Assembly: GCA_021777105.1 (NCBI GenBank)
Contig: JAIQZQ010000005.1
Span: 1-64,000 of the forward strand
From: Candidatus Anammoxibacter sp.
GTDB lineage: Bacteria > Planctomycetota > Brocadiia > Brocadiales > Anammoxibacteraceae
DNA length: 64,000 nt
Reading direction: 5' to 3'
Below are positions 1-64,000 of this stretch, piece by piece; position 1 is the stretch's first letter, and every line of letters begins with the position of its first letter. The notes beneath the pieces are model-generated. The model searched no databases. It saw only the letters and a program-made list of their open reading frames with translations, and was not told the origin of the DNA. Both the position numbers and the translations under genes were made by a program.

Positions 1-1137
1 ATTTTCTTCTTTATAGCACGGATCCAGAGGCCGTCCGGGTACCGGAACAGGCGCGCCGCCGTGACATTTTAATGCCCTGACTGTAGCAACGATCACGGCT
101 GCATTCGGATGATTTCCGGAGAAACGGCATTTTAAGTTCCAGAATTTTTCGAATCCTATATCAGCTCCAAATCCTGATTCGGTCACGTGGTAATCACCCA
201 GCTTCAATCCGATCCTATCAGCAACAATTGAAGACTGGCCAATAGCAATATTGGCAAAAGGTCCGGCATGAACAAATACCGGCTGCCCCTCAATGGTCTG
301 CAGCAGGTTTGGATTCAGAGCTTCCACCATCCATGCTGTCATAGCGCCGTCTACTTCAATGTCGGCAGTGGTTACGGGTTCGCCTGATTTGCTGTAAGCC
401 AAAACAATTTTTCCCATCCTTTCCCGCATATCTTTCAAATCTTTTGCAACAGACAGAATTGCCATAATCTCAGAGGATACAGCAATGGCAAAACCGGATT
501 TCATCATAAAACCGTCCATCTTCCCGCCAATGCCGATAATGATATCCCGGAGCGCCTGGGCGCAAAAATCGATAATCCACTTGGACTCAACTTTATTTGG
601 ATCAATATCAAGACGTTTCAGGTTCCTTTTTGCAAGTTGCTTGTCATTGTAGTTAAATTCATGCTGCATTCTGGATGTAAGGGCCACCATACCCAGGTTG
701 TGGGCATTTATAATGGCATTAATATCGCCGGTAAGGCCAAGTGAGAAAGGTGTCAGGGGGATACATTGGGAAAGTCCGCCACCAGCGGCAGAACCCTTAA
801 TATTCATTGTCGGCCCACCGGACGGTTGCCGGATAGCGCCGACGACCTTTTTATCTCTTTTTCCCAGCCCCTGCACCAAGCCCATTGTGGTAGTAGACTT
901 TCCCTCGCCAAGAGGGGTTGGAGTAATGGCTGTCACATCAATGAATTTTCCATCCGGCTTGTTTTCAAACCGTTTCAGAACCTTATTAAAATCAACTTTT
1001 GCTACATGATGTCCGTGAGGAAGTAATTCATCCTTCTGTAAACCCAATTCCTCGGCCAACTGATACACTGTCTTCATGCGTGTTTCCGCATCTGCTGCTA
1101 TTTCCCAATCCGCATGTTTTTTAGGATCTAATGCCAT
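1..1137 (-). CDS. fhs: Formate-tetrahydrofolate ligase, 3' part missing
   Basis: Joins formate to tetrahydrofolate with ATP to give 10-formyl-THF, the entry to the C1-THF pathway (Wood-Ljungdahl methyl branch or purine synthesis). I translated 379 codons from ATG at 1137; the frame is open to base 1, so roughly the last 180 of the usual ~560-590 residues lie outside the window. Visible family motifs are the P-loop [13 protein letters not shown] near residue 72, the adjacent GLVQGLG, the [20 protein letters not shown] stretch, and GDINAINAHNLG. An AAGGAGAG Shine-Dalgarno sits just upstream of the ATG, which decides the start. The nearest gene, the propeller protein, is 128 bases downstream of a different unit. 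Family call is firm; whether it works in acetogenesis or only biosynthesis cannot be judged from this window. Confidence 0.96.
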
Positions 1138-1265
1138 TTTCTTACTCTCCTTATCTAATAAAATTTAATACTAATACAATAATAATAGTTTTATGTCCTC
1201 ATGAGCGTGATCTTAGGGAGTGCGCAAAAATAACTTTGTCTAGATATTTATGAGCAGCCCCTTCA

Positions 1266-2441
1266 TCAATCTCCAAAGGCGTAAAGGTTTCCGTCTTCCG
1301 ATGTTATGTAAAGCGTGCCGTCGGCGCCTATTGCCGGGGATGAGACAATCGACCCTTTTGTCTCAAACTTCCATTTAAGCGTGCCGTCTGAATTCACTGC
1401 GTATACAAAATTATCTGTTGAGCCGAAATAGAGAGTTCCCTCTGAATCAAGCGCCGGCGATGACAAGATTGAGCTGTCCGTTCCAAACTTCCACAACTCT
1501 TTGCCTGCCGATGATACTGCGTATAAATAAGCGTCGCCGGATCCGAAATAGAGCGTTCCGTCCTTGCCTAACGCGGCGGAGGAGTCTATGTCGATATCGG
1601 TATAGAACTTCCACTTAAGTTTTCCTTCAGTATCTAAAGCGTAAAATATCGAGTCTTCCGACCCTGCGTAAATTGTGCCGTCATCTCCAATAGTGGGCGC
1701 GACCTCAAAAAGATAATGTGTTCCAAACGCCCATTTTGACACGCCCGTCCTCGGGTTTACCGCAAAAAGATAGTAATCCTCCGATGTAAAATATACGGTG
1801 CCGTCTTTGCCTATTGCCGGTGTGCCAAGCACGTGATCTTTGGTTCGAACGCGCCATTTAAATTCGCCCTTGTCGCTTATCGCGTAACAGTGGTTGTCCC
1901 ACGAGCCTATATATATTGTGCCGTCGTTTCCAATTGTGGGCGACGAGATAATGCCCCCGTCGGTCTTGTATTTCCATTTAAGCGTGCCGTCAGGGTTTAA
2001 TCTATACAAATGGCAGTCCCACGAGCCGAAATATATTGTGCCGTCTTCGGATATGGATGGGGACGAGTCAACTTCGTCGCCCGTCTTAAATTTCCATTTT
2101 AAAGAGCCGTCAGGTTTAACCGCGTAAAGATTGCCGTCGCGCGCGCCGAAATAGATGACATTATTCGCGTCAATACATGGGGACGATTGCGATATGGCGC
2201 CGCCCGCCTTAAAACTCCATTTAAGCTTATTTGTTTGCGGGCCTTTGTGCGGGCTTCTGCCTGTGTGCCTTATGTCGTGCCTGAACATAGGCCACGCAGT
2301 GTCGGCTGCCTGGGCTGCGCAATGTTTAAGATCAACAAACGAGTTGAACATGACAATGCCGCAAATTAAAACCAATATGATATAAGATTTTGCGAAATAA
2401 GTAAAAATATTTACTTTTTTTAATATTGAATAATTTTTCAT
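1266..2441 (-). CDS. Secreted eight-blade PQQ-like beta-propeller protein
   Basis: 391 residues. A long N-terminal hydrophobic stretch (about residues 15-35) ends near HCAAQAADT and reads as a signal peptide or membrane anchor. The rest is eight repeats of about 38-40 residues with the pattern W-x-F-x-T...SSPAI-x-x-DGTLYFGS-x-D-x-x-LYAV, the PQQ-like (PQQ_2/BamB-type) propeller signature; counting the YFGS/YITS-D strands gives eight blades. The family includes BamB and PQQ dehydrogenases, but no catalytic quinoprotein residues are recognisable, so a scaffold or extracytoplasmic binding role is more likely than an enzyme. It lies downstream of hisB on the same strand with about 150 bases between, which contains one arm of an inverted repeat, so it is probably its own unit. 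Confidence 0.85.
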   Translation of the reverse strand: MKNYSILKKVNIFTYFAKSYIILVLICGIVMFNSFVDLKHCAAQAADTAWPMFRHDIRHTGRSPHKGPQTNKLKWSFKAGGAISQSSPCIDANNVIYFGARDGNLYAVKPDGSLKWKFKTGDEVDSSPSISEDGTIYFGSWDCHLYRLNPDGTLKWKYKTDGGIISSPTIGNDGTIYIGSWDNHCYAISDKGEFKWRVRTKDHVLGTPAIGKDGTVYFTSEDYYLFAVNPRTGVSKWAFGTHYLFEVAPTIGDDGTIYAGSEDSIFYALDTEGKLKWKFYTDIDIDSSAALGKDGTLYFGSGDAYLYAVSSAGKELWKFGTDSSILSSPALDSEGTLYFGSTDNFVYAVNSDGTLKWKFETKGSIVSSPAIGADGTLYITSEDGNLYAFGD

Positions 2442-2519
2442 TTTTAATCTCTTACTTTAATACGTCGTAAATTTGATAAATCGTAATAGTATAAAATCCT
2501 AACCCCGTGTAACCAGGAA

Positions 2520-2571
2520 AAGTGACTAAATTGCGCTAAAGTTAAAAGTGAACTAAAGTTTTGGTAAAAAT
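2520..2571 (+). repeat. Arm 1 of an inverted repeat flanking hisB-hisC
   Basis: A 52-base stretch beginning AAGTGACTAAA and ending GGTAAAAAT. Its reverse complement recurs at 4431-4482 with only a handful of mismatches. The two arms lie about 1.9 kb apart and enclose exactly hisB and hisC. Confidence 0.8.
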
Positions 2572-2594
2572 TTTCAATATATAACTTATAAGAC

Positions 2595-3185
2595 CTAAAG
2601 CATACCTTTGGTTGAAGGGACGCCTTTTGACCTTTTGTCAAACATTACAGCCTCGCCCAAAGCCCTTGCGGCTCCTTTAAATATGGCTTCCGCAATGTGG
2701 TGGGCATTGTTGCCGTATGGAACGTTAATATGCATATTGCAACCCGCGTTTGATGTAAACGCTTCAAAGAACTCCTCTATTAATTCAACATTAAAAGCGC
2801 CTATCTTGGAGACATTAAATTTAACGTTGTAGATCAGGGATATTCTGCCGCTTAAGTCCACCGCGATATCGGCCAGGGCTTCCTGCATAGGCAGGCTTAT
2901 ATTGGCGAACCGCGTTATGCCTTTTTTGTCTGAAAGCGAATCCTTAAACGCCTGGCCCAGGCAAATTCCCACATCCTCAACCGTGTGGTGGTCGTCAACA
3001 TGCCTGTCGCCTACCGCCTTGATTGTGAGGTCAAAGCGCGCATGCTTTGACAGCAGGTCCAGCATGTGATCGAGAAAACCCACGCCGGTGGAGATATCGC
3101 CTTTGCCTTCGCCGTCAAGATTAAGATGCAACTCTACATTTGTTTCATTTGTCTTGCGCAGAATTTTAGACTTTCGCTGTTTCAT
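2595..3185 (-). CDS. hisB: Imidazoleglycerol-phosphate dehydratase
   Basis: Catalyses the sixth step of histidine synthesis, dehydrating imidazoleglycerol phosphate to imidazole-acetol phosphate. 196 residues, the usual monofunctional length. The two metal-binding motifs are present: HHTVEDVG in the first half and HHIAEAIFKG in the second; GVGFLDHML and FDLTIKAVGD are also typical. The ATG at 3185 is preferred because AAGAGGAAG precedes it and the protein then begins MKQRKSKILR; an in-frame ATG at 3221 would overlap the end of hisC. It follows hisC with a 10-base gap, so the two are co-transcribed. Confidence 0.95.
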   Translation of the reverse strand: MKQRKSKILRKTNETNVELHLNLDGEGKGDISTGVGFLDHMLDLLSKHARFDLTIKAVGDRHVDDHHTVEDVGICLGQAFKDSLSDKKGITRFANISLPMQEALADIAVDLSGRISLIYNVKFNVSKIGAFNVELIEEFFEAFTSNAGCNMHINVPYGNNAHHIAEAIFKGAARALGEAVMFDKRSKGVPSTKGML

Positions 3186-3195
3186 AAACTTCCTC

Positions 3196-4248
3196 TTAAG
3201 AAATTTTAAGTATATCCGCAATATTAGTTAAAAGGGTTTTAATCTCGTCGTCCGTCCCTATTGTTATCCTTAGGCAATCATCTGTTTTTGGTTTGTTAAA
3301 ATACCGCACAAGGATTTGCCTGTTCTTCAATTCTGAAAACAGCTCATTTGCGTTAACATTGCCGGGGCATTTTGCAAAAATAAAGTTTGATTGCGATGGA
3401 TGCACATGAAAGCCCCAGTTGGTCAAAGATTCAGATAAAAAAACTCTGGTTTTTTTGATTTTTTCAGCGTTGTCCTGCATATGATCCTGGTCTTTTAAAG
3501 CCGCAACCAACCCAACTATGCCAAGGCGGTCTACATTATATGAATCCTTAACTTTCGTCATGCCGTTTATCAGCTCCTCCTGGGCCATGCCGATTCCAAG
3601 CCTGAGTCCGGCCAATGAATACGACTTTGACAGCGTTCTCAGCACAATAACATTTGGGCATTTGTCTATCAAACCAACACAATTGGTTTCGGCAAAGTCG
3701 GCATACGCCTCATCAACAACAAGAACGCCTTCAATCTTTTTTGCTATATCCAGGACTTTTTCCGGCGGAATCATTGTGCCGGAAGGCGAATTTGGGTTTG
3801 ATAAAAATGTAACGCGCGCGTCTTTAACAACAATGTTGTCGGACAGGGAGAAATCGTCGTTAAAGTCAATGTTGCAAATCTCGCCGTCCTGCAACTCTGC
3901 CAATGTTTCATAGAGAGAGTACGTGGGATATGGTATTACTACCTTGTCTCCCGGTCCGACAAAACTGCGTATAATCATTGTAAGCACATCGTCGGAACCG
4001 TTGCCCACAATAACACTGTTCGGCGAAATGTTGAACAGCTTGCCTATTTCATTTTTTGCCGAGCCTGCTATCGGGTCAGGGTAGAGCCGCAAATCTCCGT
4101 TTATCTCCTTTTGCAACGCTTCAATTACAGCGGGCGAGGGTGGATAGGGATTCTCGTTTGTGTTTAATTTAACAACGTTGCCGCCCTTTGGCTGCTCCCC
4201 TGGGACGTACCCCTCCATATTATCTATGTTTTTTCGAAAATAACTCAT
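3196..4248 (-). CDS. hisC: Histidinol-phosphate aminotransferase
   Basis: PLP-dependent class I/II aminotransferase converting imidazole-acetol phosphate and glutamate to histidinol phosphate. 350 residues, normal length. Visible landmarks: NTNENPYPPSP at the N-terminus, GNGSDD (phosphate side of PLP), NPNSPSG, VVDEAYADF, and the PLP lysine in TLSKSYSLAGLRLG, with RITIGT near the C-terminus. It sits directly upstream of hisB and products of the two act in consecutive steps. hisD lies 295 bases upstream on the same strand, separated by repeats, so the his genes are only partly clustered and hisG, A, F, H and I are not in this window. Confidence 0.95.
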   Translation of the reverse strand: MSYFRKNIDNMEGYVPGEQPKGGNVVKLNTNENPYPPSPAVIEALQKEINGDLRLYPDPIAGSAKNEIGKLFNISPNSVIVGNGSDDVLTMIIRSFVGPGDKVVIPYPTYSLYETLAELQDGEICNIDFNDDFSLSDNIVVKDARVTFLSNPNSPSGTMIPPEKVLDIAKKIEGVLVVDEAYADFAETNCVGLIDKCPNVIVLRTLSKSYSLAGLRLGIGMAQEELINGMTKVKDSYNVDRLGIVGLVAALKDQDHMQDNAEKIKKTRVFLSESLTNWGFHVHPSQSNFIFAKCPGNVNANELFSELKNRQILVRYFNKPKTDDCLRITIGTDDEIKTLLTNIADILKIS

Positions 4249-4543
4249 GTGTGGAAATTATATTAGTATCTTATAAGTTGAATCTTGACAATTTTTGACA
4301 AGATATTTAAATGCGTCATAAAATTCAAAAATTAATACGTTCAGTTTTAAGGAAAGCTGTAAACTCATGGCAAAAACGTTTAGAAGCAGTCTGCAAGACT
4401 GCTCCAGCATTAAATTGCCAAAAATCCCGGATTTTTACCTAAACTTTAGATCACTTTTAACTTTAGCTCATTTTAGTCACTTATCCGGTTTATCCAGGCT
4501 AGGTTTTTTGATAAGTAAACAAAGTAAAATTTAATGCCGGACT
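4249..4543. repeat. hisC-hisD spacer holding arm 2 of the inverted repeat and a palindrome
   Basis: Arm 2 of the 52-base inverted repeat is at 4431-4482 (reverse complement of 2520-2571). A separate perfect palindrome, AGCAGTCT-gca-AGACTGCT, lies at 4385-4403. I see no coding frame. Spacers with such palindromes recur through the window, so this looks like insertion of small repeated elements between genes that are otherwise in one orientation. Confidence 0.7.
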
Positions 4544-5830
4544 TTAATCCAGCCTAACCTTAATTGAGCCGGCGTGTTCTATTAAACCTTCCGAAGTAGC
4601 CAGCTCTATCGTGTCGTCGGCCGCGTCTTTAAGCGTGTCCTTAGTATATTTAATTACAGCCGTTCTTTTCAGGAAATCGTTAACTGAAAGGCCTGAAAAA
4701 AAACGCGCGGTTCCGCCGGTGGGCAGAACGTGCGACGGGCCGGCAATGTAATCGCCAAGAGCCACCGGCGTGTAATTGCCCACAAACACGGCCCCGGCAT
4801 TTTTGACTTTAGCGGCAAATTGCTCAGGATTTTCAACCTGTATTTCCAGATGCTCCGCCGCGAATTTGTTTGCGGCCAGGCACAGCTCTTCTTCATTCTG
4901 AACAATAATTATTAATCCAAATCTGTCCAGCGATCTTTTTATGCCTTCAGCGCGGCTTGAATCCGCGATAATTTTATCTATCTCTATTTGTACCGATTTT
5001 GCCAACTCTTCCGAAGTTGTGGCCAGGACCGCCACGCCCGGGTCGTGTTCCGCCTGCGACGCCATATCCGCGGCCACAAATCGCGGGTCTGCCGTATGGT
5101 CGGCGATTATCAACACCTCGCTGGGGCCTGCAATAATGTCGATGCCGACATTGCCGTAAAGCTCTTTTTTAGCGATAGCCACATAAACATTTCCGGGCCC
5201 CACAATCTTGTCAACCGCCGGTATTGAGTCTGTTCCAAAAGCAAGAGCCGCAATGGAGTGCGCCCCGCCCACTTTGTATATCTCGTCAACGCCGGCTTCA
5301 CTTGCGGCAACCAGCCTCTCAGGCGGTATATTGCCGTCTTTGCCCGGAGGCGAAACCATAACAATATGTTCAACCCCGGCGACCTTTGCCGGCACAACAT
5401 TCATTAATACGGTAGAAGGATACGAGGCCGAGCCGCCTGGGATATAAGCCCCTATTTTTTCAATCGGCCGGTAAACAGTATTAATAGTTGAAGTCTTATC
5501 TATATATAAGGTATCCGGCGGTTTAATCTTGATGTGGTTCTGAAACGTCTCTATATTTCTCTTAGCGCGCTGAATCGCTTTTATTAATTCGCCGGGCGCT
5601 TTTGAGTAAGCCGCGTCAATATCGCTTTGGTTAACCTTAAGATCAGCCGGCGATATCTCGACATTGTCAAACTTGCGTGTATAACGGGCAAGGGCCTCGT
5701 CGCCGTTCGTTTTTACATCGCTAATTATCGCCCTTATTGAGTCAATTTCGTCGTTGGTGGGGCTGATAACATTTATAAATTGCTGAATCTCTTCAATTAA
5801 GTTGCGCTCCCGCGTATCTATTACTTTCAC
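4544..5830 (-). CDS. hisD: Histidinol dehydrogenase
   Basis: Zinc-dependent, NAD-linked enzyme that oxidises histidinol to histidine in two steps. 428 residues, full length. Key residues are visible: the zinc ligands in SQAEHDPG (Gln and His), the catalytic Glu-His pair in FAAEHLEIQ, and the C-terminal GDYIAGPSHVLPTGGTAR and SGLSV blocks; GPGNVYVAIAKK and DIIAGPSEV match the NAD/substrate region. The start at 5830 gives MKVIDTRERN, a normal N-terminus. Transcribed toward hisC but separated from it by a 295-base repeat-bearing spacer. Confidence 0.96.
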   Translation of the reverse strand: MKVIDTRERNLIEEIQQFINVISPTNDEIDSIRAIISDVKTNGDEALARYTRKFDNVEISPADLKVNQSDIDAAYSKAPGELIKAIQRAKRNIETFQNHIKIKPPDTLYIDKTSTINTVYRPIEKIGAYIPGGSASYPSTVLMNVVPAKVAGVEHIVMVSPPGKDGNIPPERLVAASEAGVDEIYKVGGAHSIAALAFGTDSIPAVDKIVGPGNVYVAIAKKELYGNVGIDIIAGPSEVLIIADHTADPRFVAADMASQAEHDPGVAVLATTSEELAKSVQIEIDKIIADSSRAEGIKRSLDRFGLIIIVQNEEELCLAANKFAAEHLEIQVENPEQFAAKVKNAGAVFVGNYTPVALGDYIAGPSHVLPTGGTARFFSGLSVNDFLKRTAVIKYTKDTLKDAADDTIELATSEGLIEHAGSIKVRLD

Positions 5831-6069
5831 ATATAGGTTACCACGTAGTTAATTGTTTATTTATACCAAGGCTACAAAGTATTGAGCTTCAACATGAAAT
5901 GACTTTTTAAAATGAAGTTTTAATGGAACCACTTATATAGCAATAATTTGGAAAATAAGAAGTAAAATTATATTTTTTAAACAAAGGGGTGTCAAGCACA
6001 AATGGCGGCCTGTTGTGGTTGTAAATCATATATGGCAAATTGGGCGATTTTAGAATTCCTAAAAATAAC

Positions 6070-6122
6070 GGCACAGGCATCCTTGCCTGTGTTTCAATGA
6101 TCACAGGCAGGATGCCTGTGCC
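6070..6122. repeat. Nested inverted repeat, GGCACAGGCATCC family
   Basis: Outer arms of 13 bases, GGCACAGGCATCC and GGATGCCTGTGCC, pair perfectly; inner arms TGCCTGTG and CACAGGCA extend the hairpin. A related hairpin with the same CACAGGC/GCCTGTG core occurs at 62891-62925, so it is a dispersed element. No T-run follows. Confidence 0.75.
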
Positions 6123-6129
6123 ACTAGCT

Positions 6130-6152
6130 GGTTCAAGTCTCCAGACTTGAAC
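6130..6152. repeat. TTCAAGTC palindrome, copy 1
   Basis: GTTCAAGTCT-cc-AGACTTGAAC, a 10-bp stem with a 2-base centre, followed by ACTTTGCTGC. Related copies are at 9318-9351, 10175-10206, 17837-17866 and 20191-20214; three of the five are followed by a (A)CTTTGCT tail. Confidence 0.75.
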
Positions 6153-6417
6153 TTTGCTGCCTTAAGTAAATCTGCAATAGCGCTTTCAAGCAGGAAAATA
6201 AAAAAGTCCTAACTCTCTGTTAAATAAACATGTTAAACGGTTCGTAATTTAATATTTGGGACTTAATTGTGACTGCTGAATAGTAAATTGATATCCGTGA
6301 TAAACATATTGAGCAAAAGAACAAATTTAATAAGATTTGCGGCTATCTGAGCTATTTAATTTGTTGATTTAAACAGAGAAAGGAGGTGGTTTAAGAGGGC
6401 CTGAATATAGTTTTTAA

Positions 6418-6474
6418 ATGAACGGCAAAGCAAAAGAGTTTTTCAAATTTGCAAAGAACCCGCCTGATATTTAA
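6418..6474 (+). other. Possible leader peptide MNGK..., 18 codons
   Basis: ATG AAC GGC AAA opens an 18-codon frame that ends 58 bases before the start of the first fibre protein. The NGK-x-x-(E)F core recurs before the other paralogues (ATG start at 18200, GTG at 16510, non-standard CTG at 8339, decayed at about 20780). An AAAGGAGG lies about 35 bases upstream, too far to be a normal ribosome binding site for it. It may be a short translated leader or simply a conserved RNA element. Confidence 0.35.
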
Positions 6475-6532
6475 TTAATTTGAATTGTATAGATTTATAA
6501 CTATATTTTTAGTAATAGAGAGGGGAAACAAA

Positions 6533-7456
6533 ATGAGATTAAGTATAAAAAACGCGTTTTTTGCGGGAATAATAGGATTTGTGGCAATATTTTCAACTAT
6601 TTGCGGTATAGTTTCAGCGGAAGAGGAGAGGAATTACACAATTGCAACCGGGAGCGACCCATTGCAAGCTCTTGATCATGCAGATTACGGCTTGCCGATT
6701 CTTCAGCCTTCTACCCCTGCTATACAACAGCATGGAAATATCAACATTGGGGGCGCAGGATTGTTTGGAGACGGCGTGGGTATTGGCACTGAAAATCCAG
6801 CCGGCATTTTGCACGTAGTTGGAACAACCACAATATTTTCAGGTTCGGTTGGTGTGGGCACTGAAACGCCGGTTACAGAACTGCATGTTATAGGTACGGT
6901 TACGGCAACCGCGTTTGAGGGAGATGGGTCGTTATTGACTGGTATAACTGCGGGAGGATCCGGTGAAGACACAACTAACGATTCGTGGACAGGAACCGGC
7001 TCGGTATATACAGCTTCCGGCAACGTAGGCATCGGCACAACGACGACGCCACAGGCGGATTTGCATATAAAAACCGAATCTCAAACTGAAATAAAAATCC
7101 AAACTACCCAAGCAAATGGAGATGCTCACATTCAATACACCAATGACTCGCTCCGAGATTGGCGAGCAGGTATGCGAGGTATTACTGCGAGCGCTGATTA
7201 TTTTTATATAAGAGATGAAACCGCCGCAGCGGATCGTATAGTTGTTGATACTTCCGGCTACGTCGGCATTGGGACGGCGGCGCCTGATGAAAAGTTTGAA
7301 GTTGAATTTGGCTCAACCTCCAAGGATATTGAGTTAGGCGTGGGTACAACTGATCCGGACGTTACATTTGTTACTTTGAGGAGTCCAAATGGAACAAAGT
7401 ATTATATAACAGTTAACGACAGCGGGACTTTTACATCTTCAACTTCAAAACCATAA
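6533..7456 (+). CDS. Secreted fibre-repeat surface protein, paralogue 1 of 5
   Basis: 307 residues from ATG at 6533 (MRLSIKNAFFAGIIGF), chosen because AGAGAGGGGAAA precedes it and the same start context occurs in all five paralogues. Signal peptide of about 29 residues ending near GIVSA, then EEERNYTIATGSD. The N-terminal module has the DPLQALDHADYGLPILQ allele (shared with paralogues 3 and 5). It is followed by short repeats of the form GVGIGTE-x-P-x-x-x-LHV and TATAFEGDGSLLTG, of the type found in phage tail fibres and other trimeric beta-helical fibres. A GEDTTNDSW linker is shared with paralogue 5, and the ADLHIK...RDWRAGMR body is shared with paralogue 3. The C-terminus is unique. Function unknown; an exported adhesive or surface-layer fibre is the reasonable inference. 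Confidence 0.8.
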   Translation: MRLSIKNAFFAGIIGFVAIFSTICGIVSAEEERNYTIATGSDPLQALDHADYGLPILQPSTPAIQQHGNINIGGAGLFGDGVGIGTENPAGILHVVGTTTIFSGSVGVGTETPVTELHVIGTVTATAFEGDGSLLTGITAGGSGEDTTNDSWTGTGSVYTASGNVGIGTTTTPQADLHIKTESQTEIKIQTTQANGDAHIQYTNDSLRDWRAGMRGITASADYFYIRDETAAADRIVVDTSGYVGIGTAAPDEKFEVEFGSTSKDIELGVGTTDPDVTFVTLRSPNGTKYYITVNDSGTFTSSTSKP

Positions 7457-7485
7457 TAGAATTTAGGACGCTGTTGAAGTTTACC

Positions 7486-7528
7486 ACATGCCGGCGCAGG
7501 CTTATAGACTGCGTCGGCATGTTTCTTA
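7486..7528 (+). terminator. Hairpin after fibre paralogue 1
   Basis: ACATGCCGGCGCAG (7486-7499) pairs with CTGCGTCGGCATGT (7509-7522) with one wobble, followed by TTCTT. A strong stem with a weak T-run 30 bases after the stop codon; probably a factor-independent terminator. Confidence 0.65.
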
Positions 7529-7830
7529 ACCGGACAAAACGCATGGCAAAGAAGTGAGCTCAAACGGATTTTAACGTTGTGGATCATCTAAAAAATTAAG
7601 CCGACGAGCGGCAGATAATTGTATTAAAACAATCTTTTTCAATATACAGCCGATGACCGAAATGAAGAACCAATGTGCTTTTAAACTTTTTTAACTATAG
7701 AGCTGACGCATAAACTACATAAGTTGTTATAAAATAAGACGTTAATCCCAAAAATAAGAATAGTATTTTGTAAAATGGCGGAATGTTTTTACAAAAATAA
7801 GGATTTACCTGTGTCAAAGCGGTCAAACAT

Positions 7831-8410
7831 TCACATTACATCTTCATTTTACAAATTTCAAAATCTTTAAATAATCACAAAGTTTTTGCTTTTCTTAGTG
7901 CCTTTGCGTCTTTGTGGCTAAAATTGCTTTTGATTCTATAAATTAAAGTTTATGCAGAAGCTGCTTAAGCAGCGCCCTCAAACAATTCTGCTCCGTATTC
8001 CCTCAATTTTAAAAACAAGTCAATAAATCCGCAAAAAACAGTTTTTCCACAAAATGCAAAAATAATTTCGTTCCGAAACCACATAAAGCAACTACTTAGA
8101 AACCCTACATGGTCGCAAGTGTATCATATAGCAACAACAAGAGTTACAACTTGCGGCAATTTTGAACCCCTTACACGGACTACCTAATTTGTAGGGGCAC
8201 ACCACTACAAGGCATAGGGTTTTCCCTGATTGACAAAATTTTGTTAATTCGATAACAATATTCAGGTTATGCATTCCGTTCATTGCTATTTATTTTTTTA
8301 TTTAAATCGGGAAAGGAGGGTGTTAAGGGGGTAATGGTCTGAACGGCAAGTCGAACGAGTTCTAAGAATATATTTGTCAAAATTTTTTAATAAATGAGAG
8401 GGGAAACAAT
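7831..8410 (+). repeat. Long conserved upstream block, copy before paralogue 2
   Basis: About 580 bases nearly identical to 15998-16579 before paralogue 3; the right-hand 380 bases also match 17881-18270 (before paralogue 4) and, more weakly, 20465-20848 (before paralogue 5). Landmarks in order: CTACTTAGAAACCCTACATG (8092-8111), CGCAAGT...ACTTGCGG inverted pair, hairpin GTAGGGG-CACA-CCACTAC (8191-8208), AAGGCATAGGGTTTTCCC, promoter (8230-8258), AAAGGAGG near 8312, NGK leader element (8339-8365), GAGAGGGGAAACA, ATG. No gene is seen inside it. Confidence 0.85.
8230..8258 (+). promoter_or_regulatory. Promoter of fibre paralogue 2
   Basis: Consensus -35 TTGACA at 8230-8235, 17-base spacer, TAACAA at 8253-8258. 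The same arrangement with an identical spacer length occurs at 10443, 16401, 18092 and 20657. Predicted start of transcription about 8265 gives a leader of about 145 bases. Confidence 0.65.
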
Positions 8411-9256
8411 ATGAGATTAAGTATAAAAAATGTGTTTGTTGCAGGGGCAATCGGGTTTGCGGCACTATTTTCAACTATTTGCGGCGTAGTTTCAGCGGAA
8501 GAGGAGAAAAATTACACAATAGCCACAGGGAGCGATTTGATTACAGGTTCTAACCATCTTGACCTCATATATGACGTTATTCCTGTTTTACAGGATGAGA
8601 CCCCGGCCAACCAGCAGCATGGAAATATCAACATCGAGGGCACGGGATTATTTGGAGAGGGGCTTGGCATTGGAACTACAACCCCGGCCGGTATTTTACA
8701 CGTTGTTGGAACAACAACAATATTTTCAGGCACTGTTACTGCGTCATTGTTTGTAGGCGACGGTTCAGGGTTGACCAGCGTCGGCGATGGTAATTCTTTA
8801 GACGCGTCGGACGGCAGCCCGGAGAATGCCGTATTTGTGGATGCAAACGGCAATGTCGGCATTGGAACTACGGGGCCTTCTGCTTTTTTGGAAGTTACCG
8901 GCGAAAATGAAGGCGCTTGGGCAACATTCATAAGCAACACGGATGCGGATAATGGTTTTGGATTAAAGGTTAGGTCTGGTGATGATAATAATACTTTAGC
9001 TTTTAAAGTGGAAAATATTAACACGAATACACTCTTATCGGTAGATGGTGACGGCAACGTCGGCATCGGTGTAACGTGGCCGAGCGCCGCGCTTGAAGTA
9101 GATGGAGGAGTTGTTCCCAAAAAAGTGACAACCGATCCATGCGGATCGGGATACCCGGAAGCTGTTCTGTTTTACAATGACACAAGCGATTATTTTTGCT
9201 ATTGCAACGGCAGTGGCGTGGATAAGAGAGTATATGACAACGGGGCTTGTTTTTGA
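8411..9256 (+). CDS. Secreted fibre-repeat surface protein, paralogue 2 of 5
   Basis: 281 residues. Signal peptide MRLSIKNVFVAGAIGF...GVVSA is nearly the same as in the other four copies. The N-terminal module is of the second allele, DLITGSNHLDLIYDVIPVLQ, shared only with paralogue 4. Fibre repeats include LGIGTTTPAGILHVVG and NVGIGTTGP; the linker GDGNSLDASDGSPENAVF is shared with paralogues 3 and 4. The unique C-terminus has four cysteines in its last 40 residues (DPCGSG, YFCYC, GACF), so it may be disulfide-stabilised. Exported; receptor or surface function unknown. Confidence 0.8.
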   Translation: MRLSIKNVFVAGAIGFAALFSTICGVVSAEEEKNYTIATGSDLITGSNHLDLIYDVIPVLQDETPANQQHGNINIEGTGLFGEGLGIGTTTPAGILHVVGTTTIFSGTVTASLFVGDGSGLTSVGDGNSLDASDGSPENAVFVDANGNVGIGTTGPSAFLEVTGENEGAWATFISNTDADNGFGLKVRSGDDNNTLAFKVENINTNTLLSVDGDGNVGIGVTWPSAALEVDGGVVPKKVTTDPCGSGYPEAVLFYNDTSDYFCYCNGSGVDKRVYDNGACF

Positions 9257-9317
9257 TGTTGGGGCGTATCCGCCACGGCCAAATACATAAACTAACAAAA
9301 CCACTGGTTGGGGTGTT

Positions 9318-9351
9318 AGGTAGGTTCAAGTCTTAAGGCTTGAACCTACCT
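9318..9351 (+). terminator. AGGTAGGTTCAAG hairpin after paralogue 2
   Basis: AGGTAGGTTCAAG and CTTGAACCTACCT form a perfect 13-bp stem around an 8-base loop; no T-run, so termination is only inferred. It is also a long member of the TTCAAG palindrome family and is followed by AACTTTGCT. Confidence 0.5.
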
Positions 9352-9393
9352 GATCTAAACTTTGCTCCGCAAAGAATAAATTAAAAATACTGT

Positions 9394-9888
9394 TTATTTG
9401 TTTTTTAATTTCTCAATTAATGTTTGTTTAAGAATAAGAATAGCCAATTTATCTTTTTCACGCATTGTCTGCTCTTTTACTTCAATTAATTTTTCCAGAG
9501 AAAGAGCCTTGACACTTAACTTGCCGGCGCGCAATTCATTGCTGTTTTCTATTAAATCCTCATAACCATATCCATTGCCGATTGTTCCCGGAATATCAAG
9601 AGGGCCGTGTTTTGTCATTATGAGCAAATGTCCGGTAGCCGCTAAATGTGAAGCCTCGGATTTCAACCGCAAATCAGGCCTTTCACGAAAAAAGGCATCC
9701 AGTTCATTAAGCGCGGATAACAGCTTTTGAATATTATCATCATTGCGGGAATGAACCAAATCCAGATCAAATGTAGAAATAGGAGCGCCGTTAAGCACGG
9801 CGCACACTCCGCCTACAATAATAAAATCAACTTCATATTTGTTTAGAGCTTTTAGTATTTTTAAGAAATCAGGAATCGTCGTCGGCAT
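9394..9888 (-). CDS. Nucleotidyltransferase-fold protein (MNT/AbiEii-like)
   Basis: 164 residues. The N-terminal part FLKILKALNKYEVDFIIVGG followed by STFDLDLVHSR is the minimal nucleotidyltransferase fold: the GG helix start and a D-x-D metal pair (DLDL). The rest is helical with many Lys/Glu (EKLIEVKEQTMREKDKLA). Such proteins often pair with a small upstream gene, as here, where a frame with the matching signature overlaps its start by about 20 bases. Possible roles are toxin-antitoxin or tRNA/protein nucleotidylation; none can be assigned. A truncated second copy lies at 15567-15965. Confidence 0.75.
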   Translation of the reverse strand: MPTTIPDFLKILKALNKYEVDFIIVGGVCAVLNGAPISTFDLDLVHSRNDDNIQKLLSALNELDAFFRERPDLRLKSEASHLAATGHLLIMTKHGPLDIPGTIGNGYGYEDLIENSNELRAGKLSVKALSLEKLIEVKEQTMREKDKLAILILKQTLIEKLKNK

Positions 9889-10087
9889 CGCGTAGTTCCA
9901 TAATTGATTGAATGTTGCGCTGTAGGGTTAGCAAACGCTCAAGAGGCGAAAGCGACAACATCCATCTAATCAAAGTAAGGTCTACTCCATCGTTACTAAA
10001 CAGGCGCTCATCACTGTTAGCTCTCGAAGCGTTTAAATCTCTATTTTCATAATAGCTATTATTGCTGTTAATTTCGCGCCGGTCAAT
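9869..10087 (-). pseudogene. Small partner of the nucleotidyltransferase, no usable start
   Basis: An open frame on the minus strand reads ...DGVDLTLIRWMLSLSPLERL...QSIMELRDADDDS and stops at 9869, overlapping the nucleotidyltransferase ATG by about 20 bases. The LIRWMLSLSPLERL-x-x-LQ pattern is what I know from small genes that precede this kind of nucleotidyltransferase. No ATG, GTG or TTG starts the frame before the conserved part (first in-frame ATG is inside it), so the 5' end is probably lost or frameshifted. Called from hand translation. Confidence 0.5.
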
Positions 10088-10174
10088 TTAAATTTCATCT
10101 ATTTAAATTAACCCGGCAGCAACCATAAACCAATAGGGATGTAATTGATCAATACGGAGTATTGTTGATGTCAG

Positions 10175-10206
10175 GTGTGGTTCAAGTCGTGAGACTTGAA
10201 TCACAC
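10175..10206. repeat. TTCAAGTC palindrome, copy 3
   Basis: GTGTGGTTCAAGTC and GACTTGAATCACAC flank a 4-base loop; a 14-bp stem with one mismatch. No T-run. Confidence 0.7.
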
Positions 10207-10214
10207 AATGGGCC

Positions 10215-10500
10215 TAAATTTTAAAAACAAGCCAATAAATCCGCAAAAAACAGTTTTTTCCACAAAATTGAAAAATAATTTCGTTCCGAAACCGCATAAA
10301 GCCACTACTTAGAAACCCTACATGGCGGCAAGCGTATCATACGTCAACAACAAGAGTTACAACTTGCGGCAATTTTGAACCCCTTACACGGCCCCCCTAA
10401 TTTGTAGGGGCTCACCATTACAAGGCATAGGGTTTTCCCTGATTGACAAATTTTTTGTAACTCGATAAAAATATACCGGTTACGCTTTCCGCGCATTGAT
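10215..10500 (+). repeat. Orphan copy of the fibre-gene upstream block
   Basis: Matches the fibre-gene upstream block from the ACAGTTTTTTCCACAAAA segment through the hairpin (10402-10423) and promoter (TTGACA at 10443-10448, TAAAAA at 10466-10471), but the AAAGGAGG leader and the fibre gene are missing; similarity stops near 10490. Its hairpin has decayed on one side (CTCACCATTACAA). It points toward the large surface protein that starts 470 bases downstream, so it is either a residue of a deleted sixth fibre gene or a promoter captured by the large gene. Confidence 0.75.
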
Positions 10501-10581
10501 GTTTCATTCTCCATGTCATTTGTCGCATCATTAAAAATCCTTTTTCACAATTCAGGCTGCTAAAGAAATATTTTCTGATTG

Positions 10582-10615
10582 TGACATAGATCACAATAAA
10601 TTGTGATCTATGTCA
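10582..10615. promoter_or_regulatory. 34-bp CRP/FNR-type palindrome
   Basis: TGACATAGATCACAAT (10582-10597) and its exact reverse complement (10600-10615) are separated by 2 bases: a 16-bp perfect dyad. Within it, 10580-10595 reads TGTGA-N6-TCACA, the exact CRP-family consensus, and TGTGA-N6-TCATA lies at 10602-10617. A TATACT at 10639-10644 would put the second site at about -41.5, a class II activator position. Binding by a CRP/FNR protein is inferred; no such regulator is in the window. Confidence 0.65.
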
Positions 10616-10638
10616 TAGAAATTTGTTTTTAAAAAGTG

Positions 10639-10644
10639 TATACT
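10639..10644 (+). promoter_or_regulatory. Possible -10 element of the large surface protein gene
   Basis: TATACT, 24 bases after the palindrome, with no good -35 box, which fits an activator-dependent promoter. It would give an untranslated leader of about 320 bases before 10968. Confidence 0.35.
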
Positions 10645-10967
10645 GTCCATCGTTTTTTATATATTTATTAGCAATGAGCATGCCGTTATAATGTAAGTAA
10701 TTATTTGGCGGTATGTCGATACATATGTAATGTAATTAAATTGTGAATGTTATGACTAAAATACCACAAACCTCCGATATATATTGACTATATTTGTATA
10801 TACGGTAAAATATGCGCTTTAAAAAAGCGAACCATTTAAATTGTGTAGTATTTATTTTAAATGGAAGAACAAAGAAGATAACATCAGAATTAACAGATAT
10901 AGCTAAATCGCTCGAAAGTAAGACGTTAATAACATAGCGTAACAATTAATTAAAAGGAGAAAATATA

Positions 10968-13900
10968 ATGAAGCATAAAAATTTTAAAACCCCAGTGACA
11001 ACACGCTATTTTGCCATTCCTTCCATTTTGGTTTTTTCGTTTTTAGTCTGCTCACTGATGACGGCATTTAGCGCGAATTCCGCGCGCGGTCAGAGCCTAA
11101 TTGGCTCCGTTAGCTTAGACAGTGAGGGAGCTTCGCCACGTGGAGTTGGAGTAAACGCGACGACCAACCGCATCTATGTGGCTAATTATAATAGCGACAC
11201 TGTAAGCGTAATAGATGGTTCAGATAACAGCGTAACCGCTGTCGTAGGTGTGGTTTCCGGGCCAAAAAGCGTTGGAGTAAATGCGGCGGCCAACCGCATC
11301 TATGTGGTTGGTGAAAAGACCGACGATGTCAGTGTAATAGATGGCGCAAATAATAGCGTAATTGCCACGGTAGGCGTGGGCAATTTCCCCTGGGGAGTTA
11401 GAGTAAACGCAATGACCAACCGCGTCTATGTCGCTAATATGTCCGACGATACTTTAACCGTAATAGATGGCGCGGATAATAGCGTAATTGCCACGGTTGA
11501 CGTAGGCGCCGATCCACGTGGAGTTGGAGTAAACGAAACGGCCAACCGCATCTATGTGGCTAATTTTAATAGCAACACTGTAAGCGTAATAGATGGTTCG
11601 GATAATAGCGTAACCGCCACGGTTGGTGTGGGCGCTAATCCGCAGTATGTTGGAGTAAACGAAACGACCAACCGCATATATGTGAGCAATGTTGGCATTG
11701 ATACTATAAGCGTGATAGACGGCGCAAATAATAGCGTAATTGCTACGCTTGATGTGGGAGATTCACCGCAGAGTGTTGGTGTAAACGAAGCGGCCAACCG
11801 CATCTATGTGGCTAATAGGCATGATAGCTCTGTGACCGTAATAGAGGGGTCAGACAATAGCATAATTACTGCTGTTGGTGTGGGGAAAACACCATGGGGA
11901 GTTGGAGTAAACGCAACGACCAACCGCATTTATGTGTCTAACAACGACGATATAGCCGTAATAGACGGCAACCCGCCGCCGGGGCCGACAATATCTGCCA
12001 TAACCGCTGATGATCCTGACAATGCCGATGCCATATACTCAAACGGCGACACAATAACAGTAGTTTTCTCAGAAGCAACTAACCAACCTACAGTTACAAC
12101 TAAGGCTGACCTTGATACCTTGTTTACATTTTCAAAAAACATAGGCGCAGATTATACAGGCGCGTGGAGCAACTCCTCAACTCTTATTATAACAATATCA
12201 GACGTAAACGGCGAGGCAGCGCCATGGGATTTGATATTAACGTTAAAAGCCGGCGGCAATTTGAAAAATGCGGGAGGCTTTTCCCTTGAATCAACCGCAA
12301 TTTCTCCATTGTTAACAACCGGCGATTGGGGGACGCTGGCAGGGCCTACAATAATATCCGTCACCGCTGATGATCCTGACAACACAGATGCCGTATACTC
12401 GAACGGAGACACAATAACAGTAGTTTTCTCCGAAGCAACTAACCAACCTACCGCAACAACTAAAGCTGATTTAGACGCTGATTTTGCGAACAATGGGACG
12501 GGACTGTTTCGATTCTCTCAGAATTTAGGCTCAGATTATACCGGCGCATGGAGCAATGCGTCTACGTTAGTTATAACCATAGTAGATGCAACAGGAGCAA
12601 CCCCTCCAACTATAGGAGGTCTGACAATTTTAACAGCCCTTGATCAAACCTTTATAAAAAATGCATCAGAGACATCGCTAGGCTCAACTGGAACTTCTCC
12701 AGCCATAACCGGCGATTGGGGAACACTGGCAGGGCCTACAATAATATCCGTCACCGCTGACGATCCTGACAACACAGATTCCATATACTCGAACGGCGAC
12801 ACAATAACAGTAGTTTTCTCCGAAGCAACTAACCAACCTACCGCAACAACTAAAGCTGATTTAGACGCTGCTGATTTTGCGAACGATGGGACGGGGCTGT
12901 TTAGATTTTCTCAAAATTTAGGCGTAAACTTTACCGGCGCATGGGGCAATGCGTCAACTTTAGTTATAACCATAGTAGACGTTACAGGGGCAACCCCTCC
13001 AACTATAGGTGGTCTGACAATTTTAACAGCCCTTGATCAAACCGCTATAAAAAACGCATCAGAGACATCTCTAGGCTCAAGTGGAACTTCTCCAGCCATA
13101 ACCGGTGATTGGGGGACGTTTGTTGCGCCAACACCAACACCAACACCAATTCCAACTCCAAGCGCAACAGCAACACCAAGTCCAACTCCAAGCGCAACAG
13201 CAACGCCGAGTCCGGCGCCGTCACCGACAGTAGCGCCAACGCCGGAATGTAAAGAGCCTGTGTCTGATTTCGAAGCGGACAAACACTCTATTTTAGAAGA
13301 TGGAACAGTTAAATTTACTAGCCTTTCAAAAGAGAATCCAACAACATGGATATGGGACTTTGGAGATGGTTCGCCACTAGATAAGAATAAAAATCCATCA
13401 CATGTTTATATAAAAGCGGGAAAGTATAATGTAACCCTTACTATAAGCAATTCATGCGGTTCTGATACTAAGGAAAAAGAGGATTTTATAGAAGTTCTAT
13501 CATCCACGGTAAAACCTGTTGCCGATTTTAGCGTTAATACAACATCCGGACAGGAACCTTTAACTATAAAATTTCAGGATAAAACATCCGGAGCCCCAAA
13601 TAGCTGGTTTTGGGAGTTTGGGGATGGGGATTCAAGCAATGATCAAAATCCGTCGCATACATATGAAAAATGCAAAGAATACAGCCCCTCTTTAAGAGTA
13701 AGCAATGAAAAGGGCGAAGATTCGATTAAAAAGGATAACTTGATAGATGTAATATGCCTGGGAGAACCAAATGCTGATTTTTCAGCCGATAAGAGATCAG
13801 GATTTGCTCCGCTTGATGTTCAATTTACAAATAAATCAACAGGAGACCCTACCGGTTGGATTTGGGAATTTGGAGATGGAGGTGAAACTTCAGAGCAAAA

Positions 13901-15479
13901 TCCCTCGCATACATATAAAAGAGCCGGCATATTTACAGTAGGTTTAATGGCCGGTAACAGCATAGGGATTGACTGGAATATAAAGACAAATTTTATATTA
14001 GTTCAATCAAAAAATGAGCCTACAGCGGACTTTACAGCAACCCCACAAGCGGGTATAGTTCCCATGACAGTCTTGTTCTCGGATATTTCCACGGGCGACC
14101 CAACTTCATGGATATGGGATTTTGGAGACGGCGCTATAAGCAGGCTTAAGAATCCTCAACATACCTATAGAGATGAAGGTTTTTATAGTGTAAGCTTAAC
14201 AGCGAGCAACGCTAACGGCTTAGATGTTGAAAATAAAGTTAACCTTATTAATGCTCTGGGTGAAGGCATTCCCGTCGCTGAATTTTTTGCCGAGCCTATT
14301 ACCGGATTTAGCCCAATGACCGTAGAATTTACCGATATATCAAATGGGAACATAAAAAACTGGTCGTGGGACTTTGGCGACGGTTCTACAAGCTCACAAC
14401 AAAATCCAAAGCATACCTATAAGGATCAGGGGATTTTTAACGTCGAAATGATTGTAAGCGGCTCAACAGGGACAGATTCGGAAAAGAAAACAAATCTGAT
14501 TAATGTAACGGATGGCGCCTCCGGGCAAGATTTATCAGCGGCTTTTAGCGTAAACAATAGGGCAGGGCAATCAGGTCTGAAAGTAAAATTCAACAACCTT
14601 TCAAGCGGGAACGCAGCCGGCCGGCTATGGAACTTTGGAGACGGCAAAACTGAAACTACGAAATCACCAGAACATGTCTACAATACGGAAGGTGTTTTTG
14701 ATGTAAGTTTAACGACGTATAATGATAACGGTCAGGCAAGCACTGTTTACAGGCCGGCTTATATTGAAATTAAAGATAAGGACGAATTACCGGCAACGCC
14801 AACAGAGACTGCAACGCCAACAGAAACACCAGGAAAACCGCCTAAAGCTGATTTTGCGTCAAACGTAACAAGGGGTAACGCTCCGTTAGAGGTTAGATTT
14901 GTAGATTTGTCTGAAGGCAACCCTACATCATGGATATGGGCATTTGGGGACGGAGAAGTAAGCGGCCAACAAAATCCAATCCATGTATATACAAAGAAAG
15001 GCAAATACACGGTTAAATTGACGGTTTCAAACAAGCTGGGCGAGGACACGGTTAAAGAGGAAAAGTTTATAGATGTTAAAAAGCCGAAAAAGAACAAAGG
15101 TTGCGTAGCTTCATCTGTTATGGATAGCAAATCAGGTTTAAGGGCGCTAAGGTTGTTTAGAGACATGGTTATGTCAAAAACCAGCGCGGGATTGAAGTTG
15201 ATAAGCTGGTATTATAAGCATTCAGGCGAGGTTGAAAATATTCTTAAAGCCAACCTAGCCTTGAAATCAAAGGCGGCTGATGTCTTAACCCGTCTGGTTG
15301 GCGTATTGCGGAACAATGTTAATAAAGATTCTGTAAACCAGGTTGTAAATAGTTCAATAGAAGAGGCATTGATTTCTGAAGTTAACAGTTTGTTTGATGA
15401 AATATCGGCGCGTGGAAGTAGCGAATTGAAAGCCGCTATTAGAGATGCCAAAGATTTGGTTTACGAGAATAGCAAATAG
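10968..15479 (+). CDS. Giant secreted protein: YVTN propeller, Ig-like repeats, PKD domains, CFI-box-like C-terminus
   Basis: 1503 residues; AAAGGAG precedes the ATG. Signal peptide about residues 1-42. Residues about 45-335 hold seven YVTN-type repeats (TTNRIYVANxxxDTVSVIDG), a complete seven-blade propeller. Residues about 340-717 are three repeats opening TADDPDNxDxIYSNGDTITV, probably Ig-like. A Thr-Pro-rich linker (about 720-762) leads to six PKD domains, a second Thr-Pro linker near 1275, then a seventh PKD; each carries W-x-FGDG. The tail (about 1378 on) has a single Cys in GCVASSV followed by ALRLFRD and WYYKHSGEV, which matches a diverged CFI-box-CTERM domain (usual CFIATAAYGS...LR-x-FRD...YY-x-SP). 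Likely an exported adhesion or sorting substrate anchored through its C-terminus. It stands between fibre paralogues 2 and 3 and may be under CRP/FNR control. Confidence 0.88.
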   Translation: MKHKNFKTPVTTRYFAIPSILVFSFLVCSLMTAFSANSARGQSLIGSVSLDSEGASPRGVGVNATTNRIYVANYNSDTVSVIDGSDNSVTAVVGVVSGPKSVGVNAAANRIYVVGEKTDDVSVIDGANNSVIATVGVGNFPWGVRVNAMTNRVYVANMSDDTLTVIDGADNSVIATVDVGADPRGVGVNETANRIYVANFNSNTVSVIDGSDNSVTATVGVGANPQYVGVNETTNRIYVSNVGIDTISVIDGANNSVIATLDVGDSPQSVGVNEAANRIYVANRHDSSVTVIEGSDNSIITAVGVGKTPWGVGVNATTNRIYVSNNDDIAVIDGNPPPGPTISAITADDPDNADAIYSNGDTITVVFSEATNQPTVTTKADLDTLFTFSKNIGADYTGAWSNSSTLIITISDVNGEAAPWDLILTLKAGGNLKNAGGFSLESTAISPLLTTGDWGTLAGPTIISVTADDPDNTDAVYSNGDTITVVFSEATNQPTATTKADLDADFANNGTGLFRFSQNLGSDYTGAWSNASTLVITIVDATGATPPTIGGLTILTALDQTFIKNASETSLGSTGTSPAITGDWGTLAGPTIISVTADDPDNTDSIYSNGDTITVVFSEATNQPTATTKADLDAADFANDGTGLFRFSQNLGVNFTGAWGNASTLVITIVDVTGATPPTIGGLTILTALDQTAIKNASETSLGSSGTSPAITGDWGTFVAPTPTPTPIPTPSATATPSPTPSATATPSPAPSPTVAPTPECKEPVSDFEADKHSILEDGTVKFTSLSKENPTTWIWDFGDGSPLDKNKNPSHVYIKAGKYNVTLTISNSCGSDTKEKEDFIEVLSSTVKPVADFSVNTTSGQEPLTIKFQDKTSGAPNSWFWEFGDGDSSNDQNPSHTYEKCKEYSPSLRVSNEKGEDSIKKDNLIDVICLGEPNADFSADKRSGFAPLDVQFTNKSTGDPTGWIWEFGDGGETSEQNPSHTYKRAGIFTVGLMAGNSIGIDWNIKTNFILVQSKNEPTADFTATPQAGIVPMTVLFSDISTGDPTSWIWDFGDGAISRLKNPQHTYRDEGFYSVSLTASNANGLDVENKVNLINALGEGIPVAEFFAEPITGFSPMTVEFTDISNGNIKNWSWDFGDGSTSSQQNPKHTYKDQGIFNVEMIVSGSTGTDSEKKTNLINVTDGASGQDLSAAFSVNNRAGQSGLKVKFNNLSSGNAAGRLWNFGDGKTETTKSPEHVYNTEGVFDVSLTTYNDNGQASTVYRPAYIEIKDKDELPATPTETATPTETPGKPPKADFASNVTRGNAPLEVRFVDLSEGNPTSWIWAFGDGEVSGQQNPIHVYTKKGKYTVKLTVSNKLGEDTVKEEKFIDVKKPKKNKGCVASSVMDSKSGLRALRLFRDMVMSKTSAGLKLISWYYKHSGEVENILKANLALKSKAADVLTRLVGVLRNNVNKDSVNQVVNSSIEEALISEVNSLFDEISARGSSELKAAIRDAKDLVYENSK

Positions 15480-15566
15480 TAATTAATCATTGCAGCTCCG
15501 GGTATCATAGCGAATTCCCATTCGAAATTGGTATCCCGGAGGTAGTGGCAGAGTTTAGTTATGCCG

Positions 15567-15965
15567 CTAAGGATCAGCAATATTAGTCTGATTTAATAAA
15601 CATTCGGGGCAAATCTTTAATGTTTGTTTAAGAACAGGGATAGCCAATTTATCTTTTTCACGCATTGTCTGCTCCTTTGCTTCAATTAATTTTTCCAGAG
15701 AAAGAGCCTTAACACTTAACTTGCCGGCGCGCAATTCATTGCTGTTTTCTATTAAATCATCATAACAATATCTATTGCCGATTGTTCCCAGAATATCAAG
15801 AGGGCCGTGTTTTGTCATTAGGAGCAAATGTCCGGTAGCCGATAAATGTGAAGCCTCGGGTTTCAACCGCAAATCAGGCCTTTTACGAAAAAAGGCATCC
15901 AGTTCATTAAGCGCGGATAACTGCTTTTGAATATTATATTCATTGCGGGAATGAACCAAATCTGA
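15567..15965 (-). pseudogene. 5'-truncated duplicate of the nucleotidyltransferase
   Basis: Nearly identical at DNA level to the 3' three-quarters of the gene at 9394-9888 (same HSRN, RPDLRLK, SHLxATGHLL, ELRAGKLSVKALSLEKLIE blocks). Homology starts just inside the catalytic DLDLVHSR, so the nucleotidyltransferase active-site half is absent. The upstream junction (about 15965) runs into unrelated sequence and then, at 15998, into the fibre-gene upstream block. The last codons also diverge (KICPECLLNQ). Almost certainly inactive, and a marker of segmental duplication. Confidence 0.85.
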
Positions 15966-15997
15966 ATCTATTGGCCGAAATTGCTATTCTCGGACAC

Positions 15998-16579
15998 CCT
16001 GTTTACATTGCATCTTCATTTTACAAATTTCAAAATCTTTAAATAATCACAAAGTTTTTGCTTTTCTTAGCGCCTTTGCGTCTTTGTGGCTAAAATTGCT
16101 TTTGATTCTATAAATTAAAGTTTATGCAGAAGCTGCTTAAGCAGCCCTCAAACAATTCTGCTCCGTATGCCCTCAATTTTAAAAACAAGTCAATAAATCC
16201 GCAAAAAACAGTTTTTTCCACAAAATGCAAAAATAATTTCGTTCCGAAATCGCTAAATACCACTACTTAGAAACCCTACATGGTCGCAAGTGTATCATAT
16301 AGCAACAACAAGAGTTACAACTTGCGGCAATTTTGAGCCCCTTACACGGCCCCCCTTATTTGTAGTGGCACACCACTACAAGGCATAGGGTTTTCCCTGA
16401 TTGACAAAATTTTGCTAAATCGATAACAATATTCAGGTTAGGCATTCTGTTCATTGCTATTTAGTTTTTTTATTTAAATTGTGAAAGGAGGTTTTTAAAG
16501 GATTAGGGCGTGAACGGCAAGATGAACGAGTTCTAAAAATATTTTTGTCAATATTTTAGTAAATGAGAGGGGAAACAAA
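15998..16579 (+). repeat. Long conserved upstream block, copy before paralogue 3
   Basis: About 580 bases, nearly identical to 7831-8410. The hairpin GTAGTGG-CACA-CCACTAC (16362-16379) is fully paired here, whereas copy 2 has a G:A mismatch. The AAAGGAGG is near 16484. A GTG-initiated MNGKMNEF frame is at 16510-16536. Confidence 0.88.
16401..16429 (+). promoter_or_regulatory. Promoter of fibre paralogue 3
   Basis: TTGACA at 16401-16406, 17-base spacer, TAACAA at 16424-16429, identical in layout to the other copies. Confidence 0.65.
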
Positions 16580-17695
16580 ATGAGATTAAGTATAAAAAAC
16601 GCGTTTTTTGCAGTGGCAATTGGATTTGCCATAGTAGTTTCGTCAATTTGCGGCGTAGTGTCAGCGGAAGGGGAGAAGAATTACACAATTGCAACCGGCA
16701 GCGACCCGTTGCAAACGCTTAATCACGCAAACTATGGCCTTCCAATTTTGCAACCGTCAACCCCAGGCACACAACAGCATGGAAATATCAATATTGAAGG
16801 AACAGGCTTGCTTGGAGAAGGCCTGGGAATTGGAACTGAAAATCCCGCCGGCATTTTGCACGTAGTTGGAACAACCACAATATTTTCAGGTTCGGTTGGC
16901 ATAGGCACTGAAACGCCTGCAACAGAGCTCCATGTCATAGGAACAGTAACGGCAACTGCGTTTGAAGGAGACGGTTCGTTATTAACAGGTATTAGTAGTT
17001 CAGGTGATGGACATTCTCTAGACGCGTCGGATGGCAGCCCTGAGGATGTTATCCTTGTGGATGCGTCCGGCAATGTCAACATAGCCACGTCAGTGATTGA
17101 TATAACGTCAAGCGTAGACAACGTTGACCTTTTGAATGCAAGGCGTCCGGACGGAACTGTTATAGCAAGGTTGGCCATTGGCGGAGATAGCAATACTGAT
17201 GGTGTTTTTGTATTAGAAAACGGATCCAGCACAAACAAAATCATGCTGCAGGCAAATGGAATGACATTTTTTAATGGCGGTAATGTCGGCATCGGGACGG
17301 CGGCTCCGGGCGCGGATTTGCATATTAAAAACAGTTCTCAAACTGAAATAAAAATACAAACTACTCAAGTAAATGGAGATGCCCACATTCAATACACCAA
17401 TGACTCACTTCGTGATTGGCGAGCAGGTATGCGTGATATAGGCGGAGGAAATGATTATTTTTATATAAGAGATGAATCCGCCGGAGGCGGTACGGATCGT
17501 ATAGTTATTGACACTTCCGGCAACGTCGGCGTCAGCACGGCGAGCCCGGCGCGGCCACTTCACGTTAACGATGTGATGCGGATTGAACCAAGATCTTCGG
17601 CTCCTTCAAGCGCTAGCCAAGGCGACATATATATGAATTCTACAACAAGCAAATTAATGGTGTATGACGGCTCAACCTGGCAAGCTTGCTGGTAA
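16580..17695 (+). CDS. Secreted fibre-repeat surface protein, paralogue 3 of 5
   Basis: 371 residues, the longest of the set. Same signal peptide (MRLSIKNAFFAVAIGF...GVVSA). N-terminal module of the DPLQTLNHANYGLPILQ allele, like paralogues 1 and 5, but its linker GDGHSLDASDGSPEDVIL is that of paralogues 2 and 4. A 50-residue insert (DITSSVDNVDLLNARRPDG...) has no counterpart in the others. The ADLHIKNSSQTEIKIQ...RDWRAGMRDI body is about 80 percent identical to that of paralogue 1. C-terminal SQGDIYMNSTTSKLMVYDGS resembles the capping domain of tail-fibre-like proteins. The combination makes it a mosaic of modules seen separately in its relatives. Confidence 0.82.
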   Translation: MRLSIKNAFFAVAIGFAIVVSSICGVVSAEGEKNYTIATGSDPLQTLNHANYGLPILQPSTPGTQQHGNINIEGTGLLGEGLGIGTENPAGILHVVGTTTIFSGSVGIGTETPATELHVIGTVTATAFEGDGSLLTGISSSGDGHSLDASDGSPEDVILVDASGNVNIATSVIDITSSVDNVDLLNARRPDGTVIARLAIGGDSNTDGVFVLENGSSTNKIMLQANGMTFFNGGNVGIGTAAPGADLHIKNSSQTEIKIQTTQVNGDAHIQYTNDSLRDWRAGMRDIGGGNDYFYIRDESAGGGTDRIVIDTSGNVGVSTASPARPLHVNDVMRIEPRSSAPSSASQGDIYMNSTTSKLMVYDGSTWQACW

Positions 17696-17706
17696 TAAAA
17701 ATGTAA

Positions 17707-17742
17707 ACCTGCCCCCTATAAAAAGAAAATTAGGGGGCAGGT
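17707..17742 (+). terminator. Hairpin after paralogue 3
   Basis: ACCTGCCCCCTA and TAGGGGGCAGGT form a perfect 12-bp stem around a 12-base A-rich loop, 12 bases after the stop codon. No long T-run. Confidence 0.6.
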
Positions 17743-17836
17743 CAACTATATGTAATTGGTTTATAGTGTGACTGTTAGTAAATGGGTTGCATAAGTTGCC
17801 TATCTCAAATAATTCTAGTTTTTGCCTGCGCAACCA

Positions 17837-17866
17837 GGTTGATTGAAGTCTTCAGACTTGAACCAA
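17837..17866. repeat. TTCAAGTC palindrome, copy 4
   Basis: GGTTGATTGAAGTC and GACTTGAACCAAC pair with one mismatch and a 4-base loop; same family as 6130-6152. Confidence 0.65.
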
Positions 17867-18091
17867 CAATAGTAAAACACGCCAAAAATCCGCAAAAAAC
17901 AGTTTTTTCCACAAAATACAAAAATAATTTCGTTCCGAAATCGCTAAATATCACTACTTAGAAACCCTACATGGTCGCAAGTGTATCATATAGCAACAAC
18001 AAGAGTTACAACTTGCGGCAATTTTGAACCCCTTACACGGTCCCCCTAATTTGTAGTGGCACACCACTACAAGGCATAGGGTTTTCCCTGA

Positions 18092-18120
18092 TTGACAAAA
18101 TTTTGCTTATTCGATAACAA
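18092..18120 (+). promoter_or_regulatory. Promoter of fibre paralogue 4
   Basis: TTGACA at 18092-18097, 17-base spacer, TAACAA at 18115-18120. Confidence 0.65.
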
Positions 18121-18199
18121 TATCCCGGTTATGTATTCCGTTCATTGCTGTTTAGTTTTTTTATTTAAATCGGAAAGGAGGTTTTTAAAGGATTAGGAT

Positions 18200-18250
18200 A
18201 TGAACGGCAAGTCGAACGAGTTCGAAGAATATCTTTGTCAAAATTTTTAG
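18200..18250 (+). other. Possible leader peptide MNGKSNEF..., 16 codons
   Basis: ATG-started frame ending in TAG 20 bases before the fibre gene ATG. The NGK-x-x-EF core is shared with the elements at 6418, 8339 and 16510. Whether it is translated is open; the AAAGGAGG lies about 20 bases ahead. Confidence 0.35.
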
Positions 18251-18270
18251 TAAAAGAGAGGGGAAACAAT

Positions 18271-19218
18271 ATGAGATTAAGTATAAAAAACGCGTTTTTT
18301 GCAGGGGCAATCGGGTTTGCGGCGCTATTTTCAACTATTTGCGGCGTAGTTTCAGCGGAAGAGGAGAAAAATTACACAATAGCCACAGGCAGCGATTTAA
18401 TTACGGATTTAAGCCATCTTGACCTAATATATGACGTTATTCCTGTTTTACAGGATGATACTCCGGGCAATCAGCAGCATGGAAATATAAACATTGAAGG
18501 CACGGGATTATTTGGGGAGGGCCTTGGCATTGGGACTACAACCCCAGCCGGAATTCTGCATGTAATCGGCACAACCACAATATTTTCAAGCTCTGTTGGC
18601 ATAGGCACTGAAACGCCTGGAACAGAGCTTTATGTTATCGGGACGGTAACCGCGACGGCGTTTGTAGGCGGTAGTTCGGGATTGGCAATCTCTGGAGACG
18701 GACACTCTTTAGACGCGCTGGACGGCAATCCGGTTGACGCTGTATTTGTGGATGCGGTAGGCGATGTAGGCATTGGTGTGGCAAGCCCATTGGCGCAATT
18801 GCATGTGAAAACCGGGACATCCAGCGTATCGGAGGTAAGTATACATGGAGATGAGTTTGTTTTGGAAAATGACGACAATGTTGGCATGACAATGTTAGGA
18901 GGGACATCGGGAGCCGCGAGAATTAAGTTTGGGGATAGCGGGGATAATCAGACAGGTGAAATACAATATAATCTTAATAGCGAGTATATGACATTTTTCA
19001 CAAACGGCCACTTTGAACGTGTGAGGATTGATTCCTCCGGCGACGTCGGCATCGGAACGTCGGCTCCAAATAGTAAATTACAAGTAAGCGGTGGAGATAT
19101 TTATGTCGACACTCAAAGCAATGGCTTAATTTTAAAGGACACCAATGGCTCTGGGTGCCATAGAATAACTGTTAACTCAGCTGGTAGTATATCTGCAACA
19201 GCTGTAACTTGCCCCTAA
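18271..19218 (+). CDS. Secreted fibre-repeat surface protein, paralogue 4 of 5
   Basis: 315 residues from ATG at 18271 (preceded by AGAGAGGGGAAACA). N-terminal module DLITDLSHLDLIYDVIPVLQ is the second allele, as in paralogue 2. Repeats VGIGTETPGTELYVIGTVTA and GIGVASPLAQLHVKTG, the latter with the SLDALDGNPVDAVFVD linker. The middle (SEVSIHGDEFVLENDDNVGM and following) is not found in the other four. C-terminus with two Cys (GSGCHRI, AVTCP). Same exported-fibre interpretation; start and signal peptide are firm, function unknown. Confidence 0.8.
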   Translation: MRLSIKNAFFAGAIGFAALFSTICGVVSAEEEKNYTIATGSDLITDLSHLDLIYDVIPVLQDDTPGNQQHGNINIEGTGLFGEGLGIGTTTPAGILHVIGTTTIFSSSVGIGTETPGTELYVIGTVTATAFVGGSSGLAISGDGHSLDALDGNPVDAVFVDAVGDVGIGVASPLAQLHVKTGTSSVSEVSIHGDEFVLENDDNVGMTMLGGTSGAARIKFGDSGDNQTGEIQYNLNSEYMTFFTNGHFERVRIDSSGDVGIGTSAPNSKLQVSGGDIYVDTQSNGLILKDTNGSGCHRITVNSAGSISATAVTCP

Positions 19219-19309
19219 GGAACTTTAAGGTTCAGCAGTTTAATGTTTTGATCTGCGCTGTTCGGCATGATATTAGAGATAACAATTGTCTAAAGTAAAA
19301 ATAAATAGT

Positions 19310-19352
19310 GGGCAGGTAAACTGTGTGTTATTGGTTTGTAGTTTACCTGCCC
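19310..19352 (+). terminator. Hairpin after paralogue 4
   Basis: GGGCAGGTAAACT and AGTTTACCTGCCC form a perfect 13-bp stem with a 17-base loop. The same GGCAGGTAAAC sequence forms the stem after paralogue 5, and GGGGGCAGGT that after paralogue 3. Confidence 0.65.
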
Positions 19353-19381
19353 TTAAAATTTGTTATCAGAAATTGGATAAG

Positions 19382-19831
19382 CTAATCAGGAATGTTTTTC
19401 AAATTTTTAACATCTTCAATGTCCTTGGCCCTTCCTGTTGCCAGTTTATTTTTAATTAAATTATCTTTGCTTATTATTGGTATTTGTAAATTCCCTAGTT
19501 CAACAATCAATCTATCAGTCCATGCTTCGTCAAAACTAACGCCGTCTATATACGTTGATATGTCAATCCTTCTCGGCCTAACTCCTAATTGCAATATGTT
19601 TCCTTCATTCGCAAAAGTGTCTTTCTGGAAATGATCTTTAGGGGCTCCGAATTCAATTAATGATCTATATATTTTCTCTGAGTTTTCTTTATCAGCCTTA
19701 ACCCATATGTCTATATCTCCTGTAGCGCGTGGGAAACCATGCGAGCCCAAAGCGTATGCGCCGACAGTAAGAAACTTAACATCATTTTTTAATAATATTG
19801 ACAACATCTCTTTGTAGTCCTGATTCAGCAT
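19382..19831 (-). CDS. Nucleotidyltransferase-fold protein, second family member
   Basis: 149 residues. LLKNDVKFLTVGAYALGSHG followed by RATGDIDIWVK gives the nucleotidyltransferase fold with a D-x-D pair (DIDI); a third acidic residue is likely in RRIDISTY. Not closely related to the gene at 9394 but with the same two-gene layout: its start overlaps the end of a 63-residue gene by 50 bases. Probably a toxin-antitoxin or defence-like cassette (DUF6036/AbiEii-type), but no substrate can be named. Minus strand, opposite to the fibre genes. Confidence 0.78.
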   Translation of the reverse strand: MLNQDYKEMLSILLKNDVKFLTVGAYALGSHGFPRATGDIDIWVKADKENSEKIYRSLIEFGAPKDHFQKDTFANEGNILQLGVRPRRIDISTYIDGVSFDEAWTDRLIVELGNLQIPIISKDNLIKNKLATGRAKDIEDVKNLKNIPD

Positions 19832-19973
19832 TTCCGTGTCCCTGTAAAGCGATTATATCATCTGTTATTTCATTAACCATTTCAAATCTGGATGATATGT
19901 CCCCTTCAACATAATCATCGTCATTTTCGTCGTCATATCTTAATACCCGAACTACGCTTCTATCCATTTTCAT
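19782..19973 (-). CDS. Small partner of the second nucleotidyltransferase
   Basis: 63 residues from ATG at 19973 (MKMDRSVVRVLRYDD); an upstream in-frame ATG at 20048 is less likely because the extension looks non-coding. Acidic middle (ENDDDYVEGD), then SRFEMVNEITDDI and a C-terminal LQRDVVNIIKK. This matches the pattern of short genes that precede such nucleotidyltransferases (start with R-x-V, end with LQRV-x-x-I). No clear Shine-Dalgarno. Overlap with the downstream gene suggests translational coupling. Confidence 0.6.
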   Translation of the reverse strand: MKMDRSVVRVLRYDDENDDDYVEGDISSRFEMVNEITDDIIALQGHGNAESGLQRDVVNIIKK

Positions 19974-20127
19974 ACATTTCGCTTTGCTGTTAATGTCATG
20001 TTGCAAAATTTCTGTTTTGCGCACAATAAATCTTATAAATAGTACCAAAGCTCTTCGAAATTACAAATATAATTTTACAGAAAATCTTGATTTATTTTGA
20101 AGCCGAAAGCCCGCAAATAATTGCATT

Positions 20128-20141
20128 AAAACGATCGTTTT
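20128..20141. repeat. AAAACGATCGTTTT palindrome in a duplicated segment
   Basis: Perfect 14-base palindrome. The surrounding 20115-20160 segment (ATAATTGCATTAAAACGATCG... to ACAGCCGATGA) also occurs, diverged, at 7614-7660 downstream of paralogue 1. Confidence 0.55.
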
Positions 20142-20190
20142 CAATAATACAGCCGATGAAAAGAGTGAAAATCCTAAGCGTACCCCGGTT

Positions 20191-20214
20191 GGTTTAAGCC
20201 TCCAGGCATAAACC
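20191..20214. repeat. TTTAAGCC palindrome, copy 5
   Basis: GGTTTAAGCCT-cc-AGGCATAAACC, one mismatch, followed by CTTTGCTACG; a diverged member of the TTCAAGTC family. Confidence 0.55.
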
Positions 20215-20239
20215 TTCCCGACCTAAGCTTTGCTACGTA

Positions 20240-20452
20240 AATGACCACTGAGCAGCTTGTCTGCTCTAGTGAGAATTATGCCCTGGGGGCGAAATGACCA
20301 CTGAGCAGCTTGTCTGCTCTAGTGAGAATTATGCCCTGGGGGCGAAATGACCACTGAGCAGCTTGTCTGCTCTAGTGAGAATTATGCCCTGGGGGCGAAA
20401 TGACCACAAGCCTGCTCGCTCTAACGAGAATTATTACCCCGAATGGGTAAAA
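20240..20452. repeat. 53-bp tandem hairpin repeat, three exact units plus a diverged fourth
   Basis: Units starting at about 20241, 20294 and 20347 are identical; the fourth, at 20400, has diverged. Each unit contains CACTGAGCAG-cttgt-CTGCTCTAGTG, a stem of about 10 bp with a single bulge, then GAGAATTATGCCCTGGGGGC. No spacer variation, so not a CRISPR. It sits between the nucleotidyltransferase cassette and the upstream block of paralogue 5. Confidence 0.9.
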
Positions 20453-20464
20453 TACGCAATAATA

Positions 20465-20848
20465 CGATTTTTTTCTAATTTTCAGAAAATATTTTCGGGC
20501 GGAAACGCATAAAAACTACTACGTAGAAACCCTGCATGGTCAACATTTTATCATATTGCTATGAAATAAGTTACAACTTCATACAATTTCACACACCTTA
20601 CAGCTACCTCTAAATTTGTAGGGGCACACCCCTACATGGCATAGGGTTTTCCCTGATTGACAAAATTTTGCTTATTCGGTAAAAATCCCCCGATTGATCC
20701 TTGCGCTTATTTCTATTTAATTTTTTAACTTAAATTTGGAAAGGAGGTTGTTAAAAAGAGTTTGATCTGCGGTTACAGAATAAACGGCAAGGCAAAATGC
20801 TTTTAAAAATTATTAGTCAATTTTTTAGCTAAAGAGAGGGGAAACAAT
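20465..20848 (+). repeat. Conserved upstream block, copy before paralogue 5
   Basis: The most diverged copy. TACTACGTAGAAACCCTGCATG is near 20517, hairpin TGTAGGGG-CACA-CCCCTACA at 20617-20636 is perfectly paired with different bases from copies 3 and 4 (compensatory change), and AAAGGAGG is near 20740. The NGK leader frame has lost its ATG (AATAAACGGCAAGG). Confidence 0.75.
20657..20685 (+). promoter_or_regulatory. Promoter of fibre paralogue 5
   Basis: TTGACA at 20657-20662, 17-base spacer, TAAAAA at 20680-20685. Confidence 0.6.
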
Positions 20849-21880
20849 ATGAGATTAAGTATAAAAAAAACGTTTTTTGCGGGAATAATCGGGTTTGCAA
20901 CCATGTTTTCGACTATTTGTGGAGTAGTTTCAGCTGAAGAGGAGAAGAATTACACAATTGCAACCGGCAGCGACCCTTTGCAAACGCTTGACCATGCTAA
21001 TTATGGCCTGCCGATTCTGCAGCCGGCTACTCCGGGCAACCAGCAGCACGGGAGCATCCATATTGAAGACACGGGCATGTTTGGAGGTTCGGTCGGCATA
21101 GGCCTGGGCACGGAAACAACACCTGCGGCGGCTTTGCATGTAATAGGCACGCAAACGGCTTTGCATGTGACCGGCAACAACTCAGCATTTTTATCCAATG
21201 TTGGAATAGGCACTGAAACGCCGGCGACGGAGTTGCATGTGCTTGGAGCTGTTACCGCAACCGGAAATATGAACGTTTCAGGCACAATTACCGCGGATTC
21301 ATTTGTAGGTGATGGTTCCGGATTGACGGGGGTAACTGCGGAAGGGGCCGGCGAGGACACAACTAATGATTCGTGGACAGGCATTGGCACTGTTACAACT
21401 ACCGGCAAAGTGGGAATCGGGACAACAGGGCCGGTTATGCCGTTGGTAGTAACAGACAGTGTTCAAGATCTTATGCTGATAGCGCGCAGTAGCGGAACAA
21501 ACGGCGACGAAGCGCGTTTAAACTTTGGTGTCGCTCATAGTTCCTTTATAGGAGCATATGTAACCGGCATTAGAGATGGTGGATCGGGGGAAATGAGTCT
21601 TGCATTTGGTGTAAACAATACTGGAGGTAATCCTATAGAAAAAGTCAGAATTGATAAAAAAGGCAACGTCGGTATCGGCACGACGGCGCCTGCAGCTGGT
21701 CACATACTTGAACTCTCCTCAACTTCGAAAGCGTTCGTCCTTCCCAGGATGACAAAGACACAACGCAATGCGATTACAGGTCAAGTGGCAGGAATGGTGA
21801 TTTATCAAACGGACAATACACCTGGCCTTCGCGTGCATAACGGAACAAATTGGATGAGGTTCACCGAGACCACGGACTAA
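20849..21880 (+). CDS. Secreted fibre-repeat surface protein, paralogue 5 of 5
   Basis: 343 residues. Signal peptide MRLSIKKTFFAGIIGF...GVVSA; N-terminal allele DPLQTLDHANYGLPILQ as in paralogues 1 and 3. It has the most fibre repeats, including SVGIGLGTETTPAAALHVIG, SNVGIGTETPATELHVLG and TADSFVGDGSGLTG. GEDTTNDSWTGIG is shared with paralogue 1. The C-terminus HILELSSTSKAFVLPRMTKT and AGMVIYQTDNTPGLRVHNGT is a widespread terminal segment of fibre-like proteins in Bacteroidetes and phages. Exported; function unknown. Confidence 0.82.
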   Translation: MRLSIKKTFFAGIIGFATMFSTICGVVSAEEEKNYTIATGSDPLQTLDHANYGLPILQPATPGNQQHGSIHIEDTGMFGGSVGIGLGTETTPAAALHVIGTQTALHVTGNNSAFLSNVGIGTETPATELHVLGAVTATGNMNVSGTITADSFVGDGSGLTGVTAEGAGEDTTNDSWTGIGTVTTTGKVGIGTTGPVMPLVVTDSVQDLMLIARSSGTNGDEARLNFGVAHSSFIGAYVTGIRDGGSGEMSLAFGVNNTGGNPIEKVRIDKKGNVGIGTTAPAAGHILELSSTSKAFVLPRMTKTQRNAITGQVAGMVIYQTDNTPGLRVHNGTNWMRFTETTD

Positions 21881-21921
21881 GGAAAGCGTTTTTCATTGAA
21901 AACATAGGCAACTAACAAACG

Positions 21922-21981
21922 AGTGGCAGGTAAACGATTGCATTTCTTTCCGATCCCTTAGAGTTTACCTGTCACTATTTT
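21922..21981 (+). terminator. Hairpin with T-run after paralogue 5
   Basis: AGTGGCAGGTAAAC (21922-21935) pairs with GTTTACCTGTCACT (21963-21976) with one wobble, followed by ATTTTTATTTC. Confidence 0.65.
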
Positions 21982-22006
21982 TATTTCTAATCCCCATCTT
22001 CCATTT

Positions 22007-22582
22007 TTACGTTTTCGTTAAGTTTTTTGTCTGTTCCTGGTAACACTCTTTACAAAAACCGTGCGACACTTTTACTTTTGCTTTCTTTGTCAAATAAACT
22101 TCCAGCGACATCCACTCTCCATCGCCATGCATTTTGCCGGTGTCATCTCGAATCTTATTGCATTTACAACATACCGGCAGGATGTTTTCATAAAGCCTTA
22201 CTTGCTTTTGAAGCTCAATATTTTTTAAACAATTTTCAATGCGAAGAAACATTTCCTCTTTTTCATAAGGTTTAAGCATATAATCAGCGGCTCCCAGCCG
22301 TAAAGCGTCAATAGCTGTTTTTATTGTGGCATGTCCTGTAAGTATCATTACCATTGCAGATTCGTTTAATCTTAAAGCCTCCTTTAACACGCCTATGCCG
22401 TCCATTTTGTCCATTACCAAATCAGTTATTATCAGATCATAATTTTTCACTCCTAACATCTCTATTGCAACCTCTCCATTTTCAGCAATAGCAACGTCGT
22501 AGCCTTTTCTTTTTAAATCAAGCTTTAATGTTTTTCTAATAATTTCCTCATCATCAACCACTAAAACTGAATAATTATTCAT
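22007..22582 (-). CDS. Response regulator with C-terminal zinc-binding-like domain
   Basis: 191 residues from ATG at 22582, preceded by AAAAGGAGATTAATA. Residues about 3-115 form a CheY-type receiver: acidic pair VVDDEE, phosphorylation Asp in LIITDLVMD, Thr in ILTGH, Lys in MLKPY. The C-terminal part (ILPVCCKCNKIRDD...WMSLEVYL...SHGFCKECYQE) carries CxxC and CxxC pairs and is the small domain often found at the end of PAS-type kinases and regulators in Deltaproteobacteria and relatives; it has no DNA-binding motif. The adjacent upstream gene is a broken sensor kinase, so this regulator appears to have lost its cognate kinase. Confidence 0.88.
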   Translation of the reverse strand: MNNYSVLVVDDEEIIRKTLKLDLKRKGYDVAIAENGEVAIEMLGVKNYDLIITDLVMDKMDGIGVLKEALRLNESAMVMILTGHATIKTAIDALRLGAADYMLKPYEKEEMFLRIENCLKNIELQKQVRLYENILPVCCKCNKIRDDTGKMHGDGEWMSLEVYLTKKAKVKVSHGFCKECYQEQTKNLTKT

Positions 22583-22611
22583 TATTAATCTCCTTTTTTT
22601 AGTTTGCCGGT

Positions 22612-23529
22612 TCACAAACCGCTTACTACTAACTCGCAACTTTCAACTGCTTTAGGCGCGCCCGTCTGCGGGAAAGGCCACTGTAAATATTGAACCTTTG
22701 CCTTCATGACTATTAGCCTTTCACTGTGAATCAACTGTTCGTTGGCGGTATTTAATTCTTTTGTGCGATCCTGCGCTAATTTTTCCAAATTGTCTTTGTA
22801 ATTTTCCAGGTCCAGAGTTCGTTTCTTATTGTTTGCGGCAAAATCTTTCTTTGCCATAAAGTTGAAAGTTTCTTTATAAATATCAAAACTTTGCAATCTT
22901 ATGGTTTCATCCTGCATTAATTGCCAGGCATTATAAGCGTGCGGCTCCCAAATAACAATAGCATCTACCTGCTTGTTCTTTAAAGCTGCCGGCAGATTTG
23001 AAGGGGCAATATCAATCATATCCACTTCTGAATTTAGTATCCTATTATGAATGAGGAATGCATCCATAACAAATTGCCCGGTTGTGCCAAATGGCGTTCC
23101 AATTCTCTTGCCTTTAAGGTCTTGAGCATTATTAATTCCGCTATCTTTACAGGCAATCACCTTTACGTCATCATAAGAATATACAAATGTGGCAAAAATA
23201 CAGAAATCCTGCCTTTCAAAACTTTTAAATATAATAGGCGTAGGCGCAACCGTGGAGATGTCTACCTCGCTGTTTAACATAGCCAAAAAACTTAATTTCC
23301 CTGAATCAAAACCTTTAATTGTTAGATCAATCCCTTTTTCTTTAAAATATCCCCTGTTTTCAGCAACCCAAACCGATACCGGAAGCAGGCTCGTTTCTAC
23401 TCCCAGCGTTATTTTTTTTAAAGGTTTTGTATCATGCCTGATCCCTTTCTGCAATAACAGGCAATATACGGCAAAAACGCCTCCAAGCATCAGAACCGCA
23501 ATAATTGCAATTAATATTCGTTTATTCAC
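22612..23529 (-). pseudogene. SBP-domain sensor kinase with its catalytic core deleted
   Basis: 305 codons. Residues 1-28 are a membrane/signal segment; about 38-250 are an NMT1/SsuA-type periplasmic substrate-binding domain (ITLGVETSLLPVSVWVAENR, GYFKEKGIDL, GTPFGTTGQFV, DAIVIWEPHA). Then a coiled coil LEKLAQDRTKELNTANEQL, the usual lead-in to a histidine-kinase dimerisation domain. That domain and the ATPase are absent: a few residues later, in another frame, the DNA encodes SHEGKGSIFTVAFPADGRA then a stop (22652), which is the canonical end of a kinase ATPase domain. An internal deletion of roughly 200 codons plus frameshift is therefore visible. The gene overlaps the long form of the response-regulator frame. 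Confidence 0.82.
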
Positions 23530-24142
23530 GCGTTTTACTTCCTGTTTTTTGAGTTGGATAATCAGCCCCTAAGGGCAGGTTAAAAGATTACCTGCAACGC
23601 AGCGCTGGTTTAAAATAACCACGGCTAAGGGTCTGCGTAAAAATGACCCTACAACTTTTGTACGGAATTTTATATTATACCACATAAACAATAGGCCGCC
23701 ACTGTTATGCATAGAGCCTTATAAAAGCGCGAAAATTTATTTTCCCTTAAGGTTTTATAAAATACAATTCATATAAAAACATCCGTTTGCAGAGCCTAAG
23801 GCGCTACGCAAATACAAATTGGCCGCACATGCTTGGTATTTATGTTAATTTGTTTAATCTGATTGAGTCGAACCGGATGCGCAGCCAAAGCTGCGTTAAG
23901 GATTTGGCGATTGGAGACTTGCAAAGCCGGCCTGAAGATAAGATGAAAAGACCACGTTATTTATGCGCGGGCCATTAGTTATAGAAAATATTTGAGTTGT
24001 CAAATAACTCTTGAAACTGAACTGCTAATTGCGGATTGGTTTTTATTTTTGTTGTAAAACAATATCAGGATACAAAGTTGTTATACACTCAGGCAAATAC
24101 TATGTGTGAATTCCGCATATGAATTTTCGGAAACATATTTTT
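23530..24142. other. 613-base region without a supported gene
   Basis: Contains a short GGCAGGT...ACCTGC inverted pair at about 23573-23598, related to the stems after paralogues 3-5. A 63-codon plus-strand frame at 23787-23978 has no recognisable features or ribosome binding site, and I do not support it. Confidence 0.5.
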
Positions 24143-24728
24143 CTATCTTTTCCCAAAATCCTTTGTCTTCACGTATCTTTTTACAATTATCGCAAAGGGT
24201 ATAATACCGGTCAATGTTTTAATATCATAAAATTGTTTTGATATTAATCTGTTGTTTGTCCATATGCCTTCAATCATCTCTGCTGTGAGTTGAATTAGTA
24301 TATCGCCAATACCAAATGTATTGGGCGTGGAGATTAACTTACGAATATGGTCTTTATAACCGTGATCAGGCACGCTGTTTTTAAGTTCTATTTCAGTAAA
24401 ATAAAATATAATGTCAAAAGCCGGATGAAGTAAAAAGAATTCTAAACGATATGCTAAAATAAATGAGGTTTTAATATCTAAAGCGCTAATACTTTGTTCC
24501 ACAATTTTAGAGCTTTGTTCACTTAATTCTTCCAGTTCCTTTATGAATTTAACCGGCAGCGGATAAAAACAAGGAATTTACATAGCTAATTATATCTTCC
24601 CAGTAAGAACAATGCCCCTGTTCCTCTCTATGCATATCCAGCCAAAACTGCTTTAACTGATCTTTATTGGAATTATTAGCAAAGTTTAAGTAAACGTTAG
24701 CTGTCTTTGTGTCAATATCCAGGCATAA
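24143..24728 (-). pseudogene. Frameshifted, 5'-truncated ferritin-like gene
   Basis: Two overlapping frames read as one protein: the upstream frame gives ANVYLNFANNSNKDQLKQFW, LDMHREEQGHCSYWEDIISY and a stop near 24558; the downstream frame continues LPVKFIKELEELSEQSSKIV and then the 119-codon frame (SALDIKTSFILAYRLEFFLL, HPAFDIIFYF) to 24143. The E-x-x-H style helix (REEQGHCSYWE) and the four-helix pattern suggest a ferritin-like/rubrerythrin-related protein. No start codon is found before the frame closes at 24728. Hand translation; the family assignment is tentative, the frameshift is clear. Confidence 0.6.
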
Positions 24729-25038
24729 CTACTATATTAATTAAGTTTTTATTAGTTTGTTGTGGCATTGTAATGAATTGTTATTTTGAACAATAAATGG
24801 TTTTTTAGAAACGTATATATTATATGTAAATATTGAAATTAATACCATAGTTAGTTGACATTATAGAAGGGGCTCAGTTGTTTCTCATTATTTTAAATTT
24901 TTACAATATGATTTTTCCAAATGATTAAGAATTTGTATAAACAATAAAATATGATAGCCGTCTAGGGTAGTTTATGAAAAAATCGGAGAAATGTATACAG
25001 ATTTGTATTGTCAATCCAAATCTGTATATATAATATAA
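24729..25038. other. AT-rich region without a supported gene
   Basis: About 310 bases between two decayed genes; I see no coding frame, RNA or strong hairpin. ACAGATTTGTATTGTC and CCAAATCTGTATATA near 24998 are a loose direct repeat. Confidence 0.4.
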
Positions 25039-25368
25039 GTCTATGACTTATTACCAAATGGCATTAGAAAAACAGTAGAACAATATTTAAGGATATTCCC
25101 GGCTGTTGCCATCCTGGGTCTTGAAGTGGACTTAATTATTGAAAACAGCGAAAAGCGTAAAGTTCAATTTATAGAAATCAAAAATTCTCATACTTTTCGT
25201 CAACGAATGATTGAACCTTTAAAGAAACTAATGCTCCTTGATTCAAAAGAGCAATTTAATAAAAAACTTTATACTATTAATGGGACTTTATTGTATCAGG
25301 GCGATGAACAATTTGCGCTTTCAGACAATATCTCATGTGTTAATTATAAAGAATTCGTAACTTATTAA
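25039..25368 (+). pseudogene. C-terminal remnant of an AAA ATPase with DUF4143 tail
   Basis: The frame is open from 25039 and reads GIRKTVEQYLRIF, then EVDLIIENSEKR...QFIEIKNSHTF...SDNISCVNYKEF to the stop at 25368. EVD-x-I(I/V)...IEIK is the hallmark of the C-terminal nuclease-like DUF4143 domain that follows an AAA+ domain in a large family of ~400-residue ATPases. The ATPase and most of DUF4143 are missing, and no start with a ribosome binding site exists, so this is a fragment. Confidence 0.65.
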
Positions 25369-25793
25369 AACTGACCCCTGATAGAATTTCCTTTCCTTCT
25401 TCACTTCGATCATCAGGATAAACGCGCTTATTAAAAAAAGCCCGCGTTTCCGCAGGCTTATTAGTATATGGCTCGCTCAGTCCCTCAGATTGTCGAACTT
25501 TTTTTATAACAATAATTGTTTGAATTAGTAAATCTAGATCAAATAGGCAGAAAATATTGTATTTGTAGCATGGAGACTTTAGCTTTAATAGTTCTGGAAT
25601 ATAATTAACTATTGAATCCCATACAATTTCGTCTTACATCGTAGCTATGCGCAGTTCATTCCTAAAATCACTAATCTTTTGCTAATCATTTATGTCTTCA
25701 AGATATTCCAACGTAATTTTTTTATTTTATAACGTAAGGTTAAACATATTTTCATTTTTAAAATCGTACATTTATGTTCGATAATATTAAAAT
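25369..25793. other. Spacer with a second copy of the tRNA-Asn terminator sequence
   Basis: 25433-25500 on the minus strand carries GTTCGACAATCTGAGGGAC...GAGCCA, then AATAAGCCTGCGG AAACG and a run of T. The hairpin part is almost identical to the terminator behind the tRNA at 26951-26976. The preceding sequence resembles the 3' end of GIY-YIG nuclease genes, so I read it as another remnant rather than a tRNA. The rest (25500-25793) shows nothing I can support. Confidence 0.45.
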
Positions 25794-26010
25794 ATGAACG
25801 GCGCGGAATTTATAAAACATGTTAAAAAAGGGGTGGAGCTAAAAGAAATATCGCCGTACGTTTCGAGTCTCGTCCAGGCAAGGGTAGTCACGGTCGGCTC
25901 TACTGTGGCATAGAGTTTACTACTGTAAAAGACCGCAAAAAGAGGTAACAAAAGGTTTACTCAATACTATGTTAAAACAGCTAGGTTTATCTATTAACGA
26001 CATTTTATAA
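25794..26010 (+). pseudogene. hicA mRNA-interferase gene broken by two frameshifts
   Basis: Starts ATG at 25794 (MNGAEFIKHVKK), shifts to a second frame reading RNIAVRFESRPGKGSHGRLY and TTVKDRKK, then to a third reading EVTKGLLNTMLKQLGLSIND to the stop at 26010. Joined, this is a complete HicA-type double-stranded RNA-binding-fold toxin, with the catalytic His in GKGSHGRLY. The gene lies 13 bases before hicB, the usual toxin-antitoxin order. With two frameshifts it cannot make a full-length toxin. Confidence 0.8.
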
Positions 26011-26023
26011 ACAGGGGGTTTAT

Positions 26024-26455
26024 ATGAAAACTGCATATCCCGTGAATTTGAAAAAACAAAAGGATGGCGGCTATTTAGTATCTTTTCCAAATGTGCCCGA
26101 GGCATTAACTGACGGTGATTCAAGAGATGAAGCGTTGCGCGCAGCAGCAGATTGTCTAATTGCCGCGTTGGGAGGGTACGTTAATGATAAACGGGACATT
26201 GCAAAGCCATCAAAATTTGTAAAAGGCCGGCCAATGATACACCTCTCGGCATTGACGACAGCCAAGTTGGCACTTTATCAGACTATGCGCGAATCTGGAA
26301 TTACTCGCGTAGCTCTCGGAAAACGTTTAGGGGTAAGCGAAGGCGCTATAAGAAGGTTGCTTGATATTGATCATCGATCACACATTGGACAAATTGACGC
26401 TGCGCTTGCGGTTTTGGGCAAACGCTTAGTAGTAGAGACGCAAAATGCTGCATAA
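26024..26455 (+). CDS. hicB: HicB-family antitoxin, intact
   Basis: 143 residues; AGGGGGTTTAT precedes the ATG. N-terminal partial RNase H-like HicB fold: YPVNLKKQKDGGYLVSFPNV, then the DGDSRDEALRAAADCL helix. C-terminal helix-turn-helix GITRVALGKRLGVSEGAIRR with the DIDHRSHIGQIDAALAVLG tail typical of the long, DNA-binding HicB class. It would normally bind and block HicA and repress the hicAB promoter. Here its partner hicA is frameshifted, so it is an orphan antitoxin on present evidence, unless it acts on another HicA. Confidence 0.9.
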   Translation: MKTAYPVNLKKQKDGGYLVSFPNVPEALTDGDSRDEALRAAADCLIAALGGYVNDKRDIAKPSKFVKGRPMIHLSALTTAKLALYQTMRESGITRVALGKRLGVSEGAIRRLLDIDHRSHIGQIDAALAVLGKRLVVETQNAA

Positions 26456-26592
26456 ATTACCAGTTCCAGATTTTTCTTAAGACCTTGAGTGATATCACTA
26501 TCAGGGATTTTTATGAAAGCCAGGCTAAACAGACAATCAGGGAAGCAGAGACTCTTTCCGGTTGGTCATTAATAGTTATTCGGGTTAGGCTT

Positions 26593-26715
26593 TTATAATT
26601 TTGCCCATTCATTTTTTGATATCCCTGCCTGTTTTAGAACTCTTTTGCAAAGTTCTCTTCCCGCATCGTCTCCATGAGGCTTTGGAATTAATATGGAGAA
26701 ATCGCCGCTTTGCAT
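26593..26715 (-). pseudogene. C-terminal remnant of a second HicA/YcfA-like toxin
   Basis: The frame reads MQSGDFSILIPKPHGDDAGR, then ELCKRVLKQAGISKNEWAKL to a stop at 26593. This matches the C-terminal half of YcfA/HicA-like toxins (I-P-x-H ... K-x-IL-K-x-AGI). The N-terminal half with the catalytic His is absent. Minus strand, so independent of the hicA at 25794. Confidence 0.55.
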
Positions 26716-26727
26716 CTCAGGATAAAC

Positions 26728-26931
26728 TCACTTTTCCGTTGTTTTGATCAATTCTAGCTTTTTATCGCGTTTCTAACCCTTTATTTCCCTTTCACGTCTG
26801 GCAGTTTCTTTTTTATCACTAAATTCTTCAGTGTATAACAATTTCGTATTGCCATGTTACCTCATACGATTTGTCAAGTTTGTTGTTATACCTGTATACA
26901 ATTGACCAGATCTATCACAAATATATAAATT
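26728..26931 (-). pseudogene. GIY-YIG endonuclease remnant with two in-frame stops
   Basis: Hand translation gives NLYICDRSGQLYTGITTNL, then TNRMR-stop-HGNTKLLYTE, EFSDKKETARREREIKG-stop, KRDKKLELIKTTEK-stop. The LYI...LYTGITT...R block and the (R)EREIKG...K helix are the small standalone GIY-YIG nuclease (YhbQ-like) signature. Two internal stops and no start show it is dead. Confidence 0.7.
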
Positions 26932-26950
26932 TCACATTGTATTATTCCAT

Positions 26951-26976
26951 AAAAAAAGCCTGCGTTTCCGCAGGCT
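26951..26976 (-). terminator. Terminator downstream of tRNA-Asn
   Basis: On the minus strand AAGCCTGCGG-aaa-CGCAGGCTT followed by seven T, starting 11 bases after the tRNA CCA. A near-identical hairpin lies at 25433-25458. Confidence 0.8.
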
Positions 26977-26986
26977 TATTATTATA

Positions 26987-27061
26987 TGGCTCCCTGGGTA
27001 GGATTCGAACCTACAACACTCCGGTTAACAGCCGGATACTCTACCATTGAGCTACCAGGGA
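26987..27061 (-). tRNA. tRNA-Asn (GTT)
   Basis: 75 bases with encoded CCA. Acceptor TCCCTGG pairs with CCAGGGA, D arm GCTCAATGGTAGAG, anticodon stem TCCGG/CCGGA with loop CTGTTAA (anticodon GTT), T arm GTAGGTTCGAATCCTAC, discriminator G. It sits 9 bases from the end of accD. Confidence 0.95.
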
Positions 27062-27070
27062 ATTGATGTA

Positions 27071-27985
27071 TTAGTTGAAGCTTAGTTCCAGATCGTTTGG
27101 CGCGGTTGATGCGTTGCACAATATCTGGTTATCGCTTTTTATATTGGTTTGTTTATCTGTTTCAGATGACTTGTTGCCGTTAAATAAGATTAATAATTTT
27201 GATATTGTGTTTTTAATATCCGTGCGGTCTACAATCATATCAATAAAGCCGTGTTCCAGCATAAATTCTGATGTTTGAAAACCCGGCGGCAGCGATTTTT
27301 TAATTGTCTGCTCAATAACGCGCGGCCCGGCAAACCCGATAAGGGCGTTTGGCTCGGCCATAATAATGTCCGCCTGAGAGGCAAAACTTGCCATTACTCC
27401 GCCAAGGGTCGGATCAGTTATTACTGCAATGTACAACCCCCCGGCTTTTTGAAACCTTGCTATAGCTGCGCTTGTTTTTGCCATTTGCATTAATGATATT
27501 GCGCCTTCCTGCATTCTGGCGCCGCCTCCCGATCCTGTAACCAAAACCAACGGCAAGTTTAATTCCATGGCGGTTTCAGTTGATCTGGCAATTTTTTCGC
27601 CAACAACAGAGCCCATGCTTCCCATAACAAATCCAGGATCTGTAACGGCAAGCGCGATCTCTTTTCCATAAACTTCGCCTCTGCCGGCTACACATGCGGA
27701 ATTCATGCCTGTGCGTTGTTGTTCATCTTTAACCCGGTCTTTATAAGGCTTGCGATCTACAAATTCTAAAGGATCGGATGAGCGCATATCGGCCCAAAAT
27801 TCCTTAAAACTGCCTTCGTCCAGCAACAATTCCACGCGTTCTTTGCTGCCTATCCTGAAATGGTGGTCGCATTCAGGGCAGACGTTAAACTTTTCATCCA
27901 GGATCTTCTTATAAATAGCCCTTTTACACCCTTCGCATCTAATCCACAGGCCGTTGGGCATGCTCTTTTTCCTGAACAATGACAT
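27071..27985 (-). CDS. accD: Acetyl-CoA carboxylase carboxyltransferase subunit beta
   Basis: 304 residues. Works with AccA to move the carboxyl group from biotin to acetyl-CoA, giving malonyl-CoA for fatty acid synthesis. N-terminal zinc ribbon: WIRCEGCKRAIYKK...CPECDHHF (four Cys). Crotonase-type carboxyltransferase core: SGGGARMQEGAISLMQMAKT, VITDPTLGGVMASFASQADI, and GFAGPRVIEQT. The last 40 residues (NGNKSSETDKQTNIK...) are a variable tail. The start at 27985 is the only good one (MSLFRKKSMPNGLWIRC). It is the last gene of the gap-pgk-rpe group, 108 bases after rpe. Confidence 0.96.
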   Translation of the reverse strand: MSLFRKKSMPNGLWIRCEGCKRAIYKKILDEKFNVCPECDHHFRIGSKERVELLLDEGSFKEFWADMRSSDPLEFVDRKPYKDRVKDEQQRTGMNSACVAGRGEVYGKEIALAVTDPGFVMGSMGSVVGEKIARSTETAMELNLPLVLVTGSGGGARMQEGAISLMQMAKTSAAIARFQKAGGLYIAVITDPTLGGVMASFASQADIIMAEPNALIGFAGPRVIEQTIKKSLPPGFQTSEFMLEHGFIDMIVDRTDIKNTISKLLILFNGNKSSETDKQTNIKSDNQILCNASTAPNDLELSFN

Positions 27986-28093
27986 AAGCTAAGTTTCCCT
28001 TAAAAAAATTTGAACGCTTTTTGTTTAAAAATACAAAGTCGCATTATAACTTATAATTCAAATGAAATCTTTATTTTTTTTAAAAATTTTTTA

Positions 28094-28765
28094 TTAACAA
28101 ATTGCGGGTTCCAGATTGCAACTGTTTTTTAGGTCCTGAACCGCCTTTGAGATGTCGTCATGTTTAAAAATGGCGGATGCGGCTGCTATCAAATTTGCGC
28201 CGTTTTTCACGGCTATGGGCGCTGTTTCGCATGTAAGTCCGCCGTCAACTTCCATCAACGTTCCGGGGCGGGCATTTTTGCTTAACTCGTTTAATTTAGG
28301 CATTACATCTTCAATAAAGCTTTGCCCTGAAAAACCGGGATTTACAGTCATGGCCAAAATCAAATCGGCTGTTTCAATAACCGATTCAACCGCCTCGGCG
28401 GGCGTAGCCGGGTTAAGCGCTACTCCGGCAAGGAGTCCTTCGTCTTTAATCATTGAAATAATATCCTGCGGCTTGTCTGTTGTTTCAATGTGAAAGGTGA
28501 TGATATCGCCTTCGGTTGCGGCTTTGGCAAACGATTTAATATATTTATCGGCGTTTTCTATCATTAAATGGATATCCAACGGCACATTGGTGACGCTTTT
28601 GGCGCTTTCGGATATGAATGGGCCCATTGTGATATTAGGCACGAAATGTCCATCCATTACGTCAACATGAATGTAATCAACTTTTGCGGTTTCAACATCT
28701 TTTATAGCTTTTCCGAACTCCATGGGGTTGGCGGATAAAATTGACGCGGAAATCTTGATGTCCAA
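28094..28765 (-). CDS. rpe: Ribulose-phosphate 3-epimerase
   Basis: 223 residues, normal length. Interconverts ribulose 5-phosphate and xylulose 5-phosphate in the pentose phosphate pathway. TIM-barrel with the metal ligands of the family: ISASILSANP, HVDVMDGHFVPNITMGP, LDIHLMIEN, MTVNPGFSGQ, and LMEVDGGLT. Starts 14 bases after the pgk stop, so it is surely co-transcribed with pgk. Confidence 0.96.
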   Translation of the reverse strand: MDIKISASILSANPMEFGKAIKDVETAKVDYIHVDVMDGHFVPNITMGPFISESAKSVTNVPLDIHLMIENADKYIKSFAKAATEGDIITFHIETTDKPQDIISMIKDEGLLAGVALNPATPAEAVESVIETADLILAMTVNPGFSGQSFIEDVMPKLNELSKNARPGTLMEVDGGLTCETAPIAVKNGANLIAAASAIFKHDDISKAVQDLKNSCNLEPAIC

Positions 28766-28779
28766 AAATTTGACTCCTT

Positions 28780-29973
28780 TTACTCGCTTTTTGTTAAAGC
28801 TCCGATACCAGGCAGTTCCTTGCCTTCCAGCAATTTCAGGAACGCGCCGCCTCCGGTTGATATAAATGATACTTTATAAGACTCGCCTGTTTTGTGAAAA
28901 GCGAGGTCGGTGTCGCCTCCGCCCACAATAGTAAGGGCGTGCGAATTTGCCAGCGCGTCTACCATTGCGTAAGTGCCGCGGCTATAAGCGTCCATCTCAA
29001 ACGCGCCCATCGGGCCGTTCCACAATATAGTTTTAGCGTCGTCAAGCGTCTCTCTAAACAGTTTTGTGCTTGCCGGGCCTATGTCAAGAGCCATCCAATC
29101 AGATGGAATTTCCTGATAGGTCACTATCTTTGACGCCGCGTTTGCGTCAAATCGCTCTGCGACAACAAAATCTACCGGTAAATAAAATTTAACATTCTCT
29201 TTTTTAAGCTTTTCTATAATCTTTAAAGCCGTATCCAGCATGGTATCTTCAACCAGCGATTTTCCCACATCATAACCCATAGCTTTTAGAAAAGTGAATG
29301 TCATGGCGCCGCCGATAAGCAACTTGTCAACACTCTCGGCCAGATTCTCAATTACCAGCACTTTGTCTGAAACTTTTGCGCCGCCAAGTATCGCCACCAC
29401 CGGCCGCATAGGGGCTTTAATGGCTTTTTCAAAATAGTCTATCTCTTTCTTTACCAAAAATCCGGCTGCGGCATGCGGCATATGGCCATATGTCATGCCT
29501 ACCATTGAAGCGTGTTTTCTATGGCAGTTGCCGAACGCTTCCTGAATAAACACTTCGCCAAGGCTTAAAAACGCGTTTGCGAATTCAGGGTCGTTATTCT
29601 CTTCGCCGTCGTGAAAACGCAAATTTTCAAGCAAGGCTATATCGCCTGGTTGCATTTTGCCGATCGCATCGCTTGCTTTGTCGCCTATGCAGTCTTCCAC
29701 AAAAATAACTTCTTTATCCAGCAATCTTTTTAACCTTTTCGCCACTGGGCGCAGGCTGAATTCGGGCATTGCCTTGCCTTTGGGCCTGCCCAGATGCGAA
29801 GCCAGGATGATGCTCGCGTTTTCGTCGAGCAGGTAATTGATCGTCGGCAAGGCCGAGCGTATTCTTGTGTCGTCTGAGATGTTTCCCTGACTATCAAAAG
29901 GCACGTTAAAATCAACCCTGACAAGAACCTTTTTGCCTCTGACGTTTATATCTTTTATAAATAATCTGTCCAT
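28780..29973 (-). CDS. pgk: Phosphoglycerate kinase
   Basis: 397 residues. Glycolytic ATP-forming step, 1,3-bisphosphoglycerate to 3-phosphoglycerate. Landmarks: VLVRVDFNVP, SHLGRPKG, LLENLRFHDGEE, FIQEAFGNCHRKHAS, VAILGGAKVSDK, WNGPMGAFE and the nucleotide loop GGGDTDLAF. The family usually has FVQDAFG and GGGDS-x-A; here there is FIQEAFG and GGGDT, small deviations at positions that tolerate them. Lies between gap (53 bases upstream) and rpe. Confidence 0.96.
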   Translation of the reverse strand: MDRLFIKDINVRGKKVLVRVDFNVPFDSQGNISDDTRIRSALPTINYLLDENASIILASHLGRPKGKAMPEFSLRPVAKRLKRLLDKEVIFVEDCIGDKASDAIGKMQPGDIALLENLRFHDGEENNDPEFANAFLSLGEVFIQEAFGNCHRKHASMVGMTYGHMPHAAAGFLVKKEIDYFEKAIKAPMRPVVAILGGAKVSDKVLVIENLAESVDKLLIGGAMTFTFLKAMGYDVGKSLVEDTMLDTALKIIEKLKKENVKFYLPVDFVVAERFDANAASKIVTYQEIPSDWMALDIGPASTKLFRETLDDAKTILWNGPMGAFEMDAYSRGTYAMVDALANSHALTIVGGGDTDLAFHKTGESYKVSFISTGGGAFLKLLEGKELPGIGALTKSE

Positions 29974-30025
29974 TGGTTAGAATAGATACTTAAAAAAATT
30001 GTAAATGTTTAGTAATGCCAAGGTA

Positions 30026-31066
<1,041 letters not shown>

Positions 31067-31072
31067 TTAGCA

Positions 31073-31090
31073 TGTTTCACAACTGAAACA
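31073..31090. promoter_or_regulatory. Possible operator upstream of gap
   Basis: TGTTTCA-caac-TGAAACA, a perfect 7-bp inverted repeat. Its position just ahead of gap suggests a regulator site, but no regulator is identified. Confidence 0.35.
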
Positions 31091-31509
31091 TAGCTGTAAA
31101 TTCCCATCAGACTGCAAGTTATAGAGATTTTATTCAAATGCATTCTTTTTGTCAAGCAATTTAAGATTTCTCTTAAAGCCGGCAATTTAACAGCATTTTC
31201 AATTCAAGTTTAAACCGGGCTATTAATGGCACTATACCGGCCCAGAGGGTTGTTAAAATGCAGGCTGCAAAAGGAGGCTTGACCTGGAATATATTAAAGG
31301 CAACTATTATATTATAAAATCTGCGCAAAATAAACCCTATATTATAAAATTTACTTAAAATAGGGTCTTTGTGTTTATCTGTTTTTGCCTTGGCAGATAA
31401 AACCATTCTGATATAATGCAGGCGATTTGGTTGTCAATGTTTAAAATGGCGGCCAACATACACTATTAACATTATAAACTGTTTATCTATTTTAGGAAAC
31501 AAACGGGTT
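31091..31509. other. Divergent spacer between gap and the sigma-54 activator
   Basis: About 420 bases. A direct repeat of TATTATAAAAT-type sequence followed by CAAAATA occurs at about 31310-31330 and 31340-31365. I see no gene, and no clear -24/-12 promoter. Confidence 0.4.
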
Positions 31510-33222
31510 ATGACGGGCAAAATTCTTGTTATTGACGATTCCAAGACTATTACAATGATATTTAAGCGGTTGCTGTCTAAAAATGGATATGAAGTAACCA
31601 CTACAAATAAATACAAAGACGCGATTAAAAAACTGGATGAGGTTGAGTTTGATCTTATTTTCTCTGATATATTTCTGGACACAAATTCTGGAATTGATTT
31701 GTTACGGGAGATAAAAGAGAGAAACCTGCCCAGCCCGGTTGTGCTGATCACAGGATTTCCAGGAGTTGAAACCGCTTCAGAAGCAGTGCGTCTTGGGGCT
31801 TTTGATTATATAGTAAAACCTGTTAAAAATGAAGTTATACTGCATTTGGCTCAAAAAGCTATTGATCACAAAAAAACTGTATATGAAAACAGAGAATATC
31901 AATCAAACCTTGAGGCTATTTTTCGAAGCGTAAAGGACGCAATAATCGCTGTGGACGGCGAATTGCGAATAATAGCGGTTAATGACGCTGCCGGGAATAT
32001 TTGCAGGTTCTCAGGGGAAGACCTCAAAGGCAAAAAATTTAACGAGATACCGAAAGTGTGCGAGGCAAGATGCCTTGAGGCTATTATTAAAACTATTAAA
32101 GAGAAAAAGCCTGTTGAAACAACGCATTTTGAGTGTAAATATAGCGACAACACAAAAGAGACGGTGACTCTAACCACTTTTCCGCTTCAACAAAACCAAA
32201 ACGAACTTAGCGGTTGCATTGCGATAGTTAAAACTGAAAATCGCCTTTCATTTCCGGTAAAAGGGCCAAGCTCCAGGCAGCAATTCTACAATATTGTTGG
32301 AAAGAGTGAAAAGATGCAGCAGATTTATTCGCTTATTGACGTTCTGGCTGATGTGCAATCGTCTGTGTTGATTACCGGCGCGACGGGAACAGGCAAAGAG
32401 TTGGCGGCGGAGGCCCTTCATTACAGAGGCAAAAGAAAAAACAAGCCCCTGGTAAAGGTGAATTGCGCTTCTTTAACTGAAAACCTGATTAGCAGCGAGC
32501 TGTTTGGCCACATTAAAGGGGCTTTTACAGGCGCGGTTGACGATAAAATCGGAAGATTTCAAATGGCTGACGGGGGCACTATTTTTTTAGACGAAATAGG
32601 TGATATCTCAATAAGCATGCAGCTGAGGTTGCTGCGTGTGCTTCAAGAGATGGAATTTGAAAGGGTGGGTGAATCAACTTCTATAAAAGTAGACGTGAGG
32701 GTTGTTGCGGCGACAAATCAGGACTTAAAGCAGAGGGTTAAAGAGGGGTTGTTTAGGGAAGACCTTTATCATCGCCTTAAGGTCGTTGAGCTGCAACTGC
32801 CGATGCTTAGTGAAAAACAGGAAGATATGCCGCTTTTGGTTAACCATTTTATTAACAAATTCAATAATAAATTTAATAAACATGTTGTGGCGGTTTCAGA
32901 TGACGTTCTCAATATATTTAAACAATACCCCTGGCCCGGGAATATCAGGGAGCTGGAGCATATACTTGAGCACGCCTTTATCCTCTGCAATGGAGAAACC
33001 ATAACCGTGGACGGTTTGCCGTCGGACCTTGGCAAGTTTATTAAAACAAAAACCGGCTCTTCGTTTGTCGATTTAAATAACGAACCTCAAAATATTGTCG
33101 AAGCGTTGCGCAAAACAGGCGGAAACAAGGCCAAAGCCGCGCGCTTGTTGGGTGTTGACCGGAAAACGGTTTACACGAAAATAAAGAAATATAACATTGT
33201 AACGGAAAATGCTGAAGCTTAA
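31510..33222 (+). CDS. NtrC-family sigma-54 response regulator with PAS domain
   Basis: 570 residues. Receiver (about 3-120): VIDDSKT, Asp in LIFSDIFLD, ITGFPG, IVKPVK. PAS (about 135-245): IFRSVKDAIIAVDGELRIIA. AAA+ (about 262-495): Walker A GATGTGKE (usually GETGTGKE), the sigma-54 contact loop GAFTGA, Walker B GGTIFLDEIGD, sensor VRVVAATNQDL and R-finger FREDLYHRL. C-terminal Fis-type helix-turn-helix AEALRKTGGNKAKAARLLGV. It activates RNA polymerase with sigma-54 after phosphorylation. No partner kinase is adjacent. The order receiver-PAS-AAA-HTH is less common than plain NtrC. Followed by about 370 bases without a gene. Confidence 0.94.
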   Translation: MTGKILVIDDSKTITMIFKRLLSKNGYEVTTTNKYKDAIKKLDEVEFDLIFSDIFLDTNSGIDLLREIKERNLPSPVVLITGFPGVETASEAVRLGAFDYIVKPVKNEVILHLAQKAIDHKKTVYENREYQSNLEAIFRSVKDAIIAVDGELRIIAVNDAAGNICRFSGEDLKGKKFNEIPKVCEARCLEAIIKTIKEKKPVETTHFECKYSDNTKETVTLTTFPLQQNQNELSGCIAIVKTENRLSFPVKGPSSRQQFYNIVGKSEKMQQIYSLIDVLADVQSSVLITGATGTGKELAAEALHYRGKRKNKPLVKVNCASLTENLISSELFGHIKGAFTGAVDDKIGRFQMADGGTIFLDEIGDISISMQLRLLRVLQEMEFERVGESTSIKVDVRVVAATNQDLKQRVKEGLFREDLYHRLKVVELQLPMLSEKQEDMPLLVNHFINKFNNKFNKHVVAVSDDVLNIFKQYPWPGNIRELEHILEHAFILCNGETITVDGLPSDLGKFIKTKTGSSFVDLNNEPQNIVEALRKTGGNKAKAARLLGVDRKTVYTKIKKYNIVTENAEA

Positions 33223-33599
33223 ATTCCACACTTATGTAGATACACATATATGTAGAACTCCACATTTTATACCCAAAAATCCTCAGTCTTCATAATAGCA
33301 AAATCTTTTTCTTCAACAAACAAAAAGCTCCACGCAAACAACCTGCGCTAAAAGTATATAACAATCTATAGTATAGATAGTTACAACTTCATAAAACACG
33401 TGGTGGCAGCCTCGTCCATTATTAGTTTATCATTAAGATATTTCCTTATCTCCATCCTTTTTGTCGATTGGCATATTTTTTGCTATTCATCAATAGTGTA
33501 GAAAATTATGTGGTTTTTAATAACCGATAATTCTACGGCATTTAAATATTATTATATAAAGAATTGACGACAGAAATTAGAAAGGCGAATGGATTGAGA
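33223..33599. other. AT-rich spacer without a supported gene
   Basis: About 375 bases after the activator gene; it holds CATTTATGTAGATACAC and TATGTAGAACTCCACA, a loose direct repeat at about 33228-33266. No gene seen. Confidence 0.4.
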
Positions 33600-33794
33600 A
33601 TGAATATTTGGAGAATTATTAATAGCGGCAATCCTCTAAAATCGTTAGAAGGGCAGGATTCAGGTATTTCAAACGGCAATGATTGCGTAGGCAAAGCTCC
33701 TATTGTTCACATAAACGCTAAAAGCGGAACATTGGGGACAATGGTCTGCTCAACAATATTTTTTATATCTTTTATTATTTACGTTTGCGCGTAG
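33600..33794 (+). CDS. Small hypothetical protein with C-terminal membrane segment
   Basis: 64 codons from ATG at 33600 (MNIWRIINSGNPLKS). The last 20 residues are hydrophobic (MVCSTIFFISFIIYVCA), so it would be a single-pass membrane protein. There is no good Shine-Dalgarno and I recognise no family. It ends 35 bases before the zinc-ribbon gene and could be coupled to it. May be a chance frame. Confidence 0.3.
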   Translation: MNIWRIINSGNPLKSLEGQDSGISNGNDCVGKAPIVHINAKSGTLGTMVCSTIFFISFIIYVCA

Positions 33795-33829
33795 TAGCTT
33801 TAAAAATTTTTTTTAAAAGGGGAGAAAAA

Positions 33830-34117
33830 ATGGAAAGCAAACTAAAAAAAGAGACAAGAAAATATAAAACTAAAAATAATAAAGACGAGGTTTTAAACGC
33901 TTTGGTGGCCGGGACTATTGATGTTAAAAAAAAGCGGTCGTGCCTGATGTGCGGAAAAATGTTTAATAGTTCGGGGCCGGGCAATAGAAGATGCCCAAAG
34001 TGCAGCCGCCTTGTTGACACGCATGTGCCAAGTGAAACTTACAGATATAAAGTTGTTTCACGTTTTTCAGACCAATCTTCGGATAGAAGCGTTGGCGTTG
34101 GCCAAATTAATAACTAA
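33830..34117 (+). CDS. Small zinc-ribbon protein
   Basis: 95 residues from ATG at 33830 (MESKLKKETRKYKT), preceded by AAAAGGGGAGAAAAA; an earlier in-frame start at 33785 lacks a ribosome binding site. Basic N-terminus, then CLMCGKMFNSSGPGNRRCPKC: two CxxC pairs forming a zinc ribbon of the type seen in small DNA-binding or ribosome-associated proteins. C-terminus is polar. Unknown function; a strong terminator follows 37 bases after the stop, so it ends a unit. Confidence 0.72.
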   Translation: MESKLKKETRKYKTKNNKDEVLNALVAGTIDVKKKRSCLMCGKMFNSSGPGNRRCPKCSRLVDTHVPSETYRYKVVSRFSDQSSDRSVGVGQINN

Positions 34118-34153
34118 ATTTATTTTTAGTGAATTTAGAATTTCTTAAGAAAT

Positions 34154-34187
34154 AAAAAAACGGCGAAATATTGCGCCGTTTTTTTTT
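34154..34187 (+). terminator. Rho-independent terminator
   Basis: AAAAACGGCG-aaatattg-CGCCGTTTTTTTTT. An 11-base-pair A/T and G/C stem with a nine-T run, following the zinc-ribbon gene. Confidence 0.85.
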
Positions 34188-34475
34188 AATTAAATTAGTG
34201 TCTTCACAAATAAGTTTTGTCAAATTTCGGCAAAATATTTTTAGAAATACCGCTCCGGTTTTTAGATCACGCCTTTTCCATAATCCGACATGTCAGGATT
34301 AGGGCATACACTCCATGAATTGCCAGCTACATTATAGTTTGTCCGCAAAAATAATAGATATTTCTTTTTTTTGAAACGCTTCAATTTACTTGGTAAATTA
34401 TTGATTTATATATTGTAAATATGGCCCGATTTAGATAGAATCAAATTTTTGTAACTATTAAGCAACCTTAAATAT

Positions 34476-35003
34476 ATGGAGAATAGAATGGGGGCTACAG
34501 CAAGTGAATTAAGCGTTGGCGATGAAGTATATGCTCAGGACAACTCCGTGTCAACCCATGCGGGCAAATACCTTACTTTTGTTTTAGAAAACGAGACATA
34601 CGGCATAGAAATATTAAAAATAAGGGAGATCATTTGTTTAATTGATATTACCGAAATACCTCAAAGCCCGGCTTACCTAAAAGGGATAGTTAATCTGAGG
34701 GGCAAAGTCATACCGGTTTTAGACCTCAGGGTAAAATTTTTGATGGATGAAACGGTATACACAAAAGAGACATGCATCATTGTGGTGGAAGTTAACGATA
34801 CACATATAGGTTTAATTGTAGACGCCGTGTCTGAAGTAATCGACATTAAAAACGAAGAGATTGAAAAGACAACTGATATAGGGAATTCAGCGGCTTCAAG
34901 TTTTATGCTCGGTTTGGGCAAAGTCGATGACAAGATTATAATACTTCTTGACATCGACATGATCTTGAACGCTGACGAGTTCGCCGCAATTTCAAATTTA
35001 TGA
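34476..35003 (+). CDS. cheW: Chemotaxis coupling protein CheW, copy 1
   Basis: 175 residues. Links chemoreceptors to the CheA kinase. CheW fold from about residue 28: KYLTFVLENETYGIEILKI, REIICLIDITEIPQSPAYLK, GIVNLRGKVIPVLDLRVKF, TCIIVVEVNDTHIGLIVDAV and MLGLGKVDDKIIILLDID. The first 25 residues are an unconserved extension. An in-frame ATG at 34488 is possible. The second cheW (37679) is about 65 percent identical, and the MCP lies between the two; cheA, cheB and cheR are not in the window. Confidence 0.95.
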   Translation: MENRMGATASELSVGDEVYAQDNSVSTHAGKYLTFVLENETYGIEILKIREIICLIDITEIPQSPAYLKGIVNLRGKVIPVLDLRVKFLMDETVYTKETCIIVVEVNDTHIGLIVDAVSEVIDIKNEEIEKTTDIGNSAASSFMLGLGKVDDKIIILLDIDMILNADEFAAISNL

Positions 35004-35591
35004 TAGATTGCAATATGTAGCTTCCACTGATGTAAGAATAATTGCCGATACGATATTGCCGGACATTCGAAACGCCGGACGCGCACTGCAAATCAATCCT
35101 GAAAAATATAGACCCGGTCGACAAGTCCACGCCCCCTTCTTATAAGATGTGTTTGATAAATGTTTGTCTGTAACTAAAGCGATAAGCAAGGCAAGGGGAG
35201 ATTTTAATATGACCTTCCACCGGCATGGCAACCGTCATCCCGAAAAATACAATATTCCGACGTATTTGCGCAGACTCAGATTATTATAGCGGAGATGGAT
35301 CTGTTAAAAATGGCTTCCAACACAATTAAATCTCGCCGCTTGCCGAGCCGGTTACAGGCAAAACGCCAACAGGCGTTTATCAGCGGGCTGTTATGATTCA
35401 GTATTTAATAAATCAGATTGAAAAAGTTAAGGAGGTCGCCGCGAAAAACAAATTGCGCTATCCTAGTGGTCAAAACTATAAAATACGGTTTAGCGCGGGA
35501 AAACAAGGCAAATTTATGAAAAACAAAAATTTTAATTAAAAATTATATAGGTTATTTTTTAAAAAATAAATGAAAAGGGGGGGATTTGTAC
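35004..35591. other. Region between cheW and the chemoreceptor, possible decayed gene
   Basis: About 590 bases. A short frame at 35008-35145 (LQYVASTDVRIIADTILPDI and following) and another at 35300-35539 (EPVTGKTPTGVYQRAVMIQY...) have coding-like composition but no family I know and no plausible start. They could be pieces of one broken gene. GGTTACAGGC to AAACGCC...GGCGTTT around 35350 forms a small hairpin. Confidence 0.3.
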
Positions 35592-37598
35592 GTGTTTAAA
35601 AATATGAAATTGGGAACAAAGATTGGAGTTGGTTTTGGAATAATAACGATTTTGCTTATCGGCGCGGTTTTAACGTCAATCTGGCAAGTAGGACGCGCAA
35701 AAACCGTAACCGACCGACTTATTGAGTTAAGAACGCCGACCGCCAGCGCCAGCCTTATGATGCTTAACGGTATGAACCATTCGCTTGCCGCTCTGCGCGG
35801 CTGGATGCTTCTTGGCAAAGATAAATTTAAGGATGAGCGCGTTAAAGCATGGTCGTTGGAACTGGACTCATCTTTCGCGGAATTAAAAAAGTTTTCAGCC
35901 AACTGGACTAATCCAAAAAACCTTGAACGGCTCAGGATTATTGAAAGCAAATTAGAGGATTTTCGTAAATACCAAAAAGAGATTGAAGATATTGCGCAAA
36001 CAGTGGAAAACACTCCCGCGACAAAAATGCTGTTTGACGAGGCCGCCCCAAAAGCGGCAATTATGGCCGCCAACATTACCAAATTAATTGATATCGAGGC
36101 TACTCTTGAAGCGACAACAGAACGAAAAGCCTTGCTTGGAATGATGGCTGATGTGCGTGGCACATTAGGCCTGGGGCTTGCCAATATACGCGCCTATCTG
36201 CTTTCAGGCGATGAAAAATTTAAAAACAAATTTGGAAAATTGTGGGCTAAAAATATAAGACGTTTCGGCGACCTTTCAGACAGCTCCGATCTTTTATCCT
36301 CGGAGCAACAAGGGGCTTTCAGCGCATTTAGCAATGCCAGAGAAGTTTTTAAATCATTGCCGGAAAAAATGTTCGCTATTCGCGGAAGTTCTGAATGGAA
36401 CCTCGCAAACGCCTGGCTCGGCTCTAAAGCCGCGCCTACCGCATTTACAATAAAAGAGCAACTTGAAGGCATGGCTGCCAACCAAAAGGAGTTAATGGCT
36501 GTCGACGCGGCTGAAGCAAAGAGGCTCGCCGCGTTTTTGGCATGGCTTGAATGGATAATACTTGGCGCGGGCGTGGCTATTGCCGCTATTATTGGAACCA
36601 TAATTACGCGTTCAATCACCAAACCTATTCATAAAGTTATTCATAATCTGACTTTAGGCGCTGAGCAGTTGACTTCCGCGGCTAGCCAGATTGCGGATTC
36701 CAGCCAGCAGATGGCTGAAGGGGCCACTGAGCAGGCCGCAAGCCTTGAAGAAACTTCGTCTTCTCTTGAAGAGATGTCCTCCTCCACAAAACTGAACGCG
36801 GAAAGCGCAAAACAGGCAAGCACAATGGCTGCCGGCGTTACAAATTCAGTAGGCCACAGCAGAGAAGCAATGGAGAGGATGACTGGAGTTATAGGGCAAA
36901 TAAAGACATCGTCCGACGAGACCGCAAAGATATTAAAGACTATAGATGAAATAGCGTTTCAAACCAATCTTTTGGCCTTAAACGCGGCTGTTGAGGCCGC
37001 GCGCGCAGGCGAAGCAGGGAAAGGCTTTGCGGTTGTGGCCGAAGAGGTGCGCAACCTTGCCCAAAGGTCGGCCGAAGCGGCAAAGAACACTTCCCGATTT
37101 ATTGAAGAGTCGCAGCGTAACGCCGACAATGGCGTGCAAACATCAGCTGAAGTCGCAAACGTCCTCAAAGAAGTGGTGGATGGAGTTGAACAGGTTTCAA
37201 GCCTTATTGTGGATGTGTCCGCCGCAAGTGATGAGCAAGCCAAAGGCATAGAACAGGTAAATTCAGCGACAAGCGATATGGACAAAGCAACGCAGTCAAC
37301 AGCGGCCAACGCCGAGGAATCCGCAGCGTCCAGCGAAGAGCTTACCGCGCAGGCGCAGGAGCTAAAATGTGTTATTGATTCATTGGTGGCAATCGTAGGC
37401 GGCGGGGTTTCTGAAAGCGCCTCCGGCGCTTTTGTTCAAAACAATATGTCTCCAACCGGAGGCGAGCCTGAATACCGTCATCATAAAGCTGAGCCTTCTT
37501 ATCATGGCGGTTTTCTTCTTCATAACAAAGCTTCAAAAGGCGGCGGCAACCCTGACGATATTATTCCTTTGGATGACGATGAATTGAAAAATTTCTAA
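35592..37598 (+). CDS. Methyl-accepting chemotaxis protein
   Basis: 668 residues from GTG at 35592 ([16 protein letters not shown]), 8 bases after a GGGGGGG ribosome binding site; a TTG at 35586 is too close. Transmembrane helix 1 about residues 10-30, periplasmic helical sensor domain to about 308, helix 2 at about 310-335 ([20 protein letters not shown]), a short HAMP, and a cytoplasmic coiled coil. The hairpin tip [20 protein letters not shown] followed by [20 protein letters not shown] is invariant-class. Adjacent EEMSSS and [20 protein letters not shown] are methylation-type helices. No C-terminal NWETF-type CheR tether. Between the two cheW genes, so receptor and couplers are likely made together. 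Confidence 0.95.
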
Positions 37599-37678
37599 CA
37601 TAGAAACCGTTTACGATGAAAATATGCTTGTTATACTGAGAATGCTTTTTGATTTTTGTTAAATTAAGGAGAGTCAAA

Positions 37679-38188
37679 ATGGAAGCCACAACCGAAAAAA
37701 GCGATGGGAACAAAACTAATCTTGAAAATCTCACAAGCCATGAAGAGAAATATTTGTCATTTGTTCTGGACGACGAGGTATACGGCATTGAAATATTGAG
37801 AATACGAGAGATTATCGGCGTTGTTAAAATCACTGAAGTGCCTCAAAGCGCAAATTACCTTAAAGGCATATTTAATTTGCGCGGCAAGATCATACCGGTA
37901 ATTGATTTGAGGATAAAGTTCGGCATGCCGGAATTGGAACATACCCATGAAACTTGCATTATTGTGGTGGAGGTAGAAAATTCGCATATTGGCATGATAG
38001 TAGACACAGTATCGGAAGTAGTCAATATTAAGGACAGTGAAATCGAAGATCCGTCGCATATTGGCAGCCAAATAGACACTGACTTTTTACTGGGGCTTGG
38101 CAAGGTGAAAGACAAAATTGTCATCATGCTTGATGTGGGCAAGATTCTAAAAAAAGACGAGCTGGCAATGATCGAAAAAATATCTTAA
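37679..38188 (+). CDS. cheW: Chemotaxis coupling protein CheW, copy 2
   Basis: 169 residues from ATG at 37679 (MEATTEKSDGNKT), preceded by AAGGAGAGTC; a TTG at 37649 is rejected. Core motifs KYLSFVLDDEVYGIEILRIR, TEVPQSANYLKGIFNLRGKI, IPVIDLRIKFGM, IIVVEVENSHIGMIVDTVS and FLLGLGKVKDKIVIMLDVG. Closely related to copy 1 and probably from a duplication. Two CheW proteins beside one MCP suggests either arrays with alternate couplers or dose adjustment. Confidence 0.95.
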   Translation: MEATTEKSDGNKTNLENLTSHEEKYLSFVLDDEVYGIEILRIREIIGVVKITEVPQSANYLKGIFNLRGKIIPVIDLRIKFGMPELEHTHETCIIVVEVENSHIGMIVDTVSEVVNIKDSEIEDPSHIGSQIDTDFLLGLGKVKDKIVIMLDVGKILKKDELAMIEKIS

Positions 38189-38300
38189 AATTCCAATATT
38201 TAAGATTGTAATTTATAACGAAATGGGGTAAAAAATAGACCTGCTAATTTTAAAAAGTTTTGTTTGTTTTCAGATAATTTTTATAAAAAAAGGAGAAAAA

Positions 38301-39893
38301 ATGGGAAAAAGGAGATTAAGCATTTTTAACGCTTTTGTTGCAGGGGCTTGTTTAGCTCTAACGCTGTTTAGCGCGAATATTTTTGCGCAGGACGGCTCTG
38401 ATGATTTAAAGCAGCAAATTGATCTTTTAAAATCCGAGATTGAAAGATTGGAACAGAAAGTTGACAACTCTTCATCCGGCGGCTCCAAATCAGAAGGTCA
38501 AGGGCTACTGAATGTTTACGCGCCCGGACTGAAAAGCCTGAAAGTTGGCGGCGCTACTCGCGTTCGTTTTGAAAGCAACCACAATTTTGATTTTGACGAC
38601 AGCATCGGCGACGGCAGGGAGTTTACGCTTCTAAGGACGCGCCTGAATTTTGACGCTGAAGTCAACGACCATATTCGCGGATTTGTAGAAATCCAGGACA
38701 ACCGTTTATTTGGAGAAGAAGCCGACGCTCACGTCGCCAATCCAACTGAATTCTCAGCTGGGCCTCCGCTCTTACTGACAGGAGCGGGCGGTGGAACAAT
38801 AGGCAATCTTGACAGACTTGACGTGCTGCAAAGCTATATTGACGTATCTCTATATGAGCGCGACGGTGGAGATTACGACTCGTCTAATATATCATTCAGG
38901 ATTGGACGCTGGCGCATGAATTATGGCGGGCAGAAGGTTATCAGCCCGTTAGACTGGCTTAATCAGGGCAGGGCATGGGACGGTGTTAGAATGAGATATA
39001 CGCAAAATCAATGGGTTATGCCGTTCTGGATGGACTTCTTTGCCACACAACTTGATGAAGACTTCATCGACGGTGGTCGATCTGGGGAAGATGAAGACAA
39101 GATATTTACCGGAATTTACACCCATTTTGACTGGCAAAAGGGTCATTCCGTTGAGCCTTACCTTCTTTATAGAAGAAGTAAAGGGAACACAACATTGCCT
39201 GACGGCGTTCAGGCCGGCAACGGCAGGACGAATGAAGAGAGGACTACTTTAGGTATTCGCGCGGAAGGAAAATTGGCTTCAATTCCCGGTTTAAAGTATG
39301 CCGGTGAATTTGCGAGCCAGTTTGGAGTTATTGGCGGCGACGGTGTAGAGAACCTAGACATAGAAGACGCTTTTGGTTTTTACGCTGAAGTGGCATATAA
39401 AATGAAAGACGTAATGTGGAAACCTCAGGTTGGCTACGCGTTCTCATTTGCTTCAGGCGATGACGATCCGACGGACGGCGAAGCTGAAACTTTTGACCAG
39501 ATGTACCCTTTAGCTCACGCATACCTTGGTTTTATAGATTTGCAGGGCTGGCAGAATGTAGTAAGCCACAAGTTTAGCTTAAGCGTAAACCCTCTTAAAA
39601 AGATGCTTGCCAAGATTGATTTTCATCTTTTTGAACTGGAAAACGAAGACGACGCATGGTACGGCGTAGGCGGCGGGCCTAACGGCGGATTTGGGGCCGG
39701 GGCTATAACGGCGGTTGACGCTGACGATGAAATAGGCGAAGAAATTGATATTACTTTAAAGTACACGTTTTATGATCGCCTGAATGTAACCGCCGGCTAC
39801 AGCCACTTTTTTGCGGGCGATTTGATTGACGATGTAAGAGGCGACGATGACGATGCAGATTGGTTTTATCTTATGACATCAATCAAATTTTAA
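38301..39893 (+). CDS. Outer-membrane beta-barrel, alginate-export/porin type
   Basis: 530 residues; AAAAAAGGAGAAAAA precedes the ATG. Signal peptide ends near SANIFAQ. A short coiled coil (DDLKQQIDLLKSEIERLEQK) follows, as in trimeric porins that tether to peptidoglycan or each other. The rest is amphipathic beta-strand with aromatic ends: GGATRVRFESNHNF, TLLRTRLNFDAEVNDHIRGF, RIGRWRMNYGGQKVISPLDW, ending FYLMTSIKF with the terminal Phe needed for BAM insertion. Resembles the alginate_exp family. The signal peptide RLSIFNAFVAGACLALTLFS resembles that of the five fibre proteins. Substrate unknown. Confidence 0.88.
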   Translation: MGKRRLSIFNAFVAGACLALTLFSANIFAQDGSDDLKQQIDLLKSEIERLEQKVDNSSSGGSKSEGQGLLNVYAPGLKSLKVGGATRVRFESNHNFDFDDSIGDGREFTLLRTRLNFDAEVNDHIRGFVEIQDNRLFGEEADAHVANPTEFSAGPPLLLTGAGGGTIGNLDRLDVLQSYIDVSLYERDGGDYDSSNISFRIGRWRMNYGGQKVISPLDWLNQGRAWDGVRMRYTQNQWVMPFWMDFFATQLDEDFIDGGRSGEDEDKIFTGIYTHFDWQKGHSVEPYLLYRRSKGNTTLPDGVQAGNGRTNEERTTLGIRAEGKLASIPGLKYAGEFASQFGVIGGDGVENLDIEDAFGFYAEVAYKMKDVMWKPQVGYAFSFASGDDDPTDGEAETFDQMYPLAHAYLGFIDLQGWQNVVSHKFSLSVNPLKKMLAKIDFHLFELENEDDAWYGVGGGPNGGFGAGAITAVDADDEIGEEIDITLKYTFYDRLNVTAGYSHFFAGDLIDDVRGDDDDADWFYLMTSIKF

Positions 39894-39923
39894 TTTTAAT
39901 GTTTAAACTTGTATTTGCGGCGC

Positions 39924-39966
39924 ACAAACCAATCACGGAGCAAATCTGTGATTGGTTTGTTTTTTA
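39924..39966 (+). terminator. Rho-independent terminator after the porin
   Basis: ACAAACCAATCAC and GTGATTGGTTTGT form a perfect 13-bp stem around an 11-base loop, followed by TTTTTT. Confidence 0.9.
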
Positions 39967-40074
39967 GCAAGTTTTTAGCAAGTTAATCACAGTCTGACTG
40001 TTAATCCTTCTAAAGCTTTTTACGCTATCCCATTACTTAAGGTTAGATGGATTAGGCGTCGACTGAGGCGCGTT

Positions 40075-40605
40075 ATGGTGATTAATAACCCTTTAGAAGC
40101 TGATAATATCCTTGTGCTTCCAGGCGAAGCGTATTTTTCCGAGGAAGACAAACTTCTTTCCGCGATTGCCGGGTCGGGAGTTGCGCTTACCCTTTTTGAC
40201 AAAAAACGCAAATGCGGCGGCATGTGCTACTTTATCAGACCCCTTAGAAAAATCCCTTCAGAAACCTCAACCCTTTTTGCCTGCCCTGCGATAATCGGAT
40301 TGTTGAACATGCTAATTAGATCTGGCTCAAAACTGAAATGGCTTGAGGCTCAATTGCATGGAGGGGCTGAAAATGCAAAGGCTGAAGGCTATATTAGAGG
40401 ATTGGGCGATCATAACGTAAGGGTGGCAAAAGAGATACTTGAACTAAAAAATATTCGGATAACAGGGATGGGCGTTGGCGGCTCTTATGGTCGCAAAGTG
40501 GTTTTTAACACAATTTCAGGCGAGATCATCATTGCAAAAGTAGACAACATAAGAGCTACGGACTGGTACCCTCCGTTAATTACTTCAAAACAAAATGAGC
40601 GCTAA
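40075..40605 (+). CDS. CheD homologue lacking the catalytic Cys and His
   Basis: 176 residues. Fold and order match CheD, the receptor glutamine deamidase: IAGSGVALTLFDKKRKCGGM, CYFIRP, then LEAQLHGGAENAKAEGY, NVRVAKEILELKNIRITGMG, VGGSYGRKVVFNTISGEI. In active CheD the loop is G-S-C-V with the nucleophile Cys (Cys27 in T. maritima) and the next strand has the catalytic His (AHVMLP). Here those positions are Gly (GSG) and Tyr (CYF). So it is unlikely to deamidate receptors, but could still bind CheC or receptors. Located 180 bases after the porin and close to the cheW-MCP-cheW group. No good ribosome binding site. Confidence 0.8.
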   Translation: MVINNPLEADNILVLPGEAYFSEEDKLLSAIAGSGVALTLFDKKRKCGGMCYFIRPLRKIPSETSTLFACPAIIGLLNMLIRSGSKLKWLEAQLHGGAENAKAEGYIRGLGDHNVRVAKEILELKNIRITGMGVGGSYGRKVVFNTISGEIIIAKVDNIRATDWYPPLITSKQNER

Positions 40606-40701
40606 ACTTCAATTTAGCGCGACAATCTACAGAATAGGCAGTTTCCGCGTCATGGCCCCGCTTTTATTACAAAAATATCAACAAAACAAGGAAAATAATT
40701 C

Positions 40702-41586
40702 ATGATTAAAACGAACAAAAACAAATTGGTTATGCAATCCGTGGTTGGTCAGATATCAAGCCCAACGTTGTCAAAATCAGCTTATGTTGTATCTGCCGAA
40801 GGCGTTCCATACATTTTGCCCAGCGTAGGAGGCATAACTTACAATATACGTATTGGAGATTCCGCCATAGGGTTGGCCGCCGATCATGTCGAACCTGGAG
40901 TAAGCCTGGCAAATCAGGAAAAGGCCATGGGAAGCTGGTCACCGAACGCAGGGTTTAACACCCTTTCCTGCGCCGGCAATGAAGTTACAGTGGTCACGGG
41001 GGAGGCAAAAGGGTTTAAAGGCATTGTTGTCGGCAAGCACGGCGGCGTTGAGCACGTTATGGTTGATTTCCCTCCAAAAACTATCGACAAACTCGTTGTT
41101 GGCGATAAGATGCAAGTCAGGGCGTTTGGAACGGGCCTCAAACTTGTTGATTACGCTGAAACAATTCACGCGATGAACTTGTCGCCCGGCCTGTTGGCGA
41201 AAATTCCAATTAAAGAGAAAAAAGGCTCCATTGAATTTCCGGTTACCCATATTGTGCCTGCCGCGATTATGGGATCTGGTTTGGGCGCAAGCCACTGCCA
41301 TTCCGGCGATCATGATATCCAGATGTTTGATGACAAGATTGTGGAGCAATACAAATTGGAAACATTGTGTTTTGGCGATTTTGTCGCCATAGTTGACGCC
41401 GACCACTCTTTCGGCAGGATATATAAGACCGGCGCCGTTTCTATTGGAGTTGTCGTCCATTCAAACTGCGTTGCAGCGGGGCATGGGCCTGGAGTAATGA
41501 CTGTAATGACTTCGTCAAAAGGCAATATAAAACCTCTTATCAACAAAAACTCAAACCTTGCTAACTACCTCAATATCAAGAAATAG
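40702..41586 (+). CDS. DUF4438-family protein
   Basis: 294 residues; ACAAGGAAAAT precedes the ATG. Matches the DUF4438 family, known from Thermotoga and many anaerobes. Typical segments: LPSVGGITYNIRIGDSAIG, ADHVEPGVSL, NTLSCAGNEVTVVTGEAKG, and GLGASHCHSGDHDIQMFD, with several His/Cys/Asp that could bind a metal (SHCHSGDHD). No reaction is established for the family. It lies between the CheD-like gene and PEP carboxykinase with gaps of about 100-140 bases. Confidence 0.82.
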   Translation: MIKTNKNKLVMQSVVGQISSPTLSKSAYVVSAEGVPYILPSVGGITYNIRIGDSAIGLAADHVEPGVSLANQEKAMGSWSPNAGFNTLSCAGNEVTVVTGEAKGFKGIVVGKHGGVEHVMVDFPPKTIDKLVVGDKMQVRAFGTGLKLVDYAETIHAMNLSPGLLAKIPIKEKKGSIEFPVTHIVPAAIMGSGLGASHCHSGDHDIQMFDDKIVEQYKLETLCFGDFVAIVDADHSFGRIYKTGAVSIGVVVHSNCVAAGHGPGVMTVMTSSKGNIKPLINKNSNLANYLNIKK

Positions 41587-41729
41587 CTTGATATTGAGCC
41601 CCCGTGAATGCCAATTCGCATTTGCAGTAAACTGGTTGTATACTAAATATGAGACGCCTAAGTTTTACTGACTTTCTCACTGTAAATTAAAATATTTTAG
41701 ATTTTTTTAAGCAAAGGCATTGCACGGTC

Positions 41730-43346
41730 ATGGACGTTAAAGAGTTTTTAAAAAAACTGGATTTACGCGACAATGTGAAAAAAACAGATGACGTTGAGCT
41801 TCGGCAAATGGCGGAAAAATACGGCATAGCCACAGAGTTCGGCAATGTAAATTTCTCAAGCGCAACGCGTAACAGAAGCGCGGCGGTTACGGTCTATATC
41901 GGTGGCTCAAATGTCAGACAGCAAAAACTGACGGAACGGCGGAAACATATATTTGACAATGCTATTGGGACTATAAAAGAGGTTAATGCATATATAGAAA
42001 GGGCTCCTCTTGCGCTCGTGGAACGCAACATTGGAGACAACCCTGTTTTTAGTCCGTTTTGCAGGCTTTATGTTTCGCTTCATCGAAAAGACAATGTTCG
42101 CCTGCCGTATATGTGGAGCAAGACGCTTTTTAAGCCTAACAGGGCTTTAAACGGGCCTGAATTAAACCTGATTTATGTGCCTGAATGGCCTGAAAATAAG
42201 CGGCAAGTACTCGTTTTGCCTGAGGAGGGGGTAACTTACGTTTTAGGGACGGATTATTTTGGCGAAGCAAAAAAAGGGCATTTGCGCATGGCCATGTGGT
42301 TTGCCAAAAAGAGCGGAATGCTTGGGTTGCACGCAGGCTCTAAAATAATCAAGGCAAGGGATAAAAAAGGAGATTTAAAAAAGCTTGGCGCGCTTTTATT
42401 TGGCCTTTCAGCCACGGGAAAAACAACACACGCATGCCATAACCATGGGTTGACCGGCGAAGGCGAGGGCGTTGAAATTGTGCAGGATGATGTTGTGTTA
42501 TGGCAAAAAGACGGGGCTGCTTTCGGCACGGAAAAAGGCTTTTTTATTAAGACGGACGGCCTTGAGCCTAATGCGCAAGCTCTTTTATATAACGCCGCAA
42601 TCAAGAAAGATGCCATTTTTGAAAATATTATGGTAGATTATGCTGGAAATGTGGATTTTAACAGCGATGTTCTAACCGGCAACGGTAGGGGCATCATTCA
42701 AATGGCCGATCTGGCCCCGTTTGCTTCCAAAAGCGTAAATCTTCCACCGCTAGACCAGCTTGACGGTCTAATAATCGCTTTTATTACGAGGAGAAACACT
42801 GTTCTCCCAATTGCGTCAAAGCTTAGCCCTGAACAGGCGGCTATCGCTTTTATGCTGGGCGAGTCGATTGAGACGTCCGCAGGCGATCCGCAAAAGGCCG
42901 GCGAATCAGTAAGGGTAGTTGGCACCAATCCTTTTATAATAGGCGACGAATGCGAGGAAGGAAACCGGTTTTATGAATTTATTAAAGCTGGCAAAGGCAA
43001 AATTCAATGCTACCTTTTAAATACAGGGGGCGTAGGCGAGATAATAGAAACCGGCAATAACGGAGTAAAAGAGATCAAACAAAAGGTAACGCGCGTTGAG
43101 ATACCTGAAATGGCGTCTATTATCAGAGAAATTGCCAGAGATAACATTGAATGGATAAAAGACTCAAATTTTGGAACGCTTGTTCCTAAAAATGTAGAAG
43201 GAGCTGATATGGAGAGGTTTAATCTTGCAAAGTTTTACACTCAAGACCAAATAGACGCGCTTATTGTTAAACTAAAAAATGAGCGCAAAGAGTATATGAA
43301 AAATTTTGGCGATTTAAACCCTGAAATTTTAAAATGTTTGAGCTAA
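41730..43346 (+). CDS. pckA: Phosphoenolpyruvate carboxykinase, ATP-type
   Basis: 538 residues, family length. Interconverts oxaloacetate plus ATP and PEP plus CO2 plus ADP; gluconeogenic, or CO2-fixing in fermenters. Kinase-1a P-loop GLSATGKTTHACHNHGLTG and Kinase-2 EIVQDDVVLW are visible; the usual ATP-PEPCK has GLSGTGKTTLS with HGW-type ligands, so this sequence is a divergent branch. SIETSAGDPQKAG and FIIGDECEEGNRFYEF are further conserved-looking blocks. N-terminus MDVKEFLKKLDLRDN starts at ATG 41730, no strong ribosome binding site. Confidence 0.85.
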   Translation: MDVKEFLKKLDLRDNVKKTDDVELRQMAEKYGIATEFGNVNFSSATRNRSAAVTVYIGGSNVRQQKLTERRKHIFDNAIGTIKEVNAYIERAPLALVERNIGDNPVFSPFCRLYVSLHRKDNVRLPYMWSKTLFKPNRALNGPELNLIYVPEWPENKRQVLVLPEEGVTYVLGTDYFGEAKKGHLRMAMWFAKKSGMLGLHAGSKIIKARDKKGDLKKLGALLFGLSATGKTTHACHNHGLTGEGEGVEIVQDDVVLWQKDGAAFGTEKGFFIKTDGLEPNAQALLYNAAIKKDAIFENIMVDYAGNVDFNSDVLTGNGRGIIQMADLAPFASKSVNLPPLDQLDGLIIAFITRRNTVLPIASKLSPEQAAIAFMLGESIETSAGDPQKAGESVRVVGTNPFIIGDECEEGNRFYEFIKAGKGKIQCYLLNTGGVGEIIETGNNGVKEIKQKVTRVEIPEMASIIREIARDNIEWIKDSNFGTLVPKNVEGADMERFNLAKFYTQDQIDALIVKLKNERKEYMKNFGDLNPEILKCLS

Positions 43347-43493
43347 ACGTTGTTTCGCGCTTTAAGTTATGCCCAATTGTATTGGCAAGCTTAAGGTTCG
43401 CAAGTATTTGTAAAATCTATGCTTGGTGCATTTAAATGGCGGTTTTTAGGGGAATATGCCATTAATTAATCCATTTTTTACGTAAAAACAGAA

Positions 43494-44126
43494 TTAAAGG
43501 CTTGAGCTCAATTCTTTAAAAAGAGACTTTATTTCCTGCGCGGCTTTGCTTTTTGGAGCAAATTCCGCTGCGCTTTTCCCTTGCGATATAGCTTCCTGAT
43601 AGGTTATACGGTTATAAATTAAGGAATCAAAAACCGGGAAACCAAATTCTTTGATCTGCTCTTGTCCTGCAATATTAAAAAGCGTACCGGACTTTATCAT
43701 TGTAAATAAAACCGCCCCTTTTACCTTGCCTTTCATCGCAGCAACTTCTTCAACCACTTCATTAAAGAAACTGTGCGTTGACATTGCGTCAGGTTTACTG
43801 GCAAGGGTTGGCACTACAATAAAATCCGCAACTGCAACAGCCGCTCTGGCGTTGGCGGTTATCCTGCCGCCGCCGTCAACCAAAATAAGATCATATTTAG
43901 CCTTTAAACGGCTAATTTCTTTTGAAAGATTGGAATATGGCAGGCCTATAACTGAAACATGCGGCAAATCTTCAGGTCTGTCCCTTTGCCAATCAAGAGA
44001 AGATTGCTGAGGATCCGCGTCTACTAAAAGCACATCTCTCTTTTTAGAGGCAAAAGCCACCGCCAGATTAGTGGCAACTGTGGTCTTGCCTGTTCCGCCT
44101 TTTTGATTGACAACTGAAATAATCAA
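43494..44126 (-). CDS. parA: ParA-family ATPase
   Basis: 210 residues. Deviant Walker [18 protein letters not shown] with the second Lys, Walker A' [12 protein letters not shown] and Walker B-like LILVDGGGR. Length and lack of an N-terminal HTH make it a small ParA/MipZ/ParC-like protein of the type that positions plasmids, chemotaxis arrays or other cargo, rather than plasmid P1 ParA. No parB or centromere repeats are adjacent. Its position next to chemotaxis and flagellar genes makes cluster positioning a reasonable guess; gene symbol is by family only. Confidence 0.85.
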
Positions 44127-44571
44127 ATTAACCCGACCTTATATTTATATAAAAAATTAATATCGTTTAACTTACGGTTAAACATATCTTTTAAAATGCC
44201 GAAAAATATATTAAGACTTTAAGAAATTAAATATATATTGTCAATAAGTTTTTCCATTAATTTTAGGCGTGCCCATTAATGTTAATTGCTTTTTGACAAA
44301 CTATTACGTTTTTAATTTATGGAATAATATTTTGATTTTGCTCTAATTACGTTGTAACATGCGTACATGAAAGCAGTTACAGTAATGAGGTTTTTAAAAT
44401 CCGGACTAAAATTAGAAAAAATATAAAAAATTTAATTTTTTGCTAAACCTTTTGGAATTTCTTTCGATAATAAGAATGTATTAAAAGCCATGGCTGGCTT
44501 TAGGTAATTATATTTTATATAGCTTAGTTAAATTTTTACTTTTTTACTACCAAGGAAAGGAGGTAAATAAA
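44127..44571. other. AT-rich divergent spacer before flaG
   Basis: 445 bases, very AT-rich, between divergent parA and flaG. A strong AAGGAAAGGAGG lies just before flaG. I see no sigma-28 box with good spacing and no RNA. Confidence 0.4.
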
Positions 44572-45060
44572 GTGGAAAGTTTACAATTAGCTCCATCGGT
44601 TAAAAAAATTGGGTTTGACGAGCCAATAAGGCCCGAAAAGCACATAAACGCAGTAGAGGGCGCCAGTGCCGCCGACAAAGTAAATCACGTAGAAAACGAC
44701 CTTTCTGCTGTTGATGAGATTGAAAAGAGCGTAAACAGCTTGGATTCATCATTAATTAAGAGAAGCGATGAGGCTGAAAAAGAAGAAGAAAAAGAATCAG
44801 CCGTTAGCCTGTTAGAGAATGATAAAGCCAGGAAAGCGGAAGTAGAAGAGAGCATAAACGTTGTTAACAAGGTAATGGACGCTCTTAACAAGGAACTAAG
44901 ATTCATATCTGATGAAAGATTAGACGATGAATTAGTGGTTCAGGTAATTGAAAAGGATTCAGGTAAGGTTGTAAAACAGTTTCCTTCGGACGAAATACTT
45001 GAATTGAGAGACAAACTTGAGGATACACTGGTTGGCGTTCTTGTTGATGATGATGGATAA
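44572..45060 (+). CDS. flaG: FlaG-family protein, copy 1
   Basis: 162 residues from GTG at 44572, preceded by AAGGAGGTAAATAAA. Long variable acidic N-terminal half, then the FlaG domain (about 98-160): INVVNKVMDALNKELRFISD, DELVVQVIEKDSGKVVKQFP, SDEILELRDKLEDTL. FlaG proteins influence flagellar filament length in some bacteria. Normal FlaG is ~110-130 residues, so the N-terminus is extended. A second copy follows at 45190 with an inverted repeat between them. No flagellin or hook-associated gene is present in the window. Confidence 0.85.
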   Translation: MESLQLAPSVKKIGFDEPIRPEKHINAVEGASAADKVNHVENDLSAVDEIEKSVNSLDSSLIKRSDEAEKEEEKESAVSLLENDKARKAEVEESINVVNKVMDALNKELRFISDERLDDELVVQVIEKDSGKVVKQFPSDEILELRDKLEDTLVGVLVDDDG

Positions 45061-45063
45061 GGA

Positions 45064-45114
45064 GTATTACAAAGCGATTTGTTTTAATTAACCAAAGGAG
45101 TTGCTTTGTAATAC
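45064..45114 (+). terminator. Inverted repeat between the two flaG genes
   Basis: GTATTACAAAGC and GCTTTGTAATAC pair perfectly (12 bp) around a 27-base loop starting 4 bases after the first flaG stop. T-rich sequence TATCTTGTCTTTTTG follows, so partial termination or mRNA processing between the copies is likely. Confidence 0.6.
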
Positions 45115-45189
45115 TATCTTGTCTTTTTGTAATAGTCTTATTTTTAACTAAGTATTTTTTTCTAATATTTTAATAAAGAGGCAAATAAA

Positions 45190-45684
45190 GTGGAAAGCGT
45201 GCAATCAGCTTCATTAATTTCAAAGGCTGCAGTAGGCGCAATGGTGAAAAAACCGGGGAAGAGCTCTATTGATCCGGTAAAACCACTTGACGCCGCCGAT
45301 ATTAACGCTCCCGCTGTTAATGTAAATAAAATTGAAATTGAAAAAGATAGCGATAATAAGACTGAAAACCAAATAGATAGTTTAACCTCTTCTTTAGCGG
45401 AAAAAAGTGAAGCCGCAAAAAAAGAAGAGCCGGTTGCAAGTGTTCCAAAAACTGAAAAAGAAGAAGCCGAAAGTAGCATTGGAACCGTAAATGATATTAT
45501 GGATACCCTAAATAAGGGATTAAAATTTGTTTCAGACGAAAGACTTGAAGATGAATTGGTGGTTCAGGTGATTGAAAAGGACTCTGGAAAAGTTTTAAAA
45601 CAGATTCCTTCGGAAGAAATAATCGAATTGAGAGACAAGCTTGAAAGCTCTGGTATCGGAGCCCTTCTTGACAATAGCGCTTAA
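45190..45684 (+). CDS. flaG: FlaG-family protein, copy 2
   Basis: 164 residues from GTG at 45190 in the same AAATAAAGTGGAAAG context as copy 1, but with a weak GAGG ribosome binding site. C-terminal FlaG domain is about 70 percent identical to copy 1 (NDIMDTLNKGLKFVSDERLE, DELVVQVIEKDSGKVLKQIP, SEEIIELRDKLE), while the N-terminal half has diverged. A tandem duplication. Its spacing and weaker initiation suggest lower expression. Confidence 0.85.
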   Translation: MESVQSASLISKAAVGAMVKKPGKSSIDPVKPLDAADINAPAVNVNKIEIEKDSDNKTENQIDSLTSSLAEKSEAAKKEEPVASVPKTEKEEAESSIGTVNDIMDTLNKGLKFVSDERLEDELVVQVIEKDSGKVLKQIPSEEIIELRDKLESSGIGALLDNSA

Positions 45685-45745
45685 AAATCTATATTTTTTT
45701 AATAATATGTTTATTTTTTTAATTCTTAGTAAGAGGAGATAAATA

Positions 45746-46009
45746 ATGGATATAAGTTCTGTTAGCAGCAACACTTTTGTGCAACAGTTCGGCGGCGTTC
45801 AAACAGCGAAACAAACACTGAAGACAGACCCTCATGAAGACGCAAGCGTAGCGTCAACGCAAGAGACATCACAAAATACCGGCGTTAACGCGGTAAGAAC
45901 GGTAGAACAGAATTCAGAAAGCAATCAGGGAAACGAGACTGGAAGCAACAACGAAGATACAGGCAACACAGGCGCGACATTAGGCGGTTTGTTGGACGTA
46001 GAGGGATAA
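45746..46009 (+). CDS. Small hypothetical protein after flaG
   Basis: 87 residues; GAGGAGATAAATA precedes the ATG, so translation is likely. MDISSVSSNTFVQQFGGVQT at the N-terminus, then a Ser/Asn/Glu-rich disordered tail ending ATLGGLLDVEG. The N-terminus is weakly like putative motility proteins of the YjfB type (MDI...). Co-directional with and 61 bases after flaG 2, so probably in the flagellar unit. Function unknown. Confidence 0.6.
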   Translation: MDISSVSSNTFVQQFGGVQTAKQTLKTDPHEDASVASTQETSQNTGVNAVRTVEQNSESNQGNETGSNNEDTGNTGATLGGLLDVEG

Positions 46010-46171
46010 AAACTCCGCTTGTTTATCTTTTTGAGTATTAAATAATAATTTAGATGACCGAGCGGTTTCCTATTTCATTTCTCCTTGGATGGAACAGGAG
46101 GCCGCTTTTGTGACAGGAGATGTATATCTACATTTAAACCGGATTTCTATTCAGAAAATTAAGTTCACGTA

Positions 46172-48847
46172 TCAAATATTTATAGAACTAGATTCTTTAT
46201 TTGCCGTAAAAGCGTATATGGTTTTTATAAGCGTTTCCTTCTTGATCGGTTTTGTAATATGGCTGTTGCAGCCGGCTTCAAGGCTTTTTTGATCTTCTGT
46301 TTTTAAGGCGTGGGCGGTTAATGCCACTATTGGAGTTGGCTTTAATCCCTGTGATTTTTCCCACTCCCTTATTTTGCCTGTCGCTGTGTGGCCGTCCATT
46401 ACAGGCATTTGTATATCCATTAAAACAATATCGTATTTATTGTTTTTAAACTTGTCAACCGCAATTGCCCCGTTTTCAGCGGTTTCAACTTTAAAAGGCG
46501 TTTTTTTCATAAACGCAAGGGCAAGCATTGTGTTGTCTTTATTGTCCTCTACCAAAAGCACTTTCCGTTCCGCCAATTGATCTGGAGCCGCCGGCTTTGA
46601 TACCGTTTCGCCGCCTTGGGTTTCTTTAACAACCATTGGCTTCTTTTCTGAAACGGCAACCACGTCAAATTTGCATGTGAAATAAAATACGCTCCCTTTG
46701 CCGGGCTCGCTTTCAACGTATATTTTGCCTCCCATTAATTCAACCAGTTTTTGTGATATTGCCAGCCCTAAACCTGTTCCTCCGTGTTTTCTGGTAACTG
46801 AGGAATCTGCCTGGGCAAAGCTATCAAAAATTGTTTGCTGTTTATCTTTCGGTATACCGGAGCCTGTATCGGAAACCGAAAAAAGCAGAAAGCCTCTTTT
46901 ATTATCGATTGAGTTATTTTCAACTTTTATTGAAACGCGCCCTTTGTCGGTAAATTTTAATGAATTGCCTATCAGGTTAATAATTATTTGACGAAGCCTG
47001 GTAGGGTCGCCTTCAAGATTAACAGGAACGTCATTTAAAACATTGCAATTAATTTTAATACCTTTCTCCTTGGCTTTTATCCCCATAATCGAAACTGTTT
47101 CATTTAACAGTTTGTTTAAATCAAAACATGTCTTCTCAATTTCAATTTGGCCGGATTCAATCTTTGAAAGGTCAAGTATATCGTTTATAAGGAGCAAAAG
47201 CGCGTCTCCGGCCCCGCTAAAAATGTCTATATATTTTTTCTGTTCAGCGGTCAACTCCGTTTCTGAAAGCAGCTCGGCCATGCCTAATATTGCGTTCATT
47301 GGAGTTCGTATTTCGTGGCTCATACGGGCAAGAAATTCGCTTTTTGATTTGTTAGCCGCCTCAGCCTCCCTGGCCAGTAACTCTGCTCTTTTTTGAGCCG
47401 TTAAACGCTCCTCTTCAGCCTTTTTGCGTTCTGTTATATCAATGATTACGCCCACAAACATTTTTTCGTTTGCCATATTCATTTCGCTTACGGCAAGATA
47501 AATCGGAAATACGGTCTTGTCTCTTCTCCTTCCTACCAGCTCCCGGCCAATGCCTATGATCTTGTTCTTTCCCGTGTTCAGATAATTTGATAAATAGCCG
47601 TCATGGCCGCTATGGAAAGGGTCGGGCATAAGCATTTTGATATTTTTGCCCACAACCTCTTCCGCCTTATATCCAAACATGTTTTCAGCCGCCGGATTAA
47701 CAGTGGCGACAATGCCTTCTGAGTCTATTGTAATAATACCGTTGGCAATTGTTTCAACAATTGCCCTGATTTTTGTCTCGCTGTTTTTAAGCTCGGCTGT
47801 TTTTGAATCAACAAGACGCCTTACCTTTTCCGCCCTGCCGGAGAGGTTGTTTATATACACAGACAAAAGCACTGTAAATATAAGGCCTCCAAATAAAAAC
47901 GCAAAAGGCCTTACGCTTTTATGCGCCTCTATATATCCCTTAGTCGGAGCGGATGATATCTGCCATTTTCGCCCGCCTATGTTTGCAATTGTTTTTTCAT
48001 AAACAAAAGAGTCCAGGGCCGACTGGCCGGTTCTTGAAGCATGGTAATATAGCAACTTTTCTCTATTCGACTCCGTGATATCAACAACTTTCATATCAAT
48101 GCCAAAGGATTTGCCTTGTGTTCTTTGAAGCATAACGTTAAAAATATCGTTTATCCGATAAACACCCAACACAAAACCTGCAAGGTTTTTCCCACGATCT
48201 GCAATCGTCCCTGGCTTGCATTTGTATACCGGCAAGAAGGCCAGAAAACCTTTTTCATTCCCTTTTTCCTGCACCAGAGTTATGCTTTCAGTCGCGGTAA
48301 GGTCTCCTGTGTTACGTGAATAGTTTAAAGCCTTAAGCCTTTTTGGGTTTGAGGCCAGATCAAATCCAAAAGCAAGTTCATTGCCTTTAAAAGGTTCCAT
48401 AAAACAGACCGGGAAATATCCGTCCCGATTACTTGCCCTCGCCATTTTCCCTTGATCTATTCGTTCAGTTATCTGGAAATCCGGGTACCCCTCATTTCTG
48501 ACAAAGCTTTCAAATCTGCCTCTTTCGGTATGAGGCACATACGGAACCCATTCCAGCGCCTTTATAGCGGAATGCCTTTTTATTATTAAATCCGCAAATT
48601 GGTTAAACTCGCTACGTTCCACTTTTTCAGAAGAGTCGTATAAACCCTTTAATCCTAAAAGCGTCTCCATATTCAATAAAAGCTCATGCTCAAACCATGC
48701 CGCCCTTTCGTCCACATCAAGCATAAACTCTGTAAACGCTTCTCGATTGGCCCAGTTAAAACTAACCATAGCGGATCCGGCGGTTATTGCAATCCCTATA
48801 AGCGCCGCAATAACCGTTGCTAATGGAAATGATCTCTTTGATTTCAT
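46172..48847 (-). CDS. CHASE-domain hybrid sensor histidine kinase
   Basis: 891 residues from ATG at 48847 (MKSKRSFPLATVIAALIG). Order: TM helix about 7-28; CHASE extracellular sensor about 70-285 (VPYVPHTERGRFESFV, GKNLAGFVLGVYRINDIF); second TM about 320-342 (FAFLFGGLIFTVLLSVYIN); PAS about 365-480 (IRAIVETIANGIITIDSEGI); HisKA with phosphoryl His in FLARMSHEIRTPMNAILGMA; HATPase with N, G1 and G2 boxes (IRLRQIIINLIGNSLKFTD, SDTGSGIP, GGTGLGLAIS); and a C-terminal receiver with Asp in DIVLMDIQMPVMDGH. Likely senses a small extracellular ligand (CHASE partners include cytokinin- and peptide-like signals). No output regulator is adjacent. The C-terminal 6 residues lie near a convergent small frame. 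Confidence 0.93.
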   Translation of the reverse strand: MKSKRSFPLATVIAALIGIAITAGSAMVSFNWANREAFTEFMLDVDERAAWFEHELLLNMETLLGLKGLYDSSEKVERSEFNQFADLIIKRHSAIKALEWVPYVPHTERGRFESFVRNEGYPDFQITERIDQGKMARASNRDGYFPVCFMEPFKGNELAFGFDLASNPKRLKALNYSRNTGDLTATESITLVQEKGNEKGFLAFLPVYKCKPGTIADRGKNLAGFVLGVYRINDIFNVMLQRTQGKSFGIDMKVVDITESNREKLLYYHASRTGQSALDSFVYEKTIANIGGRKWQISSAPTKGYIEAHKSVRPFAFLFGGLIFTVLLSVYINNLSGRAEKVRRLVDSKTAELKNSETKIRAIVETIANGIITIDSEGIVATVNPAAENMFGYKAEEVVGKNIKMLMPDPFHSGHDGYLSNYLNTGKNKIIGIGRELVGRRRDKTVFPIYLAVSEMNMANEKMFVGVIIDITERKKAEEERLTAQKRAELLAREAEAANKSKSEFLARMSHEIRTPMNAILGMAELLSETELTAEQKKYIDIFSGAGDALLLLINDILDLSKIESGQIEIEKTCFDLNKLLNETVSIMGIKAKEKGIKINCNVLNDVPVNLEGDPTRLRQIIINLIGNSLKFTDKGRVSIKVENNSIDNKRGFLLFSVSDTGSGIPKDKQQTIFDSFAQADSSVTRKHGGTGLGLAISQKLVELMGGKIYVESEPGKGSVFYFTCKFDVVAVSEKKPMVVKETQGGETVSKPAAPDQLAERKVLLVEDNKDNTMLALAFMKKTPFKVETAENGAIAVDKFKNNKYDIVLMDIQMPVMDGHTATGKIREWEKSQGLKPTPIVALTAHALKTEDQKSLEAGCNSHITKPIKKETLIKTIYAFTANKESSSINI

Positions 48848-49228
48848 TCTACTATTGTAAGCATTGGGCGCGGAATGTAAACTTATTTTTAATGAACAAG
48901 TATGGCCGAATTGCGACCGCAAACTTTCTTAAAAACCGAGAATAGGTTGTAGGTGAAAAAATTGATGCCGTAATCCAATCGTTGTAAATCACGATCCATT
49001 TGAGTATCATATGTATTATTCAAACAATTCTTGTTTTCGAAAAATAATGTTTACGTATGGTTATATTCAACCGCAATGAAATAAAACCCTAAAGGGTAAA
49101 CATTAATAATGCCATGCTGCCGGAGTTAAGGCTTTAGCCTTTTATTCATCATCAAATTCAAATATTTTTGGCTAGGATTTAGTAATTGTTTATGCCTGTA
49201 ACTTTAACAATTACAAATATATATTAGA
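48848..49228. other. Divergent spacer between kinase and amidase
   Basis: About 380 bases. Nothing supported; TAAACCCTAAAGGGTAAACATT-type sequence around 49084-49103 contains the palindrome ACCCT-AA-AGGGT. A promoter for either gene probably lies here but I cannot point to one. Confidence 0.4.
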
Positions 49229-49930
49229 ATGTACGTTCGTGAAAAACATGTAAAAATATTGGCGGCTGTAATGGGGGTTGCCGGGATAGTGATATTTGCG
49301 CTTCTGCCGTTTATTAAGAAGAAACACGATGCGCCGCCCGCCCCAGTTACCAAAATCACAGATGCGAAATTGTCGGGCGAGATGTTTGATGTGTGCAAAG
49401 TTAATGTGCCTGAAAAAGATTGGCAATATATAATTGTGCATCATAGCGGCACAAAGGAGGGAAATGCCGCTAATTTTGACGCCTATCATAAGAATAAAAA
49501 GAAATGGCGGCACGGTTTGGCTTATCATTTTGTTATTGGAAACGGAAACGGCTCCGCCGACGGCGAGATTGAAACCGGGCCCAGATGGGAAAAACAGATT
49601 CATGGCGCCCACTCGGGCAGGATGGATTTTAACAGAATATCAATCGGCGTGTGTCTGGTTGGAAACTTTGAAAAACAAGGCAGCGGGCCCACGCAGGGAC
49701 AAATGGAATCGCTTCAGCATTTGTTGAAATATCTTTGCAAACGGTATAACATTGCGCTGGACAAAGTGATAGGCCACAATCAGGTGCAAAAAAGCCAAAC
49801 CGCGTGTCCCGGTAAGAACTTCCCGTTTAATAAAATGAAATTTGCATTAGCCGAGGCCTTAAAAGGAGAGCTTAGAGAATCGGAAAGTCAACAGGAACAC
49901 AATGAAACAGACGGCTCTCCCAGGATTTAG
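49229..49930 (+). CDS. N-acetylmuramoyl-L-alanine amidase (PGRP/Amidase_2 type)
   Basis: 233 residues. One membrane helix (about 9-28, ILAAVMGVAGIVIFALLPF), so anchored with the domain outside. The amidase domain (about 66-210) shows the zinc ligands: first His in YIIVHHSGT, later His in VIGHNQVQ and Cys in TACPGKNFP; also IQIGVCLVGNF-like RISIGVCLVGNF. It would cut the lactoyl-peptide bond of peptidoglycan. C-terminal 20 residues polar. It is on the plus strand, next to but opposite the pilus/secretin operon, where a wall-opening role is plausible but not shown. Confidence 0.88.
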   Translation: MYVREKHVKILAAVMGVAGIVIFALLPFIKKKHDAPPAPVTKITDAKLSGEMFDVCKVNVPEKDWQYIIVHHSGTKEGNAANFDAYHKNKKKWRHGLAYHFVIGNGNGSADGEIETGPRWEKQIHGAHSGRMDFNRISIGVCLVGNFEKQGSGPTQGQMESLQHLLKYLCKRYNIALDKVIGHNQVQKSQTACPGKNFPFNKMKFALAEALKGELRESESQQEHNETDGSPRI

Positions 49931-49982
49931 AAAAGGCGTTTATATAACAATTTTTGAAGCAAATAATTTAAACTTATAACTG

Positions 49983-50336
49983 TTATTTTGATGGTTTTAA
50001 TAATTCCGCCTGTATCGCGTCCACCCCGGGGCCGTGATACCTTCCAAAATGTTCAAGCTGTTTGTCGTGCTTATAACTTCTTGCCGAGACAAGGCCCAAG
50101 CCTTCTCCCTGAGGGGCGTATTCATAAACAAGTATAATCTGCGCTTGGGTGTCTACTATATATAAAGGCTCTCTGTTGCCCTGTTTTTTTCCAATCAACC
50201 CAAACACATGGCCCGCGTAACCTTGGCCCTGCGCGTTAACAAATTGCCCGCGTTCTTCTTTTAAAACAATAAACGCCAAAAGCGTTATAATGACGCCCAG
50301 CATAACCGTCGCGCTAATTCCTGTTATTTTGCTCAT
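49983..50336 (-). CDS. Conserved hypothetical membrane protein
   Basis: 117 residues. One N-terminal TM helix (about 8-24), then a mostly soluble domain with REPLYIVDTQAQIILVYEYA and LGLVSARSYKHDKQLEHFGR. I know this last pair of motifs from short proteins of Planctomycetes and related lineages, where they are encoded near secretion genes, but no function is recorded. Downstream of the secretin by 68 bases and on the same strand, so possibly the last gene of the pilus operon. Confidence 0.65.
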   Translation of the reverse strand: MSKITGISATVMLGVIITLLAFIVLKEERGQFVNAQGQGYAGHVFGLIGKKQGNREPLYIVDTQAQIILVYEYAPQGEGLGLVSARSYKHDKQLEHFGRYHGPGVDAIQAELLKPSK

Positions 50337-50404
50337 TTGGTTTTTTATCTGAAATGTTTAAGAAAATAATTTACAAAACATGTAAACGCCATAATTTCAC
50401 GCGT

Positions 50405-52321
50405 TTAATCATACTCTTTTGCGTAAAATTCCTCTTCTTCCCTTATTAATATTGTTGGTTTTAACAAGATAATAAGATTTGACCTCACTATAACCTCTGA
50501 ATCCCTTGAAAACAGGCGTTTAATTAACGGCAACTTTGAAAGAATCGGAACGCCCCCGGTGCGTTTGCGTTTTTCAGATGAGCCAAGCCCGCCAATCATC
50601 AACGTGCCCCTGTCAGGCACATCGACCGTTACAGATAATTCCTGCCTTCGAATTAAAGGTTGCTGAATAGTTAAGTCCAAAGGCTGGAAGGTCGTGCTCT
50701 CGGCCCCTGTAAATGGAACCGCCACTTTATAAGGCAACGATTCCAGCTCAACCGTGGTTATATCCGGATGCACTTCAAGGAAAACGTGTTTCCTGTCAGT
50801 GCTGATAATAGGTCTGACGTCAAAAGTCGTGCCGTCAGTCACTACCGCAATTACAGGTTGCGGCACCTGGCTTATAATTTCGTAACTTGCAACATAGCTT
50901 CTCTCCTCAACGACTCTTATGCTTCCGCGTTGAGTATTTGACAGCGTTATGCGCGGCGATGTGAGCACTTCGGCGTCTTCGCTCTCTTGCACGGCATTTA
51001 GAATCAAATCAATCTGGTAGTCCTTTAATATAGAGTACGCAAGGTTTAACCCTTGAGACGCCGCAGCGGCGGCTCCGGCGCTTGTGTCCACATTAGCGTT
51101 GAGATTTGTGCCTTCGCTCGCATTCCTTACGTTGAAGTTGTTTAGCTCCACGCCTATATCTTCCAGAAAATTGTCGGACATTTGTATAAACCTGGCCTCT
51201 ATATTAACCTGTAAATGCTGCGCCGACCTCATGGAAGCCAGAAGTTCGTAAATCTGCTCGTGAACATTTACAGTATTTACAATTATCAGGTCGCCCGGTT
51301 TATCCTCTCTGGTTGTTATGCGCCCGCTGCCGTCGCCCCATGTTTCAGGTTCAACCATCGCGGTTAACAGCTCCATCAAGGCTTGCACTCGTTCTTGTGG
51401 CGATCTCTCGCTTCCATCTGAGCCGCCTCCGCCGCCTCCGCCTGAATAATCGTTTAAATTTATTAAAAGATCTCTCACATCATAAACTCTTAGTTCTAAT
51501 TTTTCATTTGATATTATTACAATGTCGTCCTCAATTCGATAATTTATTCCATTAGGCAGCATATGTTTCAAAGCCACTCCTATAGTTACATTTTCAAGTT
51601 TGATATTAACTACTTCATCAACTATTTCATTGTCTAAAAGCATGTTGATCCCTGATTTTTCCCTTAGGAATTCAACTACTTCCCGCAAGGACGCGTCAAA
51701 GAACTCTAATTTTCGCAATACGATATCCAAAGCGGCCTTAATATTATCAGGTATTGGTTTGCGTGGGCTGGGGATTAGCTCCATTTTTCTTGCTTCATCC
51801 TTTATATCTTCAAAACGCCTGTTTTTATCCGGCAATATCCTGTCCTGCACGCGCTCTAAGTCTTCCCCTTTTGGAAACCTCATTAAATCATTATATTGAA
51901 TCGATTTCTCCTCAAGCTCTTCTATATTTTTTACTCTTTCCGCTTCGTTAATTGAGCGCAGTTCGGAAATAGTTTCCATATGCCTTGCGTCTTTTATTTT
52001 GTTTTTCAATTTTAAAGCGGCCCAGTTATTTGGGTCTATTTCAAGAATACCGTTTACTATGTTCTCCGCTTCGTCAAAATCTTTCATTTTAACGGCAGCT
52101 TTTGCTTTATCAACCGATTGCAAGATTTTCTCTTTAGGATCAAGGCTTTGAGAACTCAATGAGTCATCTTGCGCCGACGGCCTGGTATACACTTCAGGCT
52201 CAATTCCGGTTTCATTATTTTTTTTAGGAGTTTTCGCGTGCAATAACGGCGCAAACAGGCATGCGGCGCAAAATGAGGCAACACAAATAGCCAATTCAAC
52301 TTTTTGAAGAAATGTTTTCAT
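50405..52321 (-). CDS. Secretin of a type IV pilus-like system (Amuc_1098-like)
   Basis: 638 residues. Signal peptide about 1-29. A tetratricopeptide-like N-terminal helix part (about 65-115, ILQSVDKAKAAVKMKDFDEA). A STN-type domain about 195-270 (KLEFFDASLREVVEFLREKS) leads to N-domains about 290-385 and the secretin core (about 390-625). Signature strings: VLTSPRITLSNTQRGSIRVV, LTIQQPLIRRQELSVTVDVP, DRGTLMIGGLG, and the C-terminal LIILLKPTIL. A glycine stretch SGGGGGGGSDGS precedes the N-domain linker. Forms the outer-membrane ring. Last main gene after the pilM-like trio, matching the Akkermansia Amuc_1098 family type. Confidence 0.9.
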   Translation of the reverse strand: MKTFLQKVELAICVASFCAACLFAPLLHAKTPKKNNETGIEPEVYTRPSAQDDSLSSQSLDPKEKILQSVDKAKAAVKMKDFDEAENIVNGILEIDPNNWAALKLKNKIKDARHMETISELRSINEAERVKNIEELEEKSIQYNDLMRFPKGEDLERVQDRILPDKNRRFEDIKDEARKMELIPSPRKPIPDNIKAALDIVLRKLEFFDASLREVVEFLREKSGINMLLDNEIVDEVVNIKLENVTIGVALKHMLPNGINYRIEDDIVIISNEKLELRVYDVRDLLINLNDYSGGGGGGGSDGSERSPQERVQALMELLTAMVEPETWGDGSGRITTREDKPGDLIIVNTVNVHEQIYELLASMRSAQHLQVNIEARFIQMSDNFLEDIGVELNNFNVRNASEGTNLNANVDTSAGAAAAASQGLNLAYSILKDYQIDLILNAVQESEDAEVLTSPRITLSNTQRGSIRVVEERSYVASYEIISQVPQPVIAVVTDGTTFDVRPIISTDRKHVFLEVHPDITTVELESLPYKVAVPFTGAESTTFQPLDLTIQQPLIRRQELSVTVDVPDRGTLMIGGLGSSEKRKRTGGVPILSKLPLIKRLFSRDSEVIVRSNLIILLKPTILIREEEEFYAKEYD

Positions 52322-52526
52322 GCTAAAATTATCCTTTTGTTTTTAATTTCCACTGTGATAATAAACCTGATAAAAAAACGCGCCGATAAACGTTTTACTT
52401 TGAGTTAAAATCAAGCGTAAACAGGCTCTAAAACAGCGTAAGTGTCAATTATCGTATAACCTAAAACGTTTTACAACTTTTTTCTCTATGCTTACACCCT
52501 TAAAACAAATATTTACAGCCGGGCGT

Positions 52527-53522
52527 CTATTTAGCGGCCCCGGGCTCAACATATTCCGAAGTTTCTTTTATTAATTTATCTGTTTCGTTTTCGCTTGCCG
52601 CTTTGGCGGAATTAATAGCGCGCGAATAGATATTGCCCACATTCTTACTTTTACCATCATCTTTAACATCCTCTGCGGTTGTGTTTACAGGGTGGGTAGC
52701 CTCCGGCGCATCATCCATTGTTTTGTAATCTTCGCTATCTGATTCAGGCGAAGCCGTTATTTCGTTAAAGACGTTTCTACTCTTCTCATAATCCGCTCCA
52801 GCTTGCCTGTTTGCCTTTAGCAATGGCGTTATCGTTCCAATATTGACTATGTCGCCTAACAACGCTTCCTGTTCGCGACCGTCCAGCCGGTCATTTTTAA
52901 ACCTGATTTTCATTGTCTTTACATAATAAGGCTCGGAAATATTCGAAGAGCTTACGAATTCGCCGTTTTCATTTAAGTTGACCTTTATCTTATTTGCGTT
53001 TAACGCCTTCTTTGCGTAATCTATAATTTCCAAGAGAGAACAGCCGGTCATATAATCAATAAGCTTCTCGCCTATTATAGGTTTGTTTACCCCAATGCCG
53101 TCGCCCGGTCTTATAAAAAAGTTTTGCTCAATGACCATTTCGCCGGTCGTTTTTCTAATAAGCACAATAGCCTTTTCACGAGTGCCGCCTTTGAAAATAA
53201 TTTCAGTATCACCCGGCGCAAACTCGGCCATGCGTTCTGAATCCGGCGGCATGGGGGCTTCAAATTGCATTCTTGGGGGCTCCGGCATCTCCCTGAAGTT
53301 TTTTTCGATTTTCGCTACATAATTTAACGGCTCCGGTTCAGGCTGCTTTCCCAATTTAAAGTTTCTCTCTATTACGGGAAAGGAATCCTCTATTTTAGTT
53401 ATAGACTCTTCTTTTGTAGAGTTCTCCTTATAACCATAGATTGCGTATCCAATTACGGCCACCGCAAGAAAAATGGCGATCTTGTCAAAATATTGTAAAA
53501 GGAAGTTTTTTAGTTTATCCAT
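52527..53522 (-). CDS. Inner-membrane pilus-like protein (PilP/Amuc_1099 position)
   Basis: 331 residues. Short N-terminal cytoplasmic stretch then one TM helix (about 12-29, DKIAIFLAVAVIGYAIYGYK). The periplasmic part has a beta-rich region (EIIFKGGTREKAIVLIRKTT, EKLIDYMTGCSLLEIIDYA) followed by an acidic, low-complexity tail. By position, between the coiled-coil pilus protein and the secretin, it takes the place of PilP or of Akkermansia Amuc_1099. Sequence alone does not prove homology. 31-base gap to the gene upstream. Confidence 0.6.
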   Translation of the reverse strand: MDKLKNFLLQYFDKIAIFLAVAVIGYAIYGYKENSTKEESITKIEDSFPVIERNFKLGKQPEPEPLNYVAKIEKNFREMPEPPRMQFEAPMPPDSERMAEFAPGDTEIIFKGGTREKAIVLIRKTTGEMVIEQNFFIRPGDGIGVNKPIIGEKLIDYMTGCSLLEIIDYAKKALNANKIKVNLNENGEFVSSSNISEPYYVKTMKIRFKNDRLDGREQEALLGDIVNIGTITPLLKANRQAGADYEKSRNVFNEITASPESDSEDYKTMDDAPEATHPVNTTAEDVKDDGKSKNVGNIYSRAINSAKAASENETDKLIKETSEYVEPGAAK

Positions 53523-53553
53523 AATATTTATTGACGACGCTCAGGCTGCCGTC

Positions 53554-54873
53554 TTATTTTGAATCGTTTTCTTTTTTTATTATAAAATCGATAGCATAGC
53601 CCTTTATTGTAACGACGCTGAAATTGTCAGGTTTATTTATGCCGGATTTGGAAGATGAGTTGTATGATTGTATATTTATAGACTCAATGTAAAACGACAA
53701 TTTTGAATTAATTATATCTCTTATTAAATAAAGTAATTTTGAAGGCATCATCTCGACTGAAAAAATAAACGGGGCCGGATTAAATATATCTGCAAGTGGA
53801 GAGACGTCTAAATCAGTTTTTTTTCTTAACTTCAAAGTATTGATTTTTCTGATGAACTTTCGATTTTTTTTAATAATGTTTATGAACTCTCTCTGTATCC
53901 AGAATCGTTTCTGCTCTGTTTTAATTTCGTCCTCAGTGGGCAATGTTTTATGCCATTTTTTAAAATAGCCGGCTTTTTCCGTTTCAAAACCATTGCTGTT
54001 TAAATCCGATATCAAAACCGCTGTCTCCTCGGCATGCCGGTTTTTCCACAAAGCAGCGTCTTTAATCTCATTGCCCTCTTCATCCCTGAAAACCATCTCT
54101 ATTGCGTCGTCTTTGCCGGCGAATATGTCATTGCAGGCCTGCTGTTCGTTCTTCCCGTTTTCAATCTCGTTAATCTTGGCGTCTATCCATTTTTGGCTAT
54201 TTATTTTTTTGCCTTTCCTATAATATTTATCAAACTCCGCGGCTTTTTTGATTATATCCGCCGTCAACTTCGCATTTTTTGATTGCAACGGCGCTACAAG
54301 AACAAAATAGAGGCCTATTGAAGCCAGGCAAAGCAACGCGCTGATCATAAACGGCAAAGGAATTTTGTATTTATTAATAAATTGCCCAATTTTCGAATCC
54401 TGAAATTTTGATTTTTTCGCAGTCTCATCCCCGTCTGTTTTGGCGGCTTTTGAGCCTGCCAATTTGTTCAGGCCGAGTTTCCCAAATATGAGGTTTTTAA
54501 TGGATTGCAATTTTGAGTCGGCATTCTTGCCTGTTTCTTCTTTTGGCGGCTCCTCTTCCTCTTTTTTATCCGTCTTGAATTTAAACTGGAAACCTTTATC
54601 TTCTCCGGTCGGTTGCGCAGGCTCGCCGGGCGTTAATACTGCAGTTTTTGCGGATTGAACAGTTTTGGTTTTCGCCGTTTTCTTTTTGCCAAAATTTAAA
54701 GACTTAAGTTTGGCGAGTAGAGATTGTATTATTTGTATTATTTTTTTTAAAAATGAAAGTTTTATCGGCTTTTCTACGGATTCAGCTCCGTTGGTCTGCG
54801 CGCCGGCATTTTCGGCAAGCCCGCTTTGAGTGTCGTTTGCAGATTGATTTGTGTCTGACAATTCTTTGTCCAT
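53554..54873 (-). CDS. Pilus-like protein with long charged N-terminus (Amuc_1100 position)
   Basis: 439 residues. The first 160 are disordered and lysine-rich (KKTAKTKTVQSAKTAV, KTDKKEEEEPPKEE). One TM helix about 174-194 (LPFMISALLCLASIGLYFVL), then a coiled coil (LQSKNAKLTADIIKKAAEFD) and a periplasmic domain ending with KPDNFSVVTIKGYAIDFIIK. This architecture (TM-coil-ferredoxin-like) is that of PilO-like proteins, and position and length fit the Amuc_1100 family of Verrucomicrobia. Upstream neighbour is the PilM-like gene. Confidence 0.62.
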   Translation of the reverse strand: MDKELSDTNQSANDTQSGLAENAGAQTNGAESVEKPIKLSFLKKIIQIIQSLLAKLKSLNFGKKKTAKTKTVQSAKTAVLTPGEPAQPTGEDKGFQFKFKTDKKEEEEPPKEETGKNADSKLQSIKNLIFGKLGLNKLAGSKAAKTDGDETAKKSKFQDSKIGQFINKYKIPLPFMISALLCLASIGLYFVLVAPLQSKNAKLTADIIKKAAEFDKYYRKGKKINSQKWIDAKINEIENGKNEQQACNDIFAGKDDAIEMVFRDEEGNEIKDAALWKNRHAEETAVLISDLNSNGFETEKAGYFKKWHKTLPTEDEIKTEQKRFWIQREFINIIKKNRKFIRKINTLKLRKKTDLDVSPLADIFNPAPFIFSVEMMPSKLLYLIRDIINSKLSFYIESINIQSYNSSSKSGINKPDNFSVVTIKGYAIDFIIKKENDSK

Positions 54874-54956
54874 TACATTTGCCTTAAAACTATTAAACCG
54901 TAAATTATCTCTTGATAACCGTAATAATCTTCCGTGGCGCGCAAGGCCTCTTGCCC

Positions 54957-56615
54957 TTAATCTTGTTCCTGATTAGACATTAATAAAAATGAGCTGTGCT
55001 TTACAAGCCACTGAATTTCGAAATTAATGTTGTTCTCTTTGTCATGTATTATAGAATCCGGCATTATCTTGACCTCGTGAAAAGCCGGGTTCTCTTTGCC
55101 GTCATTGCCGATTAAAACAACATTTGAAAGCGGCGCTTTTACCATATCTTCAACAAAACCCAGCCTTGGATGATAGCTCTTCCCCTTTATCTTTATTAAC
55201 AATCCATTTTCCGGCGATGTCACCCATTTTGAAGTTAAACTATATAAAACAACGTCTTTAGGGATGCATGAAAGAGTTCTTGTTATAAATTCGCCCCAAA
55301 AGGCTCTGCCCTCCCCAACGCTCGCCAGTTTTCTTAAATTTTCAATTATGTTGCTGTTTTCGCTCTCCTTGTTTCTATATTCCCTTTCATACGAAATCGC
55401 TTTTCGCAACGTTTGCGCGCCGATGTTAATGCCGGCTGAAAGCCTTTCGTTTTTAACCCGTTGGCTGTAAAACATAATCAACACGCCGATTAATACGGCT
55501 ATGGCTGAAAAAAGCGCCACCTTTTTCTTGCCGGCCACCTTTAATTTCCGCACAAATTCTTCAGGGATAAGGTTGATGTTGATCTTTTCCAAAGCCAACC
55601 CTTGCATTGCGATTCCCAAAGGGACGCAAAGTTTGGAAATGTTTGCGCTAAATAGATCGTTGTCAACCCAGCCTGATAATGTTATATTTTCCGGCAATGA
55701 AATTTCCCTAAGCTCATGCCCAAGATTATCGGCAATCAACTTCTTTTTCGCCTGCTGGTTTGCAATGCCGCCTATTATTGTTAAATAATTTATGTCGATC
55801 TCTTTTACGGTTGATTTGTAATAACCGATCGACCTCTTTATTTCGCCCACGAAATTGGCGCCCAGGTCGGAGACGGGAATGTTTCTAATCCAGAATTTGT
55901 CCTCGTCTACAATCATTAAATTGGCGTTTGCCGCGCCCACTTCAATCAACATTCCGGGTTCGTTTTTCTCCTTGTTAAATGAAATGAAGTTGTACAAGGC
56001 GGCGGAGCCTATCTGAACTGTTGTCAGGTTATCTTTAATAGGCTTCAAACTTGATAAAAACGTGAAAATATCCTCTTTTTTTATCGCAAAAATTCCGACT
56101 TCCGATTCCTTGCCTGGGGCGGGGTTGTCGTCCAAAGAGTGAAAATCCCATATGATTTTACTGGTTTCAATAGGTATGTTTTTCTGCACTTCAAATTTGA
56201 CTATCTCTTTAAGCTGATTTTTTGCGACGGAAGGCAACTTTACAAACCTTGAAAGCACAAATTGGGAAGGCAACGCCACAAGTATCTTGTCGTTTTTGTT
56301 TATCTGATTCTTTTTCAGGAATAGGTTTATGGCTTTTTCTATAGAATCGGAAAGGCTTTTGAGGTTGACGCCTTGCGATGTGGTGGTTGAAGCCTGTTCG
56401 GAAGCTTTCTTTTCATCAATTGGAAACGCCTTGAATTGTATCTTCGGGCCGGTGTCTATCTGCGTTTCAGCTCCGCCGTCCAGCTCTGAGTACCTGATAA
56501 TGTCAAACGATTCCAGAGAAATATCCCCGCCTTTTTTTGACACTTTAACGGCGTTTACACACGTCTCCTCTACGTACAACCCCCAAACACTTTTTGCGGA
56601 TGACTTTCCAATCAT
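54957..56615 (-). CDS. PilM-PilN-like fusion of a type IV pilus system
   Basis: 552 residues. Actin-like PilM part about 6-345: SVWGLYVEETCVNAVKVSKK, KILVALPSQFVLSRFVKLPS, AKNQLKEIVKFEVQKNIPIE, then the ATP-binding LIEVGAANANLMIVDEDKF and YLTIIGGIANQQAKKKLIAD. Next NINLIPEEFVRK, the PilN N-terminal motif, a TM helix about 370-392 (VALFSAIAVLIGVLIMFYSQ) and a periplasmic PilN-like domain to the end. So PilM and PilN functions are in one chain, as in Amuc_1101 type proteins. First of the pilus genes, 40 bases after miaA. Confidence 0.85.
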   Translation of the reverse strand: MIGKSSAKSVWGLYVEETCVNAVKVSKKGGDISLESFDIIRYSELDGGAETQIDTGPKIQFKAFPIDEKKASEQASTTTSQGVNLKSLSDSIEKAINLFLKKNQINKNDKILVALPSQFVLSRFVKLPSVAKNQLKEIVKFEVQKNIPIETSKIIWDFHSLDDNPAPGKESEVGIFAIKKEDIFTFLSSLKPIKDNLTTVQIGSAALYNFISFNKEKNEPGMLIEVGAANANLMIVDEDKFWIRNIPVSDLGANFVGEIKRSIGYYKSTVKEIDINYLTIIGGIANQQAKKKLIADNLGHELREISLPENITLSGWVDNDLFSANISKLCVPLGIAMQGLALEKININLIPEEFVRKLKVAGKKKVALFSAIAVLIGVLIMFYSQRVKNERLSAGINIGAQTLRKAISYEREYRNKESENSNIIENLRKLASVGEGRAFWGEFITRTLSCIPKDVVLYSLTSKWVTSPENGLLIKIKGKSYHPRLGFVEDMVKAPLSNVVLIGNDGKENPAFHEVKIMPDSIIHDKENNINFEIQWLVKHSSFLLMSNQEQD

Positions 56616-56654
56616 AATTGACGGCTATTTCTATTTTAAATTTGTTGTTATTAA

Positions 56655-57635
56655 TTAATTAACATAAGGGTTTTGCCCGGCGCGATTTAAAACAGCGAAA
56701 CTTCCGGCTTTGTTAATCTCATCCAATATTTGATCGCCTGTTTTTTCACAGTCCTGATCGTTGCCGGGGCTAATCCATAAAGCGTTGTCAAAACTTTTAA
56801 ACCAGGTAAGCTGCCTTTTTGCGAATTTTTTTGTGTTGCGCTTTATGTTCTCTTTTGCCTCGTCTAAAGTTATTTCATTGTTCAGGCACTGCAAAGTCTC
56901 ATTGTAGCCTAACGCTTGCCGTGCCTGTTTGCTTAAGCCGTTAAAGTTGTTTTTGAGCTCCATAACTTCGCCTACCAGCCCGGCTTTAAACATGTTTTCA
57001 ACCCTATCGTCTATGCGTTTGCGCAGGTCGTCCTTTGGGCGGTTTATAACAAATATTGAGTATTCAAACTCAGGCTCTTTTTCATTAAATTGTTTTTGCA
57101 AACCTGAAATGGCCGCGCCGGTCTTTTCATAAACTTCAAGAGCCCTGATTACTCTTTTGTGGTCATTCTTGTGCAGTCTGGCTGCTGACACGGGATCGAC
57201 CTTGGCAAGCATATCGTGCAGATAATCAGGCCCTTTTTCCAGCGCAATCAGGTTTAATTCTTCCCGATATCTCCAATCAGCCTCAGGCCCTGAAAATATT
57301 CCATGTATCAGGCTTTTAATGTAAAGCCCGGTTCCTCCTACAATTAACGCCTGCTTGTCCTTGCTTTCTATTGCGGCTACCGCAGCCCTGGCGTCTCTGA
57401 TATATTTGCCGAGGCTGTACGATTGCCATGGGTCTACAATGTCTATCATATGATGCGGGATCAACCGCCTGACTTCCTCGGAAACCTTTGCGGTGCCGAT
57501 ATCCATGCCGCGATATATCTGCATTGAATCAGCTGATATTATTTCAACATTATTTGCTTTTTGCGCTATGCGCAACGATATGTCGGTTTTGCCGCTGCCG
57601 GTAGGGCCCGTAATTATAAAAAGCTTCTGTTTCAT
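56655..57635 (-). CDS. miaA: tRNA dimethylallyltransferase
   Basis: 326 residues. Adds a dimethylallyl group to A37 of tRNAs that read codons starting with U. P-loop ITGPTGSGKTDISL, IISADSMQIYRGMDIGTAK, HHMIDIVDP, GGTGLYIKSLIHGI, KNDHKRVIRALEVYEKTG and NTKKFAKRQLTWFK are all present. Its 3' end is 40 bases from pilM-like and in the same direction; miaA often has such arbitrary downstream partners. Confidence 0.96.
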   Translation of the reverse strand: MKQKLFIITGPTGSGKTDISLRIAQKANNVEIISADSMQIYRGMDIGTAKVSEEVRRLIPHHMIDIVDPWQSYSLGKYIRDARAAVAAIESKDKQALIVGGTGLYIKSLIHGIFSGPEADWRYREELNLIALEKGPDYLHDMLAKVDPVSAARLHKNDHKRVIRALEVYEKTGAAISGLQKQFNEKEPEFEYSIFVINRPKDDLRKRIDDRVENMFKAGLVGEVMELKNNFNGLSKQARQALGYNETLQCLNNEITLDEAKENIKRNTKKFAKRQLTWFKSFDNALWISPGNDQDCEKTGDQILDEINKAGSFAVLNRAGQNPYVN

Positions 57636-58107
57636 GTTTTTATGGCTTATCTTTACAAGTCGCCGGTCAATAAGAGGTTGAGGCTGAGTTGTGGATAGAT
57701 TTTTAGAATTACGCGCTTCCAGTATGTTACATTATTTAAACAAATTCAATATTATTTGTAAATCTTTTTTATATTAAGGTTTATATGAAAAATACGCCAG
57801 GGTTTGCAATAATTTGCCGTCCATGATTTTAAAAATAACACTCGCAATCGTCGCAAAAACAGCGCCAATTATTAAAATTAAACATAAATCATTGATTTAG
57901 CCGTTAAATATAATAACATGCTGTTCAAAATATTTACGTTTTGCATTATTTGCGGCGCATGGGATTCGCCGTAGAATGTAAATTTTTATAATTAAACTTG
58001 CATATTTTTATAGCGTATTGACAAATGCTGATATTTAAGGCTAATATTAATAATAATAAAATCAATATTATTATTTATGAATGTTTTTCTTAATTATAGG
58101 GTTTACA
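57636..58107. other. AT-rich divergent spacer
   Basis: 470 bases between miaA and the next plus-strand gene. A small GCGGCG-catgggatt-CGCCGT hairpin lies at about 57952-57973. No gene seen. Confidence 0.4.
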
Positions 58108-58383
58108 ATGGAAGAAAAGGAAAAATTGCGCCAATTAGTGGGCCAGGCCCAAGGTATACTTGATAGGCTTGTTAAACGGTTTGAAAGTTTTAACGAAAAG
58201 GAAATTAAGGCCAAAACTAAAGAATTGAGAGACGCGGCTGAAAAACTTAACATGCAACTAATTAGCATAGAGGGTATGAATTCGCGGTTTTGCACGGATA
58301 ACGAGGTTAAACTGGCCGACGATATTGTTTTTCAATTGTCAATTTATGATGATATATGCGAAGGATACTTAAAGGGTCTTTAA
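58108..58383 (+). CDS. Small coiled-coil protein
   Basis: 91 residues from ATG at 58108 (MEEKEKLRQLVGQAQ); an in-frame ATG at 58081 would add a hydrophobic nine-residue start and is less likely. Almost all helix: heptads LVKRFESFNEKEIKAKTKEL and RDAAEKLNMQLISIEGM. No recognised family, and no strong ribosome binding site. Isolated between two spacers of 300-470 bases. Confidence 0.5.
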   Translation: MEEKEKLRQLVGQAQGILDRLVKRFESFNEKEIKAKTKELRDAAEKLNMQLISIEGMNSRFCTDNEVKLADDIVFQLSIYDDICEGYLKGL

Positions 58384-58696
58384 CCCCGCATTTCAGATCC
58401 GATAAAACACCATAGATAGGGGGGACGCCGAGGCGGATGCAGCCTATATAGCGCTTACTTTGGCGAAAAACGAAAAAAAATTTTAATTTTTTCCAAATTT
58501 GCGAATTGTCGTAACTAGGTAGGAATAATTAAGTTATGCGTCTAAATATTGTAGCTTCCAAATTTTACAATACAATATTTGGTGTTTTTGCTTGACTTTA
58601 ACAAGCTTAAGACTATAATACTTCTCATTATTGATTTTGATGGGCTTGCTTACTCATTATTTTAAAATTAAATCTTTTTTGGAAAGGGAGGTAAAA
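58384..58696. other. Spacer before the NrdD-like gene
   Basis: About 310 bases with no supported gene. A GATAGGGGGGACGCCGAGGC block at 58414-58433 stands out as GC-rich in this AT-rich spacer but folds into nothing obvious. Confidence 0.35.
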
Positions 58697-59116
58697 GTGG
58701 TAGAGTCTACATTAATTGAAAGAGAAGACAAGGTTAACGCAGGCGGGTTGGATGACGTTGAAAAGAATATTGAAGAGTGTTTGGAATTCTTTACCGAAGC
58801 AGTTGAAGAGACCAAAAATTTGAGCATTGTGGGCACTTCTTTTAATACTGACCAAAATGAAGTGTTTGTTATTGATGACTCTAATAATCAGGGCGAACAT
58901 ATCGAAGTATTGATTAGCGAAATTATAGAAAAAGTTAGAGATATTACTATCGCAAGAGAGTTTGTTAAAATTATGCAAACCGAAAGGTCTCCGATTATTT
59001 TAAACGGAATCACAAGAATTGTCGGCTATTTTTCCAGAGTAAACAACTGGAACCGCTCAAAAATAGGTGAATTAAGAGATAGAAGAAAAGGCGAATATAG
59101 CGTTAACGGCTCATAA
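58697..59116 (+). CDS. Small protein with NrdD-like C-terminal glycyl-radical motif
   Basis: 139 residues from GTG at 58697, preceded by GGAAAGGGAGGTAAAA (spacing 5). The C-terminal 35 residues read ILNGITRIVGYFSRVNNWNR, SKIGELRDRRKGEY. This resembles the tail of class III ribonucleotide reductase (NrdD), where R-x-x-GY(L/Y) carries the glycyl radical and is followed by W/F-N-x-x-K-x-x-E(L/F)-x-D-R. The rest of NrdD (Cys thiyl site, barrel) is absent; the N-terminal 90 residues are helical and unlike known spare-part glycyl proteins such as GrcA. A terminator follows at 59183. Role unknown. Confidence 0.6.
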   Translation: MVESTLIEREDKVNAGGLDDVEKNIEECLEFFTEAVEETKNLSIVGTSFNTDQNEVFVIDDSNNQGEHIEVLISEIIEKVRDITIAREFVKIMQTERSPIILNGITRIVGYFSRVNNWNRSKIGELRDRRKGEYSVNGS

Positions 59117-59182
59117 ATTTTTTTTGACGAGTCAAATCGTTTTCCCTGTTAACTAATTCCGCGTTTTATTTCTAAAAATATT

Positions 59183-59228
59183 AAAAGTGGCTTATCTTGG
59201 AGTTTTAAAGATAAGCCACTTTTTTTTT
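59183..59228 (+). terminator. Rho-independent terminator
   Basis: AAAAGTGGCTTATCTT pairs with AAGATAAGCCACTTTT around ggagttttaa-type loop, followed by a run of T. Strong hairpin 66 bases after the NrdD-like gene. Confidence 0.9.
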
Positions 59229-59488
59229 GGATTTATTCTTGTTTAATCACAATTTGAAGAATATAATATAAAAATTAATTTTTCATACCATATTTATATA
59301 AAGTCATGCCAGCAATAATTTTATACATCTCCGGCATATCCTGAAATCTTCGGAAAGCCAAATCGTTTATTAAGCTAAAAAATTTAATTTTTTTTTAAAT
59401 TAAAGCTCGTCCTCACTCATATATAATACTTTTAGTAATAAATAGTAACTTTACTCTTAGTTCTATAATTCCCAGCAAGGAGAAAAAA

Positions 59489-61414
59489 ATGTTAAGTCTT
59501 GGCATAGATATCGGCTCGCTTTCAACAAACGCAGTATTGTTAAATGAAGAGGGAAAGATAGTCGAGTCAACAATAATCTTAACAGGCGCCAGCAGCAAAA
59601 AGGCCGTAGATTCTATATATAAACAAATCCTGAATGACGCAAATGTCAAAAAAGAAGATATCAACGTCGTTACTGCCACCGGTTATGGAAGAATCAGGGT
59701 TCCGTTTGCAAACGACACGGTTACCGAGATAACATGCCACGCAAAAGGCGCAAACTATTTTTTTCCCAATGCCAGGACGTTGATTGATATCGGCGGACAG
59801 GACAGCAAGGCCATTAAGCTTGATGAAAAGGGAAATGTGCTTGATTTTGTTATGAACGACAAATGCGCCGCCGGCACGGGCAGGTTTCTGGAAGTTATGG
59901 CCAGGACGCTGGAAATAGACTTGGACGATATGGGAGATGTATCGCTAAAAGGCACAAAAGAGGTCAGCATCAGCAGCTTGTGCACCGTGTTTGCAGAATC
60001 TGAAGTCGTTTCATTAATAGGCGAGGCAAGCAAAGTTGAAGATATTTGCAAATCACTGCACGCATCCATCGCTAAAAGAATAGTGGCTCAGGCCAAGCGC
60101 GTCGGCGTGGAAGGCGACATCGTAATGAGCGGCGGAGTTGCTAAAAACATAGGGGTTGTTACAGAACTGGAGAAGAAACTTGGCGCAAAGATAAACATCT
60201 CGCCGGAGCCTCAGATAATCGGCGCTTTGGGAGCCGCAATTATCGGTATGGAAAACGCAACGCCAAAGATTCCTGTCGGCATTATCAGCTCCTCCGATTC
60301 AAACGCCGGCTCCAGACAAGAAAGGTCGTGCATTGAATATGATTCAAGTATAAATGAGAGCCCATTGCCTAAGATAGGCTACTTTTGCTCATATATTCCG
60401 GTCGAGATAATCAGGGCCGCGGGTTTCCACCCGGTAAGGATCAGGGGCAAGGAGGGCGACGGTTGCGCCTCGGACGAGGTGCTTTGCGGAAACCTTTGCC
60501 CGTATATAAAATCCGTCACGGATCAAAAACTTTCCGGCGAACTTGACAACCTTCAGGGCGTTGTTTTTACAAACTCCTGCGACGGCATGCGAAGGCTTTT
60601 TGATGCCTGGGGCAGGATGGATAACAATAAAAATTTTAACTATATCTTAGACCTTCCTAAAAATATCAATGATCTCTCAATAAAATATTTTGCAAGCTTG
60701 TTGTTAAAATTTAAGGAAGGGCTTGAAAAGAACTTTAATCGTAAATTCAACCTTGATGACATTAACTCCAGCATTTCATCATACAACAATGTTAGAGAAA
60801 CGGTGATGATGTTTCTTGACAAGCAGTGGAATGGTTACATAGGGCAATCAGGTTCAGAGATATTCTCAGTGCTTAAAAAAGGCATAAACGCGGTTCCTGA
60901 AAAATTTACAGAATATTTAAACTGCCTGATGAAACAGAAAGGCCGGGTTTTCGACTCGAATACACCAAGCATTATGCTATGGGGCGGCATTGTTGAAGAC
61001 AATAGGGTTATTGAAATGATTGAAGAAGCCGGCGCAAATGTGGTGGCCGACGACCTGTGCAGCGGTTCAAGGTATTATGCCGCGCAGGTAGACATAACAA
61101 ACGACCCGTATCTGGCCCTTGCCAAAAGATATTTAACAAGGATTCCATGCTCTCGCATGACTAACGTAACTGAAAGAATTGACAATGTGATCAAGAGGAT
61201 GAAAGAAAGGTCTATTACAGGCTCAATTTATCACTCTCTTAAATTCTGCGATCACAATTTATACGATTACCCTTTGATAAAAAAAGAGTTTGAAAAACAC
61301 AAAATACCTCTTCTGCCTCTAACTTGCGATTATAACATCGCCAGCCTCGGGCAGGTAAAGACAAGGGTTGAGGCGTTTGTCGAGCAGCTTATAGCCGCCC
61401 CGGCAAAATGCTAG
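59489..61414 (+). CDS. Activase fused to HgdB/BcrC-type subunit (2-hydroxyacyl-CoA dehydratase family)
   Basis: 641 residues; CAAGGAGAAAAAA precedes the ATG. Residues about 1-260 are the BadF/BadG/HgdC ATPase: LGIDIGSLSTNAVLLNEEG, LIDIGGQDSKAIKLDEKGN, the cluster Cys in NDKCAAGTGRFLEVM and SSLCTVFAESEV, DIVMSGGVAKNIGVV. Residues about 290-635 are an HgdB-like FeS protein: IGYFCSYIPVEIIRAAGFHP, EVLCGNLCPYIKS, TNSCDGMRRLFD, IMLWGGIVEDN, LTCDYNIASLGQVKTRVEAF. In this family the activase passes low-potential electrons by ATP hydrolysis to its partner. Fusion of both in one chain is found in the double-cubane cluster protein group. A further HgdB-like gene follows. Confidence 0.9.
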   Translation: MLSLGIDIGSLSTNAVLLNEEGKIVESTIILTGASSKKAVDSIYKQILNDANVKKEDINVVTATGYGRIRVPFANDTVTEITCHAKGANYFFPNARTLIDIGGQDSKAIKLDEKGNVLDFVMNDKCAAGTGRFLEVMARTLEIDLDDMGDVSLKGTKEVSISSLCTVFAESEVVSLIGEASKVEDICKSLHASIAKRIVAQAKRVGVEGDIVMSGGVAKNIGVVTELEKKLGAKINISPEPQIIGALGAAIIGMENATPKIPVGIISSSDSNAGSRQERSCIEYDSSINESPLPKIGYFCSYIPVEIIRAAGFHPVRIRGKEGDGCASDEVLCGNLCPYIKSVTDQKLSGELDNLQGVVFTNSCDGMRRLFDAWGRMDNNKNFNYILDLPKNINDLSIKYFASLLLKFKEGLEKNFNRKFNLDDINSSISSYNNVRETVMMFLDKQWNGYIGQSGSEIFSVLKKGINAVPEKFTEYLNCLMKQKGRVFDSNTPSIMLWGGIVEDNRVIEMIEEAGANVVADDLCSGSRYYAAQVDITNDPYLALAKRYLTRIPCSRMTNVTERIDNVIKRMKERSITGSIYHSLKFCDHNLYDYPLIKKEFEKHKIPLLPLTCDYNIASLGQVKTRVEAFVEQLIAAPAKC

Positions 61415-61529
61415 CAATTGAAAAAAACACATATCATTTATAGCGCGGCCATTATATTTGCGCAGGTTCATTAACCTATATAATTGCCGCGCCTGAATTT
61501 CGCAAACTCCAATACGGCTTTAAACTAAT

Positions 61530-62849
61530 ATGATTGAATGGAATGAAGTAATTAACAAATACATACCTCATAAATTTGCCCCATCTATTTTACGGGAGAT
61601 TTTGAGAATATTCTATATTAAGGAGTGTTTCATAAGCTCGGACTTTGAGCTTCCCTCTTTAAATTTCTCCAGAAAAATTGTCCTGCGCGATCTGGTGAAC
61701 GCCTATAGGTTCCCTAAAAAAACCATCAGAATGACGCTTTTTGTGCCGGGCGAGATCATTTACGCTATGAATTTGTACCCATTTTGCCTCGAAATTGGAT
61801 CGTCTCTATTTTCTAAGGTCGGTTTGACGCAAAGCGCGCTTCTGGCGGCGGAATCGCAAGGCGTGCCGAATGACAGCTGCTCATTCCATAGGGCTGCAAT
61901 GGGGTATATGTATAAGAACTTTTACCCAATGTCCTCTTGCCAGGCAACCACCACATCATTGTGCGACAACAATACCAAGACTATAAGTATAGCCGAGTCT
62001 CTTTCTAAAGACGAAACAACTGTGCTTGACGTGCCGTACGATTACACCGACGAATCTGTCGCGTTTCTGGCTACCCAGCTGGAGGAATTCGCCGGTCGGC
62101 TTGAAAAGACATTTTCTATTAAAATGGACAAAAACGCCCTTCGCAAATCAATTGAATGCTCAAACAGGACAAGGGAGTATATGATTGAGGTCAACCGGTT
62201 AAGGGAACATCCGGCATCGCCGCTATCGGGAAGCGACGCCCTCGGCCTGATAGTTAACAGCCATTTGCTGTGCGGCTCAAAGGATGGCGAAGTTTTCTAT
62301 AAAATGCTGGTTGACGACCTGAAAGAGAGGATAGAGACCGCCGAACGCAATAAAACACACCAAGTCGACAAAATCAAAATCCTTTGGCTTGAATTAAAAC
62401 CATATTTTGATAGCGATCTATTGAGCAATCTTGAAAAAGAACATGATGTTAAAATTGTCTTTGAAGAGATAAATCACGTCTTTTGGGAAGAGATGGATCC
62501 GGATAAACCTTATGAAAGCCTGGCCAGAAAAATGATCTCAAATCAAAACAACGGCCCGCTTGAAAACAGGATAGAAGGGATGAAGGAGCTGGCAAAACGG
62601 TATCATGTAGACGCCGTTATCATGTTCGCTTCATGGGGCTGCCGTCGAAACGGCGCGGCAGTGCCGATCCTGAAAGATGAGTTTAATAAGGAAGGCATTC
62701 CAATGCTCACTTTATACGGCGACTGCATTGACGACAGCGCTTATACCGAAGGCCAGTTTTCAACAAGAGTCGAAGGCTTTATTGAAATGATGCGCACTAA
62801 GAAAAAGCAGCAAAAGCAGGAAAATCAACAAGCTCCTGTCTTAGTGTGA
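61530..62849 (+). CDS. HgdB/BcrC-type FeS subunit
   Basis: 439 residues, second member of the HgdB family in the pair. Motifs: MTLFVPGEIIYAMNLYPFCL, PNDSCSFHRAAMGYMYKNFY, SSCQATTTSLCDNN, DAVIMFASWGCRRNGAAVPI, LTLYGDCIDDSAY, FSTRVEGFIEMM. Cysteines are placed as in [4Fe-4S] dehydratase subunits, though fewer in the N-terminal half than in HgdA. Follows the fusion gene by 115 bases in the same direction. A substrate cannot be inferred; double-cubane reductases act on small molecules such as acetylene or hydrazine. Confidence 0.88.
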   Translation: MIEWNEVINKYIPHKFAPSILREILRIFYIKECFISSDFELPSLNFSRKIVLRDLVNAYRFPKKTIRMTLFVPGEIIYAMNLYPFCLEIGSSLFSKVGLTQSALLAAESQGVPNDSCSFHRAAMGYMYKNFYPMSSCQATTTSLCDNNTKTISIAESLSKDETTVLDVPYDYTDESVAFLATQLEEFAGRLEKTFSIKMDKNALRKSIECSNRTREYMIEVNRLREHPASPLSGSDALGLIVNSHLLCGSKDGEVFYKMLVDDLKERIETAERNKTHQVDKIKILWLELKPYFDSDLLSNLEKEHDVKIVFEEINHVFWEEMDPDKPYESLARKMISNQNNGPLENRIEGMKELAKRYHVDAVIMFASWGCRRNGAAVPILKDEFNKEGIPMLTLYGDCIDDSAYTEGQFSTRVEGFIEMMRTKKKQQKQENQQAPVLV

Positions 62850-62890
62850 GTTTTAACTAATTTCCACAATTCTACAACCTAATAAATTCA

Positions 62891-62925
62891 TATAGTGACA
62901 CAGGCGCCCTGCCTGTGCCACTATA
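62891..62925. terminator. Bidirectional hairpin between convergent genes, CACAGGC family
   Basis: TATAGTG-a-CACAGGC-gccct-GCCTGTG-c-CACTATA. Lies between the HgdB-like gene and the M16 peptidase, so it can end both transcripts. Same core as the hairpin at 6070-6122. Confidence 0.65.
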
Positions 62926-62946
62926 ACTAATTTTCCAAAACAAACC

Positions 62947-64000
62947 TCAATATTTGCGCAGCTCAATCGTATTAACTTTGCCCAACTCTTTCAACGGCTT
63001 GTCAAATTTTGACTCATCCCCAACCACCAATATCTTTGTTTTATCAGGATGCAGGTATTTCTTAGCCACCCCCAGTATATCCTTTTTTGTAATAGCCCGG
63101 ATGTTTTCAACATAAGTGTCAAGGTAATCATAAGGCAACCCGTCAAACTCAATGCTCACCATCTGCCCCACAATGCTTGCGCTGTTGGCAAAACGAAAGA
63201 CAAACTGGTTTATAATAGTGTCCTTTGCCCTGGTCAGCTCCTCATCGGTAATATGCTCGCTCGATATTTTCCTTATTTCATCAAGTATTAATGTTATCGC
63301 CTCTATAGTCGACTCCGACTTGGTCTGGCATGTCACATAAAAGAACCCAAGGTCTTTTTGCGTGTAAAAATCGCTATGCACCGAATAAGCCAACCCGCGC
63401 TCCCCGCGCACAACATTCGGTATCCTCGCCTTTAAACTTCCGCCCCCAAGCACATAGTTCATCAACATCACAGGGAAGTAGTCCTTGTTTTTACGCTCAA
63501 TGCCCAAATGCCCCATCACAATGTTTGATTGATTAACCTGTTTATACGCGTAATTAACTGTTTTATCAAAACTCTTTTTTACCTTTGCAACCTCCGGCGG
63601 CTTTTCATCGCTTTTAGCCCACTTGCCGAAAGCCTCGTTCAACTTCTTTACAATATCATCCTTTTTAAAATCGCCTGATATACCCATTATAATATTGTCC
63701 GGTCGGAAATACTTTTTGTAGAAAGCAATAATATCATCCCGCGTTATGCCCTGCACGGTTTCCAGCTCCCCCTCTATTTTCCTGCCGTAAGGATGATCGC
63801 CACCATAAATCATCTTGCGGTACTCCCTGAACACAATACTGCGCGGCGTGTCGTTTTCCCTGCGTAACGACTCAATCACCTCGTTTTTCCTTTTCTTAAT
63901 CTTATCCTCTTCAAATGCCGGGTTCATCAATATATCCGCAAATATCTTAAGCCCCTTGTCAATATCCTTCTTCATAACCGAAAGGCTTGCGCTGCCCGAT
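62947..64000 (-). CDS. M16-family zinc peptidase, 5' end outside the window
   Basis: At least 351 codons, open past base 64000 (reads SGSASLSV before KKDIDKGLKIFADIL). The visible part is the second half of the N-terminal catalytic domain and the C-terminal domain: DTPRSIVFREYRKMIYGGDH, PYGRKIEGELETVQGI, YFRPDNIIMGISGDFK, then VMLMNYVLGGGSLKARIPNV, VRGERGLAYSVHSDFY. The HxxEH zinc site lies beyond the window. Such M16 proteins (PqqL/YmxG-like) are often periplasmic or processing peptidases. Confidence 0.88.
   Translation of the reverse strand, partial: SGSASLSVMKKDIDKGLKIFADILMNPAFEEDKIKKRKNEVIESLRRENDTPRSIVFREYRKMIYGGDHPYGRKIEGELETVQGITRDDIIAFYKKYFRPDNIIMGISGDFKKDDIVKKLNEAFGKWAKSDEKPPEVAKVKKSFDKTVNYAYKQVNQSNIVMGHLGIERKNKDYFPVMLMNYVLGGGSLKARIPNVVRGERGLAYSVHSDFYTQKDLGFFYVTCQTKSESTIEAITLILDEIRKISSEHITDEELTRAKDTIINQFVFRFANSASIVGQMVSIEFDGLPYDYLDTYVENIRAITKKDILGVAKKYLHPDKTKILVVGDESKFDKPLKELGKVNTIELRKY

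Follow-up and report, generated by a model that had tools for sequence, protein, structure and literature searches.

A cluster of fibre genes in an anammox planctomycete belongs to a dispersed family of predicted secreted proteins related to mosaic adhesive trimers

Five genes within the window (the whole stretch of 64,000 nucleotides analysed here, on contig C77 of a Candidatus Anammoxibacter sp. assembly) encode fibre-like proteins that begin alike and end differently, raising the question of whether they form a repertoire of surface antigens or receptor-binding proteins, as the sequence-only reading proposed, or something else. The array itself was recovered as five intact open reading frames on one strand, starting at 6533, 8411, 16580, 18271 and 20849:

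6533-7456, + strand: fibre gene 1, 307 aa; signal peptide, type A N-module, VGIGT repeats, PNG-ITV type cap; without the shared promoter block
8411-9256, + strand: fibre gene 2, 281 aa; type B N-module, NG-W-like cap bearing a cysteine
16580-17695, + strand: fibre gene 3, 371 aa; type A N-module, NG-W cap; match to the solved fibre Bd2133 (8ond), E = 1e-10
18271-19218, + strand: fibre gene 4, 315 aa; type B N-module, PNG-ITV type cap in common with C64_118079
20849-21880, + strand: fibre gene 5, 343 aa; type A N-module, NG-W cap in common with C64_113210

The five proteins (281–371 residues) are similar at their N-termini and then diverge, with full-length identities to the product of 6533 of 48–66%. 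As had been read from the DNA, all five have a common signal peptide, an N-terminal module and VGIGT-type repeats, and their first ~130 residues align closely. A terminator hairpin had also been assigned to each gene; a strong hairpin does lie 3′ of each, yet none of the five is directly followed by a canonical terminator in a simple scan for intrinsic terminators, which leaves this claim only partly supported. Nucleotidyltransferase-like genes (DUF2204/DUF6036) on the − strand are interspersed with the fibre genes at 9394-9888, 15567-15959 and 19382-19831, the second apparently being a truncated copy of the first, and a tandem array of a 53-bp unit in 3.2 identical copies occupies 20239-20407, between a nucleotidyltransferase gene and fibre gene 5.

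The N-terminal 138 residues, used as query, retrieved 13 full copies from the 7.65-Mb genome, spread over six contigs: the window holds five, C64 three, C83 two, and C108, C13 and C34 one each. The eight members outside the window are additions to the earlier reading. All 13 are full-length open frames, encoding proteins of 281–453 aa. The assembly consists of 142 contigs with an estimated contamination of 5.5%; the promoter block described below ties C77, C64, C83 and C108 to one organism, and C13 and C34 less firmly. Three adjacent genes on C18 (814, 342 and 379 aa) read as a hydrazine synthase operon, the first exceeding the PF18582 cut-off, and the host is therefore most likely an anammox bacterium (a Brocadiales planctomycete). 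Its genome is larger than every other Brocadiales genome compared (1.5–5.9 Mb). The full N-module was absent from 74 other genomes of the class, a sample of ~390 genomes of the phylum, the GTDB contig collection (where a scan with a single N-terminus as query gave no match) and IMG/VR, the sole exception outside this genome being a Ca. Scalindua protein that matches it in part.

The N-module is common to all 13 family members. In the five window proteins its constant stretch is EEEKNYTIATGSD...TPGxQQHGNINIEG, and two types can be distinguished, type A (PLQ.LDHANYGLPILQPSTPG) in 6533, 16580 and 20849, and type B (LITDLSHLDLIYDVIPVLQDD) in 8411 and 18271. The constant part ahead of the first repeat comprises about 45–55 residues. 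Over the first 130 residues the median dN/dS is 0.12–0.24, with synonymous sites at dS about 1, showing that the N-module is under purifying selection. The signal peptides, as read from the sequence, have a basic start, a hydrophobic stretch and (I/V)VSA or a similar motif, followed by an acidic mature N-terminus, suggesting that the fibre proteins are exported via Sec-type signal peptides. A lipoprotein anchor was considered and rejected: the signal-region cysteine is not kept across the members and, by eye, nothing fits a lipobox. The repeat VGIGTxxPxxxL, or a close variant of it, occurs 37 times in the 13 members, far beyond chance (mean 0.085 in composition shuffles).

Searched against all PDB sequences, the profile of the 13-protein family gave five matches, all of them to mosaic adhesive trimer (MAT) fibres (8ond, 8oml, 8ojn, 8on4 and 8ol4), with E values from 3.9e-19 (Bd2133, the best) to 9e-4. 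At the profile level, the predicted shaft is thus shown to be homologous to the solved MAT fibres. AlphaFold monomer models of the family proteins were poor; the top three Foldseek matches of a weak monomer model were again MAT fibres, although these matches are weak and corroborative only. The array had been thought not to be a described system, whereas the MAT fibres of Bdellovibrio, its closest solved relatives, have the same kind of anatomy. The MATs of Bdellovibrio bacteriovorus HD100 are described as surface-displayed proteins of this predator in which a signal peptide is followed by a conserved N-terminal domain, a trimeric β-helical shaft and swapped tips with S74, TNF/C1q-like and lectin folds; bacterial glycans are bound by one of them (Caulton et al. 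2024, PMC10769870). The family likewise has a signal peptide, a conserved N-terminal part, the profile-homologous shaft and swapped C-termini that include S74 and C1q/TNF-like domains. By contrast, the MAT N-domain, directly after the signal peptide, has ~130 aa, whereas the lineage-specific N-module is shorter and only a putative counterpart; MAT proteins typically reach ~1,000 aa, compared with 281–453 aa here; the promoter/leader block of ten dispersed family copies found no counterpart in the parts of the MAT description consulted (PMC10769870); and the MAT host is a predator, whereas no sign of predation was seen in the anammox planctomycete. Given the shorter proteins, the shorter constant part, the shared promoter block and the anammox host, we file the family as MAT-like and not as proven MAT. 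The capping-loop motif V-G-G/N-pi-X-X-P-X-X-X-L, taken literally as published and with pi read as aromatic (possibly a misreading), has 0 matches in the family; it is the VGIGTxxPxxxL form, not the literal motif, that aligns with Bd2133.

Closer at hand, other secreted VGIGT fibres of the same genome and of Brocadiales relatives also have signal peptides, VGIGT repeats and S74 or other tips, and several share a TPGxxQxGNINI start. Their constant N-termini, however, differ from that of the family, and none of nine upstream regions compared from other fibre genes of this genome carries the shared promoter block. One such set is a second fibre family of ~11 loci (on C77 (129 kb), C60, C25, C13, C76, C92, C14 and C16) with another constant N-terminus (LKDNTTSSGFSVKEETG...IARFRGDGNVGIGNTSP) and varied tails, among which four upstream regions compared had no promoter in common. 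S74 domains number 10 in this genome, 7 in the nearest relative and 0–3 elsewhere in the class. No relevant literature on tail-fibre-like or S74 surface proteins of anammox bacteria came up in a search.

The C-termini of the five window proteins, previously described as unrelated, fall into two short cap types. Members of the NG-W type (8411, 16580 and 20849) align mutually or to one common third member, while the pairing of 6533 with 18271 in the PNG-ITV type was made mainly by eye. The tail of 18271 matches that of C64_118079, on contig C64, through the final residue, and a 140-residue tail stretch is common to 6533 and 16580 (55% identity). The really different tips, namely C1q, the S74 chaperone and an unrecognised domain, are encoded on contigs other than that of the window. 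Across the family, the tips comprise two S74 members, one C1q, the two short cap types and one unrecognised tip, with C1q (PF00386) and Peptidase_S74 (PF13884) above the Pfam cut-off; a provisional count of seven or more unrelated tips was dropped, as the caps fall into a few classes. The NCBIfam search of all family members gave no match. No binding domain was recognised in the ends of the five window members, and their short caps may bind nothing. The fibres might accordingly be a structural coat or matrix for cell–cell cohesion, biofilm or granule, in which the caps do no more than close the trimer and the variety of tips is tolerated without selection for recognition. Such a coat fits the two short cap types of all five window members as well as the apparent common control of most copies, which would then be made together. 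We nevertheless consider it unlikely, since larger tips, C1q among them, occur on other members, loci have traded caps, and glycans are bound by those MAT tips whose function is known (PMC10769870).

The two ends of the genes appear to have had different histories. In many pairs, DNA similarity extends from about −400 to about +375/+420 of the coding sequence, beyond which it is absent or patchy, and the tails have a median identity of 28%. Judged by the promoter, the nearest neighbour of a copy is mostly on the same contig, whereas judged by the cap it is mostly on another. Moreover, similarity of the N-modules and similarity of the caps are uncorrelated (Mantel r = −0.10, p = 0.76). Local promoter neighbours, distant cap neighbours and the missing correlation together fit a local duplication of promoter and N-module, with exchange of tips between distant loci.

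The promoter block that had been noted for four of the five genes was borne out: a block of ~375 bp lies 5′ of 8411, 16580, 18271 and 20849, whereas 6533 has only the 5′UTR part. The corresponding features of the window are:

6378-6532, + strand: leader of gene 1; GAAAGGAGG and the AACGGCAA motif of the family leader kept, promoter part absent
8034-8410, + strand: promoter/leader block of gene 2; palindromes, TTGACA at 8230, GAAAGGAGG at 8311
10246-10504, + strand: orphan promoter part, without leader and without fibre gene
16204-16578, + strand: promoter/leader block of gene 3
17895-18270, + strand: promoter/leader block of gene 4, query of the genome-wide block search
20486-20848, + strand: promoter/leader block of gene 5

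Abutting the start codon, the block recurs 11 times genome-wide: ten copies immediately precede family members and one is a gene-less remnant; an additional, twelfth match is only the 27-base leader end of 6533. The promoter part is missing from 6533 and from the members on C13 and C34. The core of the block, GGCATAGGGTTTTCCCTGATTGACAAA, has nine matches in the genome (at most three mismatches), exclusively within blocks, and its reversed control has 0. In the palindrome TTGTAGGGGCACACCCCTACAA, the 16204 and 17895 copies carry matching changes in both arms (TAGTGG/CCACTA); the block has another short palindrome, TAGGGTTTTCCCTGA. The block also contains a promoter match, TTGACA-18-AACAAT. The leader element GAAAGGAGG, which we take to resemble the STAB-SD mRNA stabiliser of Bacillus cry3A, precedes the start codon by 97–110 bases in four of the window genes and by 155 in 6533. 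The mean column identity of the block is 78% despite a dS near 1 in the N-module, which points to selection on the block. Two further candidates within it were rejected: a short leader peptide (xNGKxxEF) in the 5′UTR, of which the copies keep neither start codon nor frame, and a structured RNA in the promoter/UTR block, for which RNAalifold gave just 2 of 42 pairs with both sides changed. A search of Rfam over the window matched a tRNA only. The orphan block lies upstream of gene 10968, which encodes a 1503-aa PKD/beta-propeller surface-type protein, and is followed at 10582-10615 by TGACATAGATCACAAT-AA-ATTGTGATCTATGTCA, a perfect palindrome reminiscent of a CRP/FNR site; a similar TGTGAC...ATCACA stretch is present upstream of the fibre member on C13.

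Because ten copies stand behind one conserved block that is found elsewhere only as an orphan, most of the set would be expected to be co-expressed under one regulator, with no one-at-a-time switching. A constant front, a variable back and clustered copies are also what a switching antigen or receptor repertoire would display, with one copy expressed at a time or with inversion or gene conversion into an expression site. Such switching is very unlikely, however: the full promoter block is present at ten copies, all 13 members are intact, with no broken copies among them, and inverted-repeat scans of the region gave only weak or self-palindromic arms and no convincing invertible ones. Thus, of the repertoire first proposed, exported proteins with one constant end and exchangeable ends are supported, but antigen switching is not.

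An origin from the tail fibres of a prophage or a phage-like injection machine, the alternative originally offered, is very unlikely: GNVGIGT repeats resemble those of phage long tail fibres and tailspikes (T4 gp36-like PF03903, PHROG 9942 and 18345, T5 6f45-type), with E values down to 4e-11 to PHROG tail-fibre families, albeit under the cut-off of Pfam gp36 (PF03903), and the S74 chaperone of two members is common in phage fibres, but the family consists of stand-alone chromosomal genes with their own promoter, Sec-type signal peptides and no phage neighbours, the window flanks being his genes, a response regulator and the like with no phage gene recognised by Pfam, the ORFs at other family loci looking housekeeping by eye, and IMG/VR holding no relative of the N-module.

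Overall, we consider it probable that the window cluster is the largest of a 13-member chromosomal family of secreted fibres that are MAT-like in their working and mostly co-expressed under one regulator. A Sec signal peptide would export each fibre protein, the constant N-module would be positioned at the cell envelope, and the VGIGT repeats would form a short trimeric β-helical shaft closed by an exchangeable C-terminal cap or tip, which in some members may bind a ligand. One conserved promoter/leader block would drive ten copies, and the set would have expanded as promoter and N-module were duplicated locally and tips were traded between distant loci. The trimeric state, the surface location and anchoring, ligand binding and the common regulator are inferred, as are the signal peptides. 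A more specific version, possible but doubtful, is that the dispersed repertoire of mosaic adhesive fibres is switched on all at once by one dedicated regulator, through the conserved palindromes that precede the −35 box, as a recognition coat for partners, prey or surfaces. What is new here is the anammox setting, the lineage-specific N-module and one promoter type common to dispersed copies. We know of no earlier case of a MAT-like repertoire run as one regulon, or of one in an anammox bacterium; if the single-regulator version is true, this would be the first of both.

Anammox bacteria live in aggregates and biofilms, and the means by which their cells recognise neighbours are, to our knowledge, poorly known. 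With the family, repertoires of mosaic adhesive fibres would reach beyond a predator to an anammox planctomycete with a large genome, and most of one such repertoire would be tied to a single promoter type. The family names candidate neighbour-recognition genes and a candidate common switch for anammox, and its compactness makes it suited to the study of fibre tip exchange.
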